From Porifericola rhodea (GTDB lineage Bacteria > Bacteroidota > Bacteroidia > Cytophagales > Cyclobacteriaceae), in the NCBI RefSeq assembly GCF_030506305.1, contig NZ_CP119421.1:3488501-3552500 (forward strand): a stretch of DNA of 64,000 nt, read 5' to 3'. The position numbers and the translations under genes were made by a program. The notes beneath the pieces were generated by a model, which had not been told where the DNA came from, did no database searches, and saw only the letters and a list, made by a program, of their open reading frames with translations. Below are positions 1-64,000 of this stretch, in pieces (the stretch's first letter is position 1; every line of letters begins with the position of its first letter).

Positions 1-2
1 AT

Positions 3-92
3 CTGAATAAAGAGATAAATATGTACCTGATGGTAAATTACTACAATCGACTAAACAGTCTGGATACAGATGTGGTTTCTATGAATCAGTAA
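3..92 (+). CDS. C-terminal end of an unidentified gene (partial)
   Basis: One plus-strand frame is open from the window edge to a TAA at 90-92, giving 29 residues that end in DTDVVSMNQ. The codons look like normal coding sequence. The stop lies directly against the end of the convergent queA gene, with no spacer, so the two transcripts must overlap. Nothing in the 29 residues identifies a family. The rest of the gene lies outside the window. Confidence 0.5.
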   Translation: MNKEINMYLMVNYYNRLNSLDTDVVSMNQ

Positions 93-1325
93 TTACTTCT
101 GTGGAAGTAAAAGAGACGAATCTCCATAACTCAGGAAGCGGTAGTTATTTTGTAGCGCGTGCTTGTAAATCCGCTTCCAATCCTCTCCCACTAAGGTAGC
201 AATCAGCAAAATAAGTGTGGACTTGGGCATATGAAAATTCGTTACCAGGCCCTCACAAACTCTGAACTTGTAGCCGGGAAAAATAAATATCTCTGTTTCG
301 CCTACCAACTGCTCTAACTGTCTGGCTTCCATATATCCAAGCACATTCTCCATAGAGGCTTTTAAGCTTAAACTTTTAGCAGCACCTTCTTCATAGGCTA
401 CCAGTTTAGGTACCCTAAAAGTAGCTTCCGGATTATTTTCCAGTAAAGATCCAAACCAATACAGACTTTCCAGAGTACGCATAGAAGTTGTGCCTACGGC
501 AATAACCGGCCCCTGAGGTGACAGCAGTTTCTCAACATGCTTACGGCCAATCACCATCTGTTCTGAGTGCATTGGGTGCTTTCGTACATCTTCCTCTTTG
601 ATAGGTTGAAAAGTACCCGCACTTACATGCAGAGTAAGGTAATCTAAACCCATACCTTTGTCGGCTAATTTTTGCAGCACTTCAGGCGTAAAATGTAGTC
701 CGGCAGTAGGCGCAGCTACCGCGCCCTCTTGTTTGGAGTATACCGTTTGGTAACGTGGTTTGTCTTCATCTGTAGCCTCTCTTTTAATGTAAGGAGGTAA
801 TGGAACCTTGCCTGCTGCCTCTACAATATCAACAAAGCTGACTTCAGGAGCATCCCACGTAAAGCGAACACTTGCCTGTTCTGTGTCCTCCAAATGAGCA
901 GACAAAACCACTTCTTGATGATACACCATAAGTGTCTTCTCAAGCACCAAACCACTTTTCCACTTCTTTTTATTTCCGATCATGCAATGCCAGCTACACG
1001 ATTTCTTGGCTAACATAGCCTCTCCGATTACACTACTGGGCAGAAGGGGGTTAAGAAGAAAAACTTCAATGATAGCCCCACTGCCCTGTGCGGTACTGGG
1101 CTTCTGAAAAAAAAGCCGGGCAGGAATGACTTTAGTCGCATTAAAAAACAGCTGACTATGTGCTGGTAGCAATTCAGGAAGCTCATGAAAAATCTTATCA
1201 TTAATTTTTCCACTTTGGTAATGCAAAAGCTTAGCACTATCTCGCTTCTCTAAGGGAAAGCGGGCGATGCGCTCTTCCGGTAAATGATAATTGTATGCTT
1301 CCAGTTGTATAGATTCCCTCGTCAT
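93..1325 (-). CDS. queA: S-adenosylmethionine:tRNA ribosyltransferase-isomerase
   Basis: QueA transfers and isomerises the ribosyl group of S-adenosylmethionine onto 7-aminomethyl-7-deazaguanine in tRNA, making epoxyqueuosine; it is cytoplasmic. The 410-residue product shows family signatures: NATKVIPARL near residue 65, the strongly conserved AAPTAGLHFTPE near 210, VGTTSMRTLES near 280, and EGLVTNFHMPKSTLILL near 365. It is longer than the roughly 350-residue E. coli enzyme; the extra sequence sits in the N-terminal half (around GSGAIIEVFLLNPLL). The ATG at 1325 is the natural start. It is transcribed divergently from the BNR-repeat gene across a 110-bp intergenic region that holds an inverted repeat. 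No other queuosine gene is nearby. Confidence 0.93.
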   Translation of the reverse strand: MTRESIQLEAYNYHLPEERIARFPLEKRDSAKLLHYQSGKINDKIFHELPELLPAHSQLFFNATKVIPARLFFQKPSTAQGSGAIIEVFLLNPLLPSSVIGEAMLAKKSCSWHCMIGNKKKWKSGLVLEKTLMVYHQEVVLSAHLEDTEQASVRFTWDAPEVSFVDIVEAAGKVPLPPYIKREATDEDKPRYQTVYSKQEGAVAAPTAGLHFTPEVLQKLADKGMGLDYLTLHVSAGTFQPIKEEDVRKHPMHSEQMVIGRKHVEKLLSPQGPVIAVGTTSMRTLESLYWFGSLLENNPEATFRVPKLVAYEEGAAKSLSLKASMENVLGYMEARQLEQLVGETEIFIFPGYKFRVCEGLVTNFHMPKSTLILLIATLVGEDWKRIYKHALQNNYRFLSYGDSSLLLPQK

Positions 1326-1377
1326 ATCTTTGTCTTTCAGCTCGCGAAAATACTAAAAATGACTAGATTAAGCAGTC

Positions 1378-1417
1378 TGCGCAATGGAATTAAAAGCTAA
1401 GGGTTTTAAATTGCGCA
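1378..1417. repeat. imperfect inverted repeat in a divergent promoter region
   Basis: TGCGCAAT (1378-1385) and TTAAAA (1390-1395) pair with TTTTAA (1404-1409) and ATTGCGCA (1410-1417), with GGAA left as a bulge. That is 14 paired bases between queA and the BNR-repeat gene, ending 18 nt before the ATG at 1436. It could be an operator or a hairpin in the 5' leader of the downstream gene. No T-run follows, so it is not a typical terminator. Confidence 0.4.
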
Positions 1418-1435
1418 TTACCTAATCTTATCCGT

Positions 1436-4400
1436 ATGAAATACTGCTACCTGTTAAGTTTATTGCTCTTAAGTTGGTTCGCTCCTGAGGCAATAGTGCT
1501 GGGGCAATCTCGTAAGAAAGCTATGGCAAAGGCTGAAGTGCCTGCCAAACTATTGGAGTCGCTTAATTATCGTATGGTAGGGCCCTTTAGAGGAGGACGC
1601 TGCACTGCTGTTACTGGTATACCTGACCAGCCAATGACCTTTTTTATGGGGACTACCGGAGGGGGGGTATGGAAAACTGAAGACGGAGGCGCACACTGGC
1701 AAAACATTACCGATGGCTTTATTCCGGTAGGCTCCATTGGAGCTGTAGAGGTGGCACCTTCTGACCATAATATTATCTATGTAGGTACAGGCTCAGCTTC
1801 TCCCAGAGGAAACGTATCTACCGGTAAAGGACTTTATAAGTCGCAGGATGGTGGTAATACCTGGCAACCTGCCGGGCTGGAAAAAACAGGACAAATAGGG
1901 AAAATACAGATTCATCCCAAAGATCCTGATCTTCTGTATGTTGCGGCATTAGGTAATGTGTTTGGGCCTACGCCTGAGCGTGGTGTTTTTCGCTCAGAAG
2001 ATGGAGGAGAAAGCTGGGAGAAGATACTTTTTATTAACGACAGTACCGGCGTTGTAGATATGGTTATGGACCCGAACAACCCTCGTGTTCTCTACGCTGG
2101 TGCCTGGCAAACCGAACGTAAGCCCTGGACTATTATAGATGGTGGCAAGGGCGGTGGCGTGTATAAGTCTACAGATGGAGGCGATAGCTGGGAAAGGCTG
2201 GAAGGCGGACTGCCTATAGGAGTAGTAGGTAGAGTAGGTATAGCTGTATCTCCGCTCAACTCTAAAAGAGTATGGGTAATTCAGGAAGCTTTAGAAGAAG
2301 ATAAAGGTGGGCTCTTTATGTCAGAAGATGGTGGAAAAAGCTGGGAAAGAATCAACCGCAAACATGAGTACCGTCAGCGTGCCTGGTATTACTCGAGAAT
2401 ATTTGCAGACCCGCAGCGTGAGCATACACTTTATCTCCTTAATACCGGCTTTTATAAATCTTTAAACGATGGAAGGAACTTTGAGAGAATAGAAGTACCG
2501 CATGGTGATAATCATGGCCTATGGCTAAACCCTAACAACTCTGCCGTGATGATTCAGAGTAATGACGGAGGCGCGAATGTAAGCTTTAATGGCGGTAAAA
2601 CATGGTCTACACAGTTTAATCAGCCTACTGCTGAGCTGTACAGAGTAGAAGTAGATAATCAGTTTCCCTACCGTATTTATGGTGCTCAGCAGGATAATAC
2701 TACAATCTCTGTACCCAGCCAGAGTGTAGGCAAACTGGACCCTATACAGGACTGGTTGAGTATAGGAGGGGGAGAAAGTGGACATATCGCCGTACATCCG
2801 GAAAACCCCGACATCATATATGCTGGTAATTATATAGGTATTATGACGCGCCTGGATAGGGGCAGAGGGCACATACGTAGTGTAGAAGTTTATCCGGATT
2901 TGAATGATGGAATTATTCCTTCACAGCTCAAATACCGCTTCCAGTGGAACGCGCCAATCATGATTTCTAAGCATAACCCAGACATTATTTACTATGCGTC
3001 TAATTTCGTACATAAGTCTACTGATGAAGGGCAGAGCTGGGAAGTAATCAGCCATGACCTAACCACTAATAATCAGAGCTACCTCTCAGAAATACCAGGG
3101 GGGCCGATACAGAACGATAATACCGGAGTAGAGTTATACTGTACAGTCTTTGCGCTGGAAGAGTCACCGTTGCAAGAGGGAGTACTCTGGGCAGGTAGTG
3201 ATGACGGATTAATTCATCTGTCTAAAGATGGTGGTAAGAAATGGATGAATGTGACTCCACCTAATATGCCGGTAGATGGCACCGTCAACAGTATTGATCT
3301 CTCTCACCATCAGGAGGGCAAGGCTATAGTGGCAGTATACAAATATCGCGACAACAATTTCCGTCCTTATATCTTTCAGACCAAGGATTATGGTCAAAGT
3401 TGGCAAACGCTTACGAACGGCATTCCGGAGGATCATTTTGTAAGAGTAGTCAGAGAAGATCCTGAAAAGGAAGGTCTTTTGTATGCAGGTACTGAATTTG
3501 GTATGTACATTTCGTTTAATAATGGGCAGCGCTGGCAACCTTTTCAGCTGAACTTACCCCATACGCCCATTACCGATCTAAAGGTGCATCAGCAGGATTT
3601 AATAGTATCCACACAGGGTAGATCATTCTGGGTGATGGATGATATTACCCCGCTACATGAAATGAGTCCTGAACTCGCAGACACAAAAATGCATCTTTAT
3701 CGTCCTGCTACTGCCTACCGTAGTCAACTGAAAGGTTACCGCGGAGATAATGTTCCTGAAAATAAAAAAGAAGGAGCGCCTATCCATTATTACCTTCAGG
3801 AAAAGGCAGATAGCCTTAGCCTGGAAATTCTGGACGAAAGTGGCAAGGTAGTGCAGCGATTCAATAATAGAGAGCATACCGCTCTGCTATCAGATCGTGC
3901 TGGAGCTCAGTGTTTCGTCTGGGACCTCAAATACCCGAAGCCGGAATTGGTTGAGGATGCGGTAATGTCATTAAGCTATACTGGTGGGCCCAAAGCTCCT
4001 CCAGGAACTTATACAGTAAGGCTGGAAGCAGATGGAGCCGTGGCAGAACAAAATTTTAACGTACAGAAAGATCCACGATGGCTAAGTACAGATGCAGACC
4101 TGCTGGCTCAGTTTGATTTGTCTGTGGCTGTGCGCGACACATTAAGCTCAGTACACAAACTGATCAGCAACATCCGCAGCCTCAGGAAGCAGGCAAGCTT
4201 TATTACTGAACAAAGCCAGAAAACCACTTATGGAAGTGCGCTACAAAAGCCCTGTCATGTGTTGGTAGATGAACTGAATAAGCTGGAAGAGCAATTGATA
4301 CAAACACGTAACGAAAGCTCTCAAGATCCTATCAACTATCCGGTAAAGCTAGACAACCAATTTGCTTATCTGTATTCGGTAGTTCACGCTCAGGATGCCA

Positions 4401-4561
4401 GACCTACAGCGTCCTGCTACCAGCGTTTTGGCGATCTGCAAAAAGAGCTTGCCGTTCATCGGCAGACCTATCAGCGAATTTTAAATAACGAACTTAAAGC
4501 TTTTGAGAAAGTAATGGAGCAAGAGGGGGTGCCCCATCTGTTAATTTCTACGACCCGATAA
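1436..4561 (+). CDS. secreted BNR/sortilin-type beta-propeller protein (glycosyl hydrolase-like)
   Basis: A 1041-residue exported protein. The first 24 residues form a signal peptide (hydrophobic LLSLLLLSWFAPEAIVLG then Q). At least eight BNR/Asp-box copies of the form S/T-x-D-x-G-x-x-W follow: EDGGAHW near 82, QDGGNTW near 138, EDGGESW near 190, TDGGDSW near 247, EDGGKSW near 299, DEGQSW near 525, KDGGKKW near 600, KDYGQSW near 657. They indicate two stacked beta-propellers, as in VPS10/sortilin-type and xyloglucanase-like proteins. The last 300 residues are a separate region with a beta-sandwich-like part (PPGTYTVRLEADG) and a helical tail. The family is common in Bacteroidota and often annotated as glycosyl hydrolase, but no catalytic residues can be assigned here, so the substrate is unknown. 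A hairpin terminator follows. Confidence 0.85.
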   Translation: MKYCYLLSLLLLSWFAPEAIVLGQSRKKAMAKAEVPAKLLESLNYRMVGPFRGGRCTAVTGIPDQPMTFFMGTTGGGVWKTEDGGAHWQNITDGFIPVGSIGAVEVAPSDHNIIYVGTGSASPRGNVSTGKGLYKSQDGGNTWQPAGLEKTGQIGKIQIHPKDPDLLYVAALGNVFGPTPERGVFRSEDGGESWEKILFINDSTGVVDMVMDPNNPRVLYAGAWQTERKPWTIIDGGKGGGVYKSTDGGDSWERLEGGLPIGVVGRVGIAVSPLNSKRVWVIQEALEEDKGGLFMSEDGGKSWERINRKHEYRQRAWYYSRIFADPQREHTLYLLNTGFYKSLNDGRNFERIEVPHGDNHGLWLNPNNSAVMIQSNDGGANVSFNGGKTWSTQFNQPTAELYRVEVDNQFPYRIYGAQQDNTTISVPSQSVGKLDPIQDWLSIGGGESGHIAVHPENPDIIYAGNYIGIMTRLDRGRGHIRSVEVYPDLNDGIIPSQLKYRFQWNAPIMISKHNPDIIYYASNFVHKSTDEGQSWEVISHDLTTNNQSYLSEIPGGPIQNDNTGVELYCTVFALEESPLQEGVLWAGSDDGLIHLSKDGGKKWMNVTPPNMPVDGTVNSIDLSHHQEGKAIVAVYKYRDNNFRPYIFQTKDYGQSWQTLTNGIPEDHFVRVVREDPEKEGLLYAGTEFGMYISFNNGQRWQPFQLNLPHTPITDLKVHQQDLIVSTQGRSFWVMDDITPLHEMSPELADTKMHLYRPATAYRSQLKGYRGDNVPENKKEGAPIHYYLQEKADSLSLEILDESGKVVQRFNNREHTALLSDRAGAQCFVWDLKYPKPELVEDAVMSLSYTGGPKAPPGTYTVRLEADGAVAEQNFNVQKDPRWLSTDADLLAQFDLSVAVRDTLSSVHKLISNIRSLRKQASFITEQSQKTTYGSALQKPCHVLVDELNKLEEQLIQTRNESSQDPINYPVKLDNQFAYLYSVVHAQDARPTASCYQRFGDLQKELAVHRQTYQRILNNELKAFEKVMEQEGVPHLLISTTR

Positions 4562-4569
4562 AAACAAAA

Positions 4570-4600
4570 GGCAATTTTCCAGAACATTCGGAAAATTGCC
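4570..4600 (+). terminator. hairpin after the BNR-repeat gene
   Basis: Perfect 11-bp inverted repeat GGCAATTTTCC / GGAAAATTGCC with a 9-nt loop, starting 9 nt after the stop codon at 4561. The tail (TAAAATTCG) is only weakly T-rich, so it may terminate or simply protect the 3' end. It could also act on the small minus-strand gene ending at 4634. Confidence 0.65.
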
Positions 4601-4633
4601 TAAAATTCGCTAGATTTTACTTTAAGAAGGGTA

Positions 4634-4810
4634 TTAACGGCGAAAAGCCGTAAGGTGGCGGTTAAATAGTCGGCGGAATTTGCCAGATTTTAGCTGCGAA
4701 AATGGAGTTACATCTCTTTTTACATCTACTGTTTTTGAAGGAGAGGTAGCGATATAAGCACCTTCTACATCTAGAAATAAATTTGGGTTAATGTTGATAA
4801 CAGTTGTCAT
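4634..4810 (-). CDS. candidate 58-residue small basic protein, function unknown
   Basis: ATG at 4810 and TAA at 4634-4636 enclose 58 codons with codon use like neighbouring genes. The product begins MTTVININPNLFLDVEGAY and ends in a strongly basic tail (about residues 41-58, rich in K, R and H, finishing TAFRR). There is no signal peptide, membrane segment or cysteine. The gene sits alone in a 527-bp interval, flanked by hairpins at 4570-4600 and 4892-4928, which fits an independent short transcript. The acidic/neutral N-terminal half and basic C-terminal half could be a small nucleic-acid or ribosome-binding protein or a leader-type peptide. That is a guess; I do not recognise the family. 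Confidence 0.5.
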   Translation of the reverse strand: MTTVININPNLFLDVEGAYIATSPSKTVDVKRDVTPFSQLKSGKFRRLFNRHLTAFRR

Positions 4811-4891
4811 GGCTATTCAAATTTTGGGTTAATACTGTTTTAAAAATTAATGTTGTCTACAGTACTAAAGCCAACTGCCGTGCCAACTACC

Positions 4892-4928
4892 AAAATCCCT
4901 CTAAATCGCATTTTTAGAGGGATTTTTT
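4892..4928. terminator. strong intrinsic terminator hairpin
   Basis: AAAATCCCTCTAAA (4892-4905) pairs perfectly with TTTAGAGGGATTTT (4913-4926), followed by further T on the plus strand. It can work in both directions. On the minus strand it most likely ends the helicase transcript whose stop is at 5089 and separates it from the small gene starting at 4810. Confidence 0.75.
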
Positions 4929-5088
4929 GTTTATGAGCTGTTCGCTATCGTACACTTGATGTGCAGTGTTGAACAGGTATCCTACTCAGAATGACAGCAT
5001 TACAAATGGCAGCAGAGTGTAGCTCCTGAATGAATGAAGGCTATCTCCTGACAATGGAACAAAGGGGTATCTTGACTGTATTCAAAAA

Positions 5089-7020
5089 TTAATATATTAG
5101 CTCAAATGCACTTTGGTAAGCTTCTATGCTTTGTATATAATCCAGTATGCTGCTGTAGAAAGAATGATTGCCTAATGTGGAGCTATCGCCCATCATCACC
5201 AATCGCATCCTGGCTCTGGTCATGGCTACATTCATCCGGCGTTCATCGGCCAGAAAACCAATCTCTCCCTTATCATTAGAACGCACCAGGCTTATGTAGA
5301 TGATATCTCTCTCTCTACCCTGAAAAGCATCAACGGTATCTATGCTTATCTGCTCTCGTATTTCTTTGAGTATTTCAAAGTTTTCAAACAGCTCATGCAG
5401 CACTTTGGTCTGGGCGCGGTAAGGAGCAATTACCCCAATCGTTAGCTGCTCTTTTATAATTTTTTCTACACCCAACTGCTCTGCCAGCTCAGATAAATGC
5501 TTAAGCAAAAGCTGTCCTTCTTCTTCGTTATAAGTACTGAGACTTTCAGGGTCTACTTTTTCAGTGAAGCCACAGCCGGCAGTGTCAATAAAAGTGACCG
5601 GAGTCAGGTCGGGCAGTAGCAGGCGTTCTTTTACATGGTCAGCAGCATGAAGGTCTCCTTTATAAAAATAGTCTGCCGAGAAGTTCATAATGTGTTGGTG
5701 CATGCGGTACTGTGTCTTAAGCATAATATCTACCGGCTTGCCCATAGCCTGCTGTCTTTTCACGCACTTTTCCATAAGAGTTTCTCCAAGACCCTGTTTA
5801 GCAGCTTCATAAGATTTTACAGTTGGTGGTAGCTGAAAGTGGTCACCGGCAAAAATTACTCGTTCTGCCTTAAGTATCGGAATCCAACTGGCAGCCTCCA
5901 GAGCCTGTGCGGCTTCATCAATAAATACTGTACGAAACCGCATTCCTTTAATCAGTTGGGCAGAAGCACCTACCAGGGTAGAGGTTACAACATCTGTTTT
6001 AGTCAAAATATCGGCCACAATATAGTGTTCCAGCTGCTCGGCTTCTTCTTTGGCACGCGATGCTTCTCTTAACAGATGCTGTCTTTGTTCACGTTCAGCA
6101 CGTCCATATTTGCGTTTGTATTTAAAGCCCAGCGAACGGTAGTCTTCAGCCTGTTTTCTTATTTTTTTTAGCTCTTTATAATAGCTGTGCTTAGCAATCT
6201 GAGCATCAATAGTTCGGTTAAGGTTACTATCGGTGACCCTGGCAGGGTGCCCCAGACGAACGACACTTAGCCCTTCTTCAGAAAGTTTTTCTGTCAGCAG
6301 ATCTACTGCCGCATTACTCGGAGCACAAACCAGTACTCTTTCTTCTTCTTGCACAGTTTGTATAATGGCCTGTACCATTGTGGTAGTCTTGCCCGTGCCA
6401 GGAGGGCCGTGTATGACAGCTACATCTCTGGCTGCCGCTACTTTTTGCAGGGCTTCGTTCTGGCTATCATTTAGTTTGGAAACAGGCTTTGCATCGGCTT
6501 CTCCAAAGCTTGCAGTATCTTTACCCAATAGCACTTCTCTTAATGCTAAAAGCCGGTCATTTTTGGCTTCTATCACTCTTTTAATAGCTTTATTCATCTC
6601 ACGATAAGCCATTTCATCAAACAGCAGATCTACTCCCAGGTTAGCGTAGTTTACCCAGTCAGGCAGTTCATTTGCGTTCAGAGTGATGGTCATTTGGTTA
6701 TTGCGCGCGTCATTGACAACGCCGGATACGCTGGGTTGCTGCTTTTTATCATTAGTATTGGCAAACAGGCTTACAATTTTGCCTGACTGAAAAACGTGCG
6801 ACTGGTTAATTTCGGTAGTACGGTTAATTTTTATGATGAGCTTTTCACCCATGCTGTAGCGCTGACTAGTCAGTGTAACGGGATACCAGCAAAGCCCTTC
6901 TTTTTTGCGCTGCTCCAGCGAGGCGTTCAGTACTTTTTGACGATAATACTCCAGATCAGCTTCTTTCTCTAACTTCAGCAGATCGTATACTTTATTGAGT
7001 TCTTCAGTAGATTTTGCCAT
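5089..7020 (-). CDS. superfamily 1 DNA/RNA helicase (IGHMBP2/SMUBP2-like, AAA_11/AAA_12)
   Basis: An ATP-dependent helicase of the UPF1-like SF1 group, about 643 residues. Motifs in order: an N-terminal beta-barrel region; Walker A GPPGTGKTTT near residue 207; CAPSNAAVDLL (motif Ia); VFIDEAAQA (Walker B/II); GDHFQLPPTV (III); TQYRMH (IV); IGVIAPYRAQ (V region); VDAFQGRERDIIYISLVRSN; NVAMTRARMRL (VI). The frame extends up to a TTG at 7041, but the ATG at 7020 (MAKSTEELN) is the sensible start. A coiled, charged segment between motifs Ia and II (near residues 280-325) is typical of this subfamily. It stands alone. The bacterial role is probably nucleic-acid unwinding in repair or translation stress; the substrate is not shown by the sequence. 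Confidence 0.9.
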   Translation of the reverse strand: MAKSTEELNKVYDLLKLEKEADLEYYRQKVLNASLEQRKKEGLCWYPVTLTSQRYSMGEKLIIKINRTTEINQSHVFQSGKIVSLFANTNDKKQQPSVSGVVNDARNNQMTITLNANELPDWVNYANLGVDLLFDEMAYREMNKAIKRVIEAKNDRLLALREVLLGKDTASFGEADAKPVSKLNDSQNEALQKVAAARDVAVIHGPPGTGKTTTMVQAIIQTVQEEERVLVCAPSNAAVDLLTEKLSEEGLSVVRLGHPARVTDSNLNRTIDAQIAKHSYYKELKKIRKQAEDYRSLGFKYKRKYGRAEREQRQHLLREASRAKEEAEQLEHYIVADILTKTDVVTSTLVGASAQLIKGMRFRTVFIDEAAQALEAASWIPILKAERVIFAGDHFQLPPTVKSYEAAKQGLGETLMEKCVKRQQAMGKPVDIMLKTQYRMHQHIMNFSADYFYKGDLHAADHVKERLLLPDLTPVTFIDTAGCGFTEKVDPESLSTYNEEEGQLLLKHLSELAEQLGVEKIIKEQLTIGVIAPYRAQTKVLHELFENFEILKEIREQISIDTVDAFQGRERDIIYISLVRSNDKGEIGFLADERRMNVAMTRARMRLVMMGDSSTLGNHSFYSSILDYIQSIEAYQSAFELIY

Positions 7021-7184
7021 AAGCCTGCAAAGATAAGGCAAAAGCTGACCAATTGTAGACTGCCTTGCCCGGGAATTATTATGAGTGTGTATGTTGCTTT
7101 ATGATCAATGTAGAAAATAAACACAAGATATGGCTTAGTGTTACAGTCAAGTTTTTTAGCTGATAGGGGGGATGTACAGTAAAA

Positions 7185-7213
7185 GCACCTTTCCAGTCAG
7201 AATAGAAAGGTGC
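7185..7213 (-). terminator. intrinsic terminator of the SnoaL-like gene
   Basis: GCACCTTTC (7185-7193) pairs perfectly with GAAAGGTGC (7205-7213) over an 11-nt loop; on the minus strand the stem is followed by TTTT. It lies 29 nt after the stop of the minus-strand gene at 7242-7673. Confidence 0.7.
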
Positions 7214-7241
7214 GGTAAACAAACGAAATTTATCTGAGAAC

Positions 7242-7673
7242 TTAGTGAGCTACTTGCGGTTTTACATTCCAGACTTGCTTATGAATCTTCCACTGGCCCA
7301 GTACTTTATGAAAAAGCCACATAACACGAAAGGGGTACGTATGAGCAGCTGAACCATCTTTTGGAGTAAGGGTAGCAGTAGAAAGCCCAATTGCATAAGC
7401 ATCTTCACCCGTATCTAGTACTTTGAGCTCTTCAATACTTAGTACCGGCTCAATACGGAATTTCTCTGTTATCATGTTGTAGAACTTTTCTATCTCTTTT
7501 GGGCTATGGCATGCGGGACCATCATAGGGGAGATAAGTAACATCAGATGTGTAGAGTGCAGAATAGTTTTTAGCTTGCCCTGAACGAACAGCATAAGGGT
7601 ACTTTTCAGTGATCAGGCTTCTGATTTTCTGTTCATCAATTTCTCTATCAACAGGATTTTTTAAATTTTCCAT
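7242..7673 (-). CDS. SnoaL/NTF2-like (DUF4440-type) small protein
   Basis: A 143-residue cytoplasmic protein without signal peptide. The pattern fits the NTF2-like/SnoaL fold: an N-terminal helical part with a Y-A-x-x-x-G-Q-A-K-x-Y-S-A-L-Y segment, VTYLPYDGPACHSPKEIEKFY in the middle, and the C-terminal strands FRVMWLFHKVLGQWKIHKQVW. Proteins of this type bind small ligands or act as isomerases or accessory domains; no catalytic residue can be assigned. It is monocistronic, with its own terminator. Upstream, 7674-8023 holds a candidate 48-codon ORF on the other strand and otherwise nothing clear. Confidence 0.75.
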   Translation of the reverse strand: MENLKNPVDREIDEQKIRSLITEKYPYAVRSGQAKNYSALYTSDVTYLPYDGPACHSPKEIEKFYNMITEKFRIEPVLSIEELKVLDTGEDAYAIGLSTATLTPKDGSAAHTYPFRVMWLFHKVLGQWKIHKQVWNVKPQVAH

Positions 7674-7797
7674 AGTGTTGAAATTTAGGTGTGATGGATA
7701 GGAAGGAATAAAAATAATTTACCAAAATTTGGCTAAACAAACAAGGTTAAATATTTAGTGTAAATATTTGTAAATCAGTTGTTTGAAATTAAATGCT

Positions 7798-7944
7798 ATG
7801 AGCTTTCAAGATGCTTGCTTAGCCTCTTTATGTCTGCAAACAGCTACCAGCAAACTGATAGATGAAAAAGCATTATCGCTTAAGGCGGCAATTAAATTGT
7901 TAAGTCCATTTAATATTACACCTTCTCTTCCTTCGTTTGAATAA
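7798..7944 (+). CDS. candidate 48-residue small ORF, function unknown
   Basis: ATG at 7798 and TAA at 7942-7944 enclose 48 codons (start MSFQDACLASLCLQ, end ITPSLPSFE), with two cysteines and a possible amphipathic helix (SKLIDEKALSLKAAIKLL). It occupies the otherwise empty 340-bp gap before the patatin gene, in the same direction, ending 80 nt before that gene's start. No ribosome-binding site or homology is recognised. It may be a real small protein, or chance in AT-rich sequence. Confidence 0.3.
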   Translation: MSFQDACLASLCLQTATSKLIDEKALSLKAAIKLLSPFNITPSLPSFE

Positions 7945-8023
7945 AGGGCTAAATGGCCTATTTTACAAAGTATTGTCAACTACTTGACGATGCCGCTTGA
8001 TCACTCAAAACATGTGTCCGTTT

Positions 8024-8917
8024 ATGTCAGAAACAGCTCAAAGATCTATATCATTAGTACTAGGTAGTGGAGGTGCCAGAGGGCTGGCCCATATTGGGGT
8101 TATTCATTGGTTAGAAGAAAACGACTTTAAAATAGATTCTATTTCCGGTTGTTCTATGGGAGCACTGGTAGGTGGGATATACGCCGCAGGCAAACTGGAT
8201 GCTTTTGAAAAATGGGTACGAACGGTTAATAAGTTCGGTATCATCTCCATGCTGGATATTGCCTGGGGTATGAGCGGCCTGATCCGGGGAGAGAAAATTA
8301 TTAATACTTTGGTCAAATTGGTCGGTGATCAAAAAATTGAGGAATTGCCCATTAACTATACAGCAGTAGCAGCAGATATCAGAGGTGAAAAAGAAGTCTG
8401 GATACGTAGTGGAAGCCTTTTTGATGCCATACGTGCTTCTATTTCCATTCCCCTCTTTTTTACACCTTTTCGTTATAATGGCGTAGACCTGATAGATGGT
8501 GGAGTGCTTAACCCAGTGCCTATTGCCCCAACTTTCGGTGACCATACAGAGATGATAATAGCAGTAAATGTAGGTAGTGCTATGGATACCAAAGAAGAAC
8601 TGAAAGATGTGCATCCGGAATCGGTAGAAGAGCCGGTATCATTTTTTGATAAGCTCACCCGTTTTTTTGATAGTTCGCAGCAAAATGAAGCCAAAAGCAG
8701 ACAAAGAGAGTGGGGAGCATACGACATTACCACACAAGCTTTTGATGCTATGCAAAGTACCATTGCCCGGCAAAAGCTTGCTGCCTATCCCCCAGACCAT
8801 ATTATTGAAATCTCTCGTCATGCCTGTGGTACTTTAGAGTTTGACCGCGCCTCAGAAATGATAGACCTGGGCTACAGCAAGGCTGAAGAGTTTCTGGCTC
8901 CCAAACTAAAAAGGTAA
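8024..8917 (+). CDS. patatin-like phospholipase family protein
   Basis: A serine acyl hydrolase of the patatin/RssA type, about 297 residues and probably cytoplasmic or peripheral, since there is no signal peptide. The oxyanion-hole motif GSGGARGLAHIG is near residue 15, the nucleophile elbow GCSMGALVGG (GxSxG) near 45, and the catalytic Asp motif DGGVLNPVP near 165; this is the Ser-Asp dyad expected for the family. Likely activity is release of fatty acids from phospholipids. The frame reaches a TTG at 7997 and an ATG at 8012, but the ATG at 8024 (MSETAQRS) leaves the normal short lead-in to the glycine-rich motif. The insert near residues 195-255 (KLTRFFDSSQQNEAKSRQ) is subfamily-specific. 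Confidence 0.88.
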   Translation: MSETAQRSISLVLGSGGARGLAHIGVIHWLEENDFKIDSISGCSMGALVGGIYAAGKLDAFEKWVRTVNKFGIISMLDIAWGMSGLIRGEKIINTLVKLVGDQKIEELPINYTAVAADIRGEKEVWIRSGSLFDAIRASISIPLFFTPFRYNGVDLIDGGVLNPVPIAPTFGDHTEMIIAVNVGSAMDTKEELKDVHPESVEEPVSFFDKLTRFFDSSQQNEAKSRQREWGAYDITTQAFDAMQSTIARQKLAAYPPDHIIEISRHACGTLEFDRASEMIDLGYSKAEEFLAPKLKR

Positions 8918-8996
8918 AGCCCAAATTCAGCAAGTTTCGGGTGGTCAGCCAAACCTGCTGCTGTTACCTTTGGTACACAAACTTAAGCTAAACACA

Positions 8997-9848
8997 ATGA
9001 GCACACAGACCGAGCTGCATTATCAGCGTATTGCTGAGGCAATTACTTATCTGCAAGAGAACTTTAAAGCACAACCCCAGCTGGATGAAGTGGCAAAAGC
9101 TATGCACCTGAGCCCTTACCACTTCCAGCGCTTATTTACAGACTGGGCAGGTGTAAGTCCTAAAAAGTTTTTGCAGTATGTTACCATTGCCCACGCCAAA
9201 AAGGTGCTCAAAGAGCCGCAAGCTACACTTTTTGATGTAGCAATAGATTCAGGTTTGTCCGGTAGTAGTCGTTTGCATGATCTTTTCATCAATATAGAAG
9301 GTATGAGCCCAAGAGAGTATAAAAATGGGGGAGAGGCGCTGGATATTAACTACAGCTTTGCCGATAGCCCTTTTGGTAAAGTTATCATTGCTTCTACTGC
9401 CAAAGGTGTTTGTCATATGGCCTTTGCCGAAGATGAAGATAGTGCTCTCACTTATCTAAAAACCAGGTTTCCTCGTGCGAGCTATTATCAGGCATTGGAT
9501 ATGATGCAGCAAAAGGCATTATATATCTTTACTCACGACTGGTCTAAGCTGGAAGAGGTGAAGCTTCATCTTAAGGGTACAGATTTTCAGCTGAAGGTGT
9601 GGGAAAGCTTGCTTAGTATACCTCTTGGGCGGCTTTCTACCTATGGTGCTATCGCCCAGAAACTGGCTAAGCCTAAAGCCTCACGTGCGGTTGGTTCAGC
9701 TGTGGGTAGTAATCCGGTAGCTTTTCTAATCCCATGCCATCGGGTGATACAATCCAGTGGTGTAATTGGTCAATACCATTGGGGCAGGCAGCGAAAAACT
9801 GCTATGATCGGCTGGGAAGCTGCTCAGCTCGAGCTTGATAAGCATTAG
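8997..9848 (+). CDS. Ada-type AraC regulator fused to methylated-DNA-cysteine S-methyltransferase
   Basis: A 283-residue fusion. Residues about 8-105 are an AraC-family helix-turn-helix domain (LDEVAKAMHLSPYHFQRLFTDWAGVSPKKFLQYV). Residues about 120-280 are an O6-alkylguanine-DNA methyltransferase with the acceptor motif IPCHRVIQ near 245 and the upstream GRLSTYGAIAQKLAKPKASRAVGSAVGSNP segment. Compared with E. coli Ada it lacks the N-terminal zinc domain that senses phosphotriesters. A separate small gene carrying an Ada-zinc-like domain follows 8 nt downstream. A TTG at 8970 would extend the N-terminus, but the ATG at 8997 (MSTQTELHYQ) is preferred. First gene of a three-gene alkylation-repair operon; likely autoregulated, by analogy with Ada. 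Confidence 0.9.
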   Translation: MSTQTELHYQRIAEAITYLQENFKAQPQLDEVAKAMHLSPYHFQRLFTDWAGVSPKKFLQYVTIAHAKKVLKEPQATLFDVAIDSGLSGSSRLHDLFINIEGMSPREYKNGGEALDINYSFADSPFGKVIIASTAKGVCHMAFAEDEDSALTYLKTRFPRASYYQALDMMQQKALYIFTHDWSKLEEVKLHLKGTDFQLKVWESLLSIPLGRLSTYGAIAQKLAKPKASRAVGSAVGSNPVAFLIPCHRVIQSSGVIGQYHWGRQRKTAMIGWEAAQLELDKH

Positions 9849-9856
9849 TCTGTCAG

Positions 9857-10102
9857 ATGTGGATACACACTATGCTAACAGGTATCTACTTGCATCGCCT
9901 GATTAGAAAAGGAGCGATCAGATGGGGAGGGAACGGCAAGCTTAAAATTTATGGCAAACTGAATTGCCAAAGCGGTAAGCGAATGAAAAAAACTACAAGA
10001 GTGTTTTTTGAGTCGGAAGAAGAAGCGCTAAAGGCAGCTTATCGGCCCTGCGGCCACTGTTTAAAAGAAGCATATAAAAACTGGAAAGATGGACTTATTT
10101 AA
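9857..10102 (+). CDS. stand-alone Ada metal-binding-domain-like protein
   Basis: An 81-residue protein resembling the N-terminal zinc domain of Ada. The segment LNCQSGKRMKK near residues 35-45, a VFFESEEEALKAAYRPCGHC block at 51-70 and the closing RPCGHC motif match the end of the Ada domain (FRPCKRC in E. coli). Only three of the four zinc cysteines are visible (one in NCQSG, two in PCGHC); the first pair has lost one Cys, so a methyl-accepting role is not assured. It starts 8 nt after the Ada-type regulator and its 3' end overlaps the AlkB-like gene by 14 nt, so the three are co-translated. An alternative start is the ATG at 9872 (MLTGIY). Confidence 0.8.
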   Translation: MWIHTMLTGIYLHRLIRKGAIRWGGNGKLKIYGKLNCQSGKRMKKTTRVFFESEEEALKAAYRPCGHCLKEAYKNWKDGLI

Positions 10103-10694
10103 TCAGGGAGAAGATGTTAACCTCTTACCTTACGATGGTATAGTAAACTATCACGGTCTCATAATGTCGCAAGAAGAAGCAGACCACTATTATGAGCGTT
10201 TGTTGTATGATATAGCCTGGAAAAACGATGAGGCCGTAATTTTTGGAAAGCATATCATTACCAAAAGAAAGGTAGCCTGGTATGGTGATGAGAATTACGC
10301 ATATACCTACTCTAACACCACAAAAGAGGCGTTGGCCTGGACCCCCGAACTGCTGGAGCTTAAGCAGAAAGTAGAAGAGCATAGTGCTACTAGATATAAT
10401 TCCTGCTTACTCAACCTCTACCACGATGGCGGAGAAGGAATGGCCTGGCATAGCGATGATGAAAAAGCTCTGGAGAAAGATGGTAGCATTGCATCTGTTA
10501 GTTTAGGCGCGGTACGTAAATTTGCCTTCAAACATAAAGAAAACAAGCAAACTGTCTCTATGCTGCTGGAGCACGGTAGCCTACTGTTGATGAAAGGAAG
10601 TACACAAACTAATTGGCTTCACCGTTTACCACCTACCAAAAAAGTTAAAAAACCAAGAATCAACCTCACCTTCCGCAGAATGGCAGTTAATTAA
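10089..10694 (+). CDS. AlkB-family 2-oxoglutarate/Fe(II) dioxygenase (DNA alkylation repair)
   Basis: A 201-residue cytoplasmic enzyme expected to remove methyl lesions from DNA or RNA by oxidative demethylation using Fe(II), 2-oxoglutarate and O2. Visible residues: the iron ligands H and D in MAWHSDDEKAL near 119, the distal His in NWLHRLPP near 179, and the 2-oxoglutarate-binding R-x5-R in RINLTFRRM near 192-198. RYNSCLLNLYHDGGEGMAWHSDD is the classic AlkB core. Its length fits the short ALKBH2/3-like bacterial group. It overlaps the preceding Ada-zinc gene by 14 nt, which couples it to the alkylation-repair operon and supports the assignment. Confidence 0.9.
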   Translation: MDLFNQGEDVNLLPYDGIVNYHGLIMSQEEADHYYERLLYDIAWKNDEAVIFGKHIITKRKVAWYGDENYAYTYSNTTKEALAWTPELLELKQKVEEHSATRYNSCLLNLYHDGGEGMAWHSDDEKALEKDGSIASVSLGAVRKFAFKHKENKQTVSMLLEHGSLLLMKGSTQTNWLHRLPPTKKVKKPRINLTFRRMAVN

Positions 10695-10827
10695 AGAAAT
10701 TGAACATTAGCCGCTAAAAGCATCCTCAATTACTTATCTTAGTAGCAGAGGGAAGTAATTGCAGGCTTATTTCTGTCATTACTTTTAAATATATCAGGTA
10801 CTTAAGTTAACTAACCATGCTGCGCAT

Positions 10828-12201
10828 ATGGAAAAGAGAACGTTTCTTAAAACCACTTCGGCTACAGTTATTGGTAGCTTGCTCGTACCACTAGCTGCCT
10901 GCAACAATTCTAACCCACAAACACAAACAAATTTGACTGAAGAAACACGGAAAAACTGGGCAGGAAATCTTACTTATAGCACCAAACAATTATATCAGCC
11001 AGAGACTGTACCTGCATTACAGGAGGTTGTGCGCAAACACAAAAAAGTTAAGGCAGTTGGTACAAGACACTGCTTTAACCGCATAGCGGATAGCGAGTTT
11101 TATCATGTTTCTTTGCAGGGGCTTAAGCAGATAGCGCTAGACGAAAATAACAATACTGTAAGTATAGAAGCGGGAGTGAACTACGGAGAGCTTTCTCATT
11201 ACCTACACGAAAAAGGTTATGCTTTGCACAATCTGGCTTCTTTACCCCATATTTCTGTAGTAGGGGCCTGCGCTACCGCTACACATGGTTCGGGAGTAAA
11301 ACAGGCTAACCTGGCTTCGGCAGTCAGGCAAATAGAATTTGTAAAAGCTGATGGGGAGCTGCTAAGCCTTTCTCGTGATATGGAGGGGGATAAGTTTAAT
11401 GGAGCAGTAGTAAATCTAGGTGCTTTGGGCATAGTTACCCGACTGACGTTGGATGTGCTGCCTACTTTTCAAATGCGTCAGGATATTTATCTGGAGTTGC
11501 CGGTAAATCAGCTGGAACAGCACTTTGAGGAGGTAATGTCAGCTGGCTATAGTGTAAGCCTTTTCACCGATTGGCAGGGTGATACGGTCAATCAGGTGTG
11601 GGTGAAGAGAAAAGTTGAAAATGTGCCGGTTGGAGATGCCGATCCCGAATTTTTTGGAGCCAGGCTTGCCGACAGAGACCTTCACCCTATCATTGAAATA
11701 TCGGCAGAAAACTGTACCCAACAGATGGGAGTGGCTGGCCCCTGGTACGAGCGAATGCCTCACTTTCGTATGGAGTTTACTCCTAGCAGTGGTAAAGAGC
11801 TACAGGCAGAGTATTTTGTGCCTCGTGAGCAGGCTATGTCTGCTTTTCGTGCTATACAGAAGCTTAAAGATGAGATAGCTCCCTTGCTGATGATTTCAGA
11901 AATAAGAACTATCGCTGCCGATAATTTTTGGATGAGCCCCTGCTACCAACAGGATAGTGTCGCCTTCCACTTTACCTGCAAGCAGGACTGGCAAAACCTG
12001 AAAGAATTACTTCCTAAAATAGAATCCGTATTGCAGGCTTACGATGTCCGTCCTCATTGGGGCAAAATGTTTACTCTGCCTGCTAAACGCCTGAGGGCAC
12101 TCTACCCCAAGTTTACAGAATTCATGAAGCTAAAAGAAGAGTACGATCCTGAGGGTAAGTTTAGCAATACGTTTCTGGAAGAAAGACTCTTTAAAACATA
12201 A
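10828..12201 (+). CDS. FAD-linked lactone/alditol oxidase family protein, exported lipoprotein
   Basis: A 457-residue flavoprotein. The N-terminus MEKRTFLKTTSATVIGSLLVPLAAC resembles a signal for folded export (K-R-T-F-L-K) ending in a lipobox cysteine near residue 25, so it is probably anchored outside the inner membrane. The FAD-binding PCMH domain covers about 45-220: VKAVGTRHCFN, NNTVSIEAGVNYGELSHYL, LPHISVVGACATATHGSG with the His usually carrying covalent FAD, and VVNLGALGIVTRLTL. The C-terminal lactone-oxidase domain ends with RPHWGKMF and YDPEGKFSNTFL. The HWGK motif and THGSG segment match alditol/xylitol or gulono-lactone oxidases; the real substrate cannot be read from sequence. 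Confidence 0.87.
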   Translation: MEKRTFLKTTSATVIGSLLVPLAACNNSNPQTQTNLTEETRKNWAGNLTYSTKQLYQPETVPALQEVVRKHKKVKAVGTRHCFNRIADSEFYHVSLQGLKQIALDENNNTVSIEAGVNYGELSHYLHEKGYALHNLASLPHISVVGACATATHGSGVKQANLASAVRQIEFVKADGELLSLSRDMEGDKFNGAVVNLGALGIVTRLTLDVLPTFQMRQDIYLELPVNQLEQHFEEVMSAGYSVSLFTDWQGDTVNQVWVKRKVENVPVGDADPEFFGARLADRDLHPIIEISAENCTQQMGVAGPWYERMPHFRMEFTPSSGKELQAEYFVPREQAMSAFRAIQKLKDEIAPLLMISEIRTIAADNFWMSPCYQQDSVAFHFTCKQDWQNLKELLPKIESVLQAYDVRPHWGKMFTLPAKRLRALYPKFTEFMKLKEEYDPEGKFSNTFLEERLFKT

Positions 12202-12292
12202 AACAAAGGCAACATACCTGGGTTACCCCATAAGCTGTTCAACTCTATAGATTGAGGGCCTCTTACAGCACTCTAATAAACCTGCTTCTAGT

Positions 12293-13069
12293 CTACACAG
12301 CTAATACATGCAAAGCTGAGGCGCTAAGTCTGGCCCTGGTCTGCGGAAGAATATAGCGCTGCTGGTCTATTTGCTGAGGCTGATCTCTTCTGCAAAAATA
12401 ACTATGAATTGCCCTTCTCACTTTCTGGCCTCTGTTAGTGGTACCTCCATGCCAGGTATGCGAATTGAAAATAACTACAGTGCCAGCAGGAGCTTCCAGA
12501 AGTTTTTCTTTGGGATGAGAAGCCATAGGGTCTGGCAGTTCATCCTGAGGTAGCCTGCCTTCGTTTTGGGTACCTGCTACAAAGCGAGTAGCACCATTCA
12601 CTGAGGTAAAATCGTCCAGTAGCCAGATAGAATTACAAACTTTATAGTCGTTGGCAGCCACGGCCTCATGCCAGTCTACATGCAGTTTCTGCTGTCCATA
12701 GCCGGGTAAGGCTCCCCGGTAGTTTAAAGAAGACAGTTTGAAATTTTCTCCTAACACATGGGTAATGCCCGCCAGCACTTTAGGGTGTGTATAGAATATA
12801 TCAAAAGCTTCGTCTTTATTAACCAAATCGGCCAGGCGTTCTGCTCCTTCCTCTTTAGGGTGGCGGATGTATTTTGACTCTGCTAACTCCGCGCCTGCCT
12901 GGTCTCCCTCTTTCTCCATCAACTCATTAACCTTGTACCGAAGCTGTTTCAACTGCTCATCAGAGAGGAGTTTACCTAAAATAAGGTATCCGTTTTTATC
13001 CAGAAACTTTTTCTCCTCGGGGCTTAAAGTATCTGCCTGTACTCCAAGTTCTTGTAGATGGTAGTTCAT
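12293..13069 (-). CDS. phytanoyl-CoA dioxygenase family protein
   Basis: A 258-residue Fe(II)/2-oxoglutarate oxygenase. The first iron pair H-x-D is in KLHVDWHEAV near residue 133-137, and the distal His plus the 2-oxoglutarate Arg are in HTWHGGTTNRGQKVRRAIHSYF near 205-225. The N-terminal segment LSPEEKKFLDKNGYLILGKLLSDEQLKQL is typical of the PhyH family. Cytoplasmic. The substrate is unknown; family members hydroxylate fatty acyl-CoAs, ectoine or secondary metabolites. It is monocistronic and convergent with the FAD oxidase. Confidence 0.85.
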   Translation of the reverse strand: MNYHLQELGVQADTLSPEEKKFLDKNGYLILGKLLSDEQLKQLRYKVNELMEKEGDQAGAELAESKYIRHPKEEGAERLADLVNKDEAFDIFYTHPKVLAGITHVLGENFKLSSLNYRGALPGYGQQKLHVDWHEAVAANDYKVCNSIWLLDDFTSVNGATRFVAGTQNEGRLPQDELPDPMASHPKEKLLEAPAGTVVIFNSHTWHGGTTNRGQKVRRAIHSYFCRRDQPQQIDQQRYILPQTRARLSASALHVLAV

Positions 13070-13240
13070 TATTGTTTGTAGGTTGTTGCTAAGCTATATT
13101 ATTATTTTGTTATAGATATTGCAAGCCAGTATATGAACATTAAATTAGGTGCTTAGAAGAATAATTTACTTTGAGGTATCCTTAAACATTGGATATGCTT
13201 TGCGCATTTACTTATACAAAAAATAATACTACCTTTTAGC

Positions 13241-14314
13241 ATGACAATACTTTTAGGATTTTTTCTCTTATCCATCATTTTTTCTTTTTTATGCTCTATC
13301 TGGGAGGCTGTATTGCTTAGTGTTACGCCTTCGTACATCAAAAGGAAAGAGCAGGAATCTCCGGCTACCGGCAAACTGCTGGCCAGCCTTAAAGAAGATA
13401 TAGATAAGCCTCTATCAGCCATTCTTACCCTTAATACTATTGCCCATACGGTAGGTGCTATAGGTGTAGGTGCGCAGGCTGGTAAACTGTTTGGCGAAAA
13501 TTATTTTAACTTACTGGGCTTCCAAATGACCTATGAGTCATTGATTGCTACTTTAATGACGCTGGCTATACTTTTCTTGTCAGAGATTATCCCTAAAACA
13601 ATAGGGGCAAATAACTGGAAAAGTCTGGCCCCTTTAACAGCACGAGCCCTGAGAGCTTTAATCTGGATACTAAAACCCTTTGTATGGGTTAGTAATCTAC
13701 TCACTAAAATTCTTAAAAAGGATAAAGATAAGAGTGTCTTTAGCCGGCAGGATTTTGCAGCTATTACCGAAGTGGCCAATGAGAGTGGTGCCTTTGAAGA
13801 AAACGACTATAATTTAATTAAAAACGTACTCAAATTTGACGAGCTTACTGCCGAAGATGTGATGACTCCCCGTACGGTGATGGTCATGGCAGAAGAAAAC
13901 CAGACATTGAAAGAGTTTTATGAACAAAATCAAAAAATGATCTTTTCTCGTATTCCACTCTACCATGAGTCGCGAGATGCAATTTCAGGTATTCTACTAA
14001 AAGATGATCTGCTCCAAAATATGGTAGAAGGTAATTCTGATGAGTTGTTAAAGAACATAAAAAGAGAGGTAAGTGTCGTCTGGAACAACACGCCCTTGCG
14101 TACTGTATTTGAAACTTTAAACGAAAAACGTGAGCATATAGCGGTAGTTGTAGATGAGTATGGTGGTTTAATGGGGCTGGTAACCCTTGAAGATGTTTTT
14201 GAAACTCTTTTTGGTCTGGAGATTATGGATGAAACCGACTCAGTAGCAGATCTGCAACGCTATGCACGGCAGAAGTGGGAGCAACGTGCCAAAAAGCTGG
14301 GTTTGATTGAATAA
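13241..14314 (+). CDS. CNNM (DUF21) and CBS domain membrane protein, CorC/hemolysin-C-like
   Basis: A 357-residue inner-membrane protein of the CNNM/CorC group linked to Mg2+/Co2+ export. The N-terminal DUF21 domain (residues 1 to about 175) has hydrophobic helices near 2-22, 60-80, 95-120 and 130-155 and the typical FLSEIIPKTIGANNW motif near 112-125. Two CBS domains follow (MTPRTVMVMAEENQTLKEFYEQ near 207 and HIAVVVDEYGGLMGLVTLEDVFETLFG near 300-325). The protein ends about 25 residues after the second CBS domain, so it lacks the C-terminal CorC_HlyC domain of the longer members. Single gene; GVGAQAGKLFGE fits the transmembrane fold. Confidence 0.9.
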   Translation: MTILLGFFLLSIIFSFLCSIWEAVLLSVTPSYIKRKEQESPATGKLLASLKEDIDKPLSAILTLNTIAHTVGAIGVGAQAGKLFGENYFNLLGFQMTYESLIATLMTLAILFLSEIIPKTIGANNWKSLAPLTARALRALIWILKPFVWVSNLLTKILKKDKDKSVFSRQDFAAITEVANESGAFEENDYNLIKNVLKFDELTAEDVMTPRTVMVMAEENQTLKEFYEQNQKMIFSRIPLYHESRDAISGILLKDDLLQNMVEGNSDELLKNIKREVSVVWNNTPLRTVFETLNEKREHIAVVVDEYGGLMGLVTLEDVFETLFGLEIMDETDSVADLQRYARQKWEQRAKKLGLIE

Positions 14315-14398
14315 TGTCTGAAGTAGCGAATTTTATGTTTTAGAAAGAGGTATATTCCATTTCGTCTAACATACAATCAACCAACCATAGCTAAAGTC

Positions 14399-15784
14399 AT
14401 GCGATATTTTTTTTTATTTGTCATGCTGTGTCTGTCCTGTACAACCAGTCAGGAACCAGAAACCAGCAACCGGGAGATTAGTGCAAGCTCTACCATTATT
14501 TCACAGGTAAATGTGATAAATGTACGTGATGGTAGCATTGACGAAGGTCGCTTTGTCGTAATAGATTCGGGTAAAATAAGCCAGATTCTGGAAAATGAGC
14601 CTCCTTTGCCAGAAGGGGTAAAGCTGATCAATGGTAATGGCAAATACCTGATGCCTGGACTAGCCGAAATGCATGCGCATATTCCCTCTCCTCCACAGAC
14701 TGATGCTTACATAGAAGAAACGCTATTCCTCTACCTTTCTAATGGGGTAACCACTATCAGAGGCATGTTGGGGCACCCGGTTCACCTAGAATTGCGCGAG
14801 AAAGCAAAGAATAACGAAATTCTAAGCCCAAGAATTTATACATCAAGCCCTTCGTTTAATGGCAATACTGTAAAAACCCCTGAAGAAGCTCGTCAGAAAG
14901 TAGTGAGTTCCAAAGAGGCTGGCTACGACTTTCTTAAGCTACACCCTGGTATTCAGCTAGAAGTATTTAATGAGATAGTAGAAGCTGCTAATGAACTGGA
15001 TATTCCTTTTGCCGGTCATGTGTCAGTAGATGTGGGTATTAGGCGTGCACTAGAAAGCGAATATGCCTCTATTGACCATGTAGATGGTTTTCTGGAAGGT
15101 TTAGTACCCGAAGAGACAGATGTACAGCCAGATGAGAATGGCTTTTTCGGTTATAATTTTACCAAATTGGCAGATACAACCAATATTGGAGAACTGGTGG
15201 CTATGAGCAAAGATCGTCAGGTTTGGGTAGTACCCACACAAAGTCTGTTTGACCGTTGGTTTTCTCCTGAAAGTGCCGATGCACTGGCTGCTGCTCCAGA
15301 AATGAAGTATATGCCACGATCTACCTTAGAAAAATGGGTAGAAAGTAAAAAGCAACTGACCAGTGTTGCAGAGTATAGTGCTGAGCAGTGGGAGGAGTTT
15401 AATGCAATACGTAAAGCCATGATTCACCGCTTGCACGAAGAGGGACAGGGTTTACTCTTGGGTTCAGACGCTCCACAGGTGTTCAACGTACCTGGTTTTT
15501 CTATTCATCATGAACTTAGCGGTATGCTTCAGTCGGGCCTTACAACTTTGGAAGCAATTCAGATCGGAACTGTTAATCCGGCATTGTTTTTTGATAGGGA
15601 AGGAGAGTTTGGCGAAGTGCTTGAAGGAGCGAGTGCAGATCTGATACTGCTGTCAGCTAACCCTCTGGAAAGCCTGGAAGCTATCAAAAACCCTGATGGG
15701 GTTATGGTAAGAGGTTTCTGGCTTAGCCGCGATGATATTGATAGCCGCCTGGAGGAGATTGCACAAAACAACCAGGAGCGATAA
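14399..15784 (+). CDS. amidohydrolase family lipoprotein
   Basis: A 461-residue metal-dependent hydrolase of the imidazolonepropionase/prolidase-like amidohydrolase group. The signal peptide MRYFFLFVMLCLSC ends in a lipobox Cys, so it is a lipoprotein. Metal-ligand motifs: H-x-H in MPGLAEMHAHIPSP near residue 94, PFAGHVSVDVG near 204, IDHVDGF near 222, and the late Asp in LLLGSDAPQVFNVPG near 357. The region HELSGMLQSGLTTLEAIQIGTVNPA near 368-392 is characteristic of the family. The substrate is unknown; peptides or hydantoin-like compounds are possible. A second, distinct member lies at 46825-48267. Confidence 0.88.
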   Translation: MRYFFLFVMLCLSCTTSQEPETSNREISASSTIISQVNVINVRDGSIDEGRFVVIDSGKISQILENEPPLPEGVKLINGNGKYLMPGLAEMHAHIPSPPQTDAYIEETLFLYLSNGVTTIRGMLGHPVHLELREKAKNNEILSPRIYTSSPSFNGNTVKTPEEARQKVVSSKEAGYDFLKLHPGIQLEVFNEIVEAANELDIPFAGHVSVDVGIRRALESEYASIDHVDGFLEGLVPEETDVQPDENGFFGYNFTKLADTTNIGELVAMSKDRQVWVVPTQSLFDRWFSPESADALAAAPEMKYMPRSTLEKWVESKKQLTSVAEYSAEQWEEFNAIRKAMIHRLHEEGQGLLLGSDAPQVFNVPGFSIHHELSGMLQSGLTTLEAIQIGTVNPALFFDREGEFGEVLEGASADLILLSANPLESLEAIKNPDGVMVRGFWLSRDDIDSRLEEIAQNNQER

Positions 15785-15788
15785 AAAA

Positions 15789-15815
15789 AAGGAAGTACAT
15801 TTTATGTACTTCCTT
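15789..15815. terminator. bidirectional terminator between convergent genes
   Basis: AAGGAAGTACAT (15789-15800) and ATGTACTTCCTT (15804-15815) form a perfect 12-bp stem with a 3-nt loop, preceded by an A-run on the plus strand. It sits between the amidohydrolase stop (15784) and the end of the GIN-domain gene (15837), so it most likely serves both, and best the minus-strand transcript, which meets the T-run. Confidence 0.8.
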
Positions 15816-15836
15816 CAGATATTTGTTTGAGCCGGT

Positions 15837-16646
15837 TTATTCTTCTTTCTTTTCTACCTGGCCTCCATTGTGAAGCTCCTTGACAATCTCCTGCGGCTCA
15901 CCTTTGTAGAAGACACGGCTACCGTCACTCACATTTACCTGCAATTTATTGGAAGCCTGTACCCACGCTTGCGCTCCGTTTTTAGCGGTAATGACACAGT
16001 TTTCAGTAACAACCGGTGTGCTTAAGCTTAAGTCAGCATCAGGGAAGTCCAGATTAAAGCGGCAGCCATCAGTCATATTTAGTTCTAGCTGGCCTATCTG
16101 CCCTTCAATATGACATCGTGTGCCATTTAGGAGCTCGCCCTGTGCCTTGCTGGCCTGTAAGTTTGCAATAGCCATATTAGAAGCATCTCTCAGCTCAAAA
16201 TAGACGCTTTCGTAATTCAAAGAATTTTTTACTCTGATTTTAGCGGCATTTTTCCCGATGATGCTTAGCGATGAACTGTTGGTGCTAAAATCTTCCAGAA
16301 TATTAGTTATGCTGTTCTCTCTACAACTGAGCAGTTTCAGGTTAGACACCCAGATATCAACTACTACATTACTGGCAAGTCCGCTGGGGTTATACAATTT
16401 AAGTTCTCCATTTTCTACTTCAGCTACTACCTGTTCCAGTTGGCCATCGCCTCTGATTTCCAGCACCTGCTCCCCAGCACGAAGGTTCACACTCACATTT
16501 TGCGCGACATCTATTTTGTTAAACGCAGGAAGATCTTTGCGAACAATGGGCCCAACGTCACCTTCGCTTTCTTTACAACCATTGAGAGTAAAGGCAGCAA
16601 ACAGGCTAAATAGAAAAGCCAAAGGTGTATATAGCTTTTTCATCAT
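15837..16646 (-). CDS. GIN-domain (DUF2807) putative adhesin-like lipoprotein
   Basis: A 269-residue exported protein with signal MKKLYTPLAFLFSLFAAFTLNGC ending in a lipobox cysteine. The mature part begins with the head-GIN-domain pattern DLPAFNKIDVAQNVSVNLRAGEQVLEIRGDGQLEQVVAEVENGELKLYNP, followed by repeating short beta strands (SSLSIIGKNAAKIRV, GQLELNMTDGCRFNLDF) that build a right-handed beta-helix. Such proteins are common in Bacteroidota; their role (adhesion or envelope stress) is not established. Two adjacent ATGs (16646, 16643) make the exact start ambiguous by one residue. The charged C-terminal tail ends VEKKEE. Confidence 0.85.
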   Translation of the reverse strand: MMKKLYTPLAFLFSLFAAFTLNGCKESEGDVGPIVRKDLPAFNKIDVAQNVSVNLRAGEQVLEIRGDGQLEQVVAEVENGELKLYNPSGLASNVVVDIWVSNLKLLSCRENSITNILEDFSTNSSSLSIIGKNAAKIRVKNSLNYESVYFELRDASNMAIANLQASKAQGELLNGTRCHIEGQIGQLELNMTDGCRFNLDFPDADLSLSTPVVTENCVITAKNGAQAWVQASNKLQVNVSDGSRVFYKGEPQEIVKELHNGGQVEKKEE

Positions 16647-16662
16647 GGGTTTGGTTACTTAA

Positions 16663-17105
16663 TGGTCTTAATTGAATTTATAGGTGCGAGTTTAGCATAA
16701 AATTTATAAAGCCAGAAGCAAGGCCTGTAGCTCTTTACGAAATATGAGGTGAGATAGCGCCAGTAATAGTATTATTTGAACATATCCTGCAATCTTAAAT
16801 ACTGAGAGAAGATGTGAATGTGATTATGATGTGAAGGTTGCTTTATCATTTTAAATGATTTTTAGTCTGAGTGTTAATTCTCTAACAAAACTTGCATTGG
16901 TAATTATAGCAGAGTCTATCAGTAATGAAGTCCTTCTTTTAAAGTACGATTATGCATAAAGCTAGCATTCAGAAATTTCTTTAAAACGCATGATAGGTAA
17001 TAGGAAAAAATGTCGCTGAGGAAATGTGAGACTTGCTGTAGTAAGAAAAAAAAGCGGTCTAATCCAGAATTAGGTTGGTCAGCACCGTACTAAACTGCAA
17101 ATAAA
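16663..17105. other. intergenic region, no gene recognised
   Basis: About 440 bp of AT-rich sequence upstream of the GIN-domain gene and downstream of the esterase gene. The longest plausible frame is a 27-codon plus-strand ORF near 17010 (MSLRKCETCC), too short to support. Presumably it holds the promoter of the minus-strand GIN-domain gene; I could not place a convincing box. Confidence 0.4.
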
Positions 17106-17136
17106 AGCCCTCTTTTAGTATTAATAAAAGAGGGCT
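17106..17136 (-). terminator. intrinsic terminator of the esterase gene
   Basis: AGCCCTCTTTTA (17106-17117) pairs perfectly with TAAAAGAGGGCT (17125-17136). On the minus strand the stem is followed by TTTTATTTG, as expected for a terminator 29 nt after the stop at 17165. Confidence 0.8.
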
Positions 17137-17164
17137 GCGGTAAAATATGTATGCTATTGAAAAT

Positions 17165-18886
17165 TTAATATCTCCAACTGCTGAGGTCTGCGCCTGCGGG
17201 AGCGGTATTTTTAATTCTTTCCATAATTTTGGGCACATACATAGTATTATACCTTAGCCTGGAAATGGCATTGGGTAGCTCTGGGTCTCCGTTCCAGCAA
17301 TGTTCAGCTCCGTCTCCATAGGCTACTTCGCCATTGTAGTAAGGGTTTTCTGTGCTCTCTAAAAAATCTTCCATCAACATAACAGCGTTGTTTAGGTAGT
17401 AATTGTCCATATCACCGCAGTAAATATGTATTTTCCCTTCCAGCTGCGGTCCAAGTTGGTCCCAGTCACGCTCCAGTATGTAGCGCAGGTCGTAGTTTTC
17501 CTTCCAGTGAGCAGCTACACTATGATCAATATCTCCACTCAACTTATCCCAGATTGGTTTAGGGTAACCATCATCACCGGTAGGAGAATAGACAGCCTGC
17601 CATATATCCCACTGCTGTCCAGAGCGACCTTTGCTTGCCAGTGCCAACTCTTTGTAGTTCATGTCTTGCAAAGTAGAATTTACATGCCCCAGGTAGTCGC
17701 GATGTCCCGGACGGAGGGTTTTCTTAAATTTGCTGGGTAGGTAGTAAGCATTGCTATCTTCATAGATATTTACTACAGTATAGGCCCGAAAGTCAATTGG
17801 GTCGGGGCAGGCCGCAAAGCAGCCATTGTACTCTTCAGGGTACATCACCTGAGCCGCCAGCGCTTCCCATCCTCCGGTAGAGCCACCATAAAGAAAGCGG
17901 GCCCATCCTTCGCCTATGCCTCTAAACTGCTGTTCTATGTAGGGAATTAGCTCATAGATAATCGCATCTCCATAAGGCCCCAGGTTGGCAGAGTTTACTG
18001 CGTAGCTATCATCGTAATAAGGATTTTGGTGCTGAATTTCAATGATAAGCATACGAGGGAAATCAGAGCTTGTCCAGGTTTTATAGAAGTTATAAGCTTC
18101 TTCCTGCTGTATTTTATTGTAACCTGCCAAGTCAAAACGCTGGCTATAGTCAGGCTCAAGGTTAGGATCGGGAGGGTCAGTTCTAAAGCCATCAAAAGTA
18201 TAGGGAAAGTGTCCGTGAAATACTGCCAGAGGGTAGCGTGCTTCGGGATGCTCGTCAAAACCTTCGGGAAGTAGAATGTTGGCACCCAGATACATGGGCC
18301 TACCCCAAAATTTACTCAGTAGCTCACTCTTAATCTTTATATGTTTTATATACTTGGTGTCTTCAGGTTCTTCAATAGGAGGAATTTCGTTCTCCATGCT
18401 GATCTGAATTTTTTCTTTGCTGGAAGGATCTATATATACTTTTTGTGGACTGCTGTAAATATTGCCCGGAGAGCGATTCCACTGCTGCCCTTCGCCCTGG
18501 TCCATAGGTAGCTTAACGGTGTGGCCATTAGCAAGATTAAAAGTTTCGTATTTGTGGAGTAGAGCCTGTACATAGTACTCTCCGGCGGGTATGTCGTTCA
18601 GGCTTTGCAGTGGGTAACCAAATACTGTGTCAGATACAATTGCTTCATCTCCTGCCATATAGCCTTCTACATCTATGCCGTATACCAGCTGAGTCTGTGG
18701 GCCATCACTAATCTGAAAGCGAGGCTCACTTTCATTATTATCAGAAATCAGCAGCAGAAGTCTGCCATCCAATGCTTCTTCACTTAAAGAATCAGGATAG
18801 GTTACAGCAAACTGAAGGCTGTCTTCACCGCATGAGGATAAAAAGGGCAAGGCAAAAATGCATAAAATCAGCAAGCGAATAGGCAT
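17165..18886 (-). CDS. alpha/beta-hydrolase esterase-type lipoprotein
   Basis: An exported protein of about 573 residues. From the ATG at 18886 the signal MPIRLLILCIFALPFLSSC ends in a lipobox Cys; an ATG at 18898 adds four residues, and a TTG at 18967 is rejected. Residues about 25-190 form an N-terminal beta domain (LLLLISDNNESEPRFQI). The C-terminal part is an esterase-D/feruloyl-esterase-like hydrolase with the nucleophile elbow YGGSTGGWEALAAQVMYPEEYNG near 340, preceded by YPLAVFHGHFPYTF and followed by a CPDPIDFR segment. A late His, probably in DGAEHCWNGDP, completes a likely triad. The substrate is unknown; enterochelin-type or carbohydrate esters are possible by family. Monocistronic, with its own terminator. 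Confidence 0.8.
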   Translation of the reverse strand: MPIRLLILCIFALPFLSSCGEDSLQFAVTYPDSLSEEALDGRLLLLISDNNESEPRFQISDGPQTQLVYGIDVEGYMAGDEAIVSDTVFGYPLQSLNDIPAGEYYVQALLHKYETFNLANGHTVKLPMDQGEGQQWNRSPGNIYSSPQKVYIDPSSKEKIQISMENEIPPIEEPEDTKYIKHIKIKSELLSKFWGRPMYLGANILLPEGFDEHPEARYPLAVFHGHFPYTFDGFRTDPPDPNLEPDYSQRFDLAGYNKIQQEEAYNFYKTWTSSDFPRMLIIEIQHQNPYYDDSYAVNSANLGPYGDAIIYELIPYIEQQFRGIGEGWARFLYGGSTGGWEALAAQVMYPEEYNGCFAACPDPIDFRAYTVVNIYEDSNAYYLPSKFKKTLRPGHRDYLGHVNSTLQDMNYKELALASKGRSGQQWDIWQAVYSPTGDDGYPKPIWDKLSGDIDHSVAAHWKENYDLRYILERDWDQLGPQLEGKIHIYCGDMDNYYLNNAVMLMEDFLESTENPYYNGEVAYGDGAEHCWNGDPELPNAISRLRYNTMYVPKIMERIKNTAPAGADLSSWRY

Positions 18887-19166
18887 AAAAGGAGGCATTA
18901 GGCTAGAGTTTATTAGTACTTGATAGAAATTGCCGGACTGGTATGAATTTGAGCATAATTCATCCAACTAATATAAGGCGAAATCATTTGCTGTCAACTG
19001 AAAAAAACTGTGAAATAGACAAAAAAGAGAAAGAAATATAAGAATAGGGATATTGCGTAGAGCAGTATGGTTTAGCAGTATGCAGTTTTAGGTGGCAGAT
19101 AGCAGGGCATACTACTATTCTTTAAAACAGATAAGCTTGGTTAGTCATTGGTAAGCAGGCTGACTT

Positions 19167-19424
19167 TTAGGCACTTTTCTGCATAAAAGTGATAGGTACA
19201 AACTCTTCAGTCGGCATGCCAATGTAGTACAGCTGCCAGTTTTTATCGTAGCCAGAAAGTATCTCTCGTATACATTCGGCGCGGCTTTGCCTGGCTTTGC
19301 AATCTTTCCAGTAGAATACTTCTACCCGATAATTTTGCTTTTGTAATTCTCCATTAACTCTGATGTCAACTTCTATTTCCTGATGCCCGGAAAGGGGAGG
19401 AATAGGTATAGCTATAGATCCCAT
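19167..19424 (-). CDS. small conserved-looking protein of unknown function
   Basis: An 85-residue protein starting MGSIAIPIPPLSGHQEIEVDIRVN; no signal or membrane segment. It has alternating beta strands (EIEVDIRVNGELQKQNYRVEVFYW), a Cys-containing helix (CKARQSRAECIREIL) and a closing strand (WQLYYIGMPTEEFVPITFM). The well-formed secondary-structure pattern and ordinary codon use suggest a real gene. I do not recognise a family. It stands between the esterase gene and the HhH operon with its own upstream region; about 200 bp on either side hold nothing clear. Confidence 0.6.
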   Translation of the reverse strand: MGSIAIPIPPLSGHQEIEVDIRVNGELQKQNYRVEVFYWKDCKARQSRAECIREILSGYDKNWQLYYIGMPTEEFVPITFMQKSA

Positions 19425-19633
19425 AATGATAAACGTTGGTTTAATATTGATTGATAAACTAAAAATACAATTTTCGGTTTTAAAAAATAACTGATTTAGC
19501 AGCGATTTTTAGTAGTTGAGGTAGCGAGTATTAAAATTGTACAAAATCGGACGCTGTACGCTCCGCAACTATTTTTCTGTAATGCGAAACAGCCAGTTTT
19601 TTCTTATATTATGTGCAGTTAAACTCTACTTCT

Positions 19634-20047
19634 ATGTTACGAATCGTTTTTAAAGTCATAGCCTCCCTGGCAGGCTTAGCGGTACTTTTTTATCTTTTGG
19701 AGCGTAATCTCAAAGTGTTTGAGCCCGAAGTCATTGAACCTAATTTGCAGCCTCGGATTTCTAAAGCAAAGGCAGGCAAACAGCAGGCTACCAAAAATTC
19801 TAAAGCAAATAATACAAGTGCGAAACAGGGCGACAATCTGAAGCTCATAAAAGGAATCGGTCCGGTGATAGAAGAGAAGCTGAACGCTATGGGCATATTT
19901 ACCTTTGAGCAATTGGCTAATTTAAGTGCAGAAGATATTACGCATATTAACGAAGAACTATTAGAGTTTGCAGGGCGTATGGAGCGCGATCAGTGGATGG
20001 AGCAGGCCCGTGAGCTGAGTACTCATAAAAATAGTAAAGCAAGCTAA
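19634..20047 (+). CDS. membrane-anchored helix-hairpin-helix protein 1
   Basis: From the ATG at 19634 (MLRIVFKVIASLAGLAVLFYL) a 137-residue protein with one N-terminal transmembrane helix, a K/S/T/N/Q-rich linker (about 35-70) and a C-terminal helix-hairpin-helix domain: LKLIKGIGPVIEEKLNAMGIFTFEQLANLSAEDITHINE, then FAGRMERDQWMEQAREL. The IKGIGPxIEEKLNxxGI hairpin is the kind that contacts DNA backbone in RuvA, Pol beta and ribosomal S13-like domains. The GTG at 19613 would disturb the membrane start and is rejected. It opens a three-gene operon with an OmpA-type protein and a second protein of the same architecture. Topology (domain inside or outside) cannot be settled by eye; the basic residues around the helix are ambiguous. 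Confidence 0.75.
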   Translation: MLRIVFKVIASLAGLAVLFYLLERNLKVFEPEVIEPNLQPRISKAKAGKQQATKNSKANNTSAKQGDNLKLIKGIGPVIEEKLNAMGIFTFEQLANLSAEDITHINEELLEFAGRMERDQWMEQARELSTHKNSKAS

Positions 20048-20070
20048 GCAACGTATCAGAGTTCATTTTA

Positions 20071-20967
20071 ATGAAAGCAGTATTGATTTTAATTCTGGGA
20101 GGTTGGATTAGCCTCTGGACCTACTACTATGTGTGCTGGCATCAGGGGCACTGTGGAAGTGGAGCGGCTAGGTTAGATGAAGATCTGAGAAGCCAAACTA
20201 TTACTTATTTTGCTATAGAAGGTGAAGACCTTGAGGTATATGCTCGTGAAAACGTTCGCTTTGCGCGATCAGGAGCACTTCCTATTGTGCCAGATAGTAC
20301 GCAGGAAGTGCTCAAGCGAGTTAAAAATTATTTTGATGAGCATGATGATGAGGCCCTGGTTATTACTGCTTATTATGATGAAACGGAAGAAAACAATAGC
20401 CTCGCAGCTAATCTGGGTTGGGCAAGGGCCGAGGCATTCAAAAATTACCTCCTGAACTTAGGCATTAGTGCCGAGCAATTGGCTACTCAGGCTGAAGAGA
20501 ATATCAACCTTACTTTTTCTAAAGATACCTTACTGGATGGACTGGCTTTTAAGGTGATAGACGAACTTCCGGAAATAGAAGAAATGGATGATGAGGAGCT
20601 ATTGGAACTAAAAGAAAAACTTAGTGTCAGCTCACATAATGTGTACTTCAATACTGGCGATACTACCCTGGTGGTGGGTGATAGCTTACGACAACATATT
20701 CAGCAGTTAAAAACGTATCTGCAACAAGAACAGGAGGCTCAACTAAACCTGATTGGCCATACCGACAATGTAGGAGATGCTAAAAACAATCTGGAATATG
20801 GCAAGCAGCGGGCTGAGTTTGTAAGAAGACAGCTCATCGCCAGTGGAATAGCTGCTGCGCAAATTAATACAGACTCAAAAGGAGAGTCTGAGCCTATTGC
20901 CAGCAATGAGGATGCCGAAGGAAGAAGTAAAAACCGCAGAGTAGAAATCAAACTTATGACTAACTAA
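20071..20967 (+). CDS. OmpA-family protein with two tandem OmpA-like domains
   Basis: A 298-residue protein with an N-terminal hydrophobic segment (VLILILGGWISLWTYYYVCW) that serves as signal or membrane anchor. Residues about 60-150 form a degenerate OmpA-like unit (STQEVLKRVKNYFDEHDDEALVITAYYDETEENNSLAANLGWARAEAFKNYLLNLGI). Residues about 185-298 form a canonical one: VYFNTGDTTLV, LNLIGHTDNVGD, LEYGKQRAEFVRRQLIASGI, and SKGESEPIASNEDAEGRSKNRRVEI, including the Asp and Arg that bind diaminopimelate in peptidoglycan. Likely role: tethering a membrane complex to peptidoglycan. It lies 23 nt after the first HhH gene and 7 nt before the second. Confidence 0.85.
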   Translation: MKAVLILILGGWISLWTYYYVCWHQGHCGSGAARLDEDLRSQTITYFAIEGEDLEVYARENVRFARSGALPIVPDSTQEVLKRVKNYFDEHDDEALVITAYYDETEENNSLAANLGWARAEAFKNYLLNLGISAEQLATQAEENINLTFSKDTLLDGLAFKVIDELPEIEEMDDEELLELKEKLSVSSHNVYFNTGDTTLVVGDSLRQHIQQLKTYLQQEQEAQLNLIGHTDNVGDAKNNLEYGKQRAEFVRRQLIASGIAAAQINTDSKGESEPIASNEDAEGRSKNRRVEIKLMTN

Positions 20968-20974
20968 TACCCAC

Positions 20975-21628
20975 ATGATTTTAGATTTATTCCTGGCTTT
21001 GGTAGCTCTGGGTGGTGCCGCATTCTTAGGCTACCTGATAGGTAAACAGACCACTGCATCTCAATACGAATCTACCCTGGAACAGAGGCAATATGCATTA
21101 GATGAAGCTCAGATGCTACAGTCGCAAATAGGTGCGCAATTAGAGCGTTGTACCCGCAGAAGGCGTGAAATGGAAAGGAAAATCGCTGATCTTAACGCGA
21201 GAAAAGACAAGACTGATACTCCTAAGGCCGATAAAATAGTATCTAAACCACCTGCGCGAGTGCAGGCTATGCAGCAGATACAGGCCAAACCAAAAAAAGC
21301 GGAAGCTCAGAGCAAAGCCACGGCAAGGCATACAAATGATGAGGTGCTGGAACGTATTAAAGACAAGGCTGAACAAATTAATTTTGATAGAATAGGGCGC
21401 TCCTCTCAGGCAGAAAAAGATGATCTGAAAAAAATCAAAGGTGTAGGGCCATATATTGAGAAGAAGCTAAATGCATTGGGCATTTATACTTTTGCGCAGG
21501 TTTCTAACTTCAATCAGGAGGATGAGGTTAAAGTAAACGAAGCTATAGAGTTTTTTCCGGGAAGAATTAAAAGAGATCAGTGGGTGGCTCAGGCACAAAT
21601 ACTTAAAGATGGCAAAACAACGCTGTAG
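20975..21628 (+). CDS. membrane-anchored helix-hairpin-helix protein 2
   Basis: A 217-residue protein with an N-terminal transmembrane helix (MILDLFLALVALGGAAFLGYLIG), a coiled-coil-like segment at about 30-75 (LEQRQYALDEAQMLQSQIGAQLERCTRRRREMERKI), a basic K/A/Q linker, and a C-terminal helix-hairpin-helix domain LKKIKGVGPYIEKKLNALGIYTFAQVSNF, then FFPGRIKRDQWVAQAQIL. The last 65 residues are clearly paralogous to the C-terminus of the gene at 19634-20047 (shared G-R-x-x-R-D-Q-W-x-x-Q-A-x-x-L). The stop is 1 nt from the end of the convergent lipoprotein gene. Confidence 0.75.
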   Translation: MILDLFLALVALGGAAFLGYLIGKQTTASQYESTLEQRQYALDEAQMLQSQIGAQLERCTRRRREMERKIADLNARKDKTDTPKADKIVSKPPARVQAMQQIQAKPKKAEAQSKATARHTNDEVLERIKDKAEQINFDRIGRSSQAEKDDLKKIKGVGPYIEKKLNALGIYTFAQVSNFNQEDEVKVNEAIEFFPGRIKRDQWVAQAQILKDGKTTL

Positions 21629-21629
21629 T

Positions 21630-22151
21630 TTACTCTTCCTGTTCCAAAGGTTCCATTTTTAGTAAACTTATTTCTTCAGCATTAAGCTTTTTTCGTTTCA
21701 GGTTTAGGCGTAGTCCTTTACGGCTGAAGGTGAGCGTATCTTTAGAAAATCTACCATTCTTTTCTACGAAAAAGACTCGTATTCTACTTTTATCCTGTGT
21801 TTCCCAACTTCCTTTCTGTACAATCGGGGCCTGTCCTCCCAAAAAACTTGTGGTAAAAACCGCCCGTTGGTCGTCGTAGAGTTCTAGCCTGAGCGTGCGC
21901 CCCTGCTCTGAAAAAATAGGGGTAGCATTAGTTTCTAATGTATCAGTTGATAAGGAGCTATTATTCTGCTCGCTGGTGGTACTTATTGTAGTCTCATAAA
22001 TACCGACAAGCTCATCAGTACTACTTCCACAACCGCTAAAAAAGATATTGAGGATTATTGGAAAGGGAACAAAACGTTTGTAAGCCAAATGAGTTAATAC
22101 TTGAAGAAAACGAGTATAGGTGTGCTTTTTAAAGGAAGAGATTTGGTGCAT
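21630..22151 (-). CDS. NlpE-like lipoprotein, function unknown
   Basis: An exported small lipoprotein of 173 residues from the ATG at 22151. The lipobox FFSGCGSS lies unusually far in (about residue 40). A TTG at 22088 would give a classic signal MAYKRFVPFPIILNIFFSGC, so translation may really start there. The mature part starts DELVGIYETTIST, has a Ser/Thr-rich stretch, then beta strands typical of NlpE/META-like barrels (LRLELYDDQRAVFTTSFLGGQ, KGSWETQDKSRIRVFFVEK, LTFSRKGLRLNL). NlpE-like proteins sense envelope or copper stress, but that role is not shown here. Convergent with the HhH operon, divergent from the metallo-hydrolase gene 23 nt away. Confidence 0.65.
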   Translation of the reverse strand: MHQISSFKKHTYTRFLQVLTHLAYKRFVPFPIILNIFFSGCGSSTDELVGIYETTISTTSEQNNSSLSTDTLETNATPIFSEQGRTLRLELYDDQRAVFTTSFLGGQAPIVQKGSWETQDKSRIRVFFVEKNGRFSKDTLTFSRKGLRLNLKRKKLNAEEISLLKMEPLEQEE

Positions 22152-22173
22152 CAAGAACACTACTTTTTAAACT

Positions 22174-23157
22174 ATGTATTTATTCAACCCTGATTTAGAG
22201 ACTGTAAAAAAAGATTTTAAGGGAAACCTGTATATCAATAAAATGTTTAATGGCGATGCTTACGGCTCCGATAAGGCATCGTACAAAAAAATAATAAAAT
22301 GGCAGTTGAGTACCAATCCACAGAAAAAAGAAAAGGCTGAAGATGATTTCCAACTGAAAGTAGATCGCAATACCTCTTTTATCACTAGTGATGAAGACCT
22401 GATTGTATGGCTGGGTCATGCTTCTTTTTTTATGCGCATTAATGGCGTGAGCTTTTTTACTGATCCATGTCTTAAAGATCTGCCAATAGTAAAAAGGCAG
22501 GTGGGTTTACCCTGCTCAATATACGACCTTATTGGAATAAACTATCTACTGATCTCTCACGGACATCGCGACCACTACGATGAGTCTAGTGTAAAGCAAT
22601 TGCTAAAGCAAAACCCAAATATGGAGTTACTGCTGCCTCTTAAAATAAGCGAACTGCTGGGCAAGCAGAAAAAGAAAGTAAGCTTTCAGGAGGCTGCCTG
22701 GTGGCAAAAGTTTAATACTACAGAAGAAGTTGAAGTGATTTTTCTTCCTGCCAAGCATTGGAATCGCCGCTACCTGAATGACTTTAACCGACAGCTCTGG
22801 GGAAGTTTCCTGATCAGAACTAAAGAGAAGACTGTTTATTTTGGTGCGGATTCAGCTTATGCTAATCACTATAAAGAAATTAAAGAGGAATTTGGTAGCC
22901 CTGATATTGCTATACTTCCCATTGGTGCCTATAAACCATCTTATGTAATGAATGAGGCTCATATGCATCCGGGCGAAGCTGTGCAGGCTTTTCATGATTT
23001 GGGAGCAAAAACATTTATACCTATGCACTACGGTACTTATGATCTCTCCGACGAACCTCTGGGTGAGCCGCTTACTATTTTAAAAGATCTGGAAGAAAGA
23101 AAGCATATTAATGGAGAAGTAAAGGTGCTTAATGTAGGTGAAAAGTTTTTACTCTAA
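22174..23157 (+). CDS. MBL-fold metal-dependent hydrolase (NAPE-PLD/RomA-like)
   Basis: A 327-residue metallo-beta-lactamase-fold enzyme without signal peptide. Visible metal motifs: WLGHASFFMRINGVSFFTDPCL near residue 75-95, the binuclear site H-x-H-x-D-H in LISHGHRDHYDESS near 127-140, AKHWNRR near 197, FGADSAYANHYKEI near 226, and the final HYGTYDLSDEPLGEP near 287-300. This set, with the DxxxxDE-type ending, matches the group containing N-acyl-phosphatidylethanolamine-hydrolysing phospholipase D and UlaG-like lactonases. Phospholipid-derived amides are therefore a plausible but unproven substrate. Single gene. Confidence 0.85.
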   Translation: MYLFNPDLETVKKDFKGNLYINKMFNGDAYGSDKASYKKIIKWQLSTNPQKKEKAEDDFQLKVDRNTSFITSDEDLIVWLGHASFFMRINGVSFFTDPCLKDLPIVKRQVGLPCSIYDLIGINYLLISHGHRDHYDESSVKQLLKQNPNMELLLPLKISELLGKQKKKVSFQEAAWWQKFNTTEEVEVIFLPAKHWNRRYLNDFNRQLWGSFLIRTKEKTVYFGADSAYANHYKEIKEEFGSPDIAILPIGAYKPSYVMNEAHMHPGEAVQAFHDLGAKTFIPMHYGTYDLSDEPLGEPLTILKDLEERKHINGEVKVLNVGEKFLL

Positions 23158-23360
23158 CATAAAGCTACAAGCTAGACTTTTAAAACAGAACAATTATTAG
23201 GGCAAAAAGCTGGAAGTAAGCATGATAGGTATAAATACAAAAAGCTGAAGGAATCCCCCAGCTCTTTGTGACCGTCCATTATGAAAATCAAATCTACGTC
23301 AGTAAAAGTACGATAGAAGTATGTTCTTAATATTACGTCAATGTTAAGTTATCATAAACA

Positions 23361-24164
23361 CTATTGACCACTGGAATACTGCTCTATCAGGTAGTTTTTG
23401 AGGTCTTCCAGGCGGTCAGTGTTAATAAGGTCAGCTTCTGCCTTGAGCAAAACCTCCCAGGCATTTTGTTGATCCGGGGAAGCCCACAACCTCACTTTTT
23501 TACCTTCGCTATGAGCACGGCTAATCAGCTTTTTTAGTTTTTGATATTCTGCCTGAGGTATTTCGCCTTCTCCATTCCAGCGAGCTACCTGGCCAAAATG
23601 CTGACTGATAAAGGGCATAAAATGGCTATCATAACCTTTGCCCAGATCATTGGGTCTACCATCAATACCTACATAGCGGAGCGTTTCTTTTTGCACGCTT
23701 TCTATAGGACGATTACCCGACAGAAAAATAGTAACAGCTCTTTTATGGTAAGTTCCATTTTCAGTATACGACAGCATATTTTCATATTCTTTTAAAAGCT
23801 CTTTTAGTTTGGCATAGCTAGCCTCAGCTTCGGTTTTGATGTCTATCATCAGGTAGAAATCGCCTTCATAGTCAGGGTATACCTTACCCCGGTGATTATG
23901 ACTGATACGAAAAAGAGGCTCCAGGTATGCGCTTTGCAGGCTGGGGAGCTGATGCTCACCTTCTGGCATATCGTGACCTACGTACAGAGTGTTATCTATG
24001 AGCAGCACATCTGCTTCTACGCTGGTAAAGCCCTGCTCAAGAGCATCTAGTAGCGGGCGCTCATGGTGGTAATCATTATGTGCGTGCGCATGTGGTAAAG
24101 GAACCACCTGGGCATTTGCCCAATGGCTGATAACCAGTAGAAGAAGGCCTGGTAAAATTTTCAT
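23361..24164 (-). CDS. secreted PI-PLC/glycerophosphodiester phosphodiesterase-like protein
   Basis: From the ATG at 24164 a 267-residue exported protein: signal MKILPGLLLLVISHWANA, then QVVPLPHAHAHNDYHHERPLLDALEQGFTSVEADVLLI, whose H-N-D and E-x-D residues fit the TIM-barrel GDPD/PI-PLC active site, with VGHD providing the second His. Later strands include YLMIDIKTEAEASYAKL (metal-binding Asp region), FLSGNRPIES and VRLWASPDQQNAWEVLLKAEADLINTDRLEDL, the typical C-terminal end of GDPD domains. A start at 24218 would bury the signal and is rejected. Expected to release glycerol phosphate or similar in the periplasm. Confidence 0.8.
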   Translation of the reverse strand: MKILPGLLLLVISHWANAQVVPLPHAHAHNDYHHERPLLDALEQGFTSVEADVLLIDNTLYVGHDMPEGEHQLPSLQSAYLEPLFRISHNHRGKVYPDYEGDFYLMIDIKTEAEASYAKLKELLKEYENMLSYTENGTYHKRAVTIFLSGNRPIESVQKETLRYVGIDGRPNDLGKGYDSHFMPFISQHFGQVARWNGEGEIPQAEYQKLKKLISRAHSEGKKVRLWASPDQQNAWEVLLKAEADLINTDRLEDLKNYLIEQYSSGQ

Positions 24165-24257
24165 AGGTTTGGAAGTAGTGTGGTAGTTGTGTAAAAGTAA
24201 CAAAGGAATCTTACCCAAAGTGGCAAGACTCCTCCGTATTGAGCATGTGTATCTATC

Positions 24258-25652
24258 TTAAACTTGTTTTTTCCAGGGGCCGGTAATAGCTACAGTTAGT
24301 CCTGCTCCCTGTATATTAACAAAGTAGGTGTCTCCGGAAGGTGAAAATACTCCTCCGGTAAACTCGGTACGGAACCCGGTATTTTCAGCCAGTTTGTAAA
24401 ACTCTCCCTGCTGGGTAACTCCTACTACAAATGGCTCGGGGTGGTCTTCACAAAGAATTAAATCTCCCCAGGGTGCTACTGTCAGGTTGTCACAGTTTTT
24501 GAGAATATCCTGATCGTTAGGCTCCAGAAAAAGTTCAAGAGTGCCAGGCTGCTCATTTTCACGGGCAGTACCTTCAAATTCGCTGGGGATGTAGCGAAAT
24601 ACCTGCCCACTGGCAATTTCGCCGCCATTAGTACAGGCAAAGTAAACCTCATTGTCACCAAACCACATTCCCTCTCCTCTGGCAAAGCGGGCAGCACCAT
24701 TTTCATATCCACGGAAGCGCAAGTCATCCTCAGGAGCTTCTACATTATCAATGTCCAGCCACTCTACATCAAACTTCTGGTTTTTAGGCATTTTAGGGGT
24801 TTCCAGGTCCTTCCAGTTACGGGTGTCATAGCTCTTTTGTCCCTTTATAGCCAGTACCTGTAGTTTCCCACCTTTGTGTAGTTTGCCCTCTTTGTTGGGT
24901 AAAAAACGATAGATAAGACCATCTCCCCGATCTTCGGTCTGGTACACTATGCTGTTGCGAGGGTCTACACAAACCGCCTCATGGTTGAAGCGTCCCATTT
25001 CTTTAAGGGGCGTAGGCTCAGTCAGCCTGATCTTCTCCGAGGCAGGTACTTCAAAGTTATAGCCGTGGTCTTTTTCCAGCTCTTCACCGGCGCGGCTGGT
25101 ATTTTCTTCGCAGGTGATCCAGCTGTTCCAGGGGGTTACACCGCCGGCACAGTTACGCACCGTGCCTGCCAGGCTCAGGTAAGAAGTTTCAACCTCTCCG
25201 CTCTTTTCATTAAAGATAAGTGTGGTAGTACCGCCTGTTCCCGGCTTACTTCCTTTACCATAATCATAGATCTGTTCTGGCTTGAGCTTACTCAGTAGCT
25301 CCAGATTTTTACCGTAAGGCCCTTCTTCTGCACCAGGATTAGTCTCGTGATTACGTATCAGGATCACTTTCCCCTGACTACCTTTAAAAGTAGACATCCC
25401 ATCTGGATTGCCTGGGCTATAAAAGCCATCGGTCATTTTATCGCCTCCGCGAGAAATAATTTTGTAAGAAAAATCTTTAGGCAGGTTTAATATACCTTCA
25501 GGGTCTTTCAGCAAAGGACCATAGCCAGCATTATTTGCAGCGGGTGTCATAAACGACTTAGCATTTACATATTGGGTGAGCCCCATAAAACCCAGGCTTA
25601 CAATTCCGGCTGACTTGATGAATGTTCTTCTGTTTTGTGTGTTCTTCTGCAT
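24258..25652 (-). CDS. PhoX-family alkaline phosphatase-like protein (DUF839), Tat-exported
   Basis: A 464-residue protein. The N-terminus NRRTFIKSAGIVSLGFMGL carries an R-R-x-F-I-K twin-arginine signal. The body matches the PhoX/DUF839 beta-propeller: GGDKMTDGFYSPGNPDGMSTF, VILIRNHETNPG, CAGGVTPWNSWITCEENTSRAGEE (a hallmark of the family), GRFNHEAVCVDPRNSIVYQTEDRGDG, and EGMWFGDNEVYFACTNGG. PhoX enzymes bind Ca and Fe and hydrolyse phosphate esters in the periplasm; many Bacteroidota members are uncharacterised and the activity is inferred. It is adjacent to the GDPD-like gene (94 nt), and both may take part in scavenging phosphate from organic phosphates. No Pho-box-like repeat was recognised. 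Confidence 0.85.
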   Translation of the reverse strand: MQKNTQNRRTFIKSAGIVSLGFMGLTQYVNAKSFMTPAANNAGYGPLLKDPEGILNLPKDFSYKIISRGGDKMTDGFYSPGNPDGMSTFKGSQGKVILIRNHETNPGAEEGPYGKNLELLSKLKPEQIYDYGKGSKPGTGGTTTLIFNEKSGEVETSYLSLAGTVRNCAGGVTPWNSWITCEENTSRAGEELEKDHGYNFEVPASEKIRLTEPTPLKEMGRFNHEAVCVDPRNSIVYQTEDRGDGLIYRFLPNKEGKLHKGGKLQVLAIKGQKSYDTRNWKDLETPKMPKNQKFDVEWLDIDNVEAPEDDLRFRGYENGAARFARGEGMWFGDNEVYFACTNGGEIASGQVFRYIPSEFEGTARENEQPGTLELFLEPNDQDILKNCDNLTVAPWGDLILCEDHPEPFVVGVTQQGEFYKLAENTGFRTEFTGGVFSPSGDTYFVNIQGAGLTVAITGPWKKQV

Positions 25653-25887
25653 CTGAGATTAGATTGAATAGGTTGGCAAATTACGGCTTTAGTATAAAGT
25701 AGAGGAGTTATGCCTGTTTAAGAAATTGTTAACATGCTTTAGGTAAATTCAATGTAGACGATGCACCTTAGAACAGGCAAAGTAATAGCTCACTCATTTT
25801 GAGTGCTTTAAGTTTACAACTACCGGGCATGCTGTTTTAAGTGATTGTTATCCTGAAAATAATACAGCTATATAAAGCAGTCTGGCA

Positions 25888-26583
25888 ATGCTGGCAGATT
25901 TCGTTATGATTAAAAGTACTAAATTACAGCCTATGGACAAACAAACTCTTGTACAGACAATCTGGAATTATCATTTGATGAACCATTCTCTCGAGAAAGC
26001 CGACTGTATTCTCACCTTGGGCAGCCATGACCTGAGAGTAGCTGAGCATGCTGCGGACTTGTTTTTAGAGGGCTGGGCCGATACTTTAATCTTTTCCGGG
26101 GGGCTGGGCAGACTAACTGAAGGTATGTGGGAGCGGCCCGAAGCAGAAGTTTTTGCTGAGCTAGCCGTTCAAAAAGGTGTACCTAAAGAGAAAATTTATA
26201 CAGAAGCGCTGTCCACCAATACCGGCGAAAATCTGAAATATACCAAAGCCCTGATGGATAAAGAGGGTATGGACTTTGAGAAATTTATCGTCGTGCAGAA
26301 ACCTTATATGGAGCGCAGAGCATATGCTACTTTTAAAAAGCATTTTCCAGAAAAAAACTGTCTCATCTCATCTCCAGCATTAGATTATCAGAACTACTGC
26401 CTTGCCCATGACGAAGAAATAAACCACGAAAGAGTGATTCACCTGATTGTTGGTGATTTACAACGAATTAAGGTGTATGCAGAGAAAGGCTTTCAGGTAG
26501 CGCAGCAAGTGCCGGAAGAAGTTTGGGAAGCTTATCGTACATTGGTAAAGATGGGCTATACGGAACATCTCATTGAAGAATAA
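25888..26583 (+). CDS. YdcF/SanA-type (DUF218) protein
   Basis: A 231-residue Rossmann-like protein. The DUF218 pattern is clear: ADCILTLGSHDLRVAEHAADLFLEGWADTLIFSGGLGRLTEGMWERPEAEVFAELAVQKGVPKEKIYTEALSTNTGENLKYTKALM. YdcF binds S-adenosylmethionine; other DUF218 members act in envelope or peptidoglycan-precursor processes. There is no signal or membrane helix, so this one is cytoplasmic. The ATG at 25888 is first in frame; ATGs at 25906 (MIKSTKL) and 25933 (MDKQTLV) are possible starts. It may be co-transcribed with the small membrane gene 45 nt downstream. Confidence 0.82.
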   Translation: MLADFVMIKSTKLQPMDKQTLVQTIWNYHLMNHSLEKADCILTLGSHDLRVAEHAADLFLEGWADTLIFSGGLGRLTEGMWERPEAEVFAELAVQKGVPKEKIYTEALSTNTGENLKYTKALMDKEGMDFEKFIVVQKPYMERRAYATFKKHFPEKNCLISSPALDYQNYCLAHDEEINHERVIHLIVGDLQRIKVYAEKGFQVAQQVPEEVWEAYRTLVKMGYTEHLIEE

Positions 26584-26628
26584 GTTTTTTTTAGTCATAT
26601 TCATAAATCTATCAACCAAACCAATATT

Positions 26629-26976
26629 ATGCTTTCATTTATTCTTAAATGGGTACTCTCTGCAGTAGCGGTGCTCATTGCAGCCTACATATTACCGGGA
26701 GTAACAGTAGAAACTTTTTGGGCAGCACTATGGGTTGCTGTTATCCTGGCCCTTTTTAACGCTATTCTTCGTCCTATACTGGTAATACTGACAATACCAG
26801 TGACCATACTCACGCTTGGCTTGTTTTTGCTGGTAATCAATGCTGTTATTGTGCTGCTGACCGACTCACTTATTGGCAACTTTTATGTGTCAGGCTTTTG
26901 GTGGGCACTCCTTTTTTCCCTGGTTGTTTCTTTACTAGGAGCCATATTTGACAATATTGCTGAAAAAGCCAACTAG
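26629..26976 (+). CDS. phage-holin-4-like (YvlD-type) membrane protein
   Basis: A 115-residue protein almost entirely hydrophobic, with four membrane segments at about 3-22, 30-48, 55-80 and 88-108. FNAILRPILVILTIPVTILTLGLFLLVINAVIVLL is the signature of the PF04020 family (named for phage holins but mostly chromosomal, as in Bacillus YvlD). There are no phage genes nearby, so a lysis role is not implied. Function unknown; in other bacteria such proteins belong to envelope-stress operons. Confidence 0.85.
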   Translation: MLSFILKWVLSAVAVLIAAYILPGVTVETFWAALWVAVILALFNAILRPILVILTIPVTILTLGLFLLVINAVIVLLTDSLIGNFYVSGFWWALLFSLVVSLLGAIFDNIAEKAN

Positions 26977-26990
26977 GCGTTTGTATTCTT

Positions 26991-27026
26991 CAGTTCAGTA
27001 TTCTTATTAATCAGAGTACTGAACTG
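26991..27026. terminator. inverted repeat after the YvlD-like gene
   Basis: CAGTTCAGTA (26991-27000) and TACTGAACTG (27017-27026) form a perfect 10-bp stem with a 16-nt loop, 15 nt after the stop at 26976. It lacks a strong T-run on either strand, so it is a likely but imperfect terminator. The rest of 27027-27267 shows nothing recognisable. Confidence 0.5.
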
Positions 27027-27267
27027 CTCAATACTTTTGGTATTAGCCAATTAATTTACGGCTTTGGGTAGATCAGCATAGTGTTTTCTGATCTCTTAAT
27101 TAGGATATACGCCCACATATGTTTGACAGTAATGCCCTTACCAAAAGTAGTAGAGGTGAAAGTTACTAAGGTAGGTAGAGTGAGCGGTTAGCTAAGCATA
27201 TACATACAGCCTGAAAGGCTAAGCCAAGGGGAAACAGAATGGTGTAAACTGAGCTGAAAATAGTATG

Positions 27268-27942
27268 TTAGTCAGGAATAGAGCCCTTTTTCTTCTCTTC
27301 CAGATACAAGCGAACCAGTTCCACCGTAGTATGTACTCTGCTTTTTTGTAGCATGTTAGCCCGGTGGTTAGAAATTGTACGCTCACTTAGGTAAAGCTTT
27401 TCTGCAATCTGCTTAGAACTTAAGCCTTCGCTAATGAGCGATAGTACTTCCAGTTCTCTTTTAGATAAAGCACTAAGTGGATTTTTCTCGTCAAAACTAT
27501 CTTCATCCGACCTCTGCTTTTTCTTTAATCCTGCAATTACTACCCTGTTGACCGTTTGGCTATAGTATTCGCCTCCTTTACTCAAACTCTTGATAGCGCT
27601 GATAAGTTCTTCGGTATCTGCATTTTTGGTAAGGTACCCATCTACCTGGTGGCGAAGAGCCTTTTGTACATAATCTGCAGACTCATGCATAGTAAAAATC
27701 AGAACTTTAGTTGGCAGGCCAGTACGTTTAATCTCTTCAGTAATGTCAAATATAGATCGCCCCGGCATGCTTATGTCTGACACAAGTACATCAGGTTTAT
27801 GCATCTGTATTAACTGATGGAGTTGTTCGCCGTCAGAAGCCACGCCTATCAGCTCAATATCCTCATGGGTTGAAAGCATAAAAGAGGTGCTTTCTGTAAG
27901 AATTGCATGATCGTCGGCTAACACAACTTTGCATTTGCGCAT
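27268..27942 (-). CDS. NarL/FixJ-family response regulator, orphan
   Basis: A 224-residue two-component regulator. Receiver domain: acidic pair in VVLADDHAILTES near residue 10, phosphoacceptor Asp in DVLVSDISMPG near 56, Thr in VLIFTMHES near 84, Lys in DGYLTKNADTEEL near 106. The LuxR-type DNA-binding helix-turn-helix is LSKRELEVLSLISEGLSSKQIAEKLYLSERTISNHRANML near 155-195. No histidine kinase is adjacent, so its partner must lie elsewhere. Genes around it (holin-like, aldehyde dehydrogenase) give no clue to its targets. Confidence 0.92.
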   Translation of the reverse strand: MRKCKVVLADDHAILTESTSFMLSTHEDIELIGVASDGEQLHQLIQMHKPDVLVSDISMPGRSIFDITEEIKRTGLPTKVLIFTMHESADYVQKALRHQVDGYLTKNADTEELISAIKSLSKGGEYYSQTVNRVVIAGLKKKQRSDEDSFDEKNPLSALSKRELEVLSLISEGLSSKQIAEKLYLSERTISNHRANMLQKSRVHTTVELVRLYLEEKKKGSIPD

Positions 27943-28141
27943 GACAAAAAAATTTAAGAGTAGATATTGTAGTTAATGGGGTTAGGGAGCTTTTTTCTCT
28001 TTCAACATAAGTTTATAATTTCCCAATAACAACTAAAGAGTAGGATATAATTAAGGAATAAAGGGAAAAGCGGAGCGATTAGGGTAGTTTACCTATGCAA
28101 TTAAGGTAGAAAGCACTATAGATGGAAATAACTAATAGCAA

Positions 28142-28164
28142 TCAGGAAAGCTAGACTTTCCTGA
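28142..28164 (-). terminator. hairpin after the aldehyde dehydrogenase gene
   Basis: TCAGGAAAG (28142-28150) and CTTTCCTGA (28156-28164) make a perfect 9-bp stem with a 5-nt loop, 27 nt beyond the minus-strand stop at 28192. The tail on the minus strand (TTGCTATTAGTT) is moderately T-rich. Confidence 0.6.
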
Positions 28165-28191
28165 CTACTACTGTTTTAGAAAAAGTGTTTT

Positions 28192-29649
28192 TTAAACTGG
28201 ATAATTACGGTGTATTTTCTGCACACTTACCCATTGTAAGGTGGTAAATTCTTCTAGTACAAATTCTCCTCCGAAGCGACCAATACCTGATGCTTTCTCT
28301 CCACCAAAAGCTACCATATATTCATCGTTGATAGACTGGTCATTGATATGTACCATGCCGGTTTTTATGCGCTTTCCTACTTCTACGGCATGCTCTATAT
28401 CTTTGCTATGTACTGCCCCACTTAGTCCATAAGGAGAATTATTAGCCATTTCTACCGCCTCATCTACATTACTAAAGCGAATAAGGGGCGCAACCGGGCC
28501 AAATATCTCATTAGCGGCAATAGGCATGTCATTGGTTACTTCAGTAAGTACTACCGGCTCCATCAGCAGTTTGTCTACCTTACCGCCTACTATTTTTTTT
28601 GCGCCTGCTTCAATACTTTTTTGCAGATCTTCCTGTATACTATCTACTTGGCTCTGATTAATGATCGGACCAATTACAGTCTTTTTATCCTCCGGATTGC
28701 CTACTGGTAAATTCCTTACTTTATCTGCAAATTTTTCTGCAAACTGGTCATAGATGCTGTCCGCAAGCAGTATGCGATTAAGCGCAATACATACCTGCCC
28801 TTGGTGCATAAATTTACCCATAGTAGCAGATTCTACCGCATAGTCAACATCAGCGTCGTCCAGTACAATCATCACATTATTACCTCCTAACTCCAGAGAA
28901 GTTTTTTTGAGCGATTTACCTGCTAACTCTCCAATATGCTTTCCAACTTTTGTAGATCCGGTAAACGAAATTAGTTCAGGAATGGGGTGTGCCACCATAG
29001 CGTCGCCTATTTCGGAACTCTTACCCATTACTACACTAATTAAACCTTGAGGCACGCCTGCTTCCTCAAATATTTTTGCAATTAAAGTGCCTCCGGTCAC
29101 TATCGTATCAGAGGCTGGCTTTAGTACTATTCCGTTTCCGGTAGCCAGAGCAGGTGCAAAAGAGCGCATAGACAAATGGTAGGGGAAATTCCAGGGGCTA
29201 ATGATACCCACTACGCCCAATGGCTTGCGGTAAATGCGGTTTTCTTTATTAGGTATATCTGAAGGAAAAATATAACCATGCGAACGAGATGGAAAAGTAG
29301 CTGACTCTCTGGTAATCTCAAATGCGTTTGACCATTCCAGACCTGCTTTTAGCTGAGTGCTTCCGCTTTCTCTAACCAGCCAGTCTATAATCTCTTCCTT
29401 TCGGGCTTCCATAATATCAGCAGCCTTCAGTAGGACTGAACGTTTATGCGAAGGGCTGGTTTCTGCCCATTTCTTTTGAGCTTTGGCTGCTGCCTGATAA
29501 GCGGTATCTATGTCATCAGCACTACAGTTCTGGACTTCTGCAATCTGGCTATTGTCCCAGGGGTTCATAATGGGTGTGGTGCCATCAGCACTTCCTTTTC
29601 TCCACTCAGCACCTATATAGGCCAGGTGAAGGTTTTGATAAGTATTCAT
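28192..29649 (-). CDS. NAD(P)-dependent aldehyde dehydrogenase
   Basis: A 485-residue cytoplasmic enzyme oxidising aldehydes to acids. The classical ALDH features are present: NAD-binding GVVGIISPWNFPYHLSMRSFAPALATGNGIVLKPAS near 135-170, SFTGSTKVGKHIGELAG near 220, the general base Glu in LELGGNNVMIVLDD near 248, the catalytic Cys in GQVCIALNRIL near 283, and EIFGPVAPLIRF near 380. The best start is the ATG at 29649 (MNTYQNLHLA); the upstream extension begins with GTG and is AT-rich leader. The sequence resembles benzaldehyde/vanillin-type dehydrogenases, but the substrate is not established. Monocistronic. Confidence 0.9.
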   Translation of the reverse strand: MNTYQNLHLAYIGAEWRKGSADGTTPIMNPWDNSQIAEVQNCSADDIDTAYQAAAKAQKKWAETSPSHKRSVLLKAADIMEARKEEIIDWLVRESGSTQLKAGLEWSNAFEITRESATFPSRSHGYIFPSDIPNKENRIYRKPLGVVGIISPWNFPYHLSMRSFAPALATGNGIVLKPASDTIVTGGTLIAKIFEEAGVPQGLISVVMGKSSEIGDAMVAHPIPELISFTGSTKVGKHIGELAGKSLKKTSLELGGNNVMIVLDDADVDYAVESATMGKFMHQGQVCIALNRILLADSIYDQFAEKFADKVRNLPVGNPEDKKTVIGPIINQSQVDSIQEDLQKSIEAGAKKIVGGKVDKLLMEPVVLTEVTNDMPIAANEIFGPVAPLIRFSNVDEAVEMANNSPYGLSGAVHSKDIEHAVEVGKRIKTGMVHINDQSINDEYMVAFGGEKASGIGRFGGEFVLEEFTTLQWVSVQKIHRNYPV

Positions 29650-30043
29650 AAAAAAATTAATCTTTAAATCATAAAAAAAATACACTTATCCCAACGATAT
29701 GCTAGTTTAAAAGTTGGAAGAATTTGTGATTTAGGATGCTATGAAATAGCATAATTATAACTGTAATAGGAGGAAGTTAGGCCAAAAATACCGTGTAGGG
29801 GCGAGAAGTGAATACGAGTATGCTAAAAGATTAGTTGTTGATTATCATGGATTTATGTAAAAATGTAAGCGCCCGATATTTTAAGAAAGGTAAATGGTTT
29901 AGGCGAGCTTAGGGTGGTGATGTTATGAGATAAGCATGATTTGTGAGTAAAATTTTGAAAACGGTAGTAATACATTAGAAGAAAACATAATGATAAAGTG
30001 AAGGTTGACTACTAAACTGATTTTTTAAACTAAGAAATTTACC
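29650..30043. other. divergent intergenic region with a 17-bp palindrome
   Basis: This 394-bp AT-rich interval separates the divergent aldehyde dehydrogenase and SDR genes and must hold both promoters. The one clear structure is ATGCTAT-GAA-ATAGCAT at 29736-29752, a perfect 7-bp inverted repeat located 87 nt upstream of the dehydrogenase ATG, which could be an operator. I see no open frame worth calling. Confidence 0.45.
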
Positions 30044-30835
30044 ATGAGAAAGAATAATGAAACAGTCCTGATTACAGGGGCCAGCAGTGGGTTTGGTTTA
30101 GAGTTTGTCAAACTTTTTTCGCAAGATGGCTATAACCTGATTTTGGTAGCCCGACATCAGAATGAGTTAGAAAGAATTGCAGAAGCCATTCGTATTAAAC
30201 ATCCGGAATGCTTTATCACAGTAATAGCCAAAGACCTTTCGCAGCCTGGATCAGCCGAAGCATTATACGCAGAAATTAAAGAGAAAGACCTGGAGGTAGA
30301 TGTGCTGATTAATAATGCCGGCTTCGGAACCCACGGACTTTTTGTAGCCACTGAGCTGGAGAAGGAGCAAAAGATGATGCACCTTAACATACTGACTTTG
30401 GTAGAACTAACTAAACTATGCTTAAAAGATATGGTCAGAAGAAACAAAGGTAAAATATTACAACTTGCTTCTACAGTCTCTTTTATGCCAGTGCCTAAAA
30501 TGGCCGTGTATGCTGCTTCCAAGGCTTTTGTGCTATCATTTACCGAAGCCCTACAAGAGGAACTGAAAAATACCGAAGTAACTATGACTGCCTTATGCCC
30601 GGGAGCTGGCGACACTGAGTTTTTTGAAAGAGCAAATGCTGAGGATACCCATATTGTACAGGACACTGGACTATCTGACCCTGCCAAAGTAGCTAAGGAT
30701 GGCTACGATGCCCTAATGAAGGGAGACAAAAGAATTGTATCTGGTACTAAAAATAAGATTCAGGCTTTTATGTCTAATTTTGTGCCCGATAGCCTGCTTG
30801 CCAAAGGTATGGCTGGTATGATGGATGAAAAATAA
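30044..30835 (+). CDS. short-chain dehydrogenase/reductase (SDR) family oxidoreductase
   Basis: A 263-residue classical SDR: cofactor motif T-G-x-x-x-G-x-G in LITGASSGFGLEF near residue 10-20, NNAGFGTHG near 88, active-site Ser in LQLASTVSFMP near 140 and Y-x-x-x-K in VYAASKAFVLSF near 152-156, then LCPGAGDTEFF. It resembles the DltE-like group of reductases of unknown substrate. The C-terminal tail (PDSLLAKGMAGMMDEK) may contact membrane or lipid. It sits alone between the divergent ALDH gene and the cobalamin riboswitch. Confidence 0.9.
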   Translation: MRKNNETVLITGASSGFGLEFVKLFSQDGYNLILVARHQNELERIAEAIRIKHPECFITVIAKDLSQPGSAEALYAEIKEKDLEVDVLINNAGFGTHGLFVATELEKEQKMMHLNILTLVELTKLCLKDMVRRNKGKILQLASTVSFMPVPKMAVYAASKAFVLSFTEALQEELKNTEVTMTALCPGAGDTEFFERANAEDTHIVQDTGLSDPAKVAKDGYDALMKGDKRIVSGTKNKIQAFMSNFVPDSLLAKGMAGMMDEK

Positions 30836-30969
30836 CTCATCATAAATAGCAATTAAATATTTTGAAGCAGTTAAAGGGCGTGCTTTTTCAATGGCTGAGA
30901 GAAACTTCTTTGTTCTCTCCACGAATTGGTATAGCTTTGAGCTTTCGTTCTTTGATAGCTTCAACATCA

Positions 30970-31165
30970 GCCGTTATAGGTTTCACTTAAGGTGAATTAA
31001 TAGGGAATCGTGTGCAAATCACGAGCTGTCGCGCAACTGTAAATAACATTAGAGTTTTTGCCCTTGTACTCCACTGCAACATGCGGGAAGGATGGCAAAA
31101 ATGTTATAAGCCAGGAGACCTGCCTGTTACGAGATGACGATGCCTTCGCGATCTGAGGTTTTAGT
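30970..31165 (+). promoter_or_regulatory. cobalamin (adenosylcobalamin-type) riboswitch
   Basis: The conserved blocks occur in the right order: ATAGGTTTCAC near 30976, AGGGAATCGTGTGCAAATCACG near 31002-31025 (stem with a GTGCAA loop), AGCTGTCGCGCAACTGTAA, and the B12 box AAGCCAGGAGACCTGCCT at 31108-31125, then the closing arm ending in TTTAGTCAGGATTGATGC. It precedes metE, the cobalamin-independent methionine synthase. B12 binding is known to switch off metE in organisms that also have a B12-dependent enzyme. About 200 nt separate the aptamer from the metE ATG; a small CGGG/CCCG hairpin near 31313-31325 lies in that stretch and could be part of the expression platform. Confidence 0.92.
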
Positions 31166-31371
31166 CAGGATTGATGCATATAAACTGTTTGAAATGGAGA
31201 GCTTTGTCTATTTTTAAGTAGGCTAGAGGTAACTTATGTCTAAGCCTGCCAAAAATGCTCTGTGTTCAGACAGGATTTGGTGTGTCATTTCCTTTGCTAT
31301 CTCTCTTCTATCTCGGGGCCTCCCGAAGCGTGATAAGACATTTTCTTATTGTTTCACCAAAAATAGTGAAA

Positions 31372-33690
31372 ATGCTAACGCACAATTTGGGGCATCCGCG
31401 CATTGGTGCCCGCCGAGAACTCAAAAAAGCCTGCGAAAACTACTGGACAGGCAAAATTAGCCAGCATGAACTCCTGCAAACCGCACAGCAGCTACGCAAA
31501 GCTAACTGGAAGCTGCAAAAAGAAGCTGGTCTTGATCTTATTCCTGTTAATGATTTTTCTTTTTACGATCAGGTACTGGACATGAGTCTGATGCTTGGTG
31601 CTATTCCTCCTCGTTATCAGGTACTACAAGAGCAGGGAGTGTCTGCTACCGATCTGTATTTTGCCATGGCTCGGGGTTATCAGAAAGACGGCCTGGATCT
31701 GGTAGCTATGGAGATGACCAAGTGGTTTGATACTAATTACCATTATATTGTACCGGAGTTTTATCAGAATCAGACCTTTAAAAGATGCTCTACCAAAGTA
31801 CTGGACGAATACCGCGAAGCCAAATCTATGGGTATACCCGCAAAACCAGTATTAATAGGGCCGGTTTCGTACCTATTGTTAGGTAAAGAAAAAGATAAAG
31901 ATTTTGATAAACTGGAGCTGCTGTCATCCTTACTGCCCGTATACCTGGAATTGCTAAGAGGTTTAGAAAAAGAAGATGTAGAATGGGTGCAACTAGATGA
32001 GCCTTTTCTGGCATTGGACCTGGAAGATAAGGAAAAGCGTGCTTTTGAGTATGCCTATCAGGTAATTCGTCAGACATTTCCTAAACTAAAGATTTTGCTG
32101 GCTACTTACTTTGAAGGAATAGCTCATAATCTACAACTGGCCAGCAGTTTGCCGGTATGCGCACTTCACCTGGACCTGGTACGTGCTCCTGAGCAACTGG
32201 AGAAAGTTATCAATTACCTGCCGGAGCAAATGAGCCTTTCATTAGGTGTAGTAGATGGTAGAAATATCTGGAAAAACAACTATGAGTCATCTCTTAAGCT
32301 TATTCGTCTGGCAGTGGAAAAGCTGGGCAAAGAGAGAGTTTTTATAGCCCCTTCCTGTTCACTTCTCCATGTACCTTATGATCTGGAACTGGAAACTGAA
32401 GAAAACTCTGCTCTCCACGAAGTAAAGCAATGGTTAGCATTTGCACGCCAAAAACTGGATGAAACTGTTATACTCAAAGAGCTTGCAGATGGCAATACCT
32501 CTGAGGAGGTAGATCGTAAATTTCAGGAAAACCAGCAGGCAGTAGAAAGTCGCAAAACATCTGAGCTTATACACAATCAATTCGTTAAAGACAGAGTAAA
32601 AGCGTATGAGCAGGCACATGCTAACCGTAAGAGTACTTTTACCAGCCGTAAAGCACAACAGCAAGCCTCGCTAAAGCTATCTTTATTCCCTACAACAACT
32701 ATTGGTTCGTTTCCGCAGACACAGGAAGTAAGAAGCTGGAGAAGGCAGTTTAAAAAAGGGCAACTAACAGCAGCGCAATACGATCAGTTGATAGAGGAAG
32801 AAACGGAAAAAGCTATACGCTGGCAGGAGGAAATAGGAATAGATGTGCTGGTACACGGAGAGTTTGAAAGAAATGATATGGTTGAGTACTTTGGTGAACA
32901 ACTGTTAGGCTTTGTATTTACTCAAAACGCCTGGGTACAAAGTTATGGAAGCCGTTGTGTTAAACCTCCCATTATTTTTGGTGATGTATATCGCCCCGAA
33001 CCTATGACGGTAAGGTGGACAAGCTTTGCCCAGCGGCTCACTAACAAGTATGTAAAGGGAATGTTGACGGGGCCAGTTACCATACTGCAATGGTCTTTTG
33101 TTCGTGATGACCAGCCGCGTTCAGAAACCTGCCTGCAAATTGCCTATGCTATTCGCGACGAGGTACAGGATTTAGAAAAGAATGGTATCAAAATCATTCA
33201 GATAGATGAGCCTGCCATAAGAGAAGGTCTCCCTTTGCTTAGAAAGGACTGGGACCATTACCTGAATTGGGCAGTTACTGCATTTAGAGTTTCTGCTGCA
33301 GGGGTGGAGGATGATACCCAAATCCATACCCATATGTGTTATTCTGAGTTTAACGACATTATTGAGCATATAGCCGCTATGGATGCTGATGTTATCAGTA
33401 TAGAAACCTCTCGTTCACAGATGGAACTGCTAGATGCTTTTGCGGACTTTGATTACCCTAACGAGATAGGGCCAGGGGTGTACGATATTCATTCCCCTCG
33501 GGTACCTACAACTGAGGAGATGACAGCGCTTCTGAAAAAGGCGGCTGACGTACTCCCTGCCTCACAGCTTTGGGTAAACCCTGATTGTGGACTAAAAACA
33601 CGTGCCTGGGAAGAAACCAAACAGGCACTGATAAAGATGGTAGAAGCAGCCGGACGCATGCGTGAGCTTGTAAGTAAACCTGCAGTCTGA
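31372..33690 (+). CDS. metE: cobalamin-independent methionine synthase
   Basis: 5-methyltetrahydropteroyltriglutamate--homocysteine S-methyltransferase, the last step of methionine synthesis without B12. From the ATG at 31372 (MLTHNLGHPRIGARRELKKA, the usual MetE N-terminus) the product has 772 residues, a normal length. A TTG at 31255 would add 39 unrelated residues and is rejected. Landmarks: GPVSYLLLGKEKD near 185, WVQLDEPFLALDL near 208, the domain-2 start FPTTTIGSFPQTQEVR near 437, VHGEFERNDMVEYFGEQ, GPVTILQWSFVRDDQPR, and zinc ligands H/C in IHTHMCYSEFND near 650 and C in VNPDCGLKTRAWEE near 735. Regulated by the upstream cobalamin riboswitch. Confidence 0.97.
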   Translation: MLTHNLGHPRIGARRELKKACENYWTGKISQHELLQTAQQLRKANWKLQKEAGLDLIPVNDFSFYDQVLDMSLMLGAIPPRYQVLQEQGVSATDLYFAMARGYQKDGLDLVAMEMTKWFDTNYHYIVPEFYQNQTFKRCSTKVLDEYREAKSMGIPAKPVLIGPVSYLLLGKEKDKDFDKLELLSSLLPVYLELLRGLEKEDVEWVQLDEPFLALDLEDKEKRAFEYAYQVIRQTFPKLKILLATYFEGIAHNLQLASSLPVCALHLDLVRAPEQLEKVINYLPEQMSLSLGVVDGRNIWKNNYESSLKLIRLAVEKLGKERVFIAPSCSLLHVPYDLELETEENSALHEVKQWLAFARQKLDETVILKELADGNTSEEVDRKFQENQQAVESRKTSELIHNQFVKDRVKAYEQAHANRKSTFTSRKAQQQASLKLSLFPTTTIGSFPQTQEVRSWRRQFKKGQLTAAQYDQLIEEETEKAIRWQEEIGIDVLVHGEFERNDMVEYFGEQLLGFVFTQNAWVQSYGSRCVKPPIIFGDVYRPEPMTVRWTSFAQRLTNKYVKGMLTGPVTILQWSFVRDDQPRSETCLQIAYAIRDEVQDLEKNGIKIIQIDEPAIREGLPLLRKDWDHYLNWAVTAFRVSAAGVEDDTQIHTHMCYSEFNDIIEHIAAMDADVISIETSRSQMELLDAFADFDYPNEIGPGVYDIHSPRVPTTEEMTALLKKAADVLPASQLWVNPDCGLKTRAWEETKQALIKMVEAAGRMRELVSKPAV

Positions 33691-33699
33691 TATATTAAG

Positions 33700-33721
33700 G
33701 GCGAGTCTTAAACGACTCGCC
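33700..33721 (+). terminator. hairpin between metE and the CWC gene
   Basis: GGCGAGTC (33700-33707) pairs with GACTCGCC (33714-33721) over a 6-nt loop, directly after the metE stop and 11 nt before the ATG at 33733. With only a weak T-tail (TCTATTGTT) it may be a partial terminator that lets some transcription reach the small downstream gene. Confidence 0.55.
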
Positions 33722-33732
33722 TCTATTGTTAT

Positions 33733-33948
33733 ATGTCTTCAAGCTGTTGTATGCCTAAGCACGAGATTAAATCTTGCCCACTTTGCGGAACATCATTTGA
33801 GTGCAAACCTGGAAATATCGGACAGTGCCAGTGCTATGGTGTTGTGCTTGACAAAGAGAGCATTCGCTATGTGCGAGAGAATTTTGAGAGCTGTTTATGC
33901 AGAAGTTGTCTGCAAAAAATTGCAAAAGAAAAGGGTATTGAAAGCTGA
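33733..33948 (+). CDS. cysteine-rich CWC-family small protein
   Basis: A 71-residue protein with ten cysteines: SSCCMPK, CPLCGTSFEC, QCQCYG, CLCRSCLQKIAKE. The CPLCG...FEC...CQCYGVVLDKESIRYV...F.SCLCRSCL pattern is the CWC family, probably a zinc-binding module of unknown role, frequent beside metabolic genes in Bacteroidota and Proteobacteria. It lies 42 nt after metE and may share its transcript and B12 control. It ends 12 nt from the convergent response regulator gene. Confidence 0.8.
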   Translation: MSSSCCMPKHEIKSCPLCGTSFECKPGNIGQCQCYGVVLDKESIRYVRENFESCLCRSCLQKIAKEKGIES

Positions 33949-33960
33949 GTCTCTCAGGTG

Positions 33961-34608
33961 TTAGTCAAAGCTGATAATCTTTTTACTCAGTGCTTTTACA
34001 ATCATTTCTACCGGAGAGGTTGCATCTAGCTTTTTGAGTATATTTTTACGATGAGCATTAATTGTATGAGGGCTCAGGTTCAATAAAGAAGCAATTTCCT
34101 GTGTGCCTTTCCCCTTAGCGATGTAGCGAATAATCTGTGTTTCTCTTTCAGTGAGTTCTCCAGATGATGAATCGTGTGAGCTGCGGTATATTTTCTGGTT
34201 CATTAGTACATCCAGCACACGGTTACAGAAAAACTTTTGCCCTTGAGTAATAGAGTAGAAAGCGTTTAAGATTTCCTGACGGCTACAGTCTTTGGTTAAA
34301 AATGCCAGTACTCCTGACTCAAGTACCTGCAATATATTTTCTTGCTGCTGGTCTGCTGTAATAATAAAAATTTTAAGGTCTGGGTACTTTTGTGCTAGCT
34401 GTAAACAGGACTCCGCGGTAAATCCTGCCAGCTTTTCGTAGTCAAGTACCAGTATATCAGGCGTGTGAGTGCGAATACTTTTATCTAGTTCAGTTTTATT
34501 TTTCACCTGCCCGCATACTTCAAAAGTGTTCTCTTTAGAAAGAATCCGTTCTATACCTGCTAAAGCAAGTTCTTGTGGGTCAGCTATTAGTACTTGGGTT
34601 ACTTTCAT
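33961..34608 (-). CDS. LuxR/NarL-type response regulator, orphan
   Basis: A response regulator of about 215 residues. The receiver has a reduced acidic pair (VLIADPQELALAG instead of D-D), phosphoacceptor Asp in ILVLDYEKLAG, and the Thr/Lys pair in FIITADQQQ and AFLTKDCSRQEIL. The C-terminal LuxR helix-turn-helix is clear: LTERETQIIRYIAKGKGTQEIASLLNLSPHTINAHRKNILKKL. The ATG at 34608 (MKVTQVLIAD) is preferred over the one at 34629. No kinase gene is adjacent. It is transcribed divergently from the metal-related cluster starting at 34858, 250 bp away, so it is a candidate regulator of that cluster; this is inference from position only. Confidence 0.88.
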   Translation of the reverse strand: MKVTQVLIADPQELALAGIERILSKENTFEVCGQVKNKTELDKSIRTHTPDILVLDYEKLAGFTAESCLQLAQKYPDLKIFIITADQQQENILQVLESGVLAFLTKDCSRQEILNAFYSITQGQKFFCNRVLDVLMNQKIYRSSHDSSSGELTERETQIIRYIAKGKGTQEIASLLNLSPHTINAHRKNILKKLDATSPVEMIVKALSKKIISFD

Positions 34609-34857
34609 GGAAGAGGTTAGGCCGTGCATCTAAAAAATAGAAGACAATCACTTTTGTATGAACTAAAAAAAATATTGTCTTTATTTAAACTAATTATAAA
34701 TTACCCAAAACTAAAGTCTTATTTAGAAGAAAGCAATACACTCTCAAGATTTATCCAAAATGAAGCACAAGATTGTAACATTAACGAGAGGTATTCGGGC
34801 AGTTTTAATCCATGTATATAGTTTGCAAATACTAATAGGCTATTTTACTTTTACAGC

Positions 34858-35220
34858 ATGTATCGTGTACTCAACATAGCTATTGCCACTATACTTTTGC
34901 TCAATGCTTTTTCATTGAGCCTGGTACAGTTTAGCTTTGAGCTAAACCGAGAGTACATTGCCGCGAATTTGTGTATTGAAAAGGATAATGAAATTAGCAT
35001 CTGCAAAGGCCAGTGCTTTTTGAAAGACCAATTAAACAGGGCTGATAACCGACAGGAGCAGGGAGAAAGCACCTCTGTGGTATTAGCTACTTTCTTTGTG
35101 CCTCACAAATTAGTCACTAATTTTCAACTGCCTACATTGCCCGGGCTTTCTTTATCTTCATTTGTAGCCTCATGCTATTCACACCTCTTGGTGTTTCATC
35201 TCTTTCATCCCCCTCGTTAA
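34858..35220 (+). CDS. small membrane protein with C-x9-C-x-G-Q-C motif, copy 1
   Basis: A 120-residue protein with an N-terminal hydrophobic segment (LNIAIATILLLNAFSLSLVQF), then the Cys motif C-x9-C-x-G-Q-C-F-L-x-D (residues about 40-56, CKGQCFLKD), a polar linker and a hydrophobic end finishing FHPPR. The gene at 36837-37211 has the same layout, the same motif spacing and an FHPP ending, so the two are paralogues. I recall proteins of this look beside metal-related genes in other Bacteroidota, but know no assigned function. The Cys trio and Met/His-rich neighbours suggest copper or another soft metal (inference). First gene of the cluster running to 38917. Confidence 0.65.
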   Translation: MYRVLNIAIATILLLNAFSLSLVQFSFELNREYIAANLCIEKDNEISICKGQCFLKDQLNRADNRQEQGESTSVVLATFFVPHKLVTNFQLPTLPGLSLSSFVASCYSHLLVFHLFHPPR

Positions 35221-35362
35221 TAAGTTTTCGTCACGTGTTCTTGTAGTTTTTTTAAGCATGATTTAATGATAGCCAGAGGTTAGTTTAATCTTTTTGGCCA
35301 GATCAATAAGTATGCTCGGGCTACGTTTTTAGAATAAGTCATTTACCCAAAAGACGATACCT

Positions 35363-36121
35363 ATGAAACATATCATTTCAGTCATCTTACTGATAATTGT
35401 ATTCGGCTTTAGTGCCTGTAAAGAGGACGGAAACGGAGAGGTAAAAGAAACAGCTACTCTAAATCTGGAACTTAGCCATACGGTAGGTGGAGAAGCTCTG
35501 GTTTTCAACACTCAGGTATACAGCAATGCTCTAGGAGAGAAATACAACATACAGGATTTTAAATATTATCTGAGCAACATAAAGCTTCGTAATGCCTCTG
35601 ACGGCACGTTCTTTCTAGAGCCGGAAAGTTATCATTTGGTGCAGGCAGAAGAAGGGAATAACTTTGTAATAGTTATAGAAAATATTCCACTGGGTAAGTA
35701 CTCTCAGCTAGAATTTGCGATTGGAGTGGATAATGCTACCAATACTTCTACCGATAGGCTAGGTGCTCTGGACCCCAGCAATGAAATGGCCTGGGACTGG
35801 AACACCGGCTATAAATTTTTATTGTTAGAGGGCAAGTATGGTACTGCCGAAGACCAGCTGAATGAAGGTCTGGTGTACCATATTGGAGGAGATGCTAATT
35901 ACCGAATTCTCAAGTTTGACCTCAAGACTAATGGAGATGAGTTGGAACTTAAAGCGAACCAGGAGCAGAGCATAGCTTTGGATGCCGATGTGGCCGCGAT
36001 TTTTGCGGCCCCTAATCCGGTGAGTTTTGCTGAGCACCCCGTAGTAATGCATGACCCTTTTTCGCAGAAAGTAGCAGATAATTACGCGGCTAATATGTTT
36101 AGCCTCAGCACCTTGAAATAA
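35363..36121 (+). CDS. MbnP-family copper-binding-protein-like lipoprotein
   Basis: A 252-residue exported protein: signal MKHIISVILLIIVFGFSAC with lipobox Cys. The mature part matches the MbnP family: NLELSHTVGGEALVFNTQVYSNALGEKYNIQDFKYYLSNIKL, FVIVIENIPLGKYSQLEFAIGVD, and the hallmark LDPSNEMAWDWNTGYKFLLLEGKYG near 135-160, then YHIGGDANYR. MbnP of methanotrophs binds copper and works beside a MauG-like peroxidase; no such peroxidase gene is seen here. Found in many Bacteroidota beside outer-membrane Met-rich proteins, as here. Probably part of one transcript with the following genes. Confidence 0.85.
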   Translation: MKHIISVILLIIVFGFSACKEDGNGEVKETATLNLELSHTVGGEALVFNTQVYSNALGEKYNIQDFKYYLSNIKLRNASDGTFFLEPESYHLVQAEEGNNFVIVIENIPLGKYSQLEFAIGVDNATNTSTDRLGALDPSNEMAWDWNTGYKFLLLEGKYGTAEDQLNEGLVYHIGGDANYRILKFDLKTNGDELELKANQEQSIALDADVAAIFAAPNPVSFAEHPVVMHDPFSQKVADNYAANMFSLSTLK

Positions 36122-36160
36122 ATTTTTTCATAGAAACCATAGCCAAACCAAGATTAAGTA

Positions 36161-36814
36161 ATGTTACAAAAATTAGCTGTGCTATCTCTAAGTACCGTAC
36201 TTATAATAGCCTGTAACCCACAAAAAGAACAAGCAAGTACTACAGAAGTACCCTCAGAAAATACGGTAAATGAAATGAGTGAGTTGGAGAAAGAGCATCA
36301 ACTGTTCCGTCCCGGCTACGCCGATAGTATTAATGCGGGGCTAATCCCTGAAGATACAATGGTTACCAGTGCTCGCAGACTGGCAGAGGGCACTGTAGGA
36401 GGAACAGAAATTAGCATTAATTATGGCTCTCCTGGTAAAAGGGGCAGAGTAATCTGGAACGGATTAGTTTCTTACGATCAGGTTTGGGTAACTGGTTCGC
36501 ATTGGGCCACTGCCATTACTTTCGGACAAGATGTAAAAGTAGAAGGTACTACCATACCCGCAGGAACCTATGGCTTTTTTACCATTCCTGGCAGAGAAAA
36601 CTGGACCCTGATTCTTAATGAAGTATATGATCAGCATCTGGCAGAAGAGTATCAGCAAAGCCAGGACCTGGTTCGCGTACAGGTACAGGCAAAGGAGCTG
36701 GAAGATGTAGTGCAGCGCCTTACCTACGAGGTTGAAGATCTGGGAGACGGCAAGGGAATGATTCATATGAGTTGGGACCAGGTACAGGTAAGCTTAGCTT
36801 TTGATGTAAACTAA
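36161..36814 (+). CDS. DUF2911 lipoprotein
   Basis: A 217-residue exported protein with signal MLQKLAVLSLSTVLIIAC ending in a lipobox Cys. The DUF2911 domain is plain: ARRLAEGTVGGTEISINYGSPGKRGRVIWNGLVSYDQVWVTGSHWATAITFGQDVKVEGTTIPAGTYGFFTIPGRENWTLILNE. The function of DUF2911 is unknown; it is a periplasmic beta-sandwich family widespread in Bacteroidota. The gene lies 39 nt after the MbnP-like gene and 22 nt before the second small Cys-motif gene, which argues for an operon with metal-related tasks. Confidence 0.85.
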   Translation: MLQKLAVLSLSTVLIIACNPQKEQASTTEVPSENTVNEMSELEKEHQLFRPGYADSINAGLIPEDTMVTSARRLAEGTVGGTEISINYGSPGKRGRVIWNGLVSYDQVWVTGSHWATAITFGQDVKVEGTTIPAGTYGFFTIPGRENWTLILNEVYDQHLAEEYQQSQDLVRVQVQAKELEDVVQRLTYEVEDLGDGKGMIHMSWDQVQVSLAFDVN

Positions 36815-36836
36815 TTAAAGAAGTTTATCTCCTTTC

Positions 36837-37211
36837 GTGAGAGTTAGATTATACATATCGCTTTTAATGGCCTTTCTGCTATGGCTACATGCCTGGCAGT
36901 TGGCCATTATTGTGTATAACTATGAGTACAATCAGGAAGTGTTTGTACGCCTGTTCTGCGAAAACCGGAACCAGCCTGAGCTGCACTGCAATGGACAATG
37001 TTTTCTTCAGGATAGTATTAAGCAGGCAGAGCAGGAGCAGGAAAGCAGTACTTTTGAAGTTAAGCTAAACTGGTCACCCATCTGCTCGCTGGCAGTGCAA
37101 AAGCATAATACCAAAGTCACTATACTACAGGAGCACAATTACCAATCATTTAAAAGCAGCCTGCCCGATATCTTAGTGAGCAGAGGTATATTTCACCCGC
37201 CACAATCTTAA
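36837..37211 (+). CDS. small membrane protein with C-x9-C-x-G-Q-C motif, copy 2
   Basis: A 124-residue paralogue of the 34858 gene. N-terminal membrane helix (YISLLMAFLLWLHAWQLAIIV), then C-x9-C-x-G-Q-C-F-L-x-D at residues about 41-58 (CNGQCFLQD), a Q/E-rich helix (SIKQAEQEQESS), and a C-terminus ending GIFHPPQS. Translation probably starts at the GTG at 36837; an internal ATG at 36867 would cut into the membrane helix. Only 22 nt follow the DUF2911 stop, so it is in the same operon. Spacing and order of the motif are identical to copy 1 although the rest has diverged, which points to selection on the Cys trio. Confidence 0.65.
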   Translation: MRVRLYISLLMAFLLWLHAWQLAIIVYNYEYNQEVFVRLFCENRNQPELHCNGQCFLQDSIKQAEQEQESSTFEVKLNWSPICSLAVQKHNTKVTILQEHNYQSFKSSLPDILVSRGIFHPPQS

Positions 37212-37347
37212 TCTGTGTTTTGTAAACCTTTTTTTTCCAGACTATAGTGTACAGCTAGCGCAGCGCAGTACTTATACTATAGCTTCTGGCTAGGGCTTTA
37301 TTGCCCATTGCTAATACCAATTTCTTCATCGTTTACACAAAATCAGA

Positions 37348-38364
37348 ATGAGATTTATCAGTTTAATCATTGTAGTTATTATTAGCTATTTACCTATGTC
37401 AGCACAACATCAATGAACTTCTGGTCGCCCGGATGGCCATGGTCCTATAGGTGTGATGGGCGATCATACCCATAGCAAAGGCGATGTGATGTTCTCTTAC
37501 CGCTATATGTTTATGGATATGCAAGATATGCGACAGTCTACTAATTCACTAAGCATAGCGACAGTGTTGCAAGAGTACATGCTAAGCCCTTTAAGTATGC
37601 TTATGCACATGCATATGCTGGGTGCTATGTATGCTCCCAGCGACAAACTTACGATCATGCTTATGCTCAACTACTTACAAATGAGTATGGATCATCGTAC
37701 GCGCATGGGAATGAATTTTACTACTGAGTCTTCAGGCCTGGCAGACAGCTGGGTATCTGCTTTGTATAAGGTTTATGATCAGAATGGACAGCGTGCACAT
37801 ATCAATCTGGGACTGAGGGTACCAAGTGGGTCTATTGATGTAAAAGGGGTAAGCCCTGCTTCGGCACCGGACGAAACACAGCTGCCATACCCTATGCAAA
37901 TCGGGAGTGGAAGCTGGGGACTAAAGCCCGGCATAACTTATCTGCTAGAAAAAGAAAGCAGTAGTATGGGCGCACAGGCCAGCATTTTACTGCCTCTCCA
38001 TGAAAATGACAGAGGCTACCAACTTGCTCCTCGCTCAGAAGTTCTTGCCTGGTCAGCTTATCATCTCACAAATATGATAAGTGCCTCTTTGAGGGCTACT
38101 GCTGTTTTTCAGGGAGAAATCTCTGGTGCAGATGAGGCATACAATATGGCTGTGATGAATCGTATGGTGCCCACTGTATTTACCGAAAATAGTGGGGGAA
38201 AGTGGCTGTTTTTGGGTGGAGGTATTAATTTTTATGTACCAGAAGGTGCCCTGAAAGATGTACGTCTGGCAATGGAATATGAGTATCCATTGGTGCAGGA
38301 TTTAAACGGTACCCAAATGGAGACCAAGCAAAAGCTTACATTAGGTGTACAATATGCTTTTTAA
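37348..38364 (+). pseudogene. Met-rich outer-membrane-type protein interrupted by in-frame TGA
   Basis: Reading from the ATG at 37348 gives a clean signal peptide (MRFISLIIVVIISYLPMSA then QHQ), then a TGA at 37414-37416, then the same frame continues without a break for 316 codons to 38364. The part after the stop starts TSGRPDGHGPIGVMGDHTHSKGDVMFSYRYMFMDMQDM, which is how I recall intact family members beginning after their signal. The body is very Met/His-rich early (MHMHMLGAMYAPSDKLTIMLMLNYLQMSMDH) and then beta-barrel-like, ending LTLGVQYAF. A restart at GTG 37453 or ATG 37456 would make a protein without export signal. It is either a true nonsense mutation, a read error, or TGA readthrough. 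Confidence 0.75.
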
Positions 38365-38413
38365 AATGTTCCGATCTCACAATTAATATAGAACCACTAA
38401 TCAACTTATAGGT

Positions 38414-38917
38414 ATGAAACATATTAATTACTGTTTGATGGCCCTGCTTTTCAGTGGCTTATTAAGCTGTCAGACTGCTTCAGAAAAAGAAGCTAAAGAT
38501 CCTGAAATGGAAAAAGCCCAAACGATATACACGGAAGCTATCGCTATACATGACGAAGTGATGCCACGTATGGACGAAATTATGAGGCTGAAAAGAAAAC
38601 TCAGGGCACAAAAAGATTCTTTGTCTCAACAGGGCGCAGATACTTATGCTGCCCGAATAGATAGTATTGAGCTACTCATTACTAAGCTGGAAAAGGCTGA
38701 TGACGCTATGATGCAGTGGATGCGCTCCATAAAACAGCTACCTGCTGAATTATCAGATGAGGAGCATGATCTACAAACTCAGTCCGATACCAGTCAGAAC
38801 CGTGTGCCTGTGCAACAGTTAATAGAAGAGCAGGAAGCACAAAAAGAAGCTATTGTTGAGGTAAAAGCTATGATGGAAGAAAGTATCGCTAAAGCTAAAA
38901 CATATTTACAGCAATAA
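38414..38917 (+). CDS. coiled-coil lipoprotein with Met-containing helices
   Basis: A 167-residue exported protein with signal MKHINYCLMALLFSGLLSC ending in a lipobox Cys. The rest is almost all helix: AIAIHDEVMPRMDEIMRLKRKLRAQKD, IDSIELLITKLEKADDAMMQWMRSIKQL, IEEQEAQKEAIVEVKAMMEESIAKAKTYL. Spaced methionines and a His (HDEVMPRMDEIM, DDAMMQWM) could bind Cu(I). Relatives in Bacteroidota are often labelled viral A-type inclusion protein, a name without functional meaning. It is 49 nt after the interrupted Met-rich gene and ends the cluster; a hairpin follows at 38941. Confidence 0.75.
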   Translation: MKHINYCLMALLFSGLLSCQTASEKEAKDPEMEKAQTIYTEAIAIHDEVMPRMDEIMRLKRKLRAQKDSLSQQGADTYAARIDSIELLITKLEKADDAMMQWMRSIKQLPAELSDEEHDLQTQSDTSQNRVPVQQLIEEQEAQKEAIVEVKAMMEESIAKAKTYLQQ

Positions 38918-38940
38918 CCCGCGAACTATAGTACTACAGG

Positions 38941-38979
38941 AGGCTATGGAAAATTGTCATGCAAATTTCATAGCCTTTT
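38941..38979 (+). terminator. terminator of the metal-related cluster
   Basis: AGGCTATG (38941-38948) pairs with CATAGCCT (38969-38976), with further near-pairing inside, followed by TTTCTTTAT. It lies 23 nt after the lipoprotein stop at 38917 and separates the cluster from the PAS gene. Confidence 0.65.
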
Positions 38980-39125
38980 CTTTATAGGAGTTGTAATTAA
39001 TAATGTTAAAGGATATCTGTATGCTTGCTTAAAAATTGATATGAATTTGTCATTTTATAAATAAGGCTGAATTTATCTATCTTCATACTTTGTTCTGCCC
39101 CTGAGCACTATAGACAATATTCAAT

Positions 39126-39626
39126 ATGAGTACCAATAAGATGGATCCTGAACGTATGCTTTCTCCCTTTAGCAGTTGGGATGTATATGCTATGCATTTA
39201 CATGAATGTAGAGTTACGGCCAAAAAGAACGATGATCTGCAAAACCTGCTAAAACTACACGATCGTTACAAGTGGAATATTGACCTGGAGGTGCTACTTC
39301 AGCAACCGTACGAAGCATTAGTACTAACCGATATGGACAAGCAAATTTGTTGGGTCAATCCTGGTTTTGCCAAAATGACTGGTTACCCCGCGCAGCACGC
39401 GATGGGTAAGGACCCTAAATTTTTGCAAGGCAAAAACACTTCCGCTGAAACAAAAGCACTTATTCGTAAAAAGCTGGAAAGCGAAAAGCCTTTTGCCGCA
39501 GACGTGATCAACTACCGTAAGAATGGCGAAGAATATATTTGTCATGTGGAAATACACCCACTCTTAAACCACAAAAAGGAACTTACCCACTTTCTGGCGC
39601 TGGAAAGAGAAGTCTCCGACAATTAG
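39126..39626 (+). CDS. stand-alone PAS-domain protein
   Basis: A 166-residue cytoplasmic protein: a helical N-terminal part (MSTNKMDPERMLSPFSSWDVYAMHLHECR), then one PAS domain at about 60-160 (LLQQPYEALVLTDMDKQICWVNPGFAKMTGYPAQHAMGKDPKFLQGKNTSAETKALIRKKLE). The GKDPKFLQG stretch aligns with the LOV photosensor motif, but the flavin-binding Cys is replaced by Pro, so blue-light photochemistry is unlikely. There is no kinase, HTH or GGDEF output domain; it may signal by protein contact. Single gene. Confidence 0.85.
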   Translation: MSTNKMDPERMLSPFSSWDVYAMHLHECRVTAKKNDDLQNLLKLHDRYKWNIDLEVLLQQPYEALVLTDMDKQICWVNPGFAKMTGYPAQHAMGKDPKFLQGKNTSAETKALIRKKLESEKPFAADVINYRKNGEEYICHVEIHPLLNHKKELTHFLALEREVSDN

Positions 39627-39728
39627 CTAGCGGGCTAGCTACTATTAGTAATACACCCTAACAGTAGCTACATATAAACGCTATACTTAGTCATTGATAA
39701 GTAAGAAGGACAAATTTAGTTTTGGGTT

Positions 39729-39751
39729 TTATTTGAAATGAATCTAAATAA
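39729..39751 (+). promoter_or_regulatory. Fur-box-like palindrome before the siderophore receptor
   Basis: A 23-bp interrupted palindrome with TTATTT (39729-39734) mirrored by AAATAA (39746-39751) and GAAATGAATCT between. It resembles AT-rich Fur-binding sites described for Bacteroidota-type iron genes. It ends 6 nt before the ATG of the TonB receptor at 39758, so a bound repressor would cover the translation start region or early transcript. Supported by the iron-uptake nature of the operon; Fur binding itself is not shown. Confidence 0.45.
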
Positions 39752-39757
39752 AGCCTA

Positions 39758-42235
39758 ATGAGAAACTATATACCGATCCTAACCTTCTTTCTTTTTTGTC
39801 ATAGCGTACTTGCACAGCAAGCGGCTTCAGTAAGCGGCCAGATTACAGAAGCTACAAGTGGTGCAGCTCTGGAGTCTGTCAATGTTGGCCTGCAAGGTAC
39901 TACGCTTGGTACTACCACCGATGCCCAGGGCAATTTTCTGCTTAGTGGAATAGAGCCAGGTAACTATAATTTAGTGATATCTTCGGTAGGCTACACTACA
40001 ATTAGCCGAGGCATTAAGCTCAATGCAGGAGAGACTTTAACATTCAATTTACAGTTAAGAAGTGGCGCTACTGAGCTGCAGGAAGTAGAAATTACCGGCA
40101 GAAAAGAAACGACCTATCAAAATAGCGTATCTTTTATAGGCTCAAAAACAGCGACCCCCTTACAGGATGTTCCTCAAGCCGTTAGCTATGTTACCAAAGA
40201 AATTATCCAGGACCAGCAGGCTTATCGTACTTCCGATATTGTGAAGAATTTGAGCGGAGTCAACCAGTTTTCTTATTATGATGATTATACCATCAGAGGC
40301 TTCCGCAATGGTAGCACACAGTCTAATCTCATCAATGGATTGCGTTCGGTAGGGATTTTTGGCCCGCAACCGCTGCTTACTAATATGGAGCGTGTTGAAG
40401 TAATCAAAGGTCCGGCTTCTGCCCTGTTTGCAGATGTAAATCCTGGAGGAACCATTAACTACGTGACTAAAAAACCTCTGGACGAAGACCGTAAGTCCAT
40501 TGGGTTTACCATCGGTAGTTTTAATACGTTAAGAGCTACGGCAGATTTTACCGGGCCTATGAATGAATCAGGTACTTTACTGTACAGATTGAACCTGGGT
40601 TATGAGGATACCGACACCTTTCGTGACCTTCAACAAAAGACTACTTATATAATTGCACCTTCCATCTCTTTCTTACCTACAGATAAAACCAGTGTCAATT
40701 TTGATTTGGTTATCAACCGTTATCAGGGCAAGTTGGATCGTGGGCAACCTATTTTTGGGGCCTCTGCCGGTGATGATCTAAACAGTACGCCAACTTCTTT
40801 TGCATTGGGCCAGGCCAATGACTACCACAAAAACAATGTGCAATATTTTACGCTCTCGCTCAACCACCGCTTTACAGATGCGCTCTCATTTAATGCTTCT
40901 TATATGAAGTTCAGCTGGAACGAAGATCTTTTTGAGCATCGTACTTCCAACCGCTTTGCGGTAGACAGTCTGGGAAATCAGATTCCTACACAGATGGAGA
41001 TGCAGACCATTAACCGTATTCGTAAGCAGGTAGCTGATAACCTGACCACCTACTTTGTACTAAATGGAAGTACCGGCCCCTTACAACATCAGCTTGTAGT
41101 AGGCTTTGACTACATTCAGCAGGTTCAGCCCGCAGGGGGGGCGCAAGCCCGTTCGTTTGGCTACCGAACTATTGATGGAGGAGTTGCTTCAGGTTATGAT
41201 CCTTCTCAGTCTCAGTTTTTTAGGTTTGAAAACGGTATGCCGGTGCCTAATGTACCTCATTTCAATCTGGAGAACCCTAACTATACCATCGGTTACCCTA
41301 ACGAATATCTGGTTAACAGTAATTTGCCACAGCCAGCTACTCGCTATTTCACGTATGGATTCTACGTGCAGGATCAAATTAGCCTGGGTAAGTTTCAGGC
41401 ACTGCTAGCCCTACGTCAGGAAAACTACCGTGATGTTGTCGGATACAAAACAGAGGAGGAAGAATTAGTAAAGCAGGAAAAACTGTTGCCTCGTATAGGT
41501 TTGGTATACGAGCTAAACGAACGCATCAATTTATACGGAACCTATACCGAAAGCTTCCAGCCTCAGACCGCCTCAGTATTGCAGGATCCAAATGTAGGCG
41601 GCCCCTTTGATCCTTTATCAGCTAATATGTGGGAGGCCGGAATTAAAAGTACATTCTTCAATGAGCTGTTTTCTGTAAACCTGGCGATCTATCGTATAGA
41701 GCAAAATAACATACTGGTAAATGCCAATAATGCAGGTAACCCAGACTTGCTGGAGCAAAGAGGGCAGGAGAGAGCCAAGGGAGTAGAAATAGATGTAATA
41801 GGAAACCCGCTGCCCAACTTTAGCTTGAATTTTAACTATGCATATAATCGTGCTGAAATTACAGAAAGTGATAATGAGGAAGAGATAGGACGGATAAAAG
41901 AGAATGCTCCCGAACATCAGGGAGGTATCTGGGCTAAGTATACCTTTGCTAAAGGCATATTCAGCGGGCTGGGTATTTCGTTGGGTAGCAATTTTGTTAC
42001 AGAAAGAAATACTTTTGATACCTATAGCATAGTTGATGGCGTTCCATTAGGCCTTACCTTACCCAGTTATGTAGTGTTTGATGCAGCACTCTCTTACCGA
42101 GTTAACAAGTTCAATATCGCAGCTAATTTTAATAATCTATTGGACAAAACCCATTGGGTAGGAGGGTATAGTTATACTCGTCTCTACCCTGACGCACCAC
42201 GTAATTTTCTTCTAAGTGTAGGTTACACTTTTTAA
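39758..42235 (+). CDS. TonB-dependent siderophore receptor
   Basis: An 825-residue outer-membrane protein. Signal peptide MRNYIPILTFFLFCHSVLA; a carboxypeptidase-regulatory-like domain follows (VSGQITEATSGAALESVNVGLQGTTLGTTTDAQGNFLLSGIEPGNYNLVISSVGYTT). The plug has QDVPQAVSYVTKEIIQDQQAYRTSDIVKNLSGVNQFSYYDDYTIRGFRNG and MERVEVIKGPASALFADVNPGGTINYVTKKP, typical of ferric siderophore receptors such as FhuA and FecA. The barrel ends FLLSVGYTF with the terminal aromatic. It imports an iron complex with energy from TonB-ExbBD. First gene of an operon with a PepSY protein, a small membrane protein and a flavodoxin; likely repressed by iron through the palindrome at 39729. Confidence 0.93.
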   Translation: MRNYIPILTFFLFCHSVLAQQAASVSGQITEATSGAALESVNVGLQGTTLGTTTDAQGNFLLSGIEPGNYNLVISSVGYTTISRGIKLNAGETLTFNLQLRSGATELQEVEITGRKETTYQNSVSFIGSKTATPLQDVPQAVSYVTKEIIQDQQAYRTSDIVKNLSGVNQFSYYDDYTIRGFRNGSTQSNLINGLRSVGIFGPQPLLTNMERVEVIKGPASALFADVNPGGTINYVTKKPLDEDRKSIGFTIGSFNTLRATADFTGPMNESGTLLYRLNLGYEDTDTFRDLQQKTTYIIAPSISFLPTDKTSVNFDLVINRYQGKLDRGQPIFGASAGDDLNSTPTSFALGQANDYHKNNVQYFTLSLNHRFTDALSFNASYMKFSWNEDLFEHRTSNRFAVDSLGNQIPTQMEMQTINRIRKQVADNLTTYFVLNGSTGPLQHQLVVGFDYIQQVQPAGGAQARSFGYRTIDGGVASGYDPSQSQFFRFENGMPVPNVPHFNLENPNYTIGYPNEYLVNSNLPQPATRYFTYGFYVQDQISLGKFQALLALRQENYRDVVGYKTEEEELVKQEKLLPRIGLVYELNERINLYGTYTESFQPQTASVLQDPNVGGPFDPLSANMWEAGIKSTFFNELFSVNLAIYRIEQNNILVNANNAGNPDLLEQRGQERAKGVEIDVIGNPLPNFSLNFNYAYNRAEITESDNEEEIGRIKENAPEHQGGIWAKYTFAKGIFSGLGISLGSNFVTERNTFDTYSIVDGVPLGLTLPSYVVFDAALSYRVNKFNIAANFNNLLDKTHWVGGYSYTRLYPDAPRNFLLSVGYTF

Positions 42236-42248
42236 AAACAGATAGATA

Positions 42249-43343
42249 GTGCTAAGCAAAGATCAGTTATTTAAACTACACAGCTGGGTGGGCATAAAGT
42301 TAAGCATACTACTGTTTGTAGTATGCTTTTCGGGTACACTGGCGGTGCTCAGCCACGAAATGGACTGGCTGTTTAACCCCGATGTACGGGTGAGCCCTGC
42401 GGATACCTATGCCTCTTGGAATACAATCGCTGAAAATGTAAAACAGGAATTTCCTGAAGGAAAAATAAGCTACTGGCAGCGTGCCAATGAACCTTACATG
42501 GCTGACCTGATCTATGTAATGCAGGATAATGATCTGAAGTATGTATTTGCTAACCCTCATACTGGCGAGGTACAGGGGTATGCTGATATTACTATCGCAC
42601 GATTTCTAAGAGATTTGCATTATTACCTCTTCATCCCCTTTCAGATTGGTCATTTTACAGTCTTATTCTTCGGCTTTATACTTACTATTTCTCTACTTAC
42701 AGGAATTTTCTACTATAACGACTGGTATAAGGAGCTCTTTGTACTCAAAAGCGGTAAAGGGAGTCGGGTTTTTTACAGCAGCTTACACAAGTTGGTCGGG
42801 GCGTGGTCTATCCCCTTTATGTTTATCATTTCTCTAACTGCGATCTGGTACTTTGTAGAGCGTGCCGACCTTCCTAAAGTGTCTTCTTATCTGGATGAAG
42901 AGCGTCCTACCATAGAAATTACAGAGGGGCAGCAACTCCCCAACCTTGATTATGATGCCTATGTGGCCATAGCGGAAGAGGCCATAGCAGGATTGAAAGT
43001 GAAATCAATTTTGTCGCCTCAAAAGCCAGATGAGCCTGTATACCTCACCGGTACTTCTGATGTACCGCTGGTTAGGTACAGGGCCAACAGGGTGTATATT
43101 AACCCGCATAATCAGGAGTTGCTTAAGGTGCAGAAGGCAACAGAAATCAACTCCATTACCTGGATAAACGATATTGCCGACCCAATACATTTTGGCTATT
43201 GGGGTGGCTTGCTCACTAAATTAATATGGTTTGTATTTGGCCTGGCACTTTCCTCTCTGGTACTTACAGGCCCGTGGCTGTACCTAAAAAAGCGTAGAAA
43301 AAAAGATCGTTTGCAAAGGGAAAGGAGGCTTGCGCATGGGTAA
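42249..43343 (+). CDS. PepSY-associated membrane protein (iron-siderophore reduction type)
   Basis: A 364-residue inner-membrane protein of the PepSY_TM family: helices at about 13-35 (LSILLFVVCFSGTLAVL), 131-155 (IGHFTVLFFGFILTISLLTGIFYY), 183-205 and 325-345, with two periplasmic PepSY-like segments between. Family members downstream of siderophore receptors (FpvG and FoxB types) are implicated in reducing ferric siderophores in the periplasm; conserved His in LHSWVGIK, LSHEMDW, LRDLHYY and SSLHKLVGAW could ligate haem. Translation starts at a GTG at 42249, 13 nt after the receptor stop. Its end overlaps the next gene by 8 nt. Confidence 0.87.
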   Translation: MLSKDQLFKLHSWVGIKLSILLFVVCFSGTLAVLSHEMDWLFNPDVRVSPADTYASWNTIAENVKQEFPEGKISYWQRANEPYMADLIYVMQDNDLKYVFANPHTGEVQGYADITIARFLRDLHYYLFIPFQIGHFTVLFFGFILTISLLTGIFYYNDWYKELFVLKSGKGSRVFYSSLHKLVGAWSIPFMFIISLTAIWYFVERADLPKVSSYLDEERPTIEITEGQQLPNLDYDAYVAIAEEAIAGLKVKSILSPQKPDEPVYLTGTSDVPLVRYRANRVYINPHNQELLKVQKATEINSITWINDIADPIHFGYWGGLLTKLIWFVFGLALSSLVLTGPWLYLKKRRKKDRLQRERRLAHG

Positions 43344-43656
43344 GTGGTTGTATGTTAATCTAGTACTGGTAGCTGCCAGTATCATATGTATGTTTCTGCT
43401 CTATACCTACAGGTATGCGCCAGGCATACATGTCTATCTGCTTTCCACAATATTCTGGTTGATGCTTGGTGGGCTAGGTTACTACATCTTTGTGTACAGG
43501 ATTAAGCTAAGTGAGCAAAAAGGAGAAAAAAATCATCAAAAGATAAGCCTGTCGGCCAAAAGCAGCAGACCAAATGTGCGTCCCAAAGCCGCTCTAAATA
43601 AAGAGAGACCTCAGGTAGTATTGAAAAAACAAAAAAACAACAAACATGGAAAATGA
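43336..43656 (+). CDS. small two-helix membrane protein with basic tail
   Basis: From the ATG at 43336, 106 residues: two membrane helices (about 3-22 and 30-52) followed by a strongly basic cytoplasmic-type tail (KLSEQKGEKNHQKISLSAKSSRPNV...). It overlaps the PepSY gene by 8 nt and the flavodoxin gene by 11 nt, so it is translationally coupled on both sides. A TTG at 43330 is rejected. I do not recognise the family. The position suggests a partner that docks flavodoxin to the PepSY protein; this is inference. Confidence 0.7.
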   Translation: MGKWLYVNLVLVAASIICMFLLYTYRYAPGIHVYLLSTIFWLMLGGLGYYIFVYRIKLSEQKGEKNHQKISLSAKSSRPNVRPKAALNKERPQVVLKKQKNNKHGK

Positions 43657-44185
43657 AAAAATAGGCCTTTTTTATGGCTCAGACACTGGTTATACCGAAG
43701 GTGTAGCTAATCAGATTCGCGAAATCCTGGGCGAAGATCAAATTGAAGTACATGACATCAATCGCGCAAAGTCAGGAGATTTTGCACCCTACCAACGTAT
43801 TATTATCGGCCTGTCCACCTGGCACGATGGCGAGCTACAAAGTGATTGGGATGCTTTTTACGAAGATTTTAAGACAATTGATTTTAGCGGTAAAACGGTA
43901 GCATTCTTCGGTTTGGGAGATCAGATTGGCTATGGAGAATATTTCATAGATGGAGTGGGCATACTGGGAGATGTGGTATACGAAAACGGTGGACACATTA
44001 TTGGGGTATGGCCAACGGATAACTATGACTACGAAGCTTCTAAAGCGGAATTTCAGGAAGGTTGGTTTCTTGGTTTAGCAATAGATGAAGATAATCAGTC
44101 TGAAATGACGGTAGGAAGAGTAACCGCCTGGACGCAACAACTCGTAGAGGAATTTGCAGAGGCGGTTGGTAGCGCTGAAGACTAA
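43646..44185 (+). CDS. flavodoxin (long-chain type)
   Basis: A 179-residue FMN electron carrier. The phosphate-binding loop GSDTGYTEGVANQI near residue 10-23 and the isoalloxazine-contact loops LSTWHDGELQSDWD near 55-68 and FGLGDQIGYGEYFIDG near 90-105 match flavodoxins. Length and the extra loop (AFFGLGDQIGYGEYF...) fit the long-chain class, which replaces ferredoxin under iron starvation. Location at the end of the siderophore operon agrees with an iron-starvation role, possibly feeding electrons to ferric reduction. A hairpin follows at 44225. Confidence 0.92.
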   Translation: MENEKIGLFYGSDTGYTEGVANQIREILGEDQIEVHDINRAKSGDFAPYQRIIIGLSTWHDGELQSDWDAFYEDFKTIDFSGKTVAFFGLGDQIGYGEYFIDGVGILGDVVYENGGHIIGVWPTDNYDYEASKAEFQEGWFLGLAIDEDNQSEMTVGRVTAWTQQLVEEFAEAVGSAED

Positions 44186-44224
44186 ACTTTTGTGTAATTT
44201 TAACGGTTTTGGTAAGTCTTAAAC

Positions 44225-44247
44225 CAATATCTTGCTAAGTGATATTG
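44225..44247 (+). terminator. terminator of the iron operon
   Basis: CAATATC (44225-44231) pairs perfectly with GATATTG (44241-44247), followed by TTAGTTTTATTAG, a T-rich tail; it lies 40 nt after the flavodoxin stop. Confidence 0.6.
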
Positions 44248-44416
44248 TTAGTTTTATTAGACAGAGCTAGCGGTATCACTATTTTTTAACTTAAGAGTAA
44301 ATAGAGGATTGCTCTCGTAGTGAGGAGTTATAAGTTGAACCTTTATAAGTTGCTATCCATCTCCAAATGACATCTTCTACTGGGTTCTACCCTCAATTAC
44401 TACTATATTAAAGCTT

Positions 44417-44749
44417 ATGAGTGGAGAGGAGCAAATAAACAAAAGGAATACTAATTATAAACGCTGGTCTTTTCGTTTAATGGTATATAGTGTCATTACC
44501 TATGCCAGTATACTGTACCTCTATTTTAAAAACAGTACGGGGCTGCATCATTCTGAGCTACTTTTCAATTTGCTGGCTGTCATTTTTCTGATGGCTTTGC
44601 TACTTCAGGGGCTGGGCTATGCTTTTTTTAGGTTGAGCATTAAAAATCATGAAGCGCAAGACTACCAACTGAGAGTCTTACGCTGGGGGTATCCTCTGCT
44701 TTTCGCTTTATCGCTGCTACTCTTTTATCTGGGGTTCTCTGTATTTTAG
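44417..44749 (+). CDS. three-helix membrane protein of unknown function
   Basis: A 110-residue protein with hydrophobic helices at about 21-39 (LMVYSVITYASILYLYF), 48-72 (LLFNLLAVIFLMALLLQGLGYAFF) and 88-108 (WGYPLLFALSLLLFYLGFSVF); the N-terminus is basic and polar. No motif recognised. A single gene between the iron operon and the methyltransferase; it may be co-transcribed with the latter, 67 nt downstream. Confidence 0.65.
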   Translation: MSGEEQINKRNTNYKRWSFRLMVYSVITYASILYLYFKNSTGLHHSELLFNLLAVIFLMALLLQGLGYAFFRLSIKNHEAQDYQLRVLRWGYPLLFALSLLLFYLGFSVF

Positions 44750-44816
44750 CCGTGAGCTTAAAATTTGGCCTAAGCCTGACACAAGCAGGTCCGATCCTCA
44801 TGAAACTGCTATAGCG

Positions 44817-45569
44817 ATGGATAAAGATTTTCTTCAGTCATTGGATGTGGAAGATAGAGATATCCTTCCTTTTCTGCCCTATCTGCTGCAAGACCTGTGG
44901 CTGCTGGGTAGTATGCCAGACTATATGTTGCAACTTATCCAGAAGCACAATGTAGTTAGACCTGACCATCATATTCTGGATTTAGGTTGTGGTAAAGGGG
45001 CCGTGCTAATATACTTAAGAGAGGCCTTATCTTTTCAGGGAAAGGGGATTGATCTGATACCCGAATTTATCAATGATGCCTGCCATTACGTTCAGAATCA
45101 TAAGCTTGACCAGAATTTAGCGTTTACAGTAGGTGATATTCGGCAGGAGGTCAAGACCCAAAGAGGTTATGATCTTCTTATTTATGGGCATGATGCAGAT
45201 GTGCTGGGTGATGTAGCTACCTCATTAAAATTACTCCAAAACTGCATACATGAGAGTGCTCATATTCTTCTTGAAGCTACATACCGCGAGAGGCAATCTA
45301 AGCTCAGTACATACCCCACCCAGGAAGAACTAGAAGAACAACTGAAGCAAAGCGGCCTACAGCTAATTGACCAAATTATTTGGGATAGAGATAAGCTCCA
45401 GCTCATCAATTTGAAAAACACTACCAGCATTGAAAAGCGTGTAGCCGAACTTATACCTCAGTACCCTGGTAAAGCCTCTTTATTTGATGTTTTTTTGGAG
45501 AAGCAAAAAGAAGAGTGCCAGCAGTTGGAGCAAGAGCTTTATTGCATTAGCCTCTTGCTAAAAAAGTAG
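44817..45569 (+). CDS. class I SAM-dependent methyltransferase
   Basis: A 250-residue cytoplasmic enzyme. Motif I HILDLGCGKGAVLIYL near residue 44-60 binds S-adenosylmethionine; motif II is FQGKGIDLIPEFIN near 66-80, and YDLLIYGHDADVLGD near 118-132 is the post-II acidic region. The N-terminal 40 residues (FLQSLDVEDRDILPFLPYLLQDLWLLGS) and the 60-residue helical tail with KRVAELIPQYPGKASLFDVFLEKQKEE are subgroup-specific. The substrate is unknown. Confidence 0.85.
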   Translation: MDKDFLQSLDVEDRDILPFLPYLLQDLWLLGSMPDYMLQLIQKHNVVRPDHHILDLGCGKGAVLIYLREALSFQGKGIDLIPEFINDACHYVQNHKLDQNLAFTVGDIRQEVKTQRGYDLLIYGHDADVLGDVATSLKLLQNCIHESAHILLEATYRERQSKLSTYPTQEELEEQLKQSGLQLIDQIIWDRDKLQLINLKNTTSIEKRVAELIPQYPGKASLFDVFLEKQKEECQQLEQELYCISLLLKK

Positions 45570-45625
45570 AAGTTTATACAAATTAAGCTGAGGGATTCTT
45601 TAATTTCCATAAATAAAACGGACAA

Positions 45626-46195
45626 ATGACGAGACCAGAAAAACCTGCTCTAATCCTAATAGATATTCAAAAAGGAATGGATGACCTGGACTATTGGGGA
45701 GGCCGTAGAAATAATCCTGAAGCCGAAGAAAACGCTAGGCAACTGCTAGACTACTGGAGGGCAGAGCAGTTGCCCGTTTATCATGTTAAGCATAATTCCA
45801 CCAATCCTCAATCCAGGCTTAGACCCGGACAGCCCGGTAATGAAATCAAAGATATTGTAAAACCCCAGAGAGAAGAACCGCTATTGCAAAAGCATGTGAA
45901 TAGTGCATTTATCGGTACAGATCTGCAACAAAGATTAGAGGCCGCCTGCATCAAAACTTTAGTAATAGTCGGGCTTACTACAGAACACTGCGTGTCTACC
46001 AGTGTACGTATGGCCGCCAACCTGGGCTTTACCGTATACTTACCTTCAGACGCTACTGCTACCTTTGATAAGGTAGGTCCTCAGGGTAAAAAGTTTAGTG
46101 CAGAAACTGTGCACGAAGTAGAGTTGGCGTCTCTTCATCAGGAGTTTGCTACAGTACTTACCACCAGAGAAGTCCTTAAGCTTGTGGCGCATTAG
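45626..46195 (+). CDS. isochorismatase-like cysteine hydrolase
   Basis: A 189-residue enzyme of the isochorismatase/nicotinamidase fold. Catalytic residues: Asp in LILIDIQKGMDD near residue 13, Lys in LLQKHVNSAFIGTDL near 89, Cys in VGLTTEHCVSTSVRMAANLGF near 121. The last motif, with a cis-peptide-type VGLTTEHCV, is diagnostic. The substrate could be an amide such as nicotinamide or pyrazinamide, or another small molecule; not decided by sequence. Confidence 0.88.
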   Translation: MTRPEKPALILIDIQKGMDDLDYWGGRRNNPEAEENARQLLDYWRAEQLPVYHVKHNSTNPQSRLRPGQPGNEIKDIVKPQREEPLLQKHVNSAFIGTDLQQRLEAACIKTLVIVGLTTEHCVSTSVRMAANLGFTVYLPSDATATFDKVGPQGKKFSAETVHEVELASLHQEFATVLTTREVLKLVAH

Positions 46196-46408
46196 TCAGT
46201 TTGTAAACGTAAAAACATTTTTACTCTCAATCAGCTTTATTAGTGATACTATTTTTAGCAGGTTATTTAGTTGTTTGTTACTAAGTGTTTTAATTTTAGA
46301 TGTGTAATAACCTGTATTTTTTATATGCACTTTACACATACATTCGTTATCTTATATGTAAGATTTGTGTATTTTTTTGAGATTCTACTACTTTTAAACT
46401 TTTTCACT

Positions 46409-46789
46409 ATGAGTAAATTTATCATCCCTCTAGGTCTATTTTTAATGTTAGGCTGTTTAAGTTGCACAGATGGGAGTCAGGAGATACAGGAAAAAGCAGA
46501 AATATGGCAGTGGAGCGACAACAAACTTAAAGAGCAGGAAGCTATAGTGCTGATGCAGGATCTGGCACGTGCGCAGCAATACGAAGCCGCACTAGAGCAA
46601 TTTGAATGGCTCACTACCTATAATCCGGGTTTGCACCATAGTATTTACCTTGATGGGCTCGGTATTTATGAGCAGATGATTAATAATTGTGATGACACTG
46701 AAGACATGCTTAAGCTGAGTGTGCAACAGGAAAAGGTGAAGCAATTAATGAAAACCTATTTTCCTGAACATGCTATACAAAAGTTGTAA
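46409..46789 (+). CDS. small lipoprotein, function unknown
   Basis: The ATG at 46409 gives a 126-residue exported protein with signal MSKFIIPLGLFLMLGCLSC ending in a lipobox Cys; the frame runs further upstream to 46271, but that part is AT-rich non-coding leader. The mature protein is helical with a TPR-like look (EQEAIVLMQDLARAQQYEAALEQFEWLTTYNPGLHHSIYLDGLGIYEQMINN). The pattern of ARAQQYEAALEQFEWLTTYNP suggests one tetratricopeptide-like repeat. Probably co-transcribed with the amidohydrolase 35 nt downstream. Confidence 0.65.
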   Translation: MSKFIIPLGLFLMLGCLSCTDGSQEIQEKAEIWQWSDNKLKEQEAIVLMQDLARAQQYEAALEQFEWLTTYNPGLHHSIYLDGLGIYEQMINNCDDTEDMLKLSVQQEKVKQLMKTYFPEHAIQKL

Positions 46790-46824
46790 AGTTTTATTTT
46801 AGGGGTAAACAAATTAATCATCAT

Positions 46825-48267
46825 TTGAGTACCCCTTATTTTTATTCCTATCTCTGTGCTTTTTGCTATCTACTCTTTAGCTGTGGCCAGGGAGATAAGC
46901 TACCCTCTTCTAGTCCGGCAGGTTTTTCTTCTCGCGACTCTCTTTCTAAAAATGTACGCCCTTATCTTAGCTATGATGAGGACCTGATTGCACTCACCCA
47001 TGCAATTCTTGTTGATGGTTCAGGACGTACAGCTCAGGAAGAGCAGACCATTATTATAGACAAAGGTTATTTTAAGGAAGTAGGTCCAACCGCCACGGTA
47101 AAAATTCCCTCCCAGGCTAAGGTGATAAACTTAGCAGGAAAAACTGTGGTGCCCGGTATTGTAGGAGTGCATAACCATTTGCATATGCCTGGCATTAGCT
47201 TTCTGGGAGAAGCGGCTGCCTACCTTTATTTAGCATCGGGCGTAACTACCATACAGACTTGTGGAGCCGCTTCGCCATATCAGGAGCTGGAATTAGCAGC
47301 GCAGATAAAAAAAGGGCAGATAGCCGGACCAGAAATTATCAATAGTGCGCCATACATTAGTGGGGAGGGTGGCAATCCTAACATGATTATTCCCCGAAAC
47401 GAGACCCACCTTAGAGATACCATGCAATTTTGGATAGATCAGGGAGTCCGTTGGTTTAAAGTTTATCGGCATACCAAAGCAGAAGACCTCAAAGTAGTTA
47501 TAGATGTGGCTCACAGACATCAGGCAAAAGTTACTGGGCATCTATGCTCCATCACCTTTGCGGAAGCCAGCAGACTGGGAATTGACGGTATTGAGCATGG
47601 CTTAAATAGTACCAGCGACTTCCGCCAGGGTAAGACTTATAATATGTGCAATGGCTCTCATGCCTATATGGATAGCCTGGAAGTGGATAGTGAAGCCGTA
47701 AAAGAGCTTCAGCAATTAATGATTGATAGCGGTGTTTTTATAACCTCTACTTTGTCTATTTACGAAGCTAGCATACCTGAAAGAGCTTTTGCGGACGAGC
47801 GTAGCCTGATAGCCATGACACCCACTCTTAGAGCAAGCTATAGGGAGCGAAGAGCGCGCCTGGATCAGGATGAAGCAAAAGGACAGCGTTTGAAGCGACT
47901 TCACAGGATAATGGCTTTTGAAAGGCAGTTTGTACAGATGGGAGGTTTGCTTAGTGCTGGTGCTGACGCGGGGCGGCACATTTTGCCAGGCTTTGGTGAT
48001 CAACGTAATTTTGAGCTGCTTGTAGAAGCGGGGTTTAGCACCGAAGAAGCTATTCAAATTATGACCTCCAATGGAGCCAAAGTGCTGGAACGCACAGACA
48101 TTGGAAGTGTAGCTCCTGGTAAAAAAGCAGATCTACTAATATTGGATGGTGATTTAAGAACAGAGCCTTCAGTAATCAGGTATGTAGAGCATGTATTTAA
48201 GGCGGGCTATGCATACAGCCCTAAGCTCTTGTTGAAAGAGGTAGAGGGCAAAATAGGACCACAATAG
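46825..48267 (+). CDS. amidohydrolase family lipoprotein, second copy
   Basis: A 480-residue metal-dependent hydrolase. Translation almost certainly starts with TTG at 46825, because no ATG or GTG precedes the signal STPYFYSYLCAFCYLLFSC (lipobox Cys near residue 20). Metal motifs: H-x-H in VVPGIVGVHNHLHMPG near 117, KVTGHLCSI near 238, GIDGIEHGLNS near 252, and the late Asp in LSAGADAGRHILPGFGD near 381. It belongs to the same superfamily as the gene at 14399 but differs in its spacing and HNHLH motif, so the two are not recent duplicates. The substrate is unknown. Confidence 0.86.
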   Translation: MSTPYFYSYLCAFCYLLFSCGQGDKLPSSSPAGFSSRDSLSKNVRPYLSYDEDLIALTHAILVDGSGRTAQEEQTIIIDKGYFKEVGPTATVKIPSQAKVINLAGKTVVPGIVGVHNHLHMPGISFLGEAAAYLYLASGVTTIQTCGAASPYQELELAAQIKKGQIAGPEIINSAPYISGEGGNPNMIIPRNETHLRDTMQFWIDQGVRWFKVYRHTKAEDLKVVIDVAHRHQAKVTGHLCSITFAEASRLGIDGIEHGLNSTSDFRQGKTYNMCNGSHAYMDSLEVDSEAVKELQQLMIDSGVFITSTLSIYEASIPERAFADERSLIAMTPTLRASYRERRARLDQDEAKGQRLKRLHRIMAFERQFVQMGGLLSAGADAGRHILPGFGDQRNFELLVEAGFSTEEAIQIMTSNGAKVLERTDIGSVAPGKKADLLILDGDLRTEPSVIRYVEHVFKAGYAYSPKLLLKEVEGKIGPQ

Positions 48268-48313
48268 CTGATACTAAGAATTATAAGCTAAAGTTAAATA
48301 TCCTACTAAACTA

Positions 48314-48730
48314 ATGGAAGTACTCACTCAAGATGACGTCAAAGAAGTGCTGGAGGCATATCCTTCTCCTTTTGATCAAAAAATTAAGAATCTTCGTCAA
48401 CTTATTCTGGATACCGCTGAAGCCGAGGGAGTCAGCCGTGTTGTAGAAAGCCTCAAATGGGGAGAGCCTGCTTATCTGGTCAAAGGTGGTAGTACCATAC
48501 GTATCAATACGATAAAAAACAGGCCTGAGCATTATGCTATGTATTTCATTTGTAGTACCGGCCTGGTCAAGACATTTAGAATTTTGTATGATGATTTACT
48601 TCAGTTTGAGGGTAAGCGAGCAATTGTATTTCATAAAAACGAAGGGCTGCCCATTACTCAGCTTAGGCATTGTATTAGTTTAGCACTCAACTATCACCGT
48701 ATCAAACATTTGCCTATGTTGGGAGCCTGA
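48314..48730 (+). CDS. DUF1801 protein
   Basis: A 138-residue cytoplasmic protein: VLEAYPSPFDQKIKNLRQLILDTAEAEGVSRVVESLKWGEPAYLVKGGSTIRI and YAMYFICSTGLVKTFRILYDDLLQFEGKRAIVFHK match the DUF1801 (YdhG-like) fold. The function of the family is unknown. It begins 46 nt after the amidohydrolase stop and may share its transcript. Confidence 0.83.
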   Translation: MEVLTQDDVKEVLEAYPSPFDQKIKNLRQLILDTAEAEGVSRVVESLKWGEPAYLVKGGSTIRINTIKNRPEHYAMYFICSTGLVKTFRILYDDLLQFEGKRAIVFHKNEGLPITQLRHCISLALNYHRIKHLPMLGA

Positions 48731-48891
48731 CATTTATAGGGGGTTACCTGTCATAAGAACAAATAGACTGTCTGCTAAATAGTAGTGCTAAAAGAGTAAA
48801 ACGTAATACAAAATTCTTACGGCATTACGACTAACCCGGAGCATAAGTGAGCGTACTAACTTATTTATGATAATTTGTTGAGAGTACGCAC

Positions 48892-49224
48892 ATGAAAAGT
48901 TATTGGATCTTACTTATTGCCATTGTTTGCGAAACAATTGCTACTAGCGCTCTTAAAGCCTCAGATCAGTTTAGCAAACTGCTGCCTAGTATTATTACTG
49001 TAGTGGGCTATGGTGCCGCATTCTATTTTTTAAGTCTTACCCTAAAACATATTCCTGTCGGTATTGCGTATGCTATCTGGTCTGGGGTAGGCATACTTCT
49101 TATTACATTGGTAGGGGTTGTATGGTTTAAACAGACACCTGACTTAGCTGCTATTTTGGGTTTGTCTTTAATTATTATTGGTATTATAGTCATCAATGTT
49201 TTTTCCAATACTTCCGCACATTAG
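48892..49224 (+). CDS. small multidrug resistance (SMR) family transporter
   Basis: A 110-residue inner-membrane protein with four helices at about 2-19, 30-50, 57-77 and 85-105. The essential membrane Glu is in IAIVCETIATSALKASDQF near residue 14; other SMR marks are PSIITVVGYGAAFYFLSLTLKHIPVGIAYAIWSGVGILLITLVG. It acts as a dimer exchanging protons for cationic drugs or guanidinium-type compounds. Single gene; 48731-48891 upstream contains only presumed promoter. Confidence 0.93.
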   Translation: MKSYWILLIAIVCETIATSALKASDQFSKLLPSIITVVGYGAAFYFLSLTLKHIPVGIAYAIWSGVGILLITLVGVVWFKQTPDLAAILGLSLIIIGIIVINVFSNTSAH

Positions 49225-49334
49225 TCGGGTAAAAAAATAAAACTCCCTTACCAGTTTAGAAGAAGCTTAGCTGGTGGCAGACCTATATTTTATTAATTTG
49301 CTTTCTTTTACTTTTAAGCAAGTGTAGACTTATT

Positions 49335-49721
49335 ATGCAGACTTTTGTTCACTATTTTTTACATCTGGTATTCCCTGCTTTTCTTGCCTGTATGCTTTTT
49401 AAAAAACAATGGAAAAAAGCCTATCTAATACTTCTGGCCACTATGTTGGTTGATCTGGATCATCTTTTAGCTAACCCTGTTTTTCAGGATAACAGGTGCA
49501 GTATTGGTTTCCATTATCTGCATACGGTCTATGCTATGGTGGTATATGTGGTGCTGCTCTTTTTAAGGCGGCCTTTCAATATTATTGGTTTAGGCTTGCT
49601 CTTTCATATGTTTACCGATCTTATAGACTGCTTGTTCATGTTTTCAGAGTGTAAGGATTGCTATAGAGATGCTCCAGCTTATGAGGTATTAAAAGTAATC
49701 GCTGATACCATTGGCATATAA
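49335..49721 (+). CDS. DUF6122 membrane protein
   Basis: A 128-residue protein with hydrophobic segments (YFLHLVFPAFLACMLF, KKAYLILLATMLVDLDHLLA, FHYLHTVYAMVVYVVLLFL, FNIIGLGLLFHMFTDLIDCLFM). Conserved-looking His/Asp pairs (HYFLHLV, DLDHL, FHYLHT, FHMFTDLID) resemble membrane-embedded metal-dependent hydrolases of the YdjM/LexA-regulated type; Bacteroidota proteins of this shape are listed as DUF6122. Activity unproven. Confidence 0.8.
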   Translation: MQTFVHYFLHLVFPAFLACMLFKKQWKKAYLILLATMLVDLDHLLANPVFQDNRCSIGFHYLHTVYAMVVYVVLLFLRRPFNIIGLGLLFHMFTDLIDCLFMFSECKDCYRDAPAYEVLKVIADTIGI

Positions 49722-49831
49722 TCTATTTGCTTATGTTTAGCCCCCTATTAGGTGGTATATCATTGCTGGCTAGTGCCAGAGTGCTTAAAAAGTAATGCGT
49801 AATGACAATTTCTTAAGCCAGTGTTAAGCAG

Positions 49832-51106
49832 CTAAGCCTTTACTACTTTATGCTGAGCTATAAAGTCAGGATCAATCTGTACGCCTGTACCCGGACCGCT
49901 GGGAACCTGTATTTTACCGCCCAAACTTTGCAGGCTGGAAGTAGAACATTCCAGAGGCAAATCTTTATTAAAGCCTTTAAATTCATGATAAGGCCCTGCG
50001 TTTGCTACTGCCGAAACAAAATGCATCATATACAAATAGCCCAGCCCTGAACCAGAAATATGGGGTATACAGCTTTTGCCCTTAGCGGCTGCCATACGAG
50101 CTACTTTCATTGAGCGTATCATACCTCCAAAGTAGAAAATATCGGGCTGTACAACCTGCAAAGCATCATGCTGTATCATCCAGCGAAAATTATGCATACT
50201 GGCTTCCTGTTCTCCTCCTGCTATAGGAATCTGCAGGGCATCTGCTACTTGTTTTGTCTCTTCGTACCAGTCAAATGGCACCGGCTCTTCGTAGAAATTA
50301 TAAGCATACTCTTGCATCAGCTTACCCATCCGAACGGCCTCATCTGCGGTATAGGAGCCATTAGAATCTGCATAGATAGTCATCTCATCTCCAAAGGTTT
50401 TGCGTACCAGTGGAATCAGCTTTTCCGATCGCTTAGGAGGGTAATCCGCATTATTGCTCATGCGCCCGCCTACTTTAAATTTTAGTGCTTTAGCCTGGCT
50501 TTCTTCTAGCTCTTGTTTAATAAGTTCAATAGACTCTTCTGCAGACTTACCTCTGAAGTTATTCGCCTGATAGACCGCAATTTCAGGATGTTGTACTTCT
50601 CCGATTAATGCTCCTAAGGGCTTTTGAGCAATTTTGCCCAGCATGTCTAGTACTGCAAACTCAATAGTTGCCAGCGGCACCCAAAGCGCCAGATTCTGAA
50701 GTTTGTAATTACTTTTGTGTACATATACCTCCTCCAGCAATGCCTCCCAGTTGCGCGCATCTTTACCAATAAAAAAGGCTTGCAGTCTGAGCGTAAAGAT
50801 GGGATAGAGGTACTGCATCTGCATATTATTGCTGACGGCAATGCCTTCAGCACCATCAGCAGAGCTTACTCTACAGATGAAATTATCTTCTCTTCTTAAA
50901 AGCTCCAGGCGGTCTATAAGTACTGCTTCAGTAAATAATTCCTTTTTTAGCACGGGTTTAGCCAGTACTTGGTCTAGTTGGCTATAGTCATGTGGCTGTG
51001 TTTGTGCAAAAGGCTGACTTTGTGAGGTACAGGCAGTGCTAAGCAGACTGCCACCCACAGTAGCGCTGGAAGCAGCTTTGATGAAATGTCTCCGGGAGGT
51101 ATTCAT
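49832..51106 (-). CDS. enolase-superfamily (mandelate racemase type) exported enzyme
   Basis: From the ATG at 51106, 424 residues. The N-terminus NTSRRHFIKAASSATVGGSLLSTAC is a twin-arginine signal (S-R-R-H-F-I-K) with a lipobox Cys, so it is an exported lipoprotein. Catalytic residues of the MR/muconate subgroup: K-x-K in ALKFKVGGR near 215, metal Asp in IYADSNGSYTADEAVRMG near 245, Glu in FYEEPVPFDWYEET near 270, Glu in IAGGEQEAS near 298, His in CIPHISGSGLGY near 348. Expected to abstract a proton from a carboxylate substrate (racemase, dehydratase or epimerase); export suggests sugar-acid degradation outside the inner membrane. A start at 51268 would overlap the menB region and is rejected. 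Confidence 0.86.
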   Translation of the reverse strand: MNTSRRHFIKAASSATVGGSLLSTACTSQSQPFAQTQPHDYSQLDQVLAKPVLKKELFTEAVLIDRLELLRREDNFICRVSSADGAEGIAVSNNMQMQYLYPIFTLRLQAFFIGKDARNWEALLEEVYVHKSNYKLQNLALWVPLATIEFAVLDMLGKIAQKPLGALIGEVQHPEIAVYQANNFRGKSAEESIELIKQELEESQAKALKFKVGGRMSNNADYPPKRSEKLIPLVRKTFGDEMTIYADSNGSYTADEAVRMGKLMQEYAYNFYEEPVPFDWYEETKQVADALQIPIAGGEQEASMHNFRWMIQHDALQVVQPDIFYFGGMIRSMKVARMAAAKGKSCIPHISGSGLGYLYMMHFVSAVANAGPYHEFKGFNKDLPLECSTSSLQSLGGKIQVPSGPGTGVQIDPDFIAQHKVVKA

Positions 51107-51278
51107 AGTAGTTGAGCTTAGGTGTTGTGCTCTTAAGATACTACAGAGAAGGCAGATAAGCACTCTAAGACAGCTATTTAGCAGACACTCGCTGAGGAAT
51201 AGAGAGGGAGTATCAAAAATCGCAGGCATCTTTTTGAAGAGAAATTTTAAAAGCTCTATTTTGACCACAAAAAAAGAT

Positions 51279-52121
51279 ATGAGCCAAGCAAACTGGAAAA
51301 CCGTTAAGGAATACGAAGATATTACCTACCAAAAAGCTGATGGGGTTGCCCGTATCGCTTTTAATCGTCCGAATGTACGTAATGCCTTTCGCCCTAAAAC
51401 CGTAGGTGAGCTGTACGAAGCATTTCTGGATGCCCGCGAAGATACTTCTATAGGTGTTGTTCTACTGTCGGCAGAAGGACCTTCTACTAAAGATGGGGTA
51501 TACTCATTCTGTAGTGGTGGTGACCAAAATGCCCGTGGCCATCAGGGCTACGTAGATGAAGCCGGTATGCCTCGCCTAAACATCTTAGAGGTACAGCGAC
51601 TTATCCGCTTTATGCCTAAAGTAGTTATTGCGGTAGTGCCTGGTTGGGCTGTTGGAGGAGGGCATAGCCTGCATGTGGTTTGTGATCTCACACTGGCCAG
51701 TAAAGAGCACGCCATATTTAAACAGACCGATGCTGACGTAACCAGCTTTGATGGGGGGTATGGTTCTGCTTATCTGGCTAAGATGGTAGGGCAGAAGCGT
51801 GCCCGTGAAATTTTCTTTCTGGGCAGAAATTATTCAGCACAGGAAGCCTATGATATGGGGATGGTGAATGCTGTTATCCCTCATGAGGAACTGGAAGATA
51901 CGGCTTATGAGTGGGCGCAGGAGATACTTGAAAAATCACCTACCTCTATAAAAATGCTAAAATTTGCTTTTAACCTGACAGATGATGGCATGGTAGGGCA
52001 GCAGGTATTTGCCGGAGAGGCTACCAGACTGGCATACATGACCGAAGAAGCTAAAGAAGGGCGCAATGCTTTTCTGGAAAAGCGTAAGCCTAATTTTAAA
52101 GATATCAAGTGGATACCATAA
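51279..52121 (+). CDS. menB: 1,4-dihydroxy-2-naphthoyl-CoA synthase
   Basis: MenB closes the naphthoquinone ring in menaquinone synthesis; cytoplasmic crotonase-fold hexamer. From the ATG at 51279 (MSQANWKTVKEYEDITYQ) the product has 280 residues. Motifs: IAFNRPNVRNAFRPKTVGEL near 30, FCSGGDQNARGHQGY near 87 (oxyanion hole), VVPGWAVGGGHSLHVVCDLTLAS near 130, and QTDADVTSFDGGYGSAYLAKMVGQKRAREIFFLGRNYSAQEA near 155-197, which is specific for MenB. The frame continues upstream to 51036, but that overlaps the signal region of the divergent enolase gene. No other men gene is in the window. Confidence 0.95.
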   Translation: MSQANWKTVKEYEDITYQKADGVARIAFNRPNVRNAFRPKTVGELYEAFLDAREDTSIGVVLLSAEGPSTKDGVYSFCSGGDQNARGHQGYVDEAGMPRLNILEVQRLIRFMPKVVIAVVPGWAVGGGHSLHVVCDLTLASKEHAIFKQTDADVTSFDGGYGSAYLAKMVGQKRAREIFFLGRNYSAQEAYDMGMVNAVIPHEELEDTAYEWAQEILEKSPTSIKMLKFAFNLTDDGMVGQQVFAGEATRLAYMTEEAKEGRNAFLEKRKPNFKDIKWIP

Positions 52122-52131
52122 AGGTTTCATA

Positions 52132-52165
52132 ACAAATGCCCGTGTAGCGCTACACGGGCATTTGT
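52132..52165. terminator. perfect palindromic bidirectional terminator
   Basis: ACAAATGCCCGTGTAGC and its exact reverse complement GCTACACGGGCATTTGT form a 34-bp perfect palindrome with no spacer, between the menB stop (52121) and the end of the aldo/keto reductase gene (52188). As RNA it would form the same hairpin in both directions, so it most likely ends both convergent transcripts. Confidence 0.85.
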
Positions 52166-52187
52166 ACAAAAGTCTGCTTAATCAAAA

Positions 52188-53177
52188 CTAGTATTGAGGT
52201 ATCTTGGGCTTGTTTTCAAGAATGTCTTCAATTTTCTGCATGACCTCTTCGCTAAGCTTATTCTTGTGCTCTCCTGCTTTCATGTTGCTTTCTACCTGTG
52301 AGACCTTGGAGGCTCCTGTAATTGCAGTGCTAACATTAGGGTTTTTTAAGCACCAGGCAAGTGCCAGGTGAGGCATACTGATACCCACATCTTCTGCTAC
52401 TTTAGCCAGCTTTCTGATCTTTTGGAGCTTTGCCTCTGCTTTTTCCCCTTCAAAAATCCCTCTTAACCACGATAGGTCATCATGACTATTTGCTCTGGAG
52501 TCTTCAGGTATACCATCATTATACTTTCCGGTAAGCAATCCAGAAGCTAAAGGAGACCATACTGTAGTACCCAAACCTACCACATCATAAAGTTTATGGT
52601 AATCACCTTCAACTTTTGTTCTCTGTAACATATTGTACTGTGGTTGCTCCATGGTAGGAGGCGTCAAGTTATACTGCCTGGCTACAGAGTAAGCTTCCAT
52701 AATTTCCTGTGCGCTCCATTCAGAAGTACCCCAGTATAGCACTTTGCCTTGCTGAATCAGGTCATGCATAGCGCGTACGGTTTCTTCTACCGGAGTATTC
52801 AGGTCTGGGCGGTGGCAAAAATAAAGATCCAGGTAGTCTACCTGTAGGCGACGAAGGGCCGCATGGCAGGCTTCTACCACATGCTTACGGCTCAGTCCTT
52901 TTTGGTTAGGCTTATCACCACCCCAAAATACTTTACTGGAAATTACCAGGGTATCGCGACTCCAACCTGCTTCCTTAAGAATTTTACCCATAACCTCTTC
53001 TGACTTACCTTCGGCATAGGCTTCGGCATTATCAAAAAAGTTGCAACCGGCTTCATAAGCGGTATACATACAATCTTTGGCAAGCTGTACATCTATCTGC
53101 TTGCCAAAAGTAAGCCATGAGCCATATGATAGTTCGCTCACCTGCAAGCCTGATTTGCCTAATCTTCTGTATTCCAT
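52188..53177 (-). CDS. aldo/keto reductase (Kv-beta/YghZ-like)
   Basis: A 329-residue NADPH-dependent oxidoreductase. The ATG at 53177 (MEYRRLGKSGLQVSELSYGSWLTFG) is the usual start; the upstream extension to 53219 is rejected. Catalytic tetrad: Asp and Tyr in FFDNAEAYAEGKSEEVMG near 45-55, Lys in VISSKVFWGG near 80, His in LYFCHRPDLNT near 115. The C-terminal cofactor-binding part is SMPHLALAWCLKNPNVSTAITGASKVSQVESN near 265-298. The substrate is probably methylglyoxal or similar aldehydes by family. Confidence 0.9.
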   Translation of the reverse strand: MEYRRLGKSGLQVSELSYGSWLTFGKQIDVQLAKDCMYTAYEAGCNFFDNAEAYAEGKSEEVMGKILKEAGWSRDTLVISSKVFWGGDKPNQKGLSRKHVVEACHAALRRLQVDYLDLYFCHRPDLNTPVEETVRAMHDLIQQGKVLYWGTSEWSAQEIMEAYSVARQYNLTPPTMEQPQYNMLQRTKVEGDYHKLYDVVGLGTTVWSPLASGLLTGKYNDGIPEDSRANSHDDLSWLRGIFEGEKAEAKLQKIRKLAKVAEDVGISMPHLALAWCLKNPNVSTAITGASKVSQVESNMKAGEHKNKLSEEVMQKIEDILENKPKIPQY

Positions 53178-53360
53178 GTGTTTAAGTTTGGAGTTAAATA
53201 AAATGTTGTTCCGTAGCATATTAGCACTAAAAAAATAGAGCAGCGGCTACTTCATATTTTAAACTGAAAAGCTAAAAACATGCAACGATACTTTTCCTAA
53301 CGGCTGAAGGCAATAGGTGTTTGCCAGGCAGGCATGAGAGAGGAGAAGTGAGGGGCAGGC

Positions 53361-53392
53361 AAAAAAAACAGGCAAGCTAAAAAGCCTGCCTG
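53361..53392 (-). terminator. intrinsic terminator of the tRNA gene
   Basis: On the minus strand CAGGCA-GGCT-TTTT-AGCT-TGCCTG forms a 10-bp hairpin immediately followed by eight T (53368 down to 53361). It begins 7 nt after the 3' end of the tRNA at 53399, so the tRNA is a single-gene transcript. Confidence 0.85.
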
Positions 53393-53398
53393 TGATAG

Positions 53399-53512
53399 CT
53401 GTAGGAGAAGGAGTCGAACCTCCACGGAGCGGTTAGCTAGCCGAGGCTAGTTTATTCCGTTGTCTCCACCCTCGAGACGGGAGGGCATGTCTGCCAATTT
53501 CATCACCCTACA
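53399..53512 (-). tRNA. class II tRNA-like gene, Leu-like body, anticodon uncertain, very long variable arm
   Basis: 114 nt without encoded CCA. On the minus strand: acceptor TGTAGGG/TCCTACA (7 bp with one G-T), TG, D-arm ATG/CAT with loop containing TTGG as in leucine tRNAs, anticodon stem CCCTC/GAGGG (perfect 5 bp) with loop CCGTCTC, T-stem GGAGG/CCTTC with loop TTCGACT, discriminator G. Odd points: position 33 is C, not U; the formal anticodon would be GTC (Asp), yet the body is Leu-like; leucine tRNAs normally carry discriminator A; the variable region is 45 nt (53424-53468), about double the usual maximum, with nested stems GGAG/CTCC, CGG/CCG and CTAGC/GCTAG. The tertiary-contact positions (GG, TTCGA) are intact. 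The amino acid cannot be assigned with confidence. Confidence 0.75.
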
Positions 53513-53520
53513 TTTTTAAA

Positions 53521-53558
53521 ATTGATAACGTATTATCAATATTGTTACAACAAATATA
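53521..53558 (-). promoter_or_regulatory. promoter box and palindrome before the tRNA-like gene
   Basis: On the minus strand TATATTTG (53558-53551) fits the TAnnTTTG box of Bacteroidota promoters. Between it and the tRNA lies ATTGATAACGTATTATCAAT (53521-53540), an 8-bp perfect inverted repeat around CGTA, ending 8 nt before the tRNA 5' end. The palindrome would be in the transcribed leader or overlap the start site: either an operator or a hairpin guiding 5' processing. Confidence 0.5.
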
Positions 53559-53802
53559 TGTAATTAGTTCAAAACATGAAAATATTTTATTAAAAAAGTT
53601 TTTTCATTGCCAATCTGTACAGTTTAATGCCTTTTAATTGAAGATTAGGCTGCTTATTGTATCAAGACTATTAAAATTTACTGCAAACAAATTGGTTTCA
53701 GCTAAGTAACATATAGTAGCATCGTGTATGCTTGTAAGTTTACGCATCTTGCCTATATGTGTATCTTCGGTCGTAAATATCTTATCTTACTAAGCTGAAT
53801 AT

Positions 53803-54915
53803 ATGAATTATACAGAAGTAGAATCCATTGTTGATTTTAAACAGCTCATTGGTAAGTCTTCAGTACTCAAAAAATATGCCTTCCAGAATTTAGACTTCCA
53901 TCAGGTACAGGATTTATTGCATCATACTAATTTTGTAGACTGTATTTTTTTGGGTTGCAAAATTCCAGAATCGGTACTCAACTATCTTCCTGAAAGCAAT
54001 CTGATCTTTCCGCACCTTAATGTCCCCTTCAACCCCTATTTGAACAGACTCTACAGCCGTGAGATGTTGTACGATGGCTACCTGCTGGGTAAGCCTGAAA
54101 GCTACCAAAATACATTTGATTATAAAGTTTACAGCCATTATCTCAATAAAGGCAAAGAGTCGCGAGATATAGGAGAAACACTGGCCCGGCGCTTACATGA
54201 CCATGCCATTACCGATGCGCTTTATGATTATTTACATCAGATAGAAGAGAAACGTGTAGTGGCTATTATGGGAGGGCATGGTCTTAAACGTGATAGTGAA
54301 GATTACAGAATAGTTGCCAGCCTGAGTAAGCAACTTACCGAAATGGGATATCTGATGGTATCTGGAGGAGGACCGGGAGCTATGGAAGCCACACATCTCG
54401 GAGCCTGGTTGGCTGGCAGATCGCCGGTTACGGTAGATGCGGCAGTAAAAATTTTGTCCAAAGCCCCTTCCTGTGAAGATGAACACTGGCTGGATGCTGC
54501 CTTTGAAGTATTGCATACTTACAGCAGTACGCAGTACGAAAGTGTTGGCATACCTACCTGGTTGTATGGTCATGAGCCCGCATCCCCTTTTGCTACTAAA
54601 ATTGCTAAATACTTTGCTAACAGTGTTCGTGAAGATGGACTACTTACAATTGCTAAAGGAGGTGTTATTTTTGCGCCAGGAAGCGCAGGCACTATACAGG
54701 AGATATTTCAGGATGCTACCCAAAACCATTACCGCAGCTTTGGGTATGCCAGCCCTATGATATTTCTCAATAAATCATATTGGGAACACGATCGTCCTAT
54801 TTACCCCTTGCTTAAAAAAATGTCAGAAGAAGGAAAATATGAACATCTGATACTCTCTTTGTGCGCTAACGAAAAAGAGGTAATCCAGAGCCTGAAAGAG
54901 TTCTACATCCCTTAG
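53803..54915 (+). CDS. LOG-family Rossmann-fold nucleotide-binding protein, extended
   Basis: A 370-residue cytoplasmic protein. The C-terminal two thirds resemble the LOG (lysine decarboxylase-like) fold: VVAIMGGHGLKRDSEDYRIVASLSKQLTEMGYLMVSGGGPGAMEATHLGAW near 150-200, and the modified second motif GGVIFAPGSAGTIQEIFQDATQNHY near 285-310, where the usual PGGxGTxxE is PGSAGTIQE. The first 130 residues are a separate region (DFKQLIGKSSVLKKYAFQNLDFHQVQDLLHHTNFVDCIFLGCKIP) found only in large members. Cytokinin-type phosphoribohydrolase activity is known for small LOGs; for this large form it is not established. Confidence 0.82.
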   Translation: MNYTEVESIVDFKQLIGKSSVLKKYAFQNLDFHQVQDLLHHTNFVDCIFLGCKIPESVLNYLPESNLIFPHLNVPFNPYLNRLYSREMLYDGYLLGKPESYQNTFDYKVYSHYLNKGKESRDIGETLARRLHDHAITDALYDYLHQIEEKRVVAIMGGHGLKRDSEDYRIVASLSKQLTEMGYLMVSGGGPGAMEATHLGAWLAGRSPVTVDAAVKILSKAPSCEDEHWLDAAFEVLHTYSSTQYESVGIPTWLYGHEPASPFATKIAKYFANSVREDGLLTIAKGGVIFAPGSAGTIQEIFQDATQNHYRSFGYASPMIFLNKSYWEHDRPIYPLLKKMSEEGKYEHLILSLCANEKEVIQSLKEFYIP

Positions 54916-55238
54916 CAGTTGCTATCCTTTGCGCACTGCTATCTGGATCTCTGCACGAATACTTCAGTAGGATAGCTATGTTGAGTTTTTTTTAATAAAA
55001 AGTTTTCTGCTGCTGTGGGTGAGGCTCTATGTTATTTTACCTAAGTCAGGTTTAGTTTTATATAGAAAAAAGCTAAGCCAGAAATTTTGGGTCTAATTGG
55101 AGTTGAAGGCTTATCCTGATATACTTTCCAAAGTTATAAAAGCATAATTTGTCAGGTGAATATCGACCAATATGCGTATAATTTTTTTATCTTCTAGCTC
55201 AGGATTTATTGCTTATACTCAACCTACTTGTACAACAT
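54916..55238. other. intergenic region, no gene recognised
   Basis: This 323-bp AT-rich stretch between the LOG-family gene and the cupredoxin gene presumably contains the promoter for the latter. A distant 7-bp inverted repeat (GCTATCC near 54919 and GGATAGC near 54970) is the only structure noticed, and it is too widely spaced to be a good terminator. No ORF of interest. Confidence 0.4.
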
Positions 55239-56342
55239 ATGCGCATCAACCCAAAACTATTGGCGGTAGTCGGCTTGCTGCCTGCTCTGCTATTTATGCT
55301 ACCTTCTTTTATTGGGCAGCAAAGCTCTAAGCAGCCCATAAGAAACATTCAGATCAAAGCAATTTCTGGACTTCAGTACGATCAGGTTCGTTTTAAAGTA
55401 GCTCCGGGAGAAATAGTGCATATTACTTTGATCAATACCGATGAGATGGCGCACAATATGGTAATTACTGTGCCCAACAAAAGAGAAGAGGTAGTGGCCC
55501 TAGCTTTAAAAATGGGAGAGGAAGGGCAAAACAAAAACTTTGTTCCTCAGTCTGATTTTGTGCTTGCTTCCAGCCCTGTCCTGCTTCCCGGTTCTACCTA
55601 CAGCTTTAATTTTACTGCACCCAAAGAGGAGGGTATTTATCCGTATGTGTGCACTTATCCGGGGCATGGAGCTGTAATGTATGGTGCTATTTACGTTACG
55701 AATGAAATGATGCCTCCGCTGGCAAATGATAGCCATGTGCCTCCTCAGCGTCGTGGAGAGCAGACTAAGCAAAAAGAAGCTGAGCATCCCTATCCTGCTA
55801 CTTTTCCGCGAATGTACCGTAGTTTTTTGCCTGATACTGGACCCGCCAGTATTGCGGTAGGTATGACGAATCAACTGAGTTACTGCTGGGATGCCGGAGC
55901 CTGCCGTTTTCGCTACCTCTGGAAAGACGGTTTTATAGACCTGAGCCGACATTGGGGTGGAAAAGGAAAAGAGTTGGCAGATATTGTGGGCACGATCTTT
56001 TATCGCGAAGAAAACATGCCGTTTCGCGTGGGGCCTCATAAAGAAATGCCCGAGTCAGAATATATCGGTTATGTTTTAGAAGATCATTACCCCACCTTCA
56101 AATACCGACTTAATGGGGTAGAAGTAGAGGAGCGCATTCGCCCCACCTTAGATAAGGCAGGTATGTACCGGCAGATTAGCTTTAAAGATCCAAATGATAT
56201 AGTATGGTACCAGATGCCAAGAGGACAGCAAGTAGAGGTTGACTTTGATCAGGGAAAATTAGAAGGTCAGTATCTTAAACTGAGCCCTTCAGAGGCTAGT
56301 AGCTTTACCCTGACAATTGCAGAAAGCAAACAGAAAATTTAG
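55239..56342 (+). CDS. exported cupredoxin (auracyanin/azurin-like) with C-terminal extra domain
   Basis: From the ATG at 55239, 367 residues. Signal or anchor MRINPKLLAVVGLLPALLFMLPSFIG. Residues about 30-165 form a type-1 copper domain: first His in TLINTDEMAHNMVITVPNK near 75, then Cys, His and Met in YPYVCTYPGHGAVMYGAIYV near 136-150, a complete ligand set. Residues about 185-367 form a second domain with a Cys pair, YCWDAGACRFRYLWKDGFIDLSRHWGGKG, that I have only a faint memory of seeing in haem-binding or sugar-dehydrogenase fusions. Likely a periplasmic electron carrier. The TTG at 55209 is rejected. The downstream gene starts 3 nt after the stop. Confidence 0.8.
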   Translation: MRINPKLLAVVGLLPALLFMLPSFIGQQSSKQPIRNIQIKAISGLQYDQVRFKVAPGEIVHITLINTDEMAHNMVITVPNKREEVVALALKMGEEGQNKNFVPQSDFVLASSPVLLPGSTYSFNFTAPKEEGIYPYVCTYPGHGAVMYGAIYVTNEMMPPLANDSHVPPQRRGEQTKQKEAEHPYPATFPRMYRSFLPDTGPASIAVGMTNQLSYCWDAGACRFRYLWKDGFIDLSRHWGGKGKELADIVGTIFYREENMPFRVGPHKEMPESEYIGYVLEDHYPTFKYRLNGVEVEERIRPTLDKAGMYRQISFKDPNDIVWYQMPRGQQVEVDFDQGKLEGQYLKLSPSEASSFTLTIAESKQKI

Positions 56343-56345
56343 GGT

Positions 56346-57821
56346 ATGAAGTTGATTCAGTTTTACCTGTTTGTATGTATTAGCCTGCTACTTGCTTGTA
56401 AGGAGAAGAAAAACGAGAGGTTGAGCGATTTTTATGTAATAGAAGATATCTCGCTTCCCGAAGGGCTGCTGCCCGAAGTGGGAGCGATGGACTTTATGCC
56501 AGATGGACGGCTGGCAGTAGCTTTTCACAGAGGAGAAGTCATGCTTTATAATCCGGAAACTAAGCGATGGCAACTTTTCGCCTACGGCCTGCACGATCCT
56601 TTAGGTCTGCATGTGCTTAACAATTCTGAAATACTGGTCATGCAACGCCCTGAACTCACTCGCCTGCGGGATACCAACCAGGATGGTGAAGCAGATGAGT
56701 ACCTCAATGAAACTGACGATTTTGGGCTTTCTGGTAACTATCATGAGTTTGCCTACGGCCCTGTACCTGATGGAAAAGGTAACTTTATTATAGGATTAAA
56801 TACAGCTTCCAACAATGCTGGCGTATGGGAAGAGAGGAGAGGTGAATATAAGCCAGAGGGTAACCCGGGAGAAGGAATGTACTCTCCGGTTCCTTATCGG
56901 GGGTGGCTGATGCGACTTACCCAAGATAAAGAACTGAAACCCTACGCCTCCGGGTTTCGCTCGCCGGATGGTATTGGCTTTGGTAAAGATGGGCAGCTAT
57001 TTGTTACCGATAATCAGGGGGACTGGCTGGGAACCAGCACGCTCTATCATGTAGAAGAAGGTAAGCACTATGGCCATATAGCCAGCCTGGTTTGGAAAGA
57101 AGACTGGAAACAGAATTTAAATGAAGTGCCCGTAGCTACTTACGATAGCATGCGGACCAGGGCAGCTGTGCTTTTTCCTCATAATATTATGGCAGACTCA
57201 CCCACGCAACCGCTTTATATCGCTGATAGTCTGAACTTTGGCCCTTTTGGCGGGCAATTGCTGGTAGGTGAAATGGACTTTCCGCGCATTATGCGAGTGA
57301 TGCTGGAAGAAGTAGACGGACAAATGCAGGGGGCATGCGTAAGCTTTATAGACTCTACTGGTCTTACTGTTGGTAACCACCGTATGGCCTTTGGTCCGGA
57401 TGGTAGCCTATGGGTAGGCAAAACGGCCTACGCGTGGGTAGGTGATCAGGGTATACAACGCATTCGCTTCCAAGGCGGCACCCCTATGGACGTGCTTAAA
57501 ATGCAGGCAATGCCCCATGGCTTCAGGTTGGAGTTTACTCGTCCTCTTAGTCTGGAAGCAGCTTCTAAAGTAGAAAACTATCAGTTTCAACGCTATAAAT
57601 ATGCCTACCATAAAGACTATGGCTCTCCCCAGTTAGATAAGCAAAAAGTAGCTATTAAAAAGCTGGAGGTATCAGAAGACAGGAAGCAAGTCATCCTGGA
57701 GTTGGAAGAAATGCTCCCCGCTTATGTTTACGATCTTAGCATACAGAATGTAAGCTCCGAAAAAGGTGTCAGGCTCAAAAATAACCGTCTGTTTTATACC
57801 CTGAATCGTCTTCCACGTTAG
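56346..57821 (+). CDS. beta-propeller lipoprotein, sugar-dehydrogenase-like (DUF7133-type)
   Basis: A 491-residue exported protein: signal MKLIQFYLFVCISLLLAC ends in a lipobox Cys. The body has propeller-type repeats: LPEVGAMDFMPDGRLAVAFHRGEVMLYNPE, GLHDPLGLHVLNNSEILVMQRPELTRLRDTNQDGEADEY, FRSPDGIGFGKDGQLFVTDNQGDWLGTSTLYHV, HRMAFGPDGSLWVGKTAYAW. These resemble sorbosone/PQQ-type sugar dehydrogenase propellers. A beta-sandwich-like tail (FRLEFTRPLSLEAASKVENYQFQRYKYAYHKDYGSPQ) follows. Tight coupling (3 nt) to the blue-copper protein gene suggests that electrons released by a redox reaction of this protein go to the cupredoxin; inference. Confidence 0.8.
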   Translation: MKLIQFYLFVCISLLLACKEKKNERLSDFYVIEDISLPEGLLPEVGAMDFMPDGRLAVAFHRGEVMLYNPETKRWQLFAYGLHDPLGLHVLNNSEILVMQRPELTRLRDTNQDGEADEYLNETDDFGLSGNYHEFAYGPVPDGKGNFIIGLNTASNNAGVWEERRGEYKPEGNPGEGMYSPVPYRGWLMRLTQDKELKPYASGFRSPDGIGFGKDGQLFVTDNQGDWLGTSTLYHVEEGKHYGHIASLVWKEDWKQNLNEVPVATYDSMRTRAAVLFPHNIMADSPTQPLYIADSLNFGPFGGQLLVGEMDFPRIMRVMLEEVDGQMQGACVSFIDSTGLTVGNHRMAFGPDGSLWVGKTAYAWVGDQGIQRIRFQGGTPMDVLKMQAMPHGFRLEFTRPLSLEAASKVENYQFQRYKYAYHKDYGSPQLDKQKVAIKKLEVSEDRKQVILELEEMLPAYVYDLSIQNVSSEKGVRLKNNRLFYTLNRLPR

Positions 57822-57883
57822 GGTTGTTTCTATAGTTTACGGTTAAATGCCACAACTGACCCTTGACCCTACATATCAATTTC

Positions 57884-58534
57884 TTACCATTGGTAAAAAG
57901 CAGCTTGTGTGCGCTTGCCCCAGGCAGTAATCATTTTGCCCAGGCTGGGAGCGGGCGTTTTCTGATGGTTTGGTAGCAGATCGTTACTTACCTGTTTTAC
58001 CCCTTCAATGGTGTAAAGGGCTTGCGGAGCTATCTCTTCCAGGCTATTTAAGAAATTTGCCAGACGGCTACGTTTACACACGGTAAATAAGATCTGGGTA
58101 TTGCCCGACTGGTCATTAGCATCTACCATAGAGTAGCGATACTGGTTGTTGGAAAGATGTTCCAGCAAGGCATCAGGTATTTTTTTGCTAATAATGCGGA
58201 CTACTACACTGCCGTAGGCTAGCTTTTCTTCTATGCGCATACCAATGTAGGTACCGGCGGCAAAACCGGCAGCGTACATAACGTAAGCTGCCATATTACT
58301 GGCGTCCTGCATAATACGCGACAGAGCCAGTATGGTAATCAGAGCTTCAAAAAAGCCCAGAATTGCAGCGAACTTCCTCGCATTGTTAACGACGAACATC
58401 AGCTTTACTGTTGCCAGTGTTACATCGGATACCCTCGCTAGAAAGATCATCAGGGGTAGAAATACGAAGTCAAAGAAATCAAATTCAAACATGGCATTAC
58501 TCTTTTTGTGGTTCTTATTTTTTGCCATCAGCAT
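57884..58534 (-). CDS. UPF0316/DUF2179 membrane protein
   Basis: A 216-residue protein. Three membrane helices at about 22-40 (FVFLPLMIFLARVSDVTLATVKLMFVV), 50-66 and 72-98, including the family pattern ARKFAAILGFFEALITILALSRIMQDASNMAAYVMYAAGFAAGTYIGMRIEEKLA, then a cytoplasmic DUF2179 domain (VVVRIISKKIPDALLEHLSNNQYRYSMVDANDQSGNTQILFTVCKRSRLANFLNSLEEIAPQALYTIEGVKQ). Starts at ATG 58534 or 58528. Function unknown. Convergent with the propeller gene. Confidence 0.88.
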   Translation of the reverse strand: MLMAKNKNHKKSNAMFEFDFFDFVFLPLMIFLARVSDVTLATVKLMFVVNNARKFAAILGFFEALITILALSRIMQDASNMAAYVMYAAGFAAGTYIGMRIEEKLAYGSVVVRIISKKIPDALLEHLSNNQYRYSMVDANDQSGNTQILFTVCKRSRLANFLNSLEEIAPQALYTIEGVKQVSNDLLPNHQKTPAPSLGKMITAWGKRTQAAFYQW

Positions 58535-58575
58535 GCATTACGCTGATTGAAATAGAAAATGAAATAGCCTGCCCT

Positions 58576-58821
58576 ATGGCTAAGCGTTTCGCATTTTATG
58601 GTTCTAGAAAATTAAATGAAGATGTATTTTACAGCAGCGGGTGTGTATCAGTTTATGATCACCTTCCCCTCTGTTGTGAGTTAGGTTCAGAACTTGAACC
58701 TGCGCAAATCTATGTTAGCGTTTGGAAAAATGTATTAACCATAAGCAACGATATTCTCTGTATGGTTAATATGAATGTTAATTTTTTAAAGTTTATAAAG
58801 CTATGGGCTTCCTTAAACTAA
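58576..58821 (+). CDS. doubtful 81-residue ORF
   Basis: ATG at 58576 (MAKRFAFYGSRKLNEDVFYSSGCVSVYDHL) to the stop at 58821. A beta-rich look (EPAQIYVSVWKNVLTISNDILCMVNMN) and five cysteines, but the 3' half is AT-rich and no relatives are recalled. It lies in the 690-bp gap between the DUF2179 and DUF502 genes. It may be a real small gene or a chance frame; the frame extends further upstream, into the coding region of the neighbour on the other strand. Confidence 0.25.
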   Translation: MAKRFAFYGSRKLNEDVFYSSGCVSVYDHLPLCCELGSELEPAQIYVSVWKNVLTISNDILCMVNMNVNFLKFIKLWASLN

Positions 58822-59220
58822 CGGCTATTCACCGTAACTTATGCTGCTATCCTACTTTGCGAATTTGCCACAAAGTGTACAATGTTTTGATAGCCAATTT
58901 TACTCCAAAGTTACGAGGAAAACTATAGTGTGTTACATAAGTTTCAAAAAACATATAAATTTCATATGATATTTTTACTTTTCAATATATATTTTTGAAA
59001 AACAAACAAAAAAATCGTGCACTGATGTTAATGGGAGAAGTAAATTAATCCTGTATTCAATAATTTATTAATAAAAGGGGTAAGCTATTATCAAAATATC
59101 AATTTGCGGATTTGTAAGCTTTTTTTGACTTTTTAAGAAAAAAATTATGTGTGTCTTGCAAAAAAATGAAGATACTAAACTGTTCATTTTCTTTTGAGCT
59201 AGCTTCTCAGTTGAGAAAAT
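58822..59220. other. AT-rich intergenic region, no gene recognised
   Basis: About 400 bp, much of it clearly richer in A and T than flanking genes (long runs such as AAAAACAAACAAAAAAATCG near 58997). I find no terminator hairpin with a T-tail, no tRNA-like element and no ORF of size. Confidence 0.4.
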
Positions 59221-59910
59221 TTAGTTTTCTGCACTCGCTTTATCAGAAAGCTGAAGCAATGCGTCATCATTGAAGAGGCAGGAGGAACCTGTTCCCATGC
59301 TAACAACTGTTCTCATAGCTTGATCGGAGCCTACATCCAGAAACTGAATACACTGCCTGGGTACATGGTAAATATTACCATTGGTAGGGTTAGGGGCAGT
59401 AGGAACAAAAACCGTATACATATCTTTGGATATTTCTTCTGTTACAAAACCTGTCATCAGTACCCCGGTCTTAAAAGGATCAATCAATACAACCTGGCTA
59501 AAGGGCATTTTTTTGAGTCCGGAGAATTGCTGCACCGTATCTCGCACAGTAGAGTAGAGAGGAATCTGGCTTAGGTAATTTCTTTCCAGGTAGTGGAAGT
59601 AGAACTTGCCTGAGCGATTACGAACCAGAAGCCCGATCAAAAAAAGAAAAATCAGAAGTACTACCAAAGATAAAATATTGACTGTCCAGTGAGGGTCTTC
59701 TGAGCCTGTAGACAGTAGCACACTGATAGGTACCAGCAGGTTGAATACAAAACGAAAAATAAGGTAGAGGGCAAAAAGAATAATTGCCAGTGGGAGTAGC
59801 AAAAGTGCCCCATCCATCATTGTTCTAAAAATATACTGCCTGCTCCAACCTGAACGCGAAGCCCTTTGATATGCTTCTTCGGTTTGTCCTTTTTGAGAAT
59901 TGATCTGCAT
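59221..59910 (-). CDS. DUF502 membrane protein
   Basis: A 229-residue inner-membrane protein with two helices (about 31-58 DGALLLLPLAIILFALYLIFRFVFNLLVPISVLL and 77-97 ILSLVVLLIFLFLIGLLV) and a soluble beta-rich C-terminus: IPLYSTVRDTVQQFSGLKKMPFSQVVLIDPFKTGVLMTGFVTEEISKDMYTVFVPTAPNPTNGNIYHVPRQCIQFLDV. The PNPTNG and VPTAP segments are characteristic of DUF502. Function unknown. It is divergent from the AI-2E-type permease gene across 243 bp. Confidence 0.88.
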   Translation of the reverse strand: MQINSQKGQTEEAYQRASRSGWSRQYIFRTMMDGALLLLPLAIILFALYLIFRFVFNLLVPISVLLSTGSEDPHWTVNILSLVVLLIFLFLIGLLVRNRSGKFYFHYLERNYLSQIPLYSTVRDTVQQFSGLKKMPFSQVVLIDPFKTGVLMTGFVTEEISKDMYTVFVPTAPNPTNGNIYHVPRQCIQFLDVGSDQAMRTVVSMGTGSSCLFNDDALLQLSDKASAEN

Positions 59911-60153
59911 CTTGTTGTCTTTCAGCGTTTAAAAAAATAAGACCTGTGCATGTTAGCAGTAGAAGGAAAGGCTTTACTCTTATCTGTTCAGGTATTTCAG
60001 TACTGCTTCCGTATACACGTAGTTCCAAAAAAATTGAGCTTACAGAAGCCTGATCTTGGATTAGTCTACAACTAAAACAAAGAAATCTAACACTGGTTTA
60101 TTTAAGAAGGACATTTTTTAAGCATACTTAATTTTTTAAGCTGATTATCCATT

Positions 60154-61395
60154 ATGAATAAAAAGTCTGGTGAAATTCTGAAATATTTTGCCCTGATTGT
60201 CGTCAGCCTCTGCTTCTTTTTCTGGGGACTGGTACAGGCACAAAGTTTTTTGATGCCTCTGTCAGTAGCGGTTTTACTGGCGATGGTAGCGCTACCCATC
60301 TGTAGCTGGATGGAAAAAAGAAGATTAAAACGAGGCTGGGCCTCCCTGTTTTCTGTTCTGATTATCATGTCTTTTTTTGTTTTTCTGGCTTCTGTTATTG
60401 CCGGGCAAATGAGCAGCATCTCGGAAGACTGGCCCCAGATTCAAAAGAAGCTTGAGCCTAAAATTGAGCAATTACAAGAGTATGTAGCCAACAAAACAGG
60501 TATATCAGTACAGGAGCAGGAACAAAAAATTGCGGAAACTTTACCGGGCGGAGATACAGGGCAAGAAGTACAAGGAAAGAAAAATGCAGGTGCGCAAGGC
60601 TCAACTGCGGACAAGAACAGTAGTGATCAGGACAGGAAAGCTCAAACAAACAAATCTGAAGGTAAGAGTGGAGCTATAATAGAGAGTGCAGGTAAGCTTC
60701 TGATGAAGACTTTCAGCGTACTGGGAAATTTCCTCTTAACCTTTGTCTATGTTTTTTTCTTTTTGCTATATCGCAGGAAGTTTAAGTTAGCCATACTTAA
60801 AATGGTACCTGATGACCAAAAAGGTACTACAGAAACCATATTATTCAAATCTACTGAGGTATCTCAAAATTACCTTTTGGGTCGGCTGACGCTCATCATT
60901 TTTCTGGCAGGGCTGTATTTTTTAGGTTTGAGCTTGTCAGGAGTGCGCAACGCTTTGCTTATATCCATACTGGCAGCTGTACTGTCGTTAGTGCCTTATG
61001 TAGGTAATATTATTGGCTATGTATTGGCTACAGCTATGGCCTTCTTTTCTGGCAGCGGACTGAGCGGAGCAGTGGGTGTGGCAATTACATTTGGTATAAG
61101 TCAGTTTGTGGAAAGCTACATATTGGAGCCTTATATTGTAGGGGATAGGGTTAACCTAAACCCGGTAGTAACTATCATAGTAGTGGTACTGGGTGGTGCT
61201 GTTTGGGGTATTGTAGGAATGTTGATTGCTATACCTGCCCTGGGGGTGGCTAAGGTTGTCTTTGACAACATACCTTCGCTACGACCTTTGGGTTATCTTT
61301 TTGGTTCAGAGGATATCAGCAGTGAAGATGATCAAGATAAAGATAATCTGCTCTCGCGCCTGAAAGGCTGGGCTATGCAGCGCTTCAGAAATTGA
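60154..61395 (+). CDS. AI-2E family (PerM-like) permease
   Basis: A 413-residue inner-membrane protein of PF01594. Helices at about 10-50 (ALIVVSLCFFFWGLVQAQ, PLSVAVLLAMVALPICSWMEKRRLKRGWASLFSVL) and a group from 185 to 380 including LLGRLTLIIFLAGLYFLGLSLSGVRNALLISILAAVLSLVPYVGNIIGYVLATAMAF and ITFGISQFVESYILEPYIVGDRVNLNPVVTIIVVVLGGAVWGIVGMLIAIPALGVAKVV, the PYVGNIIG and family-specific end. Unusual: the extramembrane loop at about 125-172 is expanded by a hydrophilic low-complexity stretch rich in G, Q, K, D and S. The name suggests autoinducer export but most members have other, unknown substrates. It ends 2 nt from the convergent radical SAM gene. Confidence 0.9.
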   Translation: MNKKSGEILKYFALIVVSLCFFFWGLVQAQSFLMPLSVAVLLAMVALPICSWMEKRRLKRGWASLFSVLIIMSFFVFLASVIAGQMSSISEDWPQIQKKLEPKIEQLQEYVANKTGISVQEQEQKIAETLPGGDTGQEVQGKKNAGAQGSTADKNSSDQDRKAQTNKSEGKSGAIIESAGKLLMKTFSVLGNFLLTFVYVFFFLLYRRKFKLAILKMVPDDQKGTTETILFKSTEVSQNYLLGRLTLIIFLAGLYFLGLSLSGVRNALLISILAAVLSLVPYVGNIIGYVLATAMAFFSGSGLSGAVGVAITFGISQFVESYILEPYIVGDRVNLNPVVTIIVVVLGGAVWGIVGMLIAIPALGVAKVVFDNIPSLRPLGYLFGSEDISSEDDQDKDNLLSRLKGWAMQRFRN

Positions 61396-61397
61396 AC

Positions 61398-62465
61398 CTA
61401 AAACAGGCTCATAGTGCCATTTGGCCGAAAAGCATTCATATTATATGCAGGCATCTCTCTGTGTTTCAAATACTTGTTTTTTGCAATTTTAAAGAGCTGT
61501 TGAATGCTATCTGACACTACACCTTCACCTTTCATGCGTCTGCCAAACATAGAATCGTTGAGGTTTCCTCCGTGTAGCGATTTGATCTGATTTTCAACTT
61601 TAGAAGCTCGTTCAGGAAAATTTTTGTGTAGCCAGTCCAGAAAGATAGGGCCAATAGCACCGTTTAGGCGGACCACAGTATAGCCTGCTGCCCTGGCACC
61701 GGCATCTGCCGCGCTTTTCATAATCTGAGGAATTTCATGATCATTTAGCGCAGGTATGATAGGAGCGATCATCACTCCACAGGGTATGCCGGCAGTAGAA
61801 AGTTTCTCCAGTGTTTGTAGCCGTTTGCGAGCACTAGCAGTACGGGGCTCCATTTTTGACCGTAACTGCTCATTCTGACTAGTGATTGAAATATAAACAT
61901 GCACAAGCTTCTCTTCTGCCAAAGCTCGTAACAAATCTATGTCGCGACAGATCAGCCCGTTTTTAGTAATCAGGTTAACAGGATTTCCGAAGCGGACAAA
62001 CACTTTTAAAAGATTGCGGGTAATTTTAAGCTCACGCTCTATAGGTTGATAGCAATCTGTATTACCAGCCAGCGCGATAGGGTGAGATTTCCAGTTTTTA
62101 CTCAAAAAGTGCTGTTCCAGTAGTTGAGGGGCGTTAGGTTTAGCAACAATTTTAGTTTCAAAATCTAGCCCGGCATTAAAGCCCCAATACTCATGTGAGT
62201 TGCGGGCATAGCAGTAAATACAGCCATGTTCACAACCTCTATAGGGGTTAATGGAATACATATTGTTGAGGTCGGGGCTGTTACTTTTGCTAATCAGCTT
62301 TTTGGGGTGGTCCTGTAAAATTTGCCTTTGCGGATGGCGAAGATAAGGTTCATCCAGCCCTTCAATATGCTCCTGCACATAATGTAAACGATCAAAACGA
62401 TTGTGTGCCTGGTACTGTGCTCCCCTTCCTTTGAGATACTCTTCCTGCATGTCATTACCTTTCAT
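61398..62465 (-). CDS. PA0069-type radical SAM protein
   Basis: A 355-residue iron-sulfur enzyme. The radical SAM C-x3-C-x2-C motif is in NPYRGCEHGCIYCYARNSHEYWG near residue 75-97. Flanking signatures LSKNWKSHPIALAGNTDCYQPIERELKITRNLLKVFVRFGNPVNLITKNGLICRDIDLLRAL and GIPCGVMIAPIIPALNDHEIPQIM match the spore-photoproduct-lyase-like PA0069 family. The substrate is unknown; a nucleic-acid-repair role is sometimes proposed from this similarity. An alternative start is the ATG at 62450 (MQEEYLKG). Confidence 0.87.
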   Translation of the reverse strand: MKGNDMQEEYLKGRGAQYQAHNRFDRLHYVQEHIEGLDEPYLRHPQRQILQDHPKKLISKSNSPDLNNMYSINPYRGCEHGCIYCYARNSHEYWGFNAGLDFETKIVAKPNAPQLLEQHFLSKNWKSHPIALAGNTDCYQPIERELKITRNLLKVFVRFGNPVNLITKNGLICRDIDLLRALAEEKLVHVYISITSQNEQLRSKMEPRTASARKRLQTLEKLSTAGIPCGVMIAPIIPALNDHEIPQIMKSAADAGARAAGYTVVRLNGAIGPIFLDWLHKNFPERASKVENQIKSLHGGNLNDSMFGRRMKGEGVVSDSIQQLFKIAKNKYLKHREMPAYNMNAFRPNGTMSLF

Positions 62466-62544
62466 AAAATACTTATTTCAAGTATAATACAATGGTATTA
62501 ATTCTCAAAATAAGTATTAAATAAAAGTAAAATCAAAGGGGACT

Positions 62545-63576
62545 TTATTCAGCGATAGCTGATATTCTATCATGAAGTTTGTAGGTCTCGGCAATCAGTT
62601 CAAAAGAGCGAGTTTTGTCTTCTAATGTAGGGGCAATTACAGTAGCGATAATTTCATCAGCACCATAAGCAGAAGCAAGTTCATCTAGACGGGCTTTTAC
62701 CTGTTCGGGAGTACCAGCCACTACTTTGTTTTGATGTACCTGACGTATTCTGTCCAGCTCAACCGGAGAAAACTGATACTGCTCTATTTCTTCATAATTG
62801 TCCATAGATTTAAGCACACCCATATCCATGCTTACCAGTGTAATGAGCAGTGCTTTGCGCATTAGTTCTGCCTTCTCTTCACTTTCAGCACAGGCTACAA
62901 AAAGTCCCAGCAGTACTTCCGGTTTGTCAAACATATCAGAAGGCATAAAAGCATTGCGGTATGTTTCTGCGGCTTCTGGGGCAATTCTCCCACTAATAAA
63001 GATAGGGATACCCAACCCCATGCCCATTTTACCTGCCAAGGAGGCATTAGCTCCAGAGCTTAGAAGCCACTGCTGAGGGCGAGTATCGGCCATAGGTACA
63101 GCTAGTATTCTGCCATGCTCAGTGGCTGCGGTATCGGTAAAAAAGGCATCCAGTTCGTTTAGTTTGTTCTCAAAGTCTTCTTCTGCGAAACGGTTTGAAG
63201 GATTGAGTAAATAAGCAGTTAGACGGTCGGTACCGGGTGCACGGCCTATGCCCAGGTCAATTCTACCCGGGTATAAAGCTTCCAGCATTCTAAAGTTTTC
63301 GGCTACCTTAAGTGAGCTGTGGTTGGGCAACATGATGCCACCGGAGCCTATTCGTATTCGTTCGGTAACTTCTGCTAGTTTTACCATCAGCACTTCCGGG
63401 GTGGAGCCGGCGATCATTTTGTTGTTATGGTGCTCAGAAATCCAGAATCGATAGTAGCCAAGCTGGTCTGCAAGCCTGGCCACCTGTACAGTTTCTGCTA
63501 CTGCATCTCTCGCGCTTTTGCCATTTCTGACAATAGACTGATCTAATATACTTAGTCTGAATGTATGATCTTTCAT
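62545..63576 (-). CDS. LLM-class (bacterial luciferase-like) flavin oxidoreductase
   Basis: A 343-residue TIM-barrel enzyme using FMN or F420; in this phylum FMN is likely. From the ATG at 63576 (MKDHTFRLSILDQSIVRNG) the pattern of the YwbN/MsnO8-like subgroup is visible: LADQLGYYRFWISEHHNNKMIAGSTPEVLMVKLAEVTERIRIGSGGIMLPNHSSLKVAENFRMLEALYPGRIDLGIGRAPGTD, and LSSGANASLAGKMGMGLGIPIFI. Function within the group is unknown. The frame reaches 63606, but the ATG at 63576 is the natural start. The last 40 residues (GADEIIATVIAPTLEDKTRSFELIAE) close the barrel. Confidence 0.88.
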   Translation of the reverse strand: MKDHTFRLSILDQSIVRNGKSARDAVAETVQVARLADQLGYYRFWISEHHNNKMIAGSTPEVLMVKLAEVTERIRIGSGGIMLPNHSSLKVAENFRMLEALYPGRIDLGIGRAPGTDRLTAYLLNPSNRFAEEDFENKLNELDAFFTDTAATEHGRILAVPMADTRPQQWLLSSGANASLAGKMGMGLGIPIFISGRIAPEAAETYRNAFMPSDMFDKPEVLLGLFVACAESEEKAELMRKALLITLVSMDMGVLKSMDNYEEIEQYQFSPVELDRIRQVHQNKVVAGTPEQVKARLDELASAYGADEIIATVIAPTLEDKTRSFELIAETYKLHDRISAIAE

Positions 63577-63861
63577 ATGTGTTTTATCGTATTGTCTGGG
63601 GCTCATAGAGGAAAGAGCCTTGATGCTCTTACTTTAATAATATCTTAATGATACCGAAAATCTTAACCCGAGGTTACAGCTATACTGTCATAAAGTAAGA
63701 AGCACTTTTTTAAAGAGCTAAAACACATCCTCTAAACTCAAAAGTTTAGTTATAGGTCATTCTATTTAATGATGGAAGAAGTAGTAAGTAGCCTACAGTA
63801 GGCTTGTAATGTTAGGCAGAGGCTATGCCGCTAATAACTTTTCCATTTGGGCTATTTGCAT

Positions 63862-63917
63862 AAAAAAAGAGCTACAGCCTGCCAAAACCGGGGCGGCAAA
63901 CAGTAGCTCTTTTTTTT
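63862..63917. terminator. terminator hairpin near the window end
   Basis: AAAAAAAGAGCTAC (63862-63875) and GTAGCTCTTTTTTT (63903-63916) form a long A/T-flanked stem with a 27-nt loop that may contain a second GCC/GGC stem. The T-runs on both strands allow termination in either direction; it probably ends the minus-strand gene whose last codons are at 63971-64000. The stretch 63577-63861 holds presumably the promoter of the luciferase-like gene and nothing else clear. Confidence 0.7.
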
Positions 63918-63970
63918 AAGAACAGTAACGGAGTCTTTATATTATTGTGCTGGTTTGCAGTCTTCTGCTA

Positions 63971-64000
63971 TTAGTCAATGATTTTCCAGACTTCGTGTAA
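63971..64000 (-). CDS. possible C-terminal end of a gene entering from the right edge
   Basis: The minus strand reads LHEVWKIID and then TAA (63973-63971) from the window edge. Nine codons are too few for a family call, but a terminator follows at 63862-63917 at the right distance, which supports a real 3' end. Confidence 0.3.
   Translation of the reverse strand, partial: LHEVWKIID

Follow-up and report, generated by a model that had tools for sequence, protein, structure and literature searches.

What does a tRNA-like gene do for its host when its product seems not to be built for reading codons? This question is raised by a gene on the minus strand at positions 53398..53512 of the window (the whole stretch of 64,000 nucleotides of DNA that was analysed). 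The original prediction described a tRNA-like gene with a full cloverleaf, a C at position 33, a GTC triplet, a G discriminator and a 45-nucleotide arm of three stems, and left its role to be chosen among a non-decoding tRNA, a recoding tRNA and a decaying copy. The description holds; as to the role, the comparative evidence favours the first option and refutes the last.

The window RNA, which comprises 115 nucleotides and scores 130 bits with a covariance model of the family (‘R1’), has an acceptor stem of 7 pairs formed by UGUAGGG (53506..53512, minus strand, with U1 at 53512 and G2 at 53511, both invariant in 82/82 family members) and UCCUACA (53400..53406, minus strand, with A72 at 53400). 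The D arm is of the leucine type, the anticodon stem (CCCUC/GAGGG) is a perfect helix of 5 bp, and the T arm reads GGAGG-UUCGACU-CCUUC. The loop CCGUCUC (C32, C33, G34, U35, C36, U37 and C38; 53474..53480, minus strand) belongs to a family in which positions 35, 36 and 38 are invariant, 33 is free and 37 is a pyrimidine. The variable region of 45 nucleotides (positions 44-48; 53424..53468, minus strand) forms three stacked stems, of 4, 3 and 5 pairs in one assignment, for which there is covariation. The discriminator is G73 (53399), and it is followed by an encoded C74 (53398), which extends the gene one base past the end at 53399 first given to it and leaves the rest of the proposed span as it was. 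This encoded C74 can be considered normal, because among the 35 ordinary tRNA genes that were examined from the genome, 34 likewise end with the discriminator and a C (the remaining one carries the full CCA). The promoter box and terminator ascribed to the gene are also in place: a Bacteroidota-type -7 box, TATATTTG (TANNTTTG type; 53551..53558, minus strand), lies 38 nucleotides upstream of U1, and an intrinsic-terminator-like hairpin followed by a T-run occupies 53368..53393 on the minus strand (1 found versus 0.3 expected).

Standard tools pass over this gene. ARAGORN reports 0 tRNAs within the 64-kb window, a search of Rfam 15 relaxed to E<=10 still shows no tRNA there, and the RNA does not reach the gathering score (29 bits) of the Rfam tRNA model RF00005; a scan of the genome with that model, in which 150 of 308 candidates were scored, returned 40 matches, neither of the genome’s two copies of the RNA being among them. 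Folded alone, the window RNA is not unusually stable (z -1.28, with 29 of 200 shuffles equal or better), and the structure predicted from this one sequence differs from the cloverleaf; the evidence for the cloverleaf comes from comparison. Two competing structures were rejected on the same comparative grounds. The GUCUC/GAGAC hairpin of the single-sequence fold is pairable in 86.3% of cells, but shows no two-sided change and does not exceed shuffles, and a shifted anticodon register (CUC, with U35 taken as U33) is at odds with an anticodon stem that covaries in its normal register (columns 60-61 with 75-76).

A DNA search returned matches at E<=0.01 in 74 of 98 genomes (the window’s own and relatives, some of the matches being partial); often one genome has several copies, which may stand in tandem, and the second copy in the window’s own genome is 93% alike to the first. 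When 37 sequences are fitted to the cloverleaf, 97.5% of cells are paired and 57 two-sided changes are seen, in the variable arm as well as the cloverleaf, against a shuffle mean of 16.3 and with none of 500 shuffles reaching that number. The 118 distinct rows now available give 530 two-sided changes versus 134 when shuffled, in an alignment that was model-fitted and so leans toward the model. By these comparative measures the family possesses a 7/5 cloverleaf, in which the tertiary bases are canonical and the pair changes compensatory. In the window’s genome R1 gives the two copies 131.4 and 130 bits, and the best ordinary tRNA, a tRNA-Leu, 51.7 bits. Across 395 genomes of the phylum (E<1e-14, with 8 candidates scored per genome, so that absences of the RNA are soft) it finds matches in 38 of the 98 genomes of the window’s class and in 3 of 297 others, the latter making up a single family (f67; loci L063 and L184) that was taken as Ignavibacteria. 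The members in G187, G069 and G462 were confirmed by eye, and G071 was examined separately. A pattern scan of named genomes yielded at least 120 stretches which, apart from one titled ‘bacterium’, come from genera that we take to belong to Bacteroidota or Ignavibacteria; the pattern was built from members that include the window copy, and its 1 match (0 in 100 shuffles) therefore cannot serve as independent evidence. The RNA is also present in 10 IMG/VR viral contigs, and a 636-kb phage record matches the RNA of one of these at 75.5%; the window sequence itself has no match among annotated phages, and a plasmid search with the RNA returned none.

This is thus a conserved family of tRNA-like RNAs, widespread in Bacteroidota and present also in Ignavibacteria and in some viral contigs. 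It is apparently undescribed so far: among the titles and abstract openings of the open PMC literature no paper appears to treat it, and it adds to the known RNAs a family that is missing from Rfam 15 and that ARAGORN passed over in the window. A -7 promoter box precedes 127 of 185 first-of-array copies, versus 13.5 expected from shuffles and 11 in a downstream control. A decaying or chance copy is ruled out by the conservation across Bacteroidota, the covariation, these promoter boxes and the linkage to a regulator described below; a mobile-element remnant was likewise rejected, as the flanks mostly differ (tandem copies apart) and most first-of-array copies carry a promoter box.

Loop statistics were drawn from loci L001-L068 only (83 rows, 82 of them unique, found by BLAST or R1), because loci fetched with the pattern had part of the loop fixed; R1 was itself trained on family members and so mildly favours their loop. 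Throughout the 82 unique members U1-A72, G2-C71, U3-A70, G73, C74, U35, C36 and C38 are invariant. G34 is found in 79 (C34, U34 or A34 replaces it in some lineages) and A20a, in one numbering, in 81, while position 33 is T in 51, G in 17, C in 7 and A in 7, and position 37 is always a pyrimidine (T in 81, C in 1). The acceptor end lies outside the pattern, and 158 of 160 unique pattern-derived rows have U1-A72; the two exceptions are one copy in L088 (A1) and one ordinary phage tRNA-Asp that passed the 3'-end filter. The variable region spans 39-121 nucleotides, with the window’s 45 near the small end, and a probable Hymenobacter relative (G071) has a version of 77 nucleotides that lacks the long arm, keeps the acceptor end and has CTATCTC as its loop (L276, G071:C23:55337-55413), which ARAGORN calls a tRNA-Asp. 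For these two reasons the long arm is not the key feature: what the family conserves is the acceptor end together with positions 35-38 of the loop, and not the ability to read codons. All 35 ordinary tRNAs examined in the genome have U33 and a purine at 37, the combination expected of a decoding elongator and one that the family lacks. A free position 33 and a pyrimidine at 37, set against those 35, indicate that the RNA is very probably non-decoding, and that it is real, conserved and outside decoding can be said with high confidence.

Several features of individual lineages can be recorded alongside. Many variable arms contain a self-complementary GAGCTC, and a long-armed subtype (L042, L046, L049-L052, L055, L058, L071 and others) has a conserved inner motif, GGGTTGACCAC, in which two positions vary. 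A 3' trailer, GGTTATTTTGGGTTTATTGTTAATTGA, is conserved before the terminator in L013, L014, L016, L017, L022, L024, L027, L028 and L030, and Phaeodactylibacter xiamenensis has a tandem array of five copies at a spacing of ~151 nucleotides (L148 312-1053).

The constant bases can be compared with those that specify known tRNAs. Strong aspartate determinants, in the account of PMC9976931, are G73, G34, U35, C36 and C38, of which the family has the first and the last three in 82/82 members and G34 in 79 (the C34, U34 and A34 lineages fail at that position). The same account gives U1-A72 as a determinant of amidation and G1-C72 and U20a as antideterminants, and U1-A72 marks GatCAB substrates in PMC4206432 also; with U1-A72 in every member and A20a in 81/82, the family has the bases of such a substrate. 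Among the 35 ordinary tRNAs of this genome, U1 begins tRNA-Asn and tRNA-Gln only. The likeness to tRNA-Asp extends to G34 (79/82), U35, C36, C38, G73 and G2-C71, whereas the family differs from it in its class II body, its U37 or C37, its free position 33 and its U1-A72, where bacterial tRNA-Asp has a G1-C72 that is described as crucial for identity (PMC9976931). With class II tRNA-Leu it shares A15-U48, G18G19 and A20a, as PMC9976931 lists them for E. coli, the placement of the arms and the position of best ordinary R1 match (51.7 bits versus 131), but G73 stands in 82/82 where tRNA-Leu has A73 (PMC9976931), there is no leucine anticodon, 33 is free, 37 is a pyrimidine and the variable region reaches 121 nucleotides. 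G73, G2-C71 and a long variable arm are found as in tRNA-Ser (82/82 refers to the bases alone), and the G1-C72 kept in most bacterial tRNA-Ser (PMC9976931) is replaced by U1-A72 throughout. The mixed identity suspected earlier is thus real, and the invariant bases read as joining AspRS determinants (the loop and G73) with a GatCAB determinant (U1-A72) on a leucine-like body.

GatCAB is normally kept for Gln-tRNA or Asn-tRNA where GlnRS or AsnRS is missing (PMC4206432), and for that reason both synthetases were examined together with it. The search for GatB (TIGR00133), by which alone GatCAB was judged, covered the same 395 genomes. In the window’s class GatB is present in 38/38 genomes with the RNA and in 3/60 without (G138, plus weaker matches in G249 and G295). 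Among the 80 genomes in which synthetases were tested (the 38 with the RNA and 39 of the 60 without, plus the three Ignavibacteria), AsnRS is over its cut-off in 80 and GlnRS in 72; those without GlnRS are G365, G071, G088 and G478, which have the RNA, G138, and the three Ignavibacteria. The missing GlnRS explains the exceptional GatB of G138, and in the Ignavibacteria and the 4/38 RNA-bearing class genomes GatCAB has, for the same reason, another job anyway. In the 72 class genomes that possess both synthetases, GatB is found in 34/34 with the RNA versus 2/38 without it. Fisher’s test gives p 3e-18 for the association between GatB and the RNA, a value uncorrected for phylogeny in an association that is phylogenetically clumped; within families, f23 contains 7 genomes with both and three (G099, G218, G450) with neither, and f24 contains 11 with both and two (G114, G211) with neither.

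An ordinary bacterial AspRS is encoded in the window’s genome. AsnA or an AsnB-like gene over its cut-off occurs in 33/38 RNA-bearing class genomes, the window’s included, where the AsnB-like gene scores 500.7 bits versus 267.1 and lies below the E. coli AsnB cut-off (323.9 versus 499). The AsnB model presumably takes in paralogues also. By E-value, in counts where one search scored 3 candidates per genome, neither AsnA nor AsnB is found in 5/38 genomes with the RNA versus 2/60 without, and the two profiles do not cleanly split the one group from the other.

When neighbouring proteins were clustered for 168 loci, a set that includes some duplicates and 10 loci of viral contigs, an AsnC-like regulator was found upstream on the opposite strand, and hence divergent, in 109, the six nearest lying at 123-134 bp; it is in 0/10 of the viral loci. 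The genome’s second copy of the RNA has this arrangement and the window copy does not. The best solved relative of the regulator is E. coli AsnC (2cg4, E 1e-33; the next at 3e-24) and its best NCBIfam model is AsnC in 4/4 proteins tested, which score 160-170 bits and do not reach the 227-bit cut-off of the AsnC equivalog NF008384. A match to the regulator at E<=1e-10 persists in 29/30 genomes chosen for having no strong RNA match; in 30 loci from such genomes R1 detects no member of the family, its one match there being of 16 bits and 74 nucleotides (L257). The next commonest neighbours, named from their translations, are sufB (21 loci), trmB downstream (14) and a CoA-ligase gene (12), and no recurrent gene in the 168 loci was recognised as an acceptor enzyme. 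In its 14 loci, L042, L052, L071 and L173 among them, the trmB gene (read from its translation as a tRNA m7G methyltransferase) follows the RNA closely, in the same orientation.

Armed with these observations, we would give an even chance to the proposal that the RNA is a tRNA dedicated to the tRNA-dependent formation of asparagine and not to decoding. AspRS would charge it with aspartate through G34-U35-C36, C38 and G73; GatCAB, whose part is backed by its co-occurrence with the RNA, would recognise U1-A72 and amidate the aspartate to asparagine in place; and the asparagine would then leave by hydrolysis or be passed to an acceptor. A charged molecule bearing a GUC triplet must not reach aspartate codons, and this need would account for the missing U33 and purine at 37: with any base at 33, a pyrimidine at 37 and so large a variable arm, the Asp- or Asn-charged form may be kept away from those codons. 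The copy that is divergent from the AsnC-like regulator is presumably the ancestral one and presumably under its control, and the window copy, which has a promoter box and terminator of its own, would be a dispersed paralogue. The fuller picture, a class of tRNA spread through the phylum that has given up decoding to serve purely as a carrier in amino-acid biosynthesis, loaded by AspRS, converted by GatCAB, set in level by the AsnC-like protein and carried by phages as well, stands at a little under even. Against an asparagine carrier count the non-universal G34, the U1-A72 where tRNA-Asp has G1-C72, the AsnA or AsnB-like genes of 33/38 RNA-bearing genomes, and the regulator’s scores below the AsnC cut-off.

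The strongest alternatives, both unlikely, accept a non-decoding RNA and differ over its use. It might be a regulator, a tRNA mimic that the AsnC-like protein controls and that would itself bind AspRS or a different synthetase, or signal the amino-acid state, with no amidation involved, and GatCAB would then be tied to it only as a second ancestral trait lost together with it. The divergent regulator and the non-decoding loop would suit such a role, for which the tRNAOther pseudo-tRNA of Bacillus cereus is a precedent (PMC3399842); yet it leaves the invariant U1-A72 and G73 unexplained, and gives no reason for GatB to be kept with the RNA in the presence of GlnRS and AsnRS (34/34 versus 2/38). 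An equally improbable proposal is that the RNA carries glutamine (charged by GluRS and then amidated by GatCAB), or that after charging it donates aspartate or asparagine to a lipid, a peptide or the cell wall. U35-C36 is common to aspartate and glutamate anticodons, acceptor pairs 1-3 match those of the genome’s tRNA-Gln, and the three f13 genomes tested lack GlnRS and have copies with C34 (G088, G478) or A34 (G071); however, G34 in 79/82 and C38 in 82/82 fit aspartate, C38 being found in the genome’s tRNA-Asp, tRNA-His and one tRNA-Leu and not in tRNA-Glu, the linked regulator is AsnC-like, and no recurrent neighbour was recognised as an acceptor enzyme.

Ordinary tRNA-Asn is another candidate partner of GatCAB, which might serve a non-discriminating AspRS on it, as in Bdellovibrio (PMC4206432). 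That paper suggests that asparagine may be made on tRNA-Asn in bacteria that combine AsnRS, GlnRS and GatCAB, a group that takes in some Bacteroidetes; at balanced odds, the RNA described here would act as carrier in place of tRNA-Asn or in addition to it.

A decoding tRNA with an unusual loop and arm, reading aspartate (GAN) codons under some condition, is very unlikely. U33 is present in 51/82 members, the 3' end (C74) is written like that of ordinary tRNA genes, and ordinary tRNA genes share the locus in 6/10 viral contigs (L193, L195, L197-L200), but a pyrimidine at 37 in all 82 and a free position 33 contrast with 35/35 normal tRNAs, the genome has a normal tRNA-Asp, and position 34 varies in some lineages. 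Least probable of all is a role against tRNA-cutting toxins, for which phages and hosts would carry the RNA as a decoy or substitute, since such an RNA, however well it would suit the copies in 10 IMG/VR contigs and one 636-kb phage record (75.5% identity) and the multiple tandem copies of many genomes, would not be expected to be deeply conserved in chromosomes with an AsnC-like regulator and GatB, and an anticodon decoy needs no invariant acceptor end.

The proposed asparagine carrier resembles the synthesis of asparagine on tRNA-Asn in Deinococcus, Thermus and Bdellovibrio (as described in PMC4206432) in its use of AspRS and GatCAB despite the presence of AsnRS and GlnRS, and of U1-A72 as the handle for GatCAB; it differs in that the carrier would be a separate, non-decoding RNA with a leucine-type body and an aspartate-type loop. 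If correct, it would account for the retention of GatCAB in many Bacteroidota that have AsnRS and GlnRS, a puzzle raised for bacteria in PMC4206432, and would provide a clear example of a tRNA that has specialised in metabolism and not in translation. The 34 GatB-containing genomes with both synthetases contrast with the survey of PMC3927822, where GlnRS-containing Bacteroidetes within a set of 14 genomes are without gatCAB, save Salinibacter ruber. With tRNAOther the family would share, as a tRNA-like RNA, a role outside translation; tRNAOther, however, is described from Bacilli and is part of longer iron-responsive RNAs (PMC3399842), whereas the present family is wide, has promoter boxes close by and is linked to AsnC and GatB. 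Allo-tRNA, selC-tRNA-Cys and tRNA-Sec have a long variable arm too, but with longer acceptor and anticodon stems (PMC7609411), in contrast to the 7/5 acceptor/T arm and 5-bp anticodon stem found here.

Two further observations lie outside this argument. Viral contigs L194 and L200 hold odd tRNA-like genes that start with AGTCAGG, end in AC and have strange or enlarged anticodon regions (L194:4587-4706, L194:9979-10112, L200:3000-3089 and L200:3170-3299), with R1 scores of 36-45 bits. Elsewhere in the window, a cobalamin riboswitch (RF00174) is found on the plus strand at 30961-31141, with a score of 102.6 bits.
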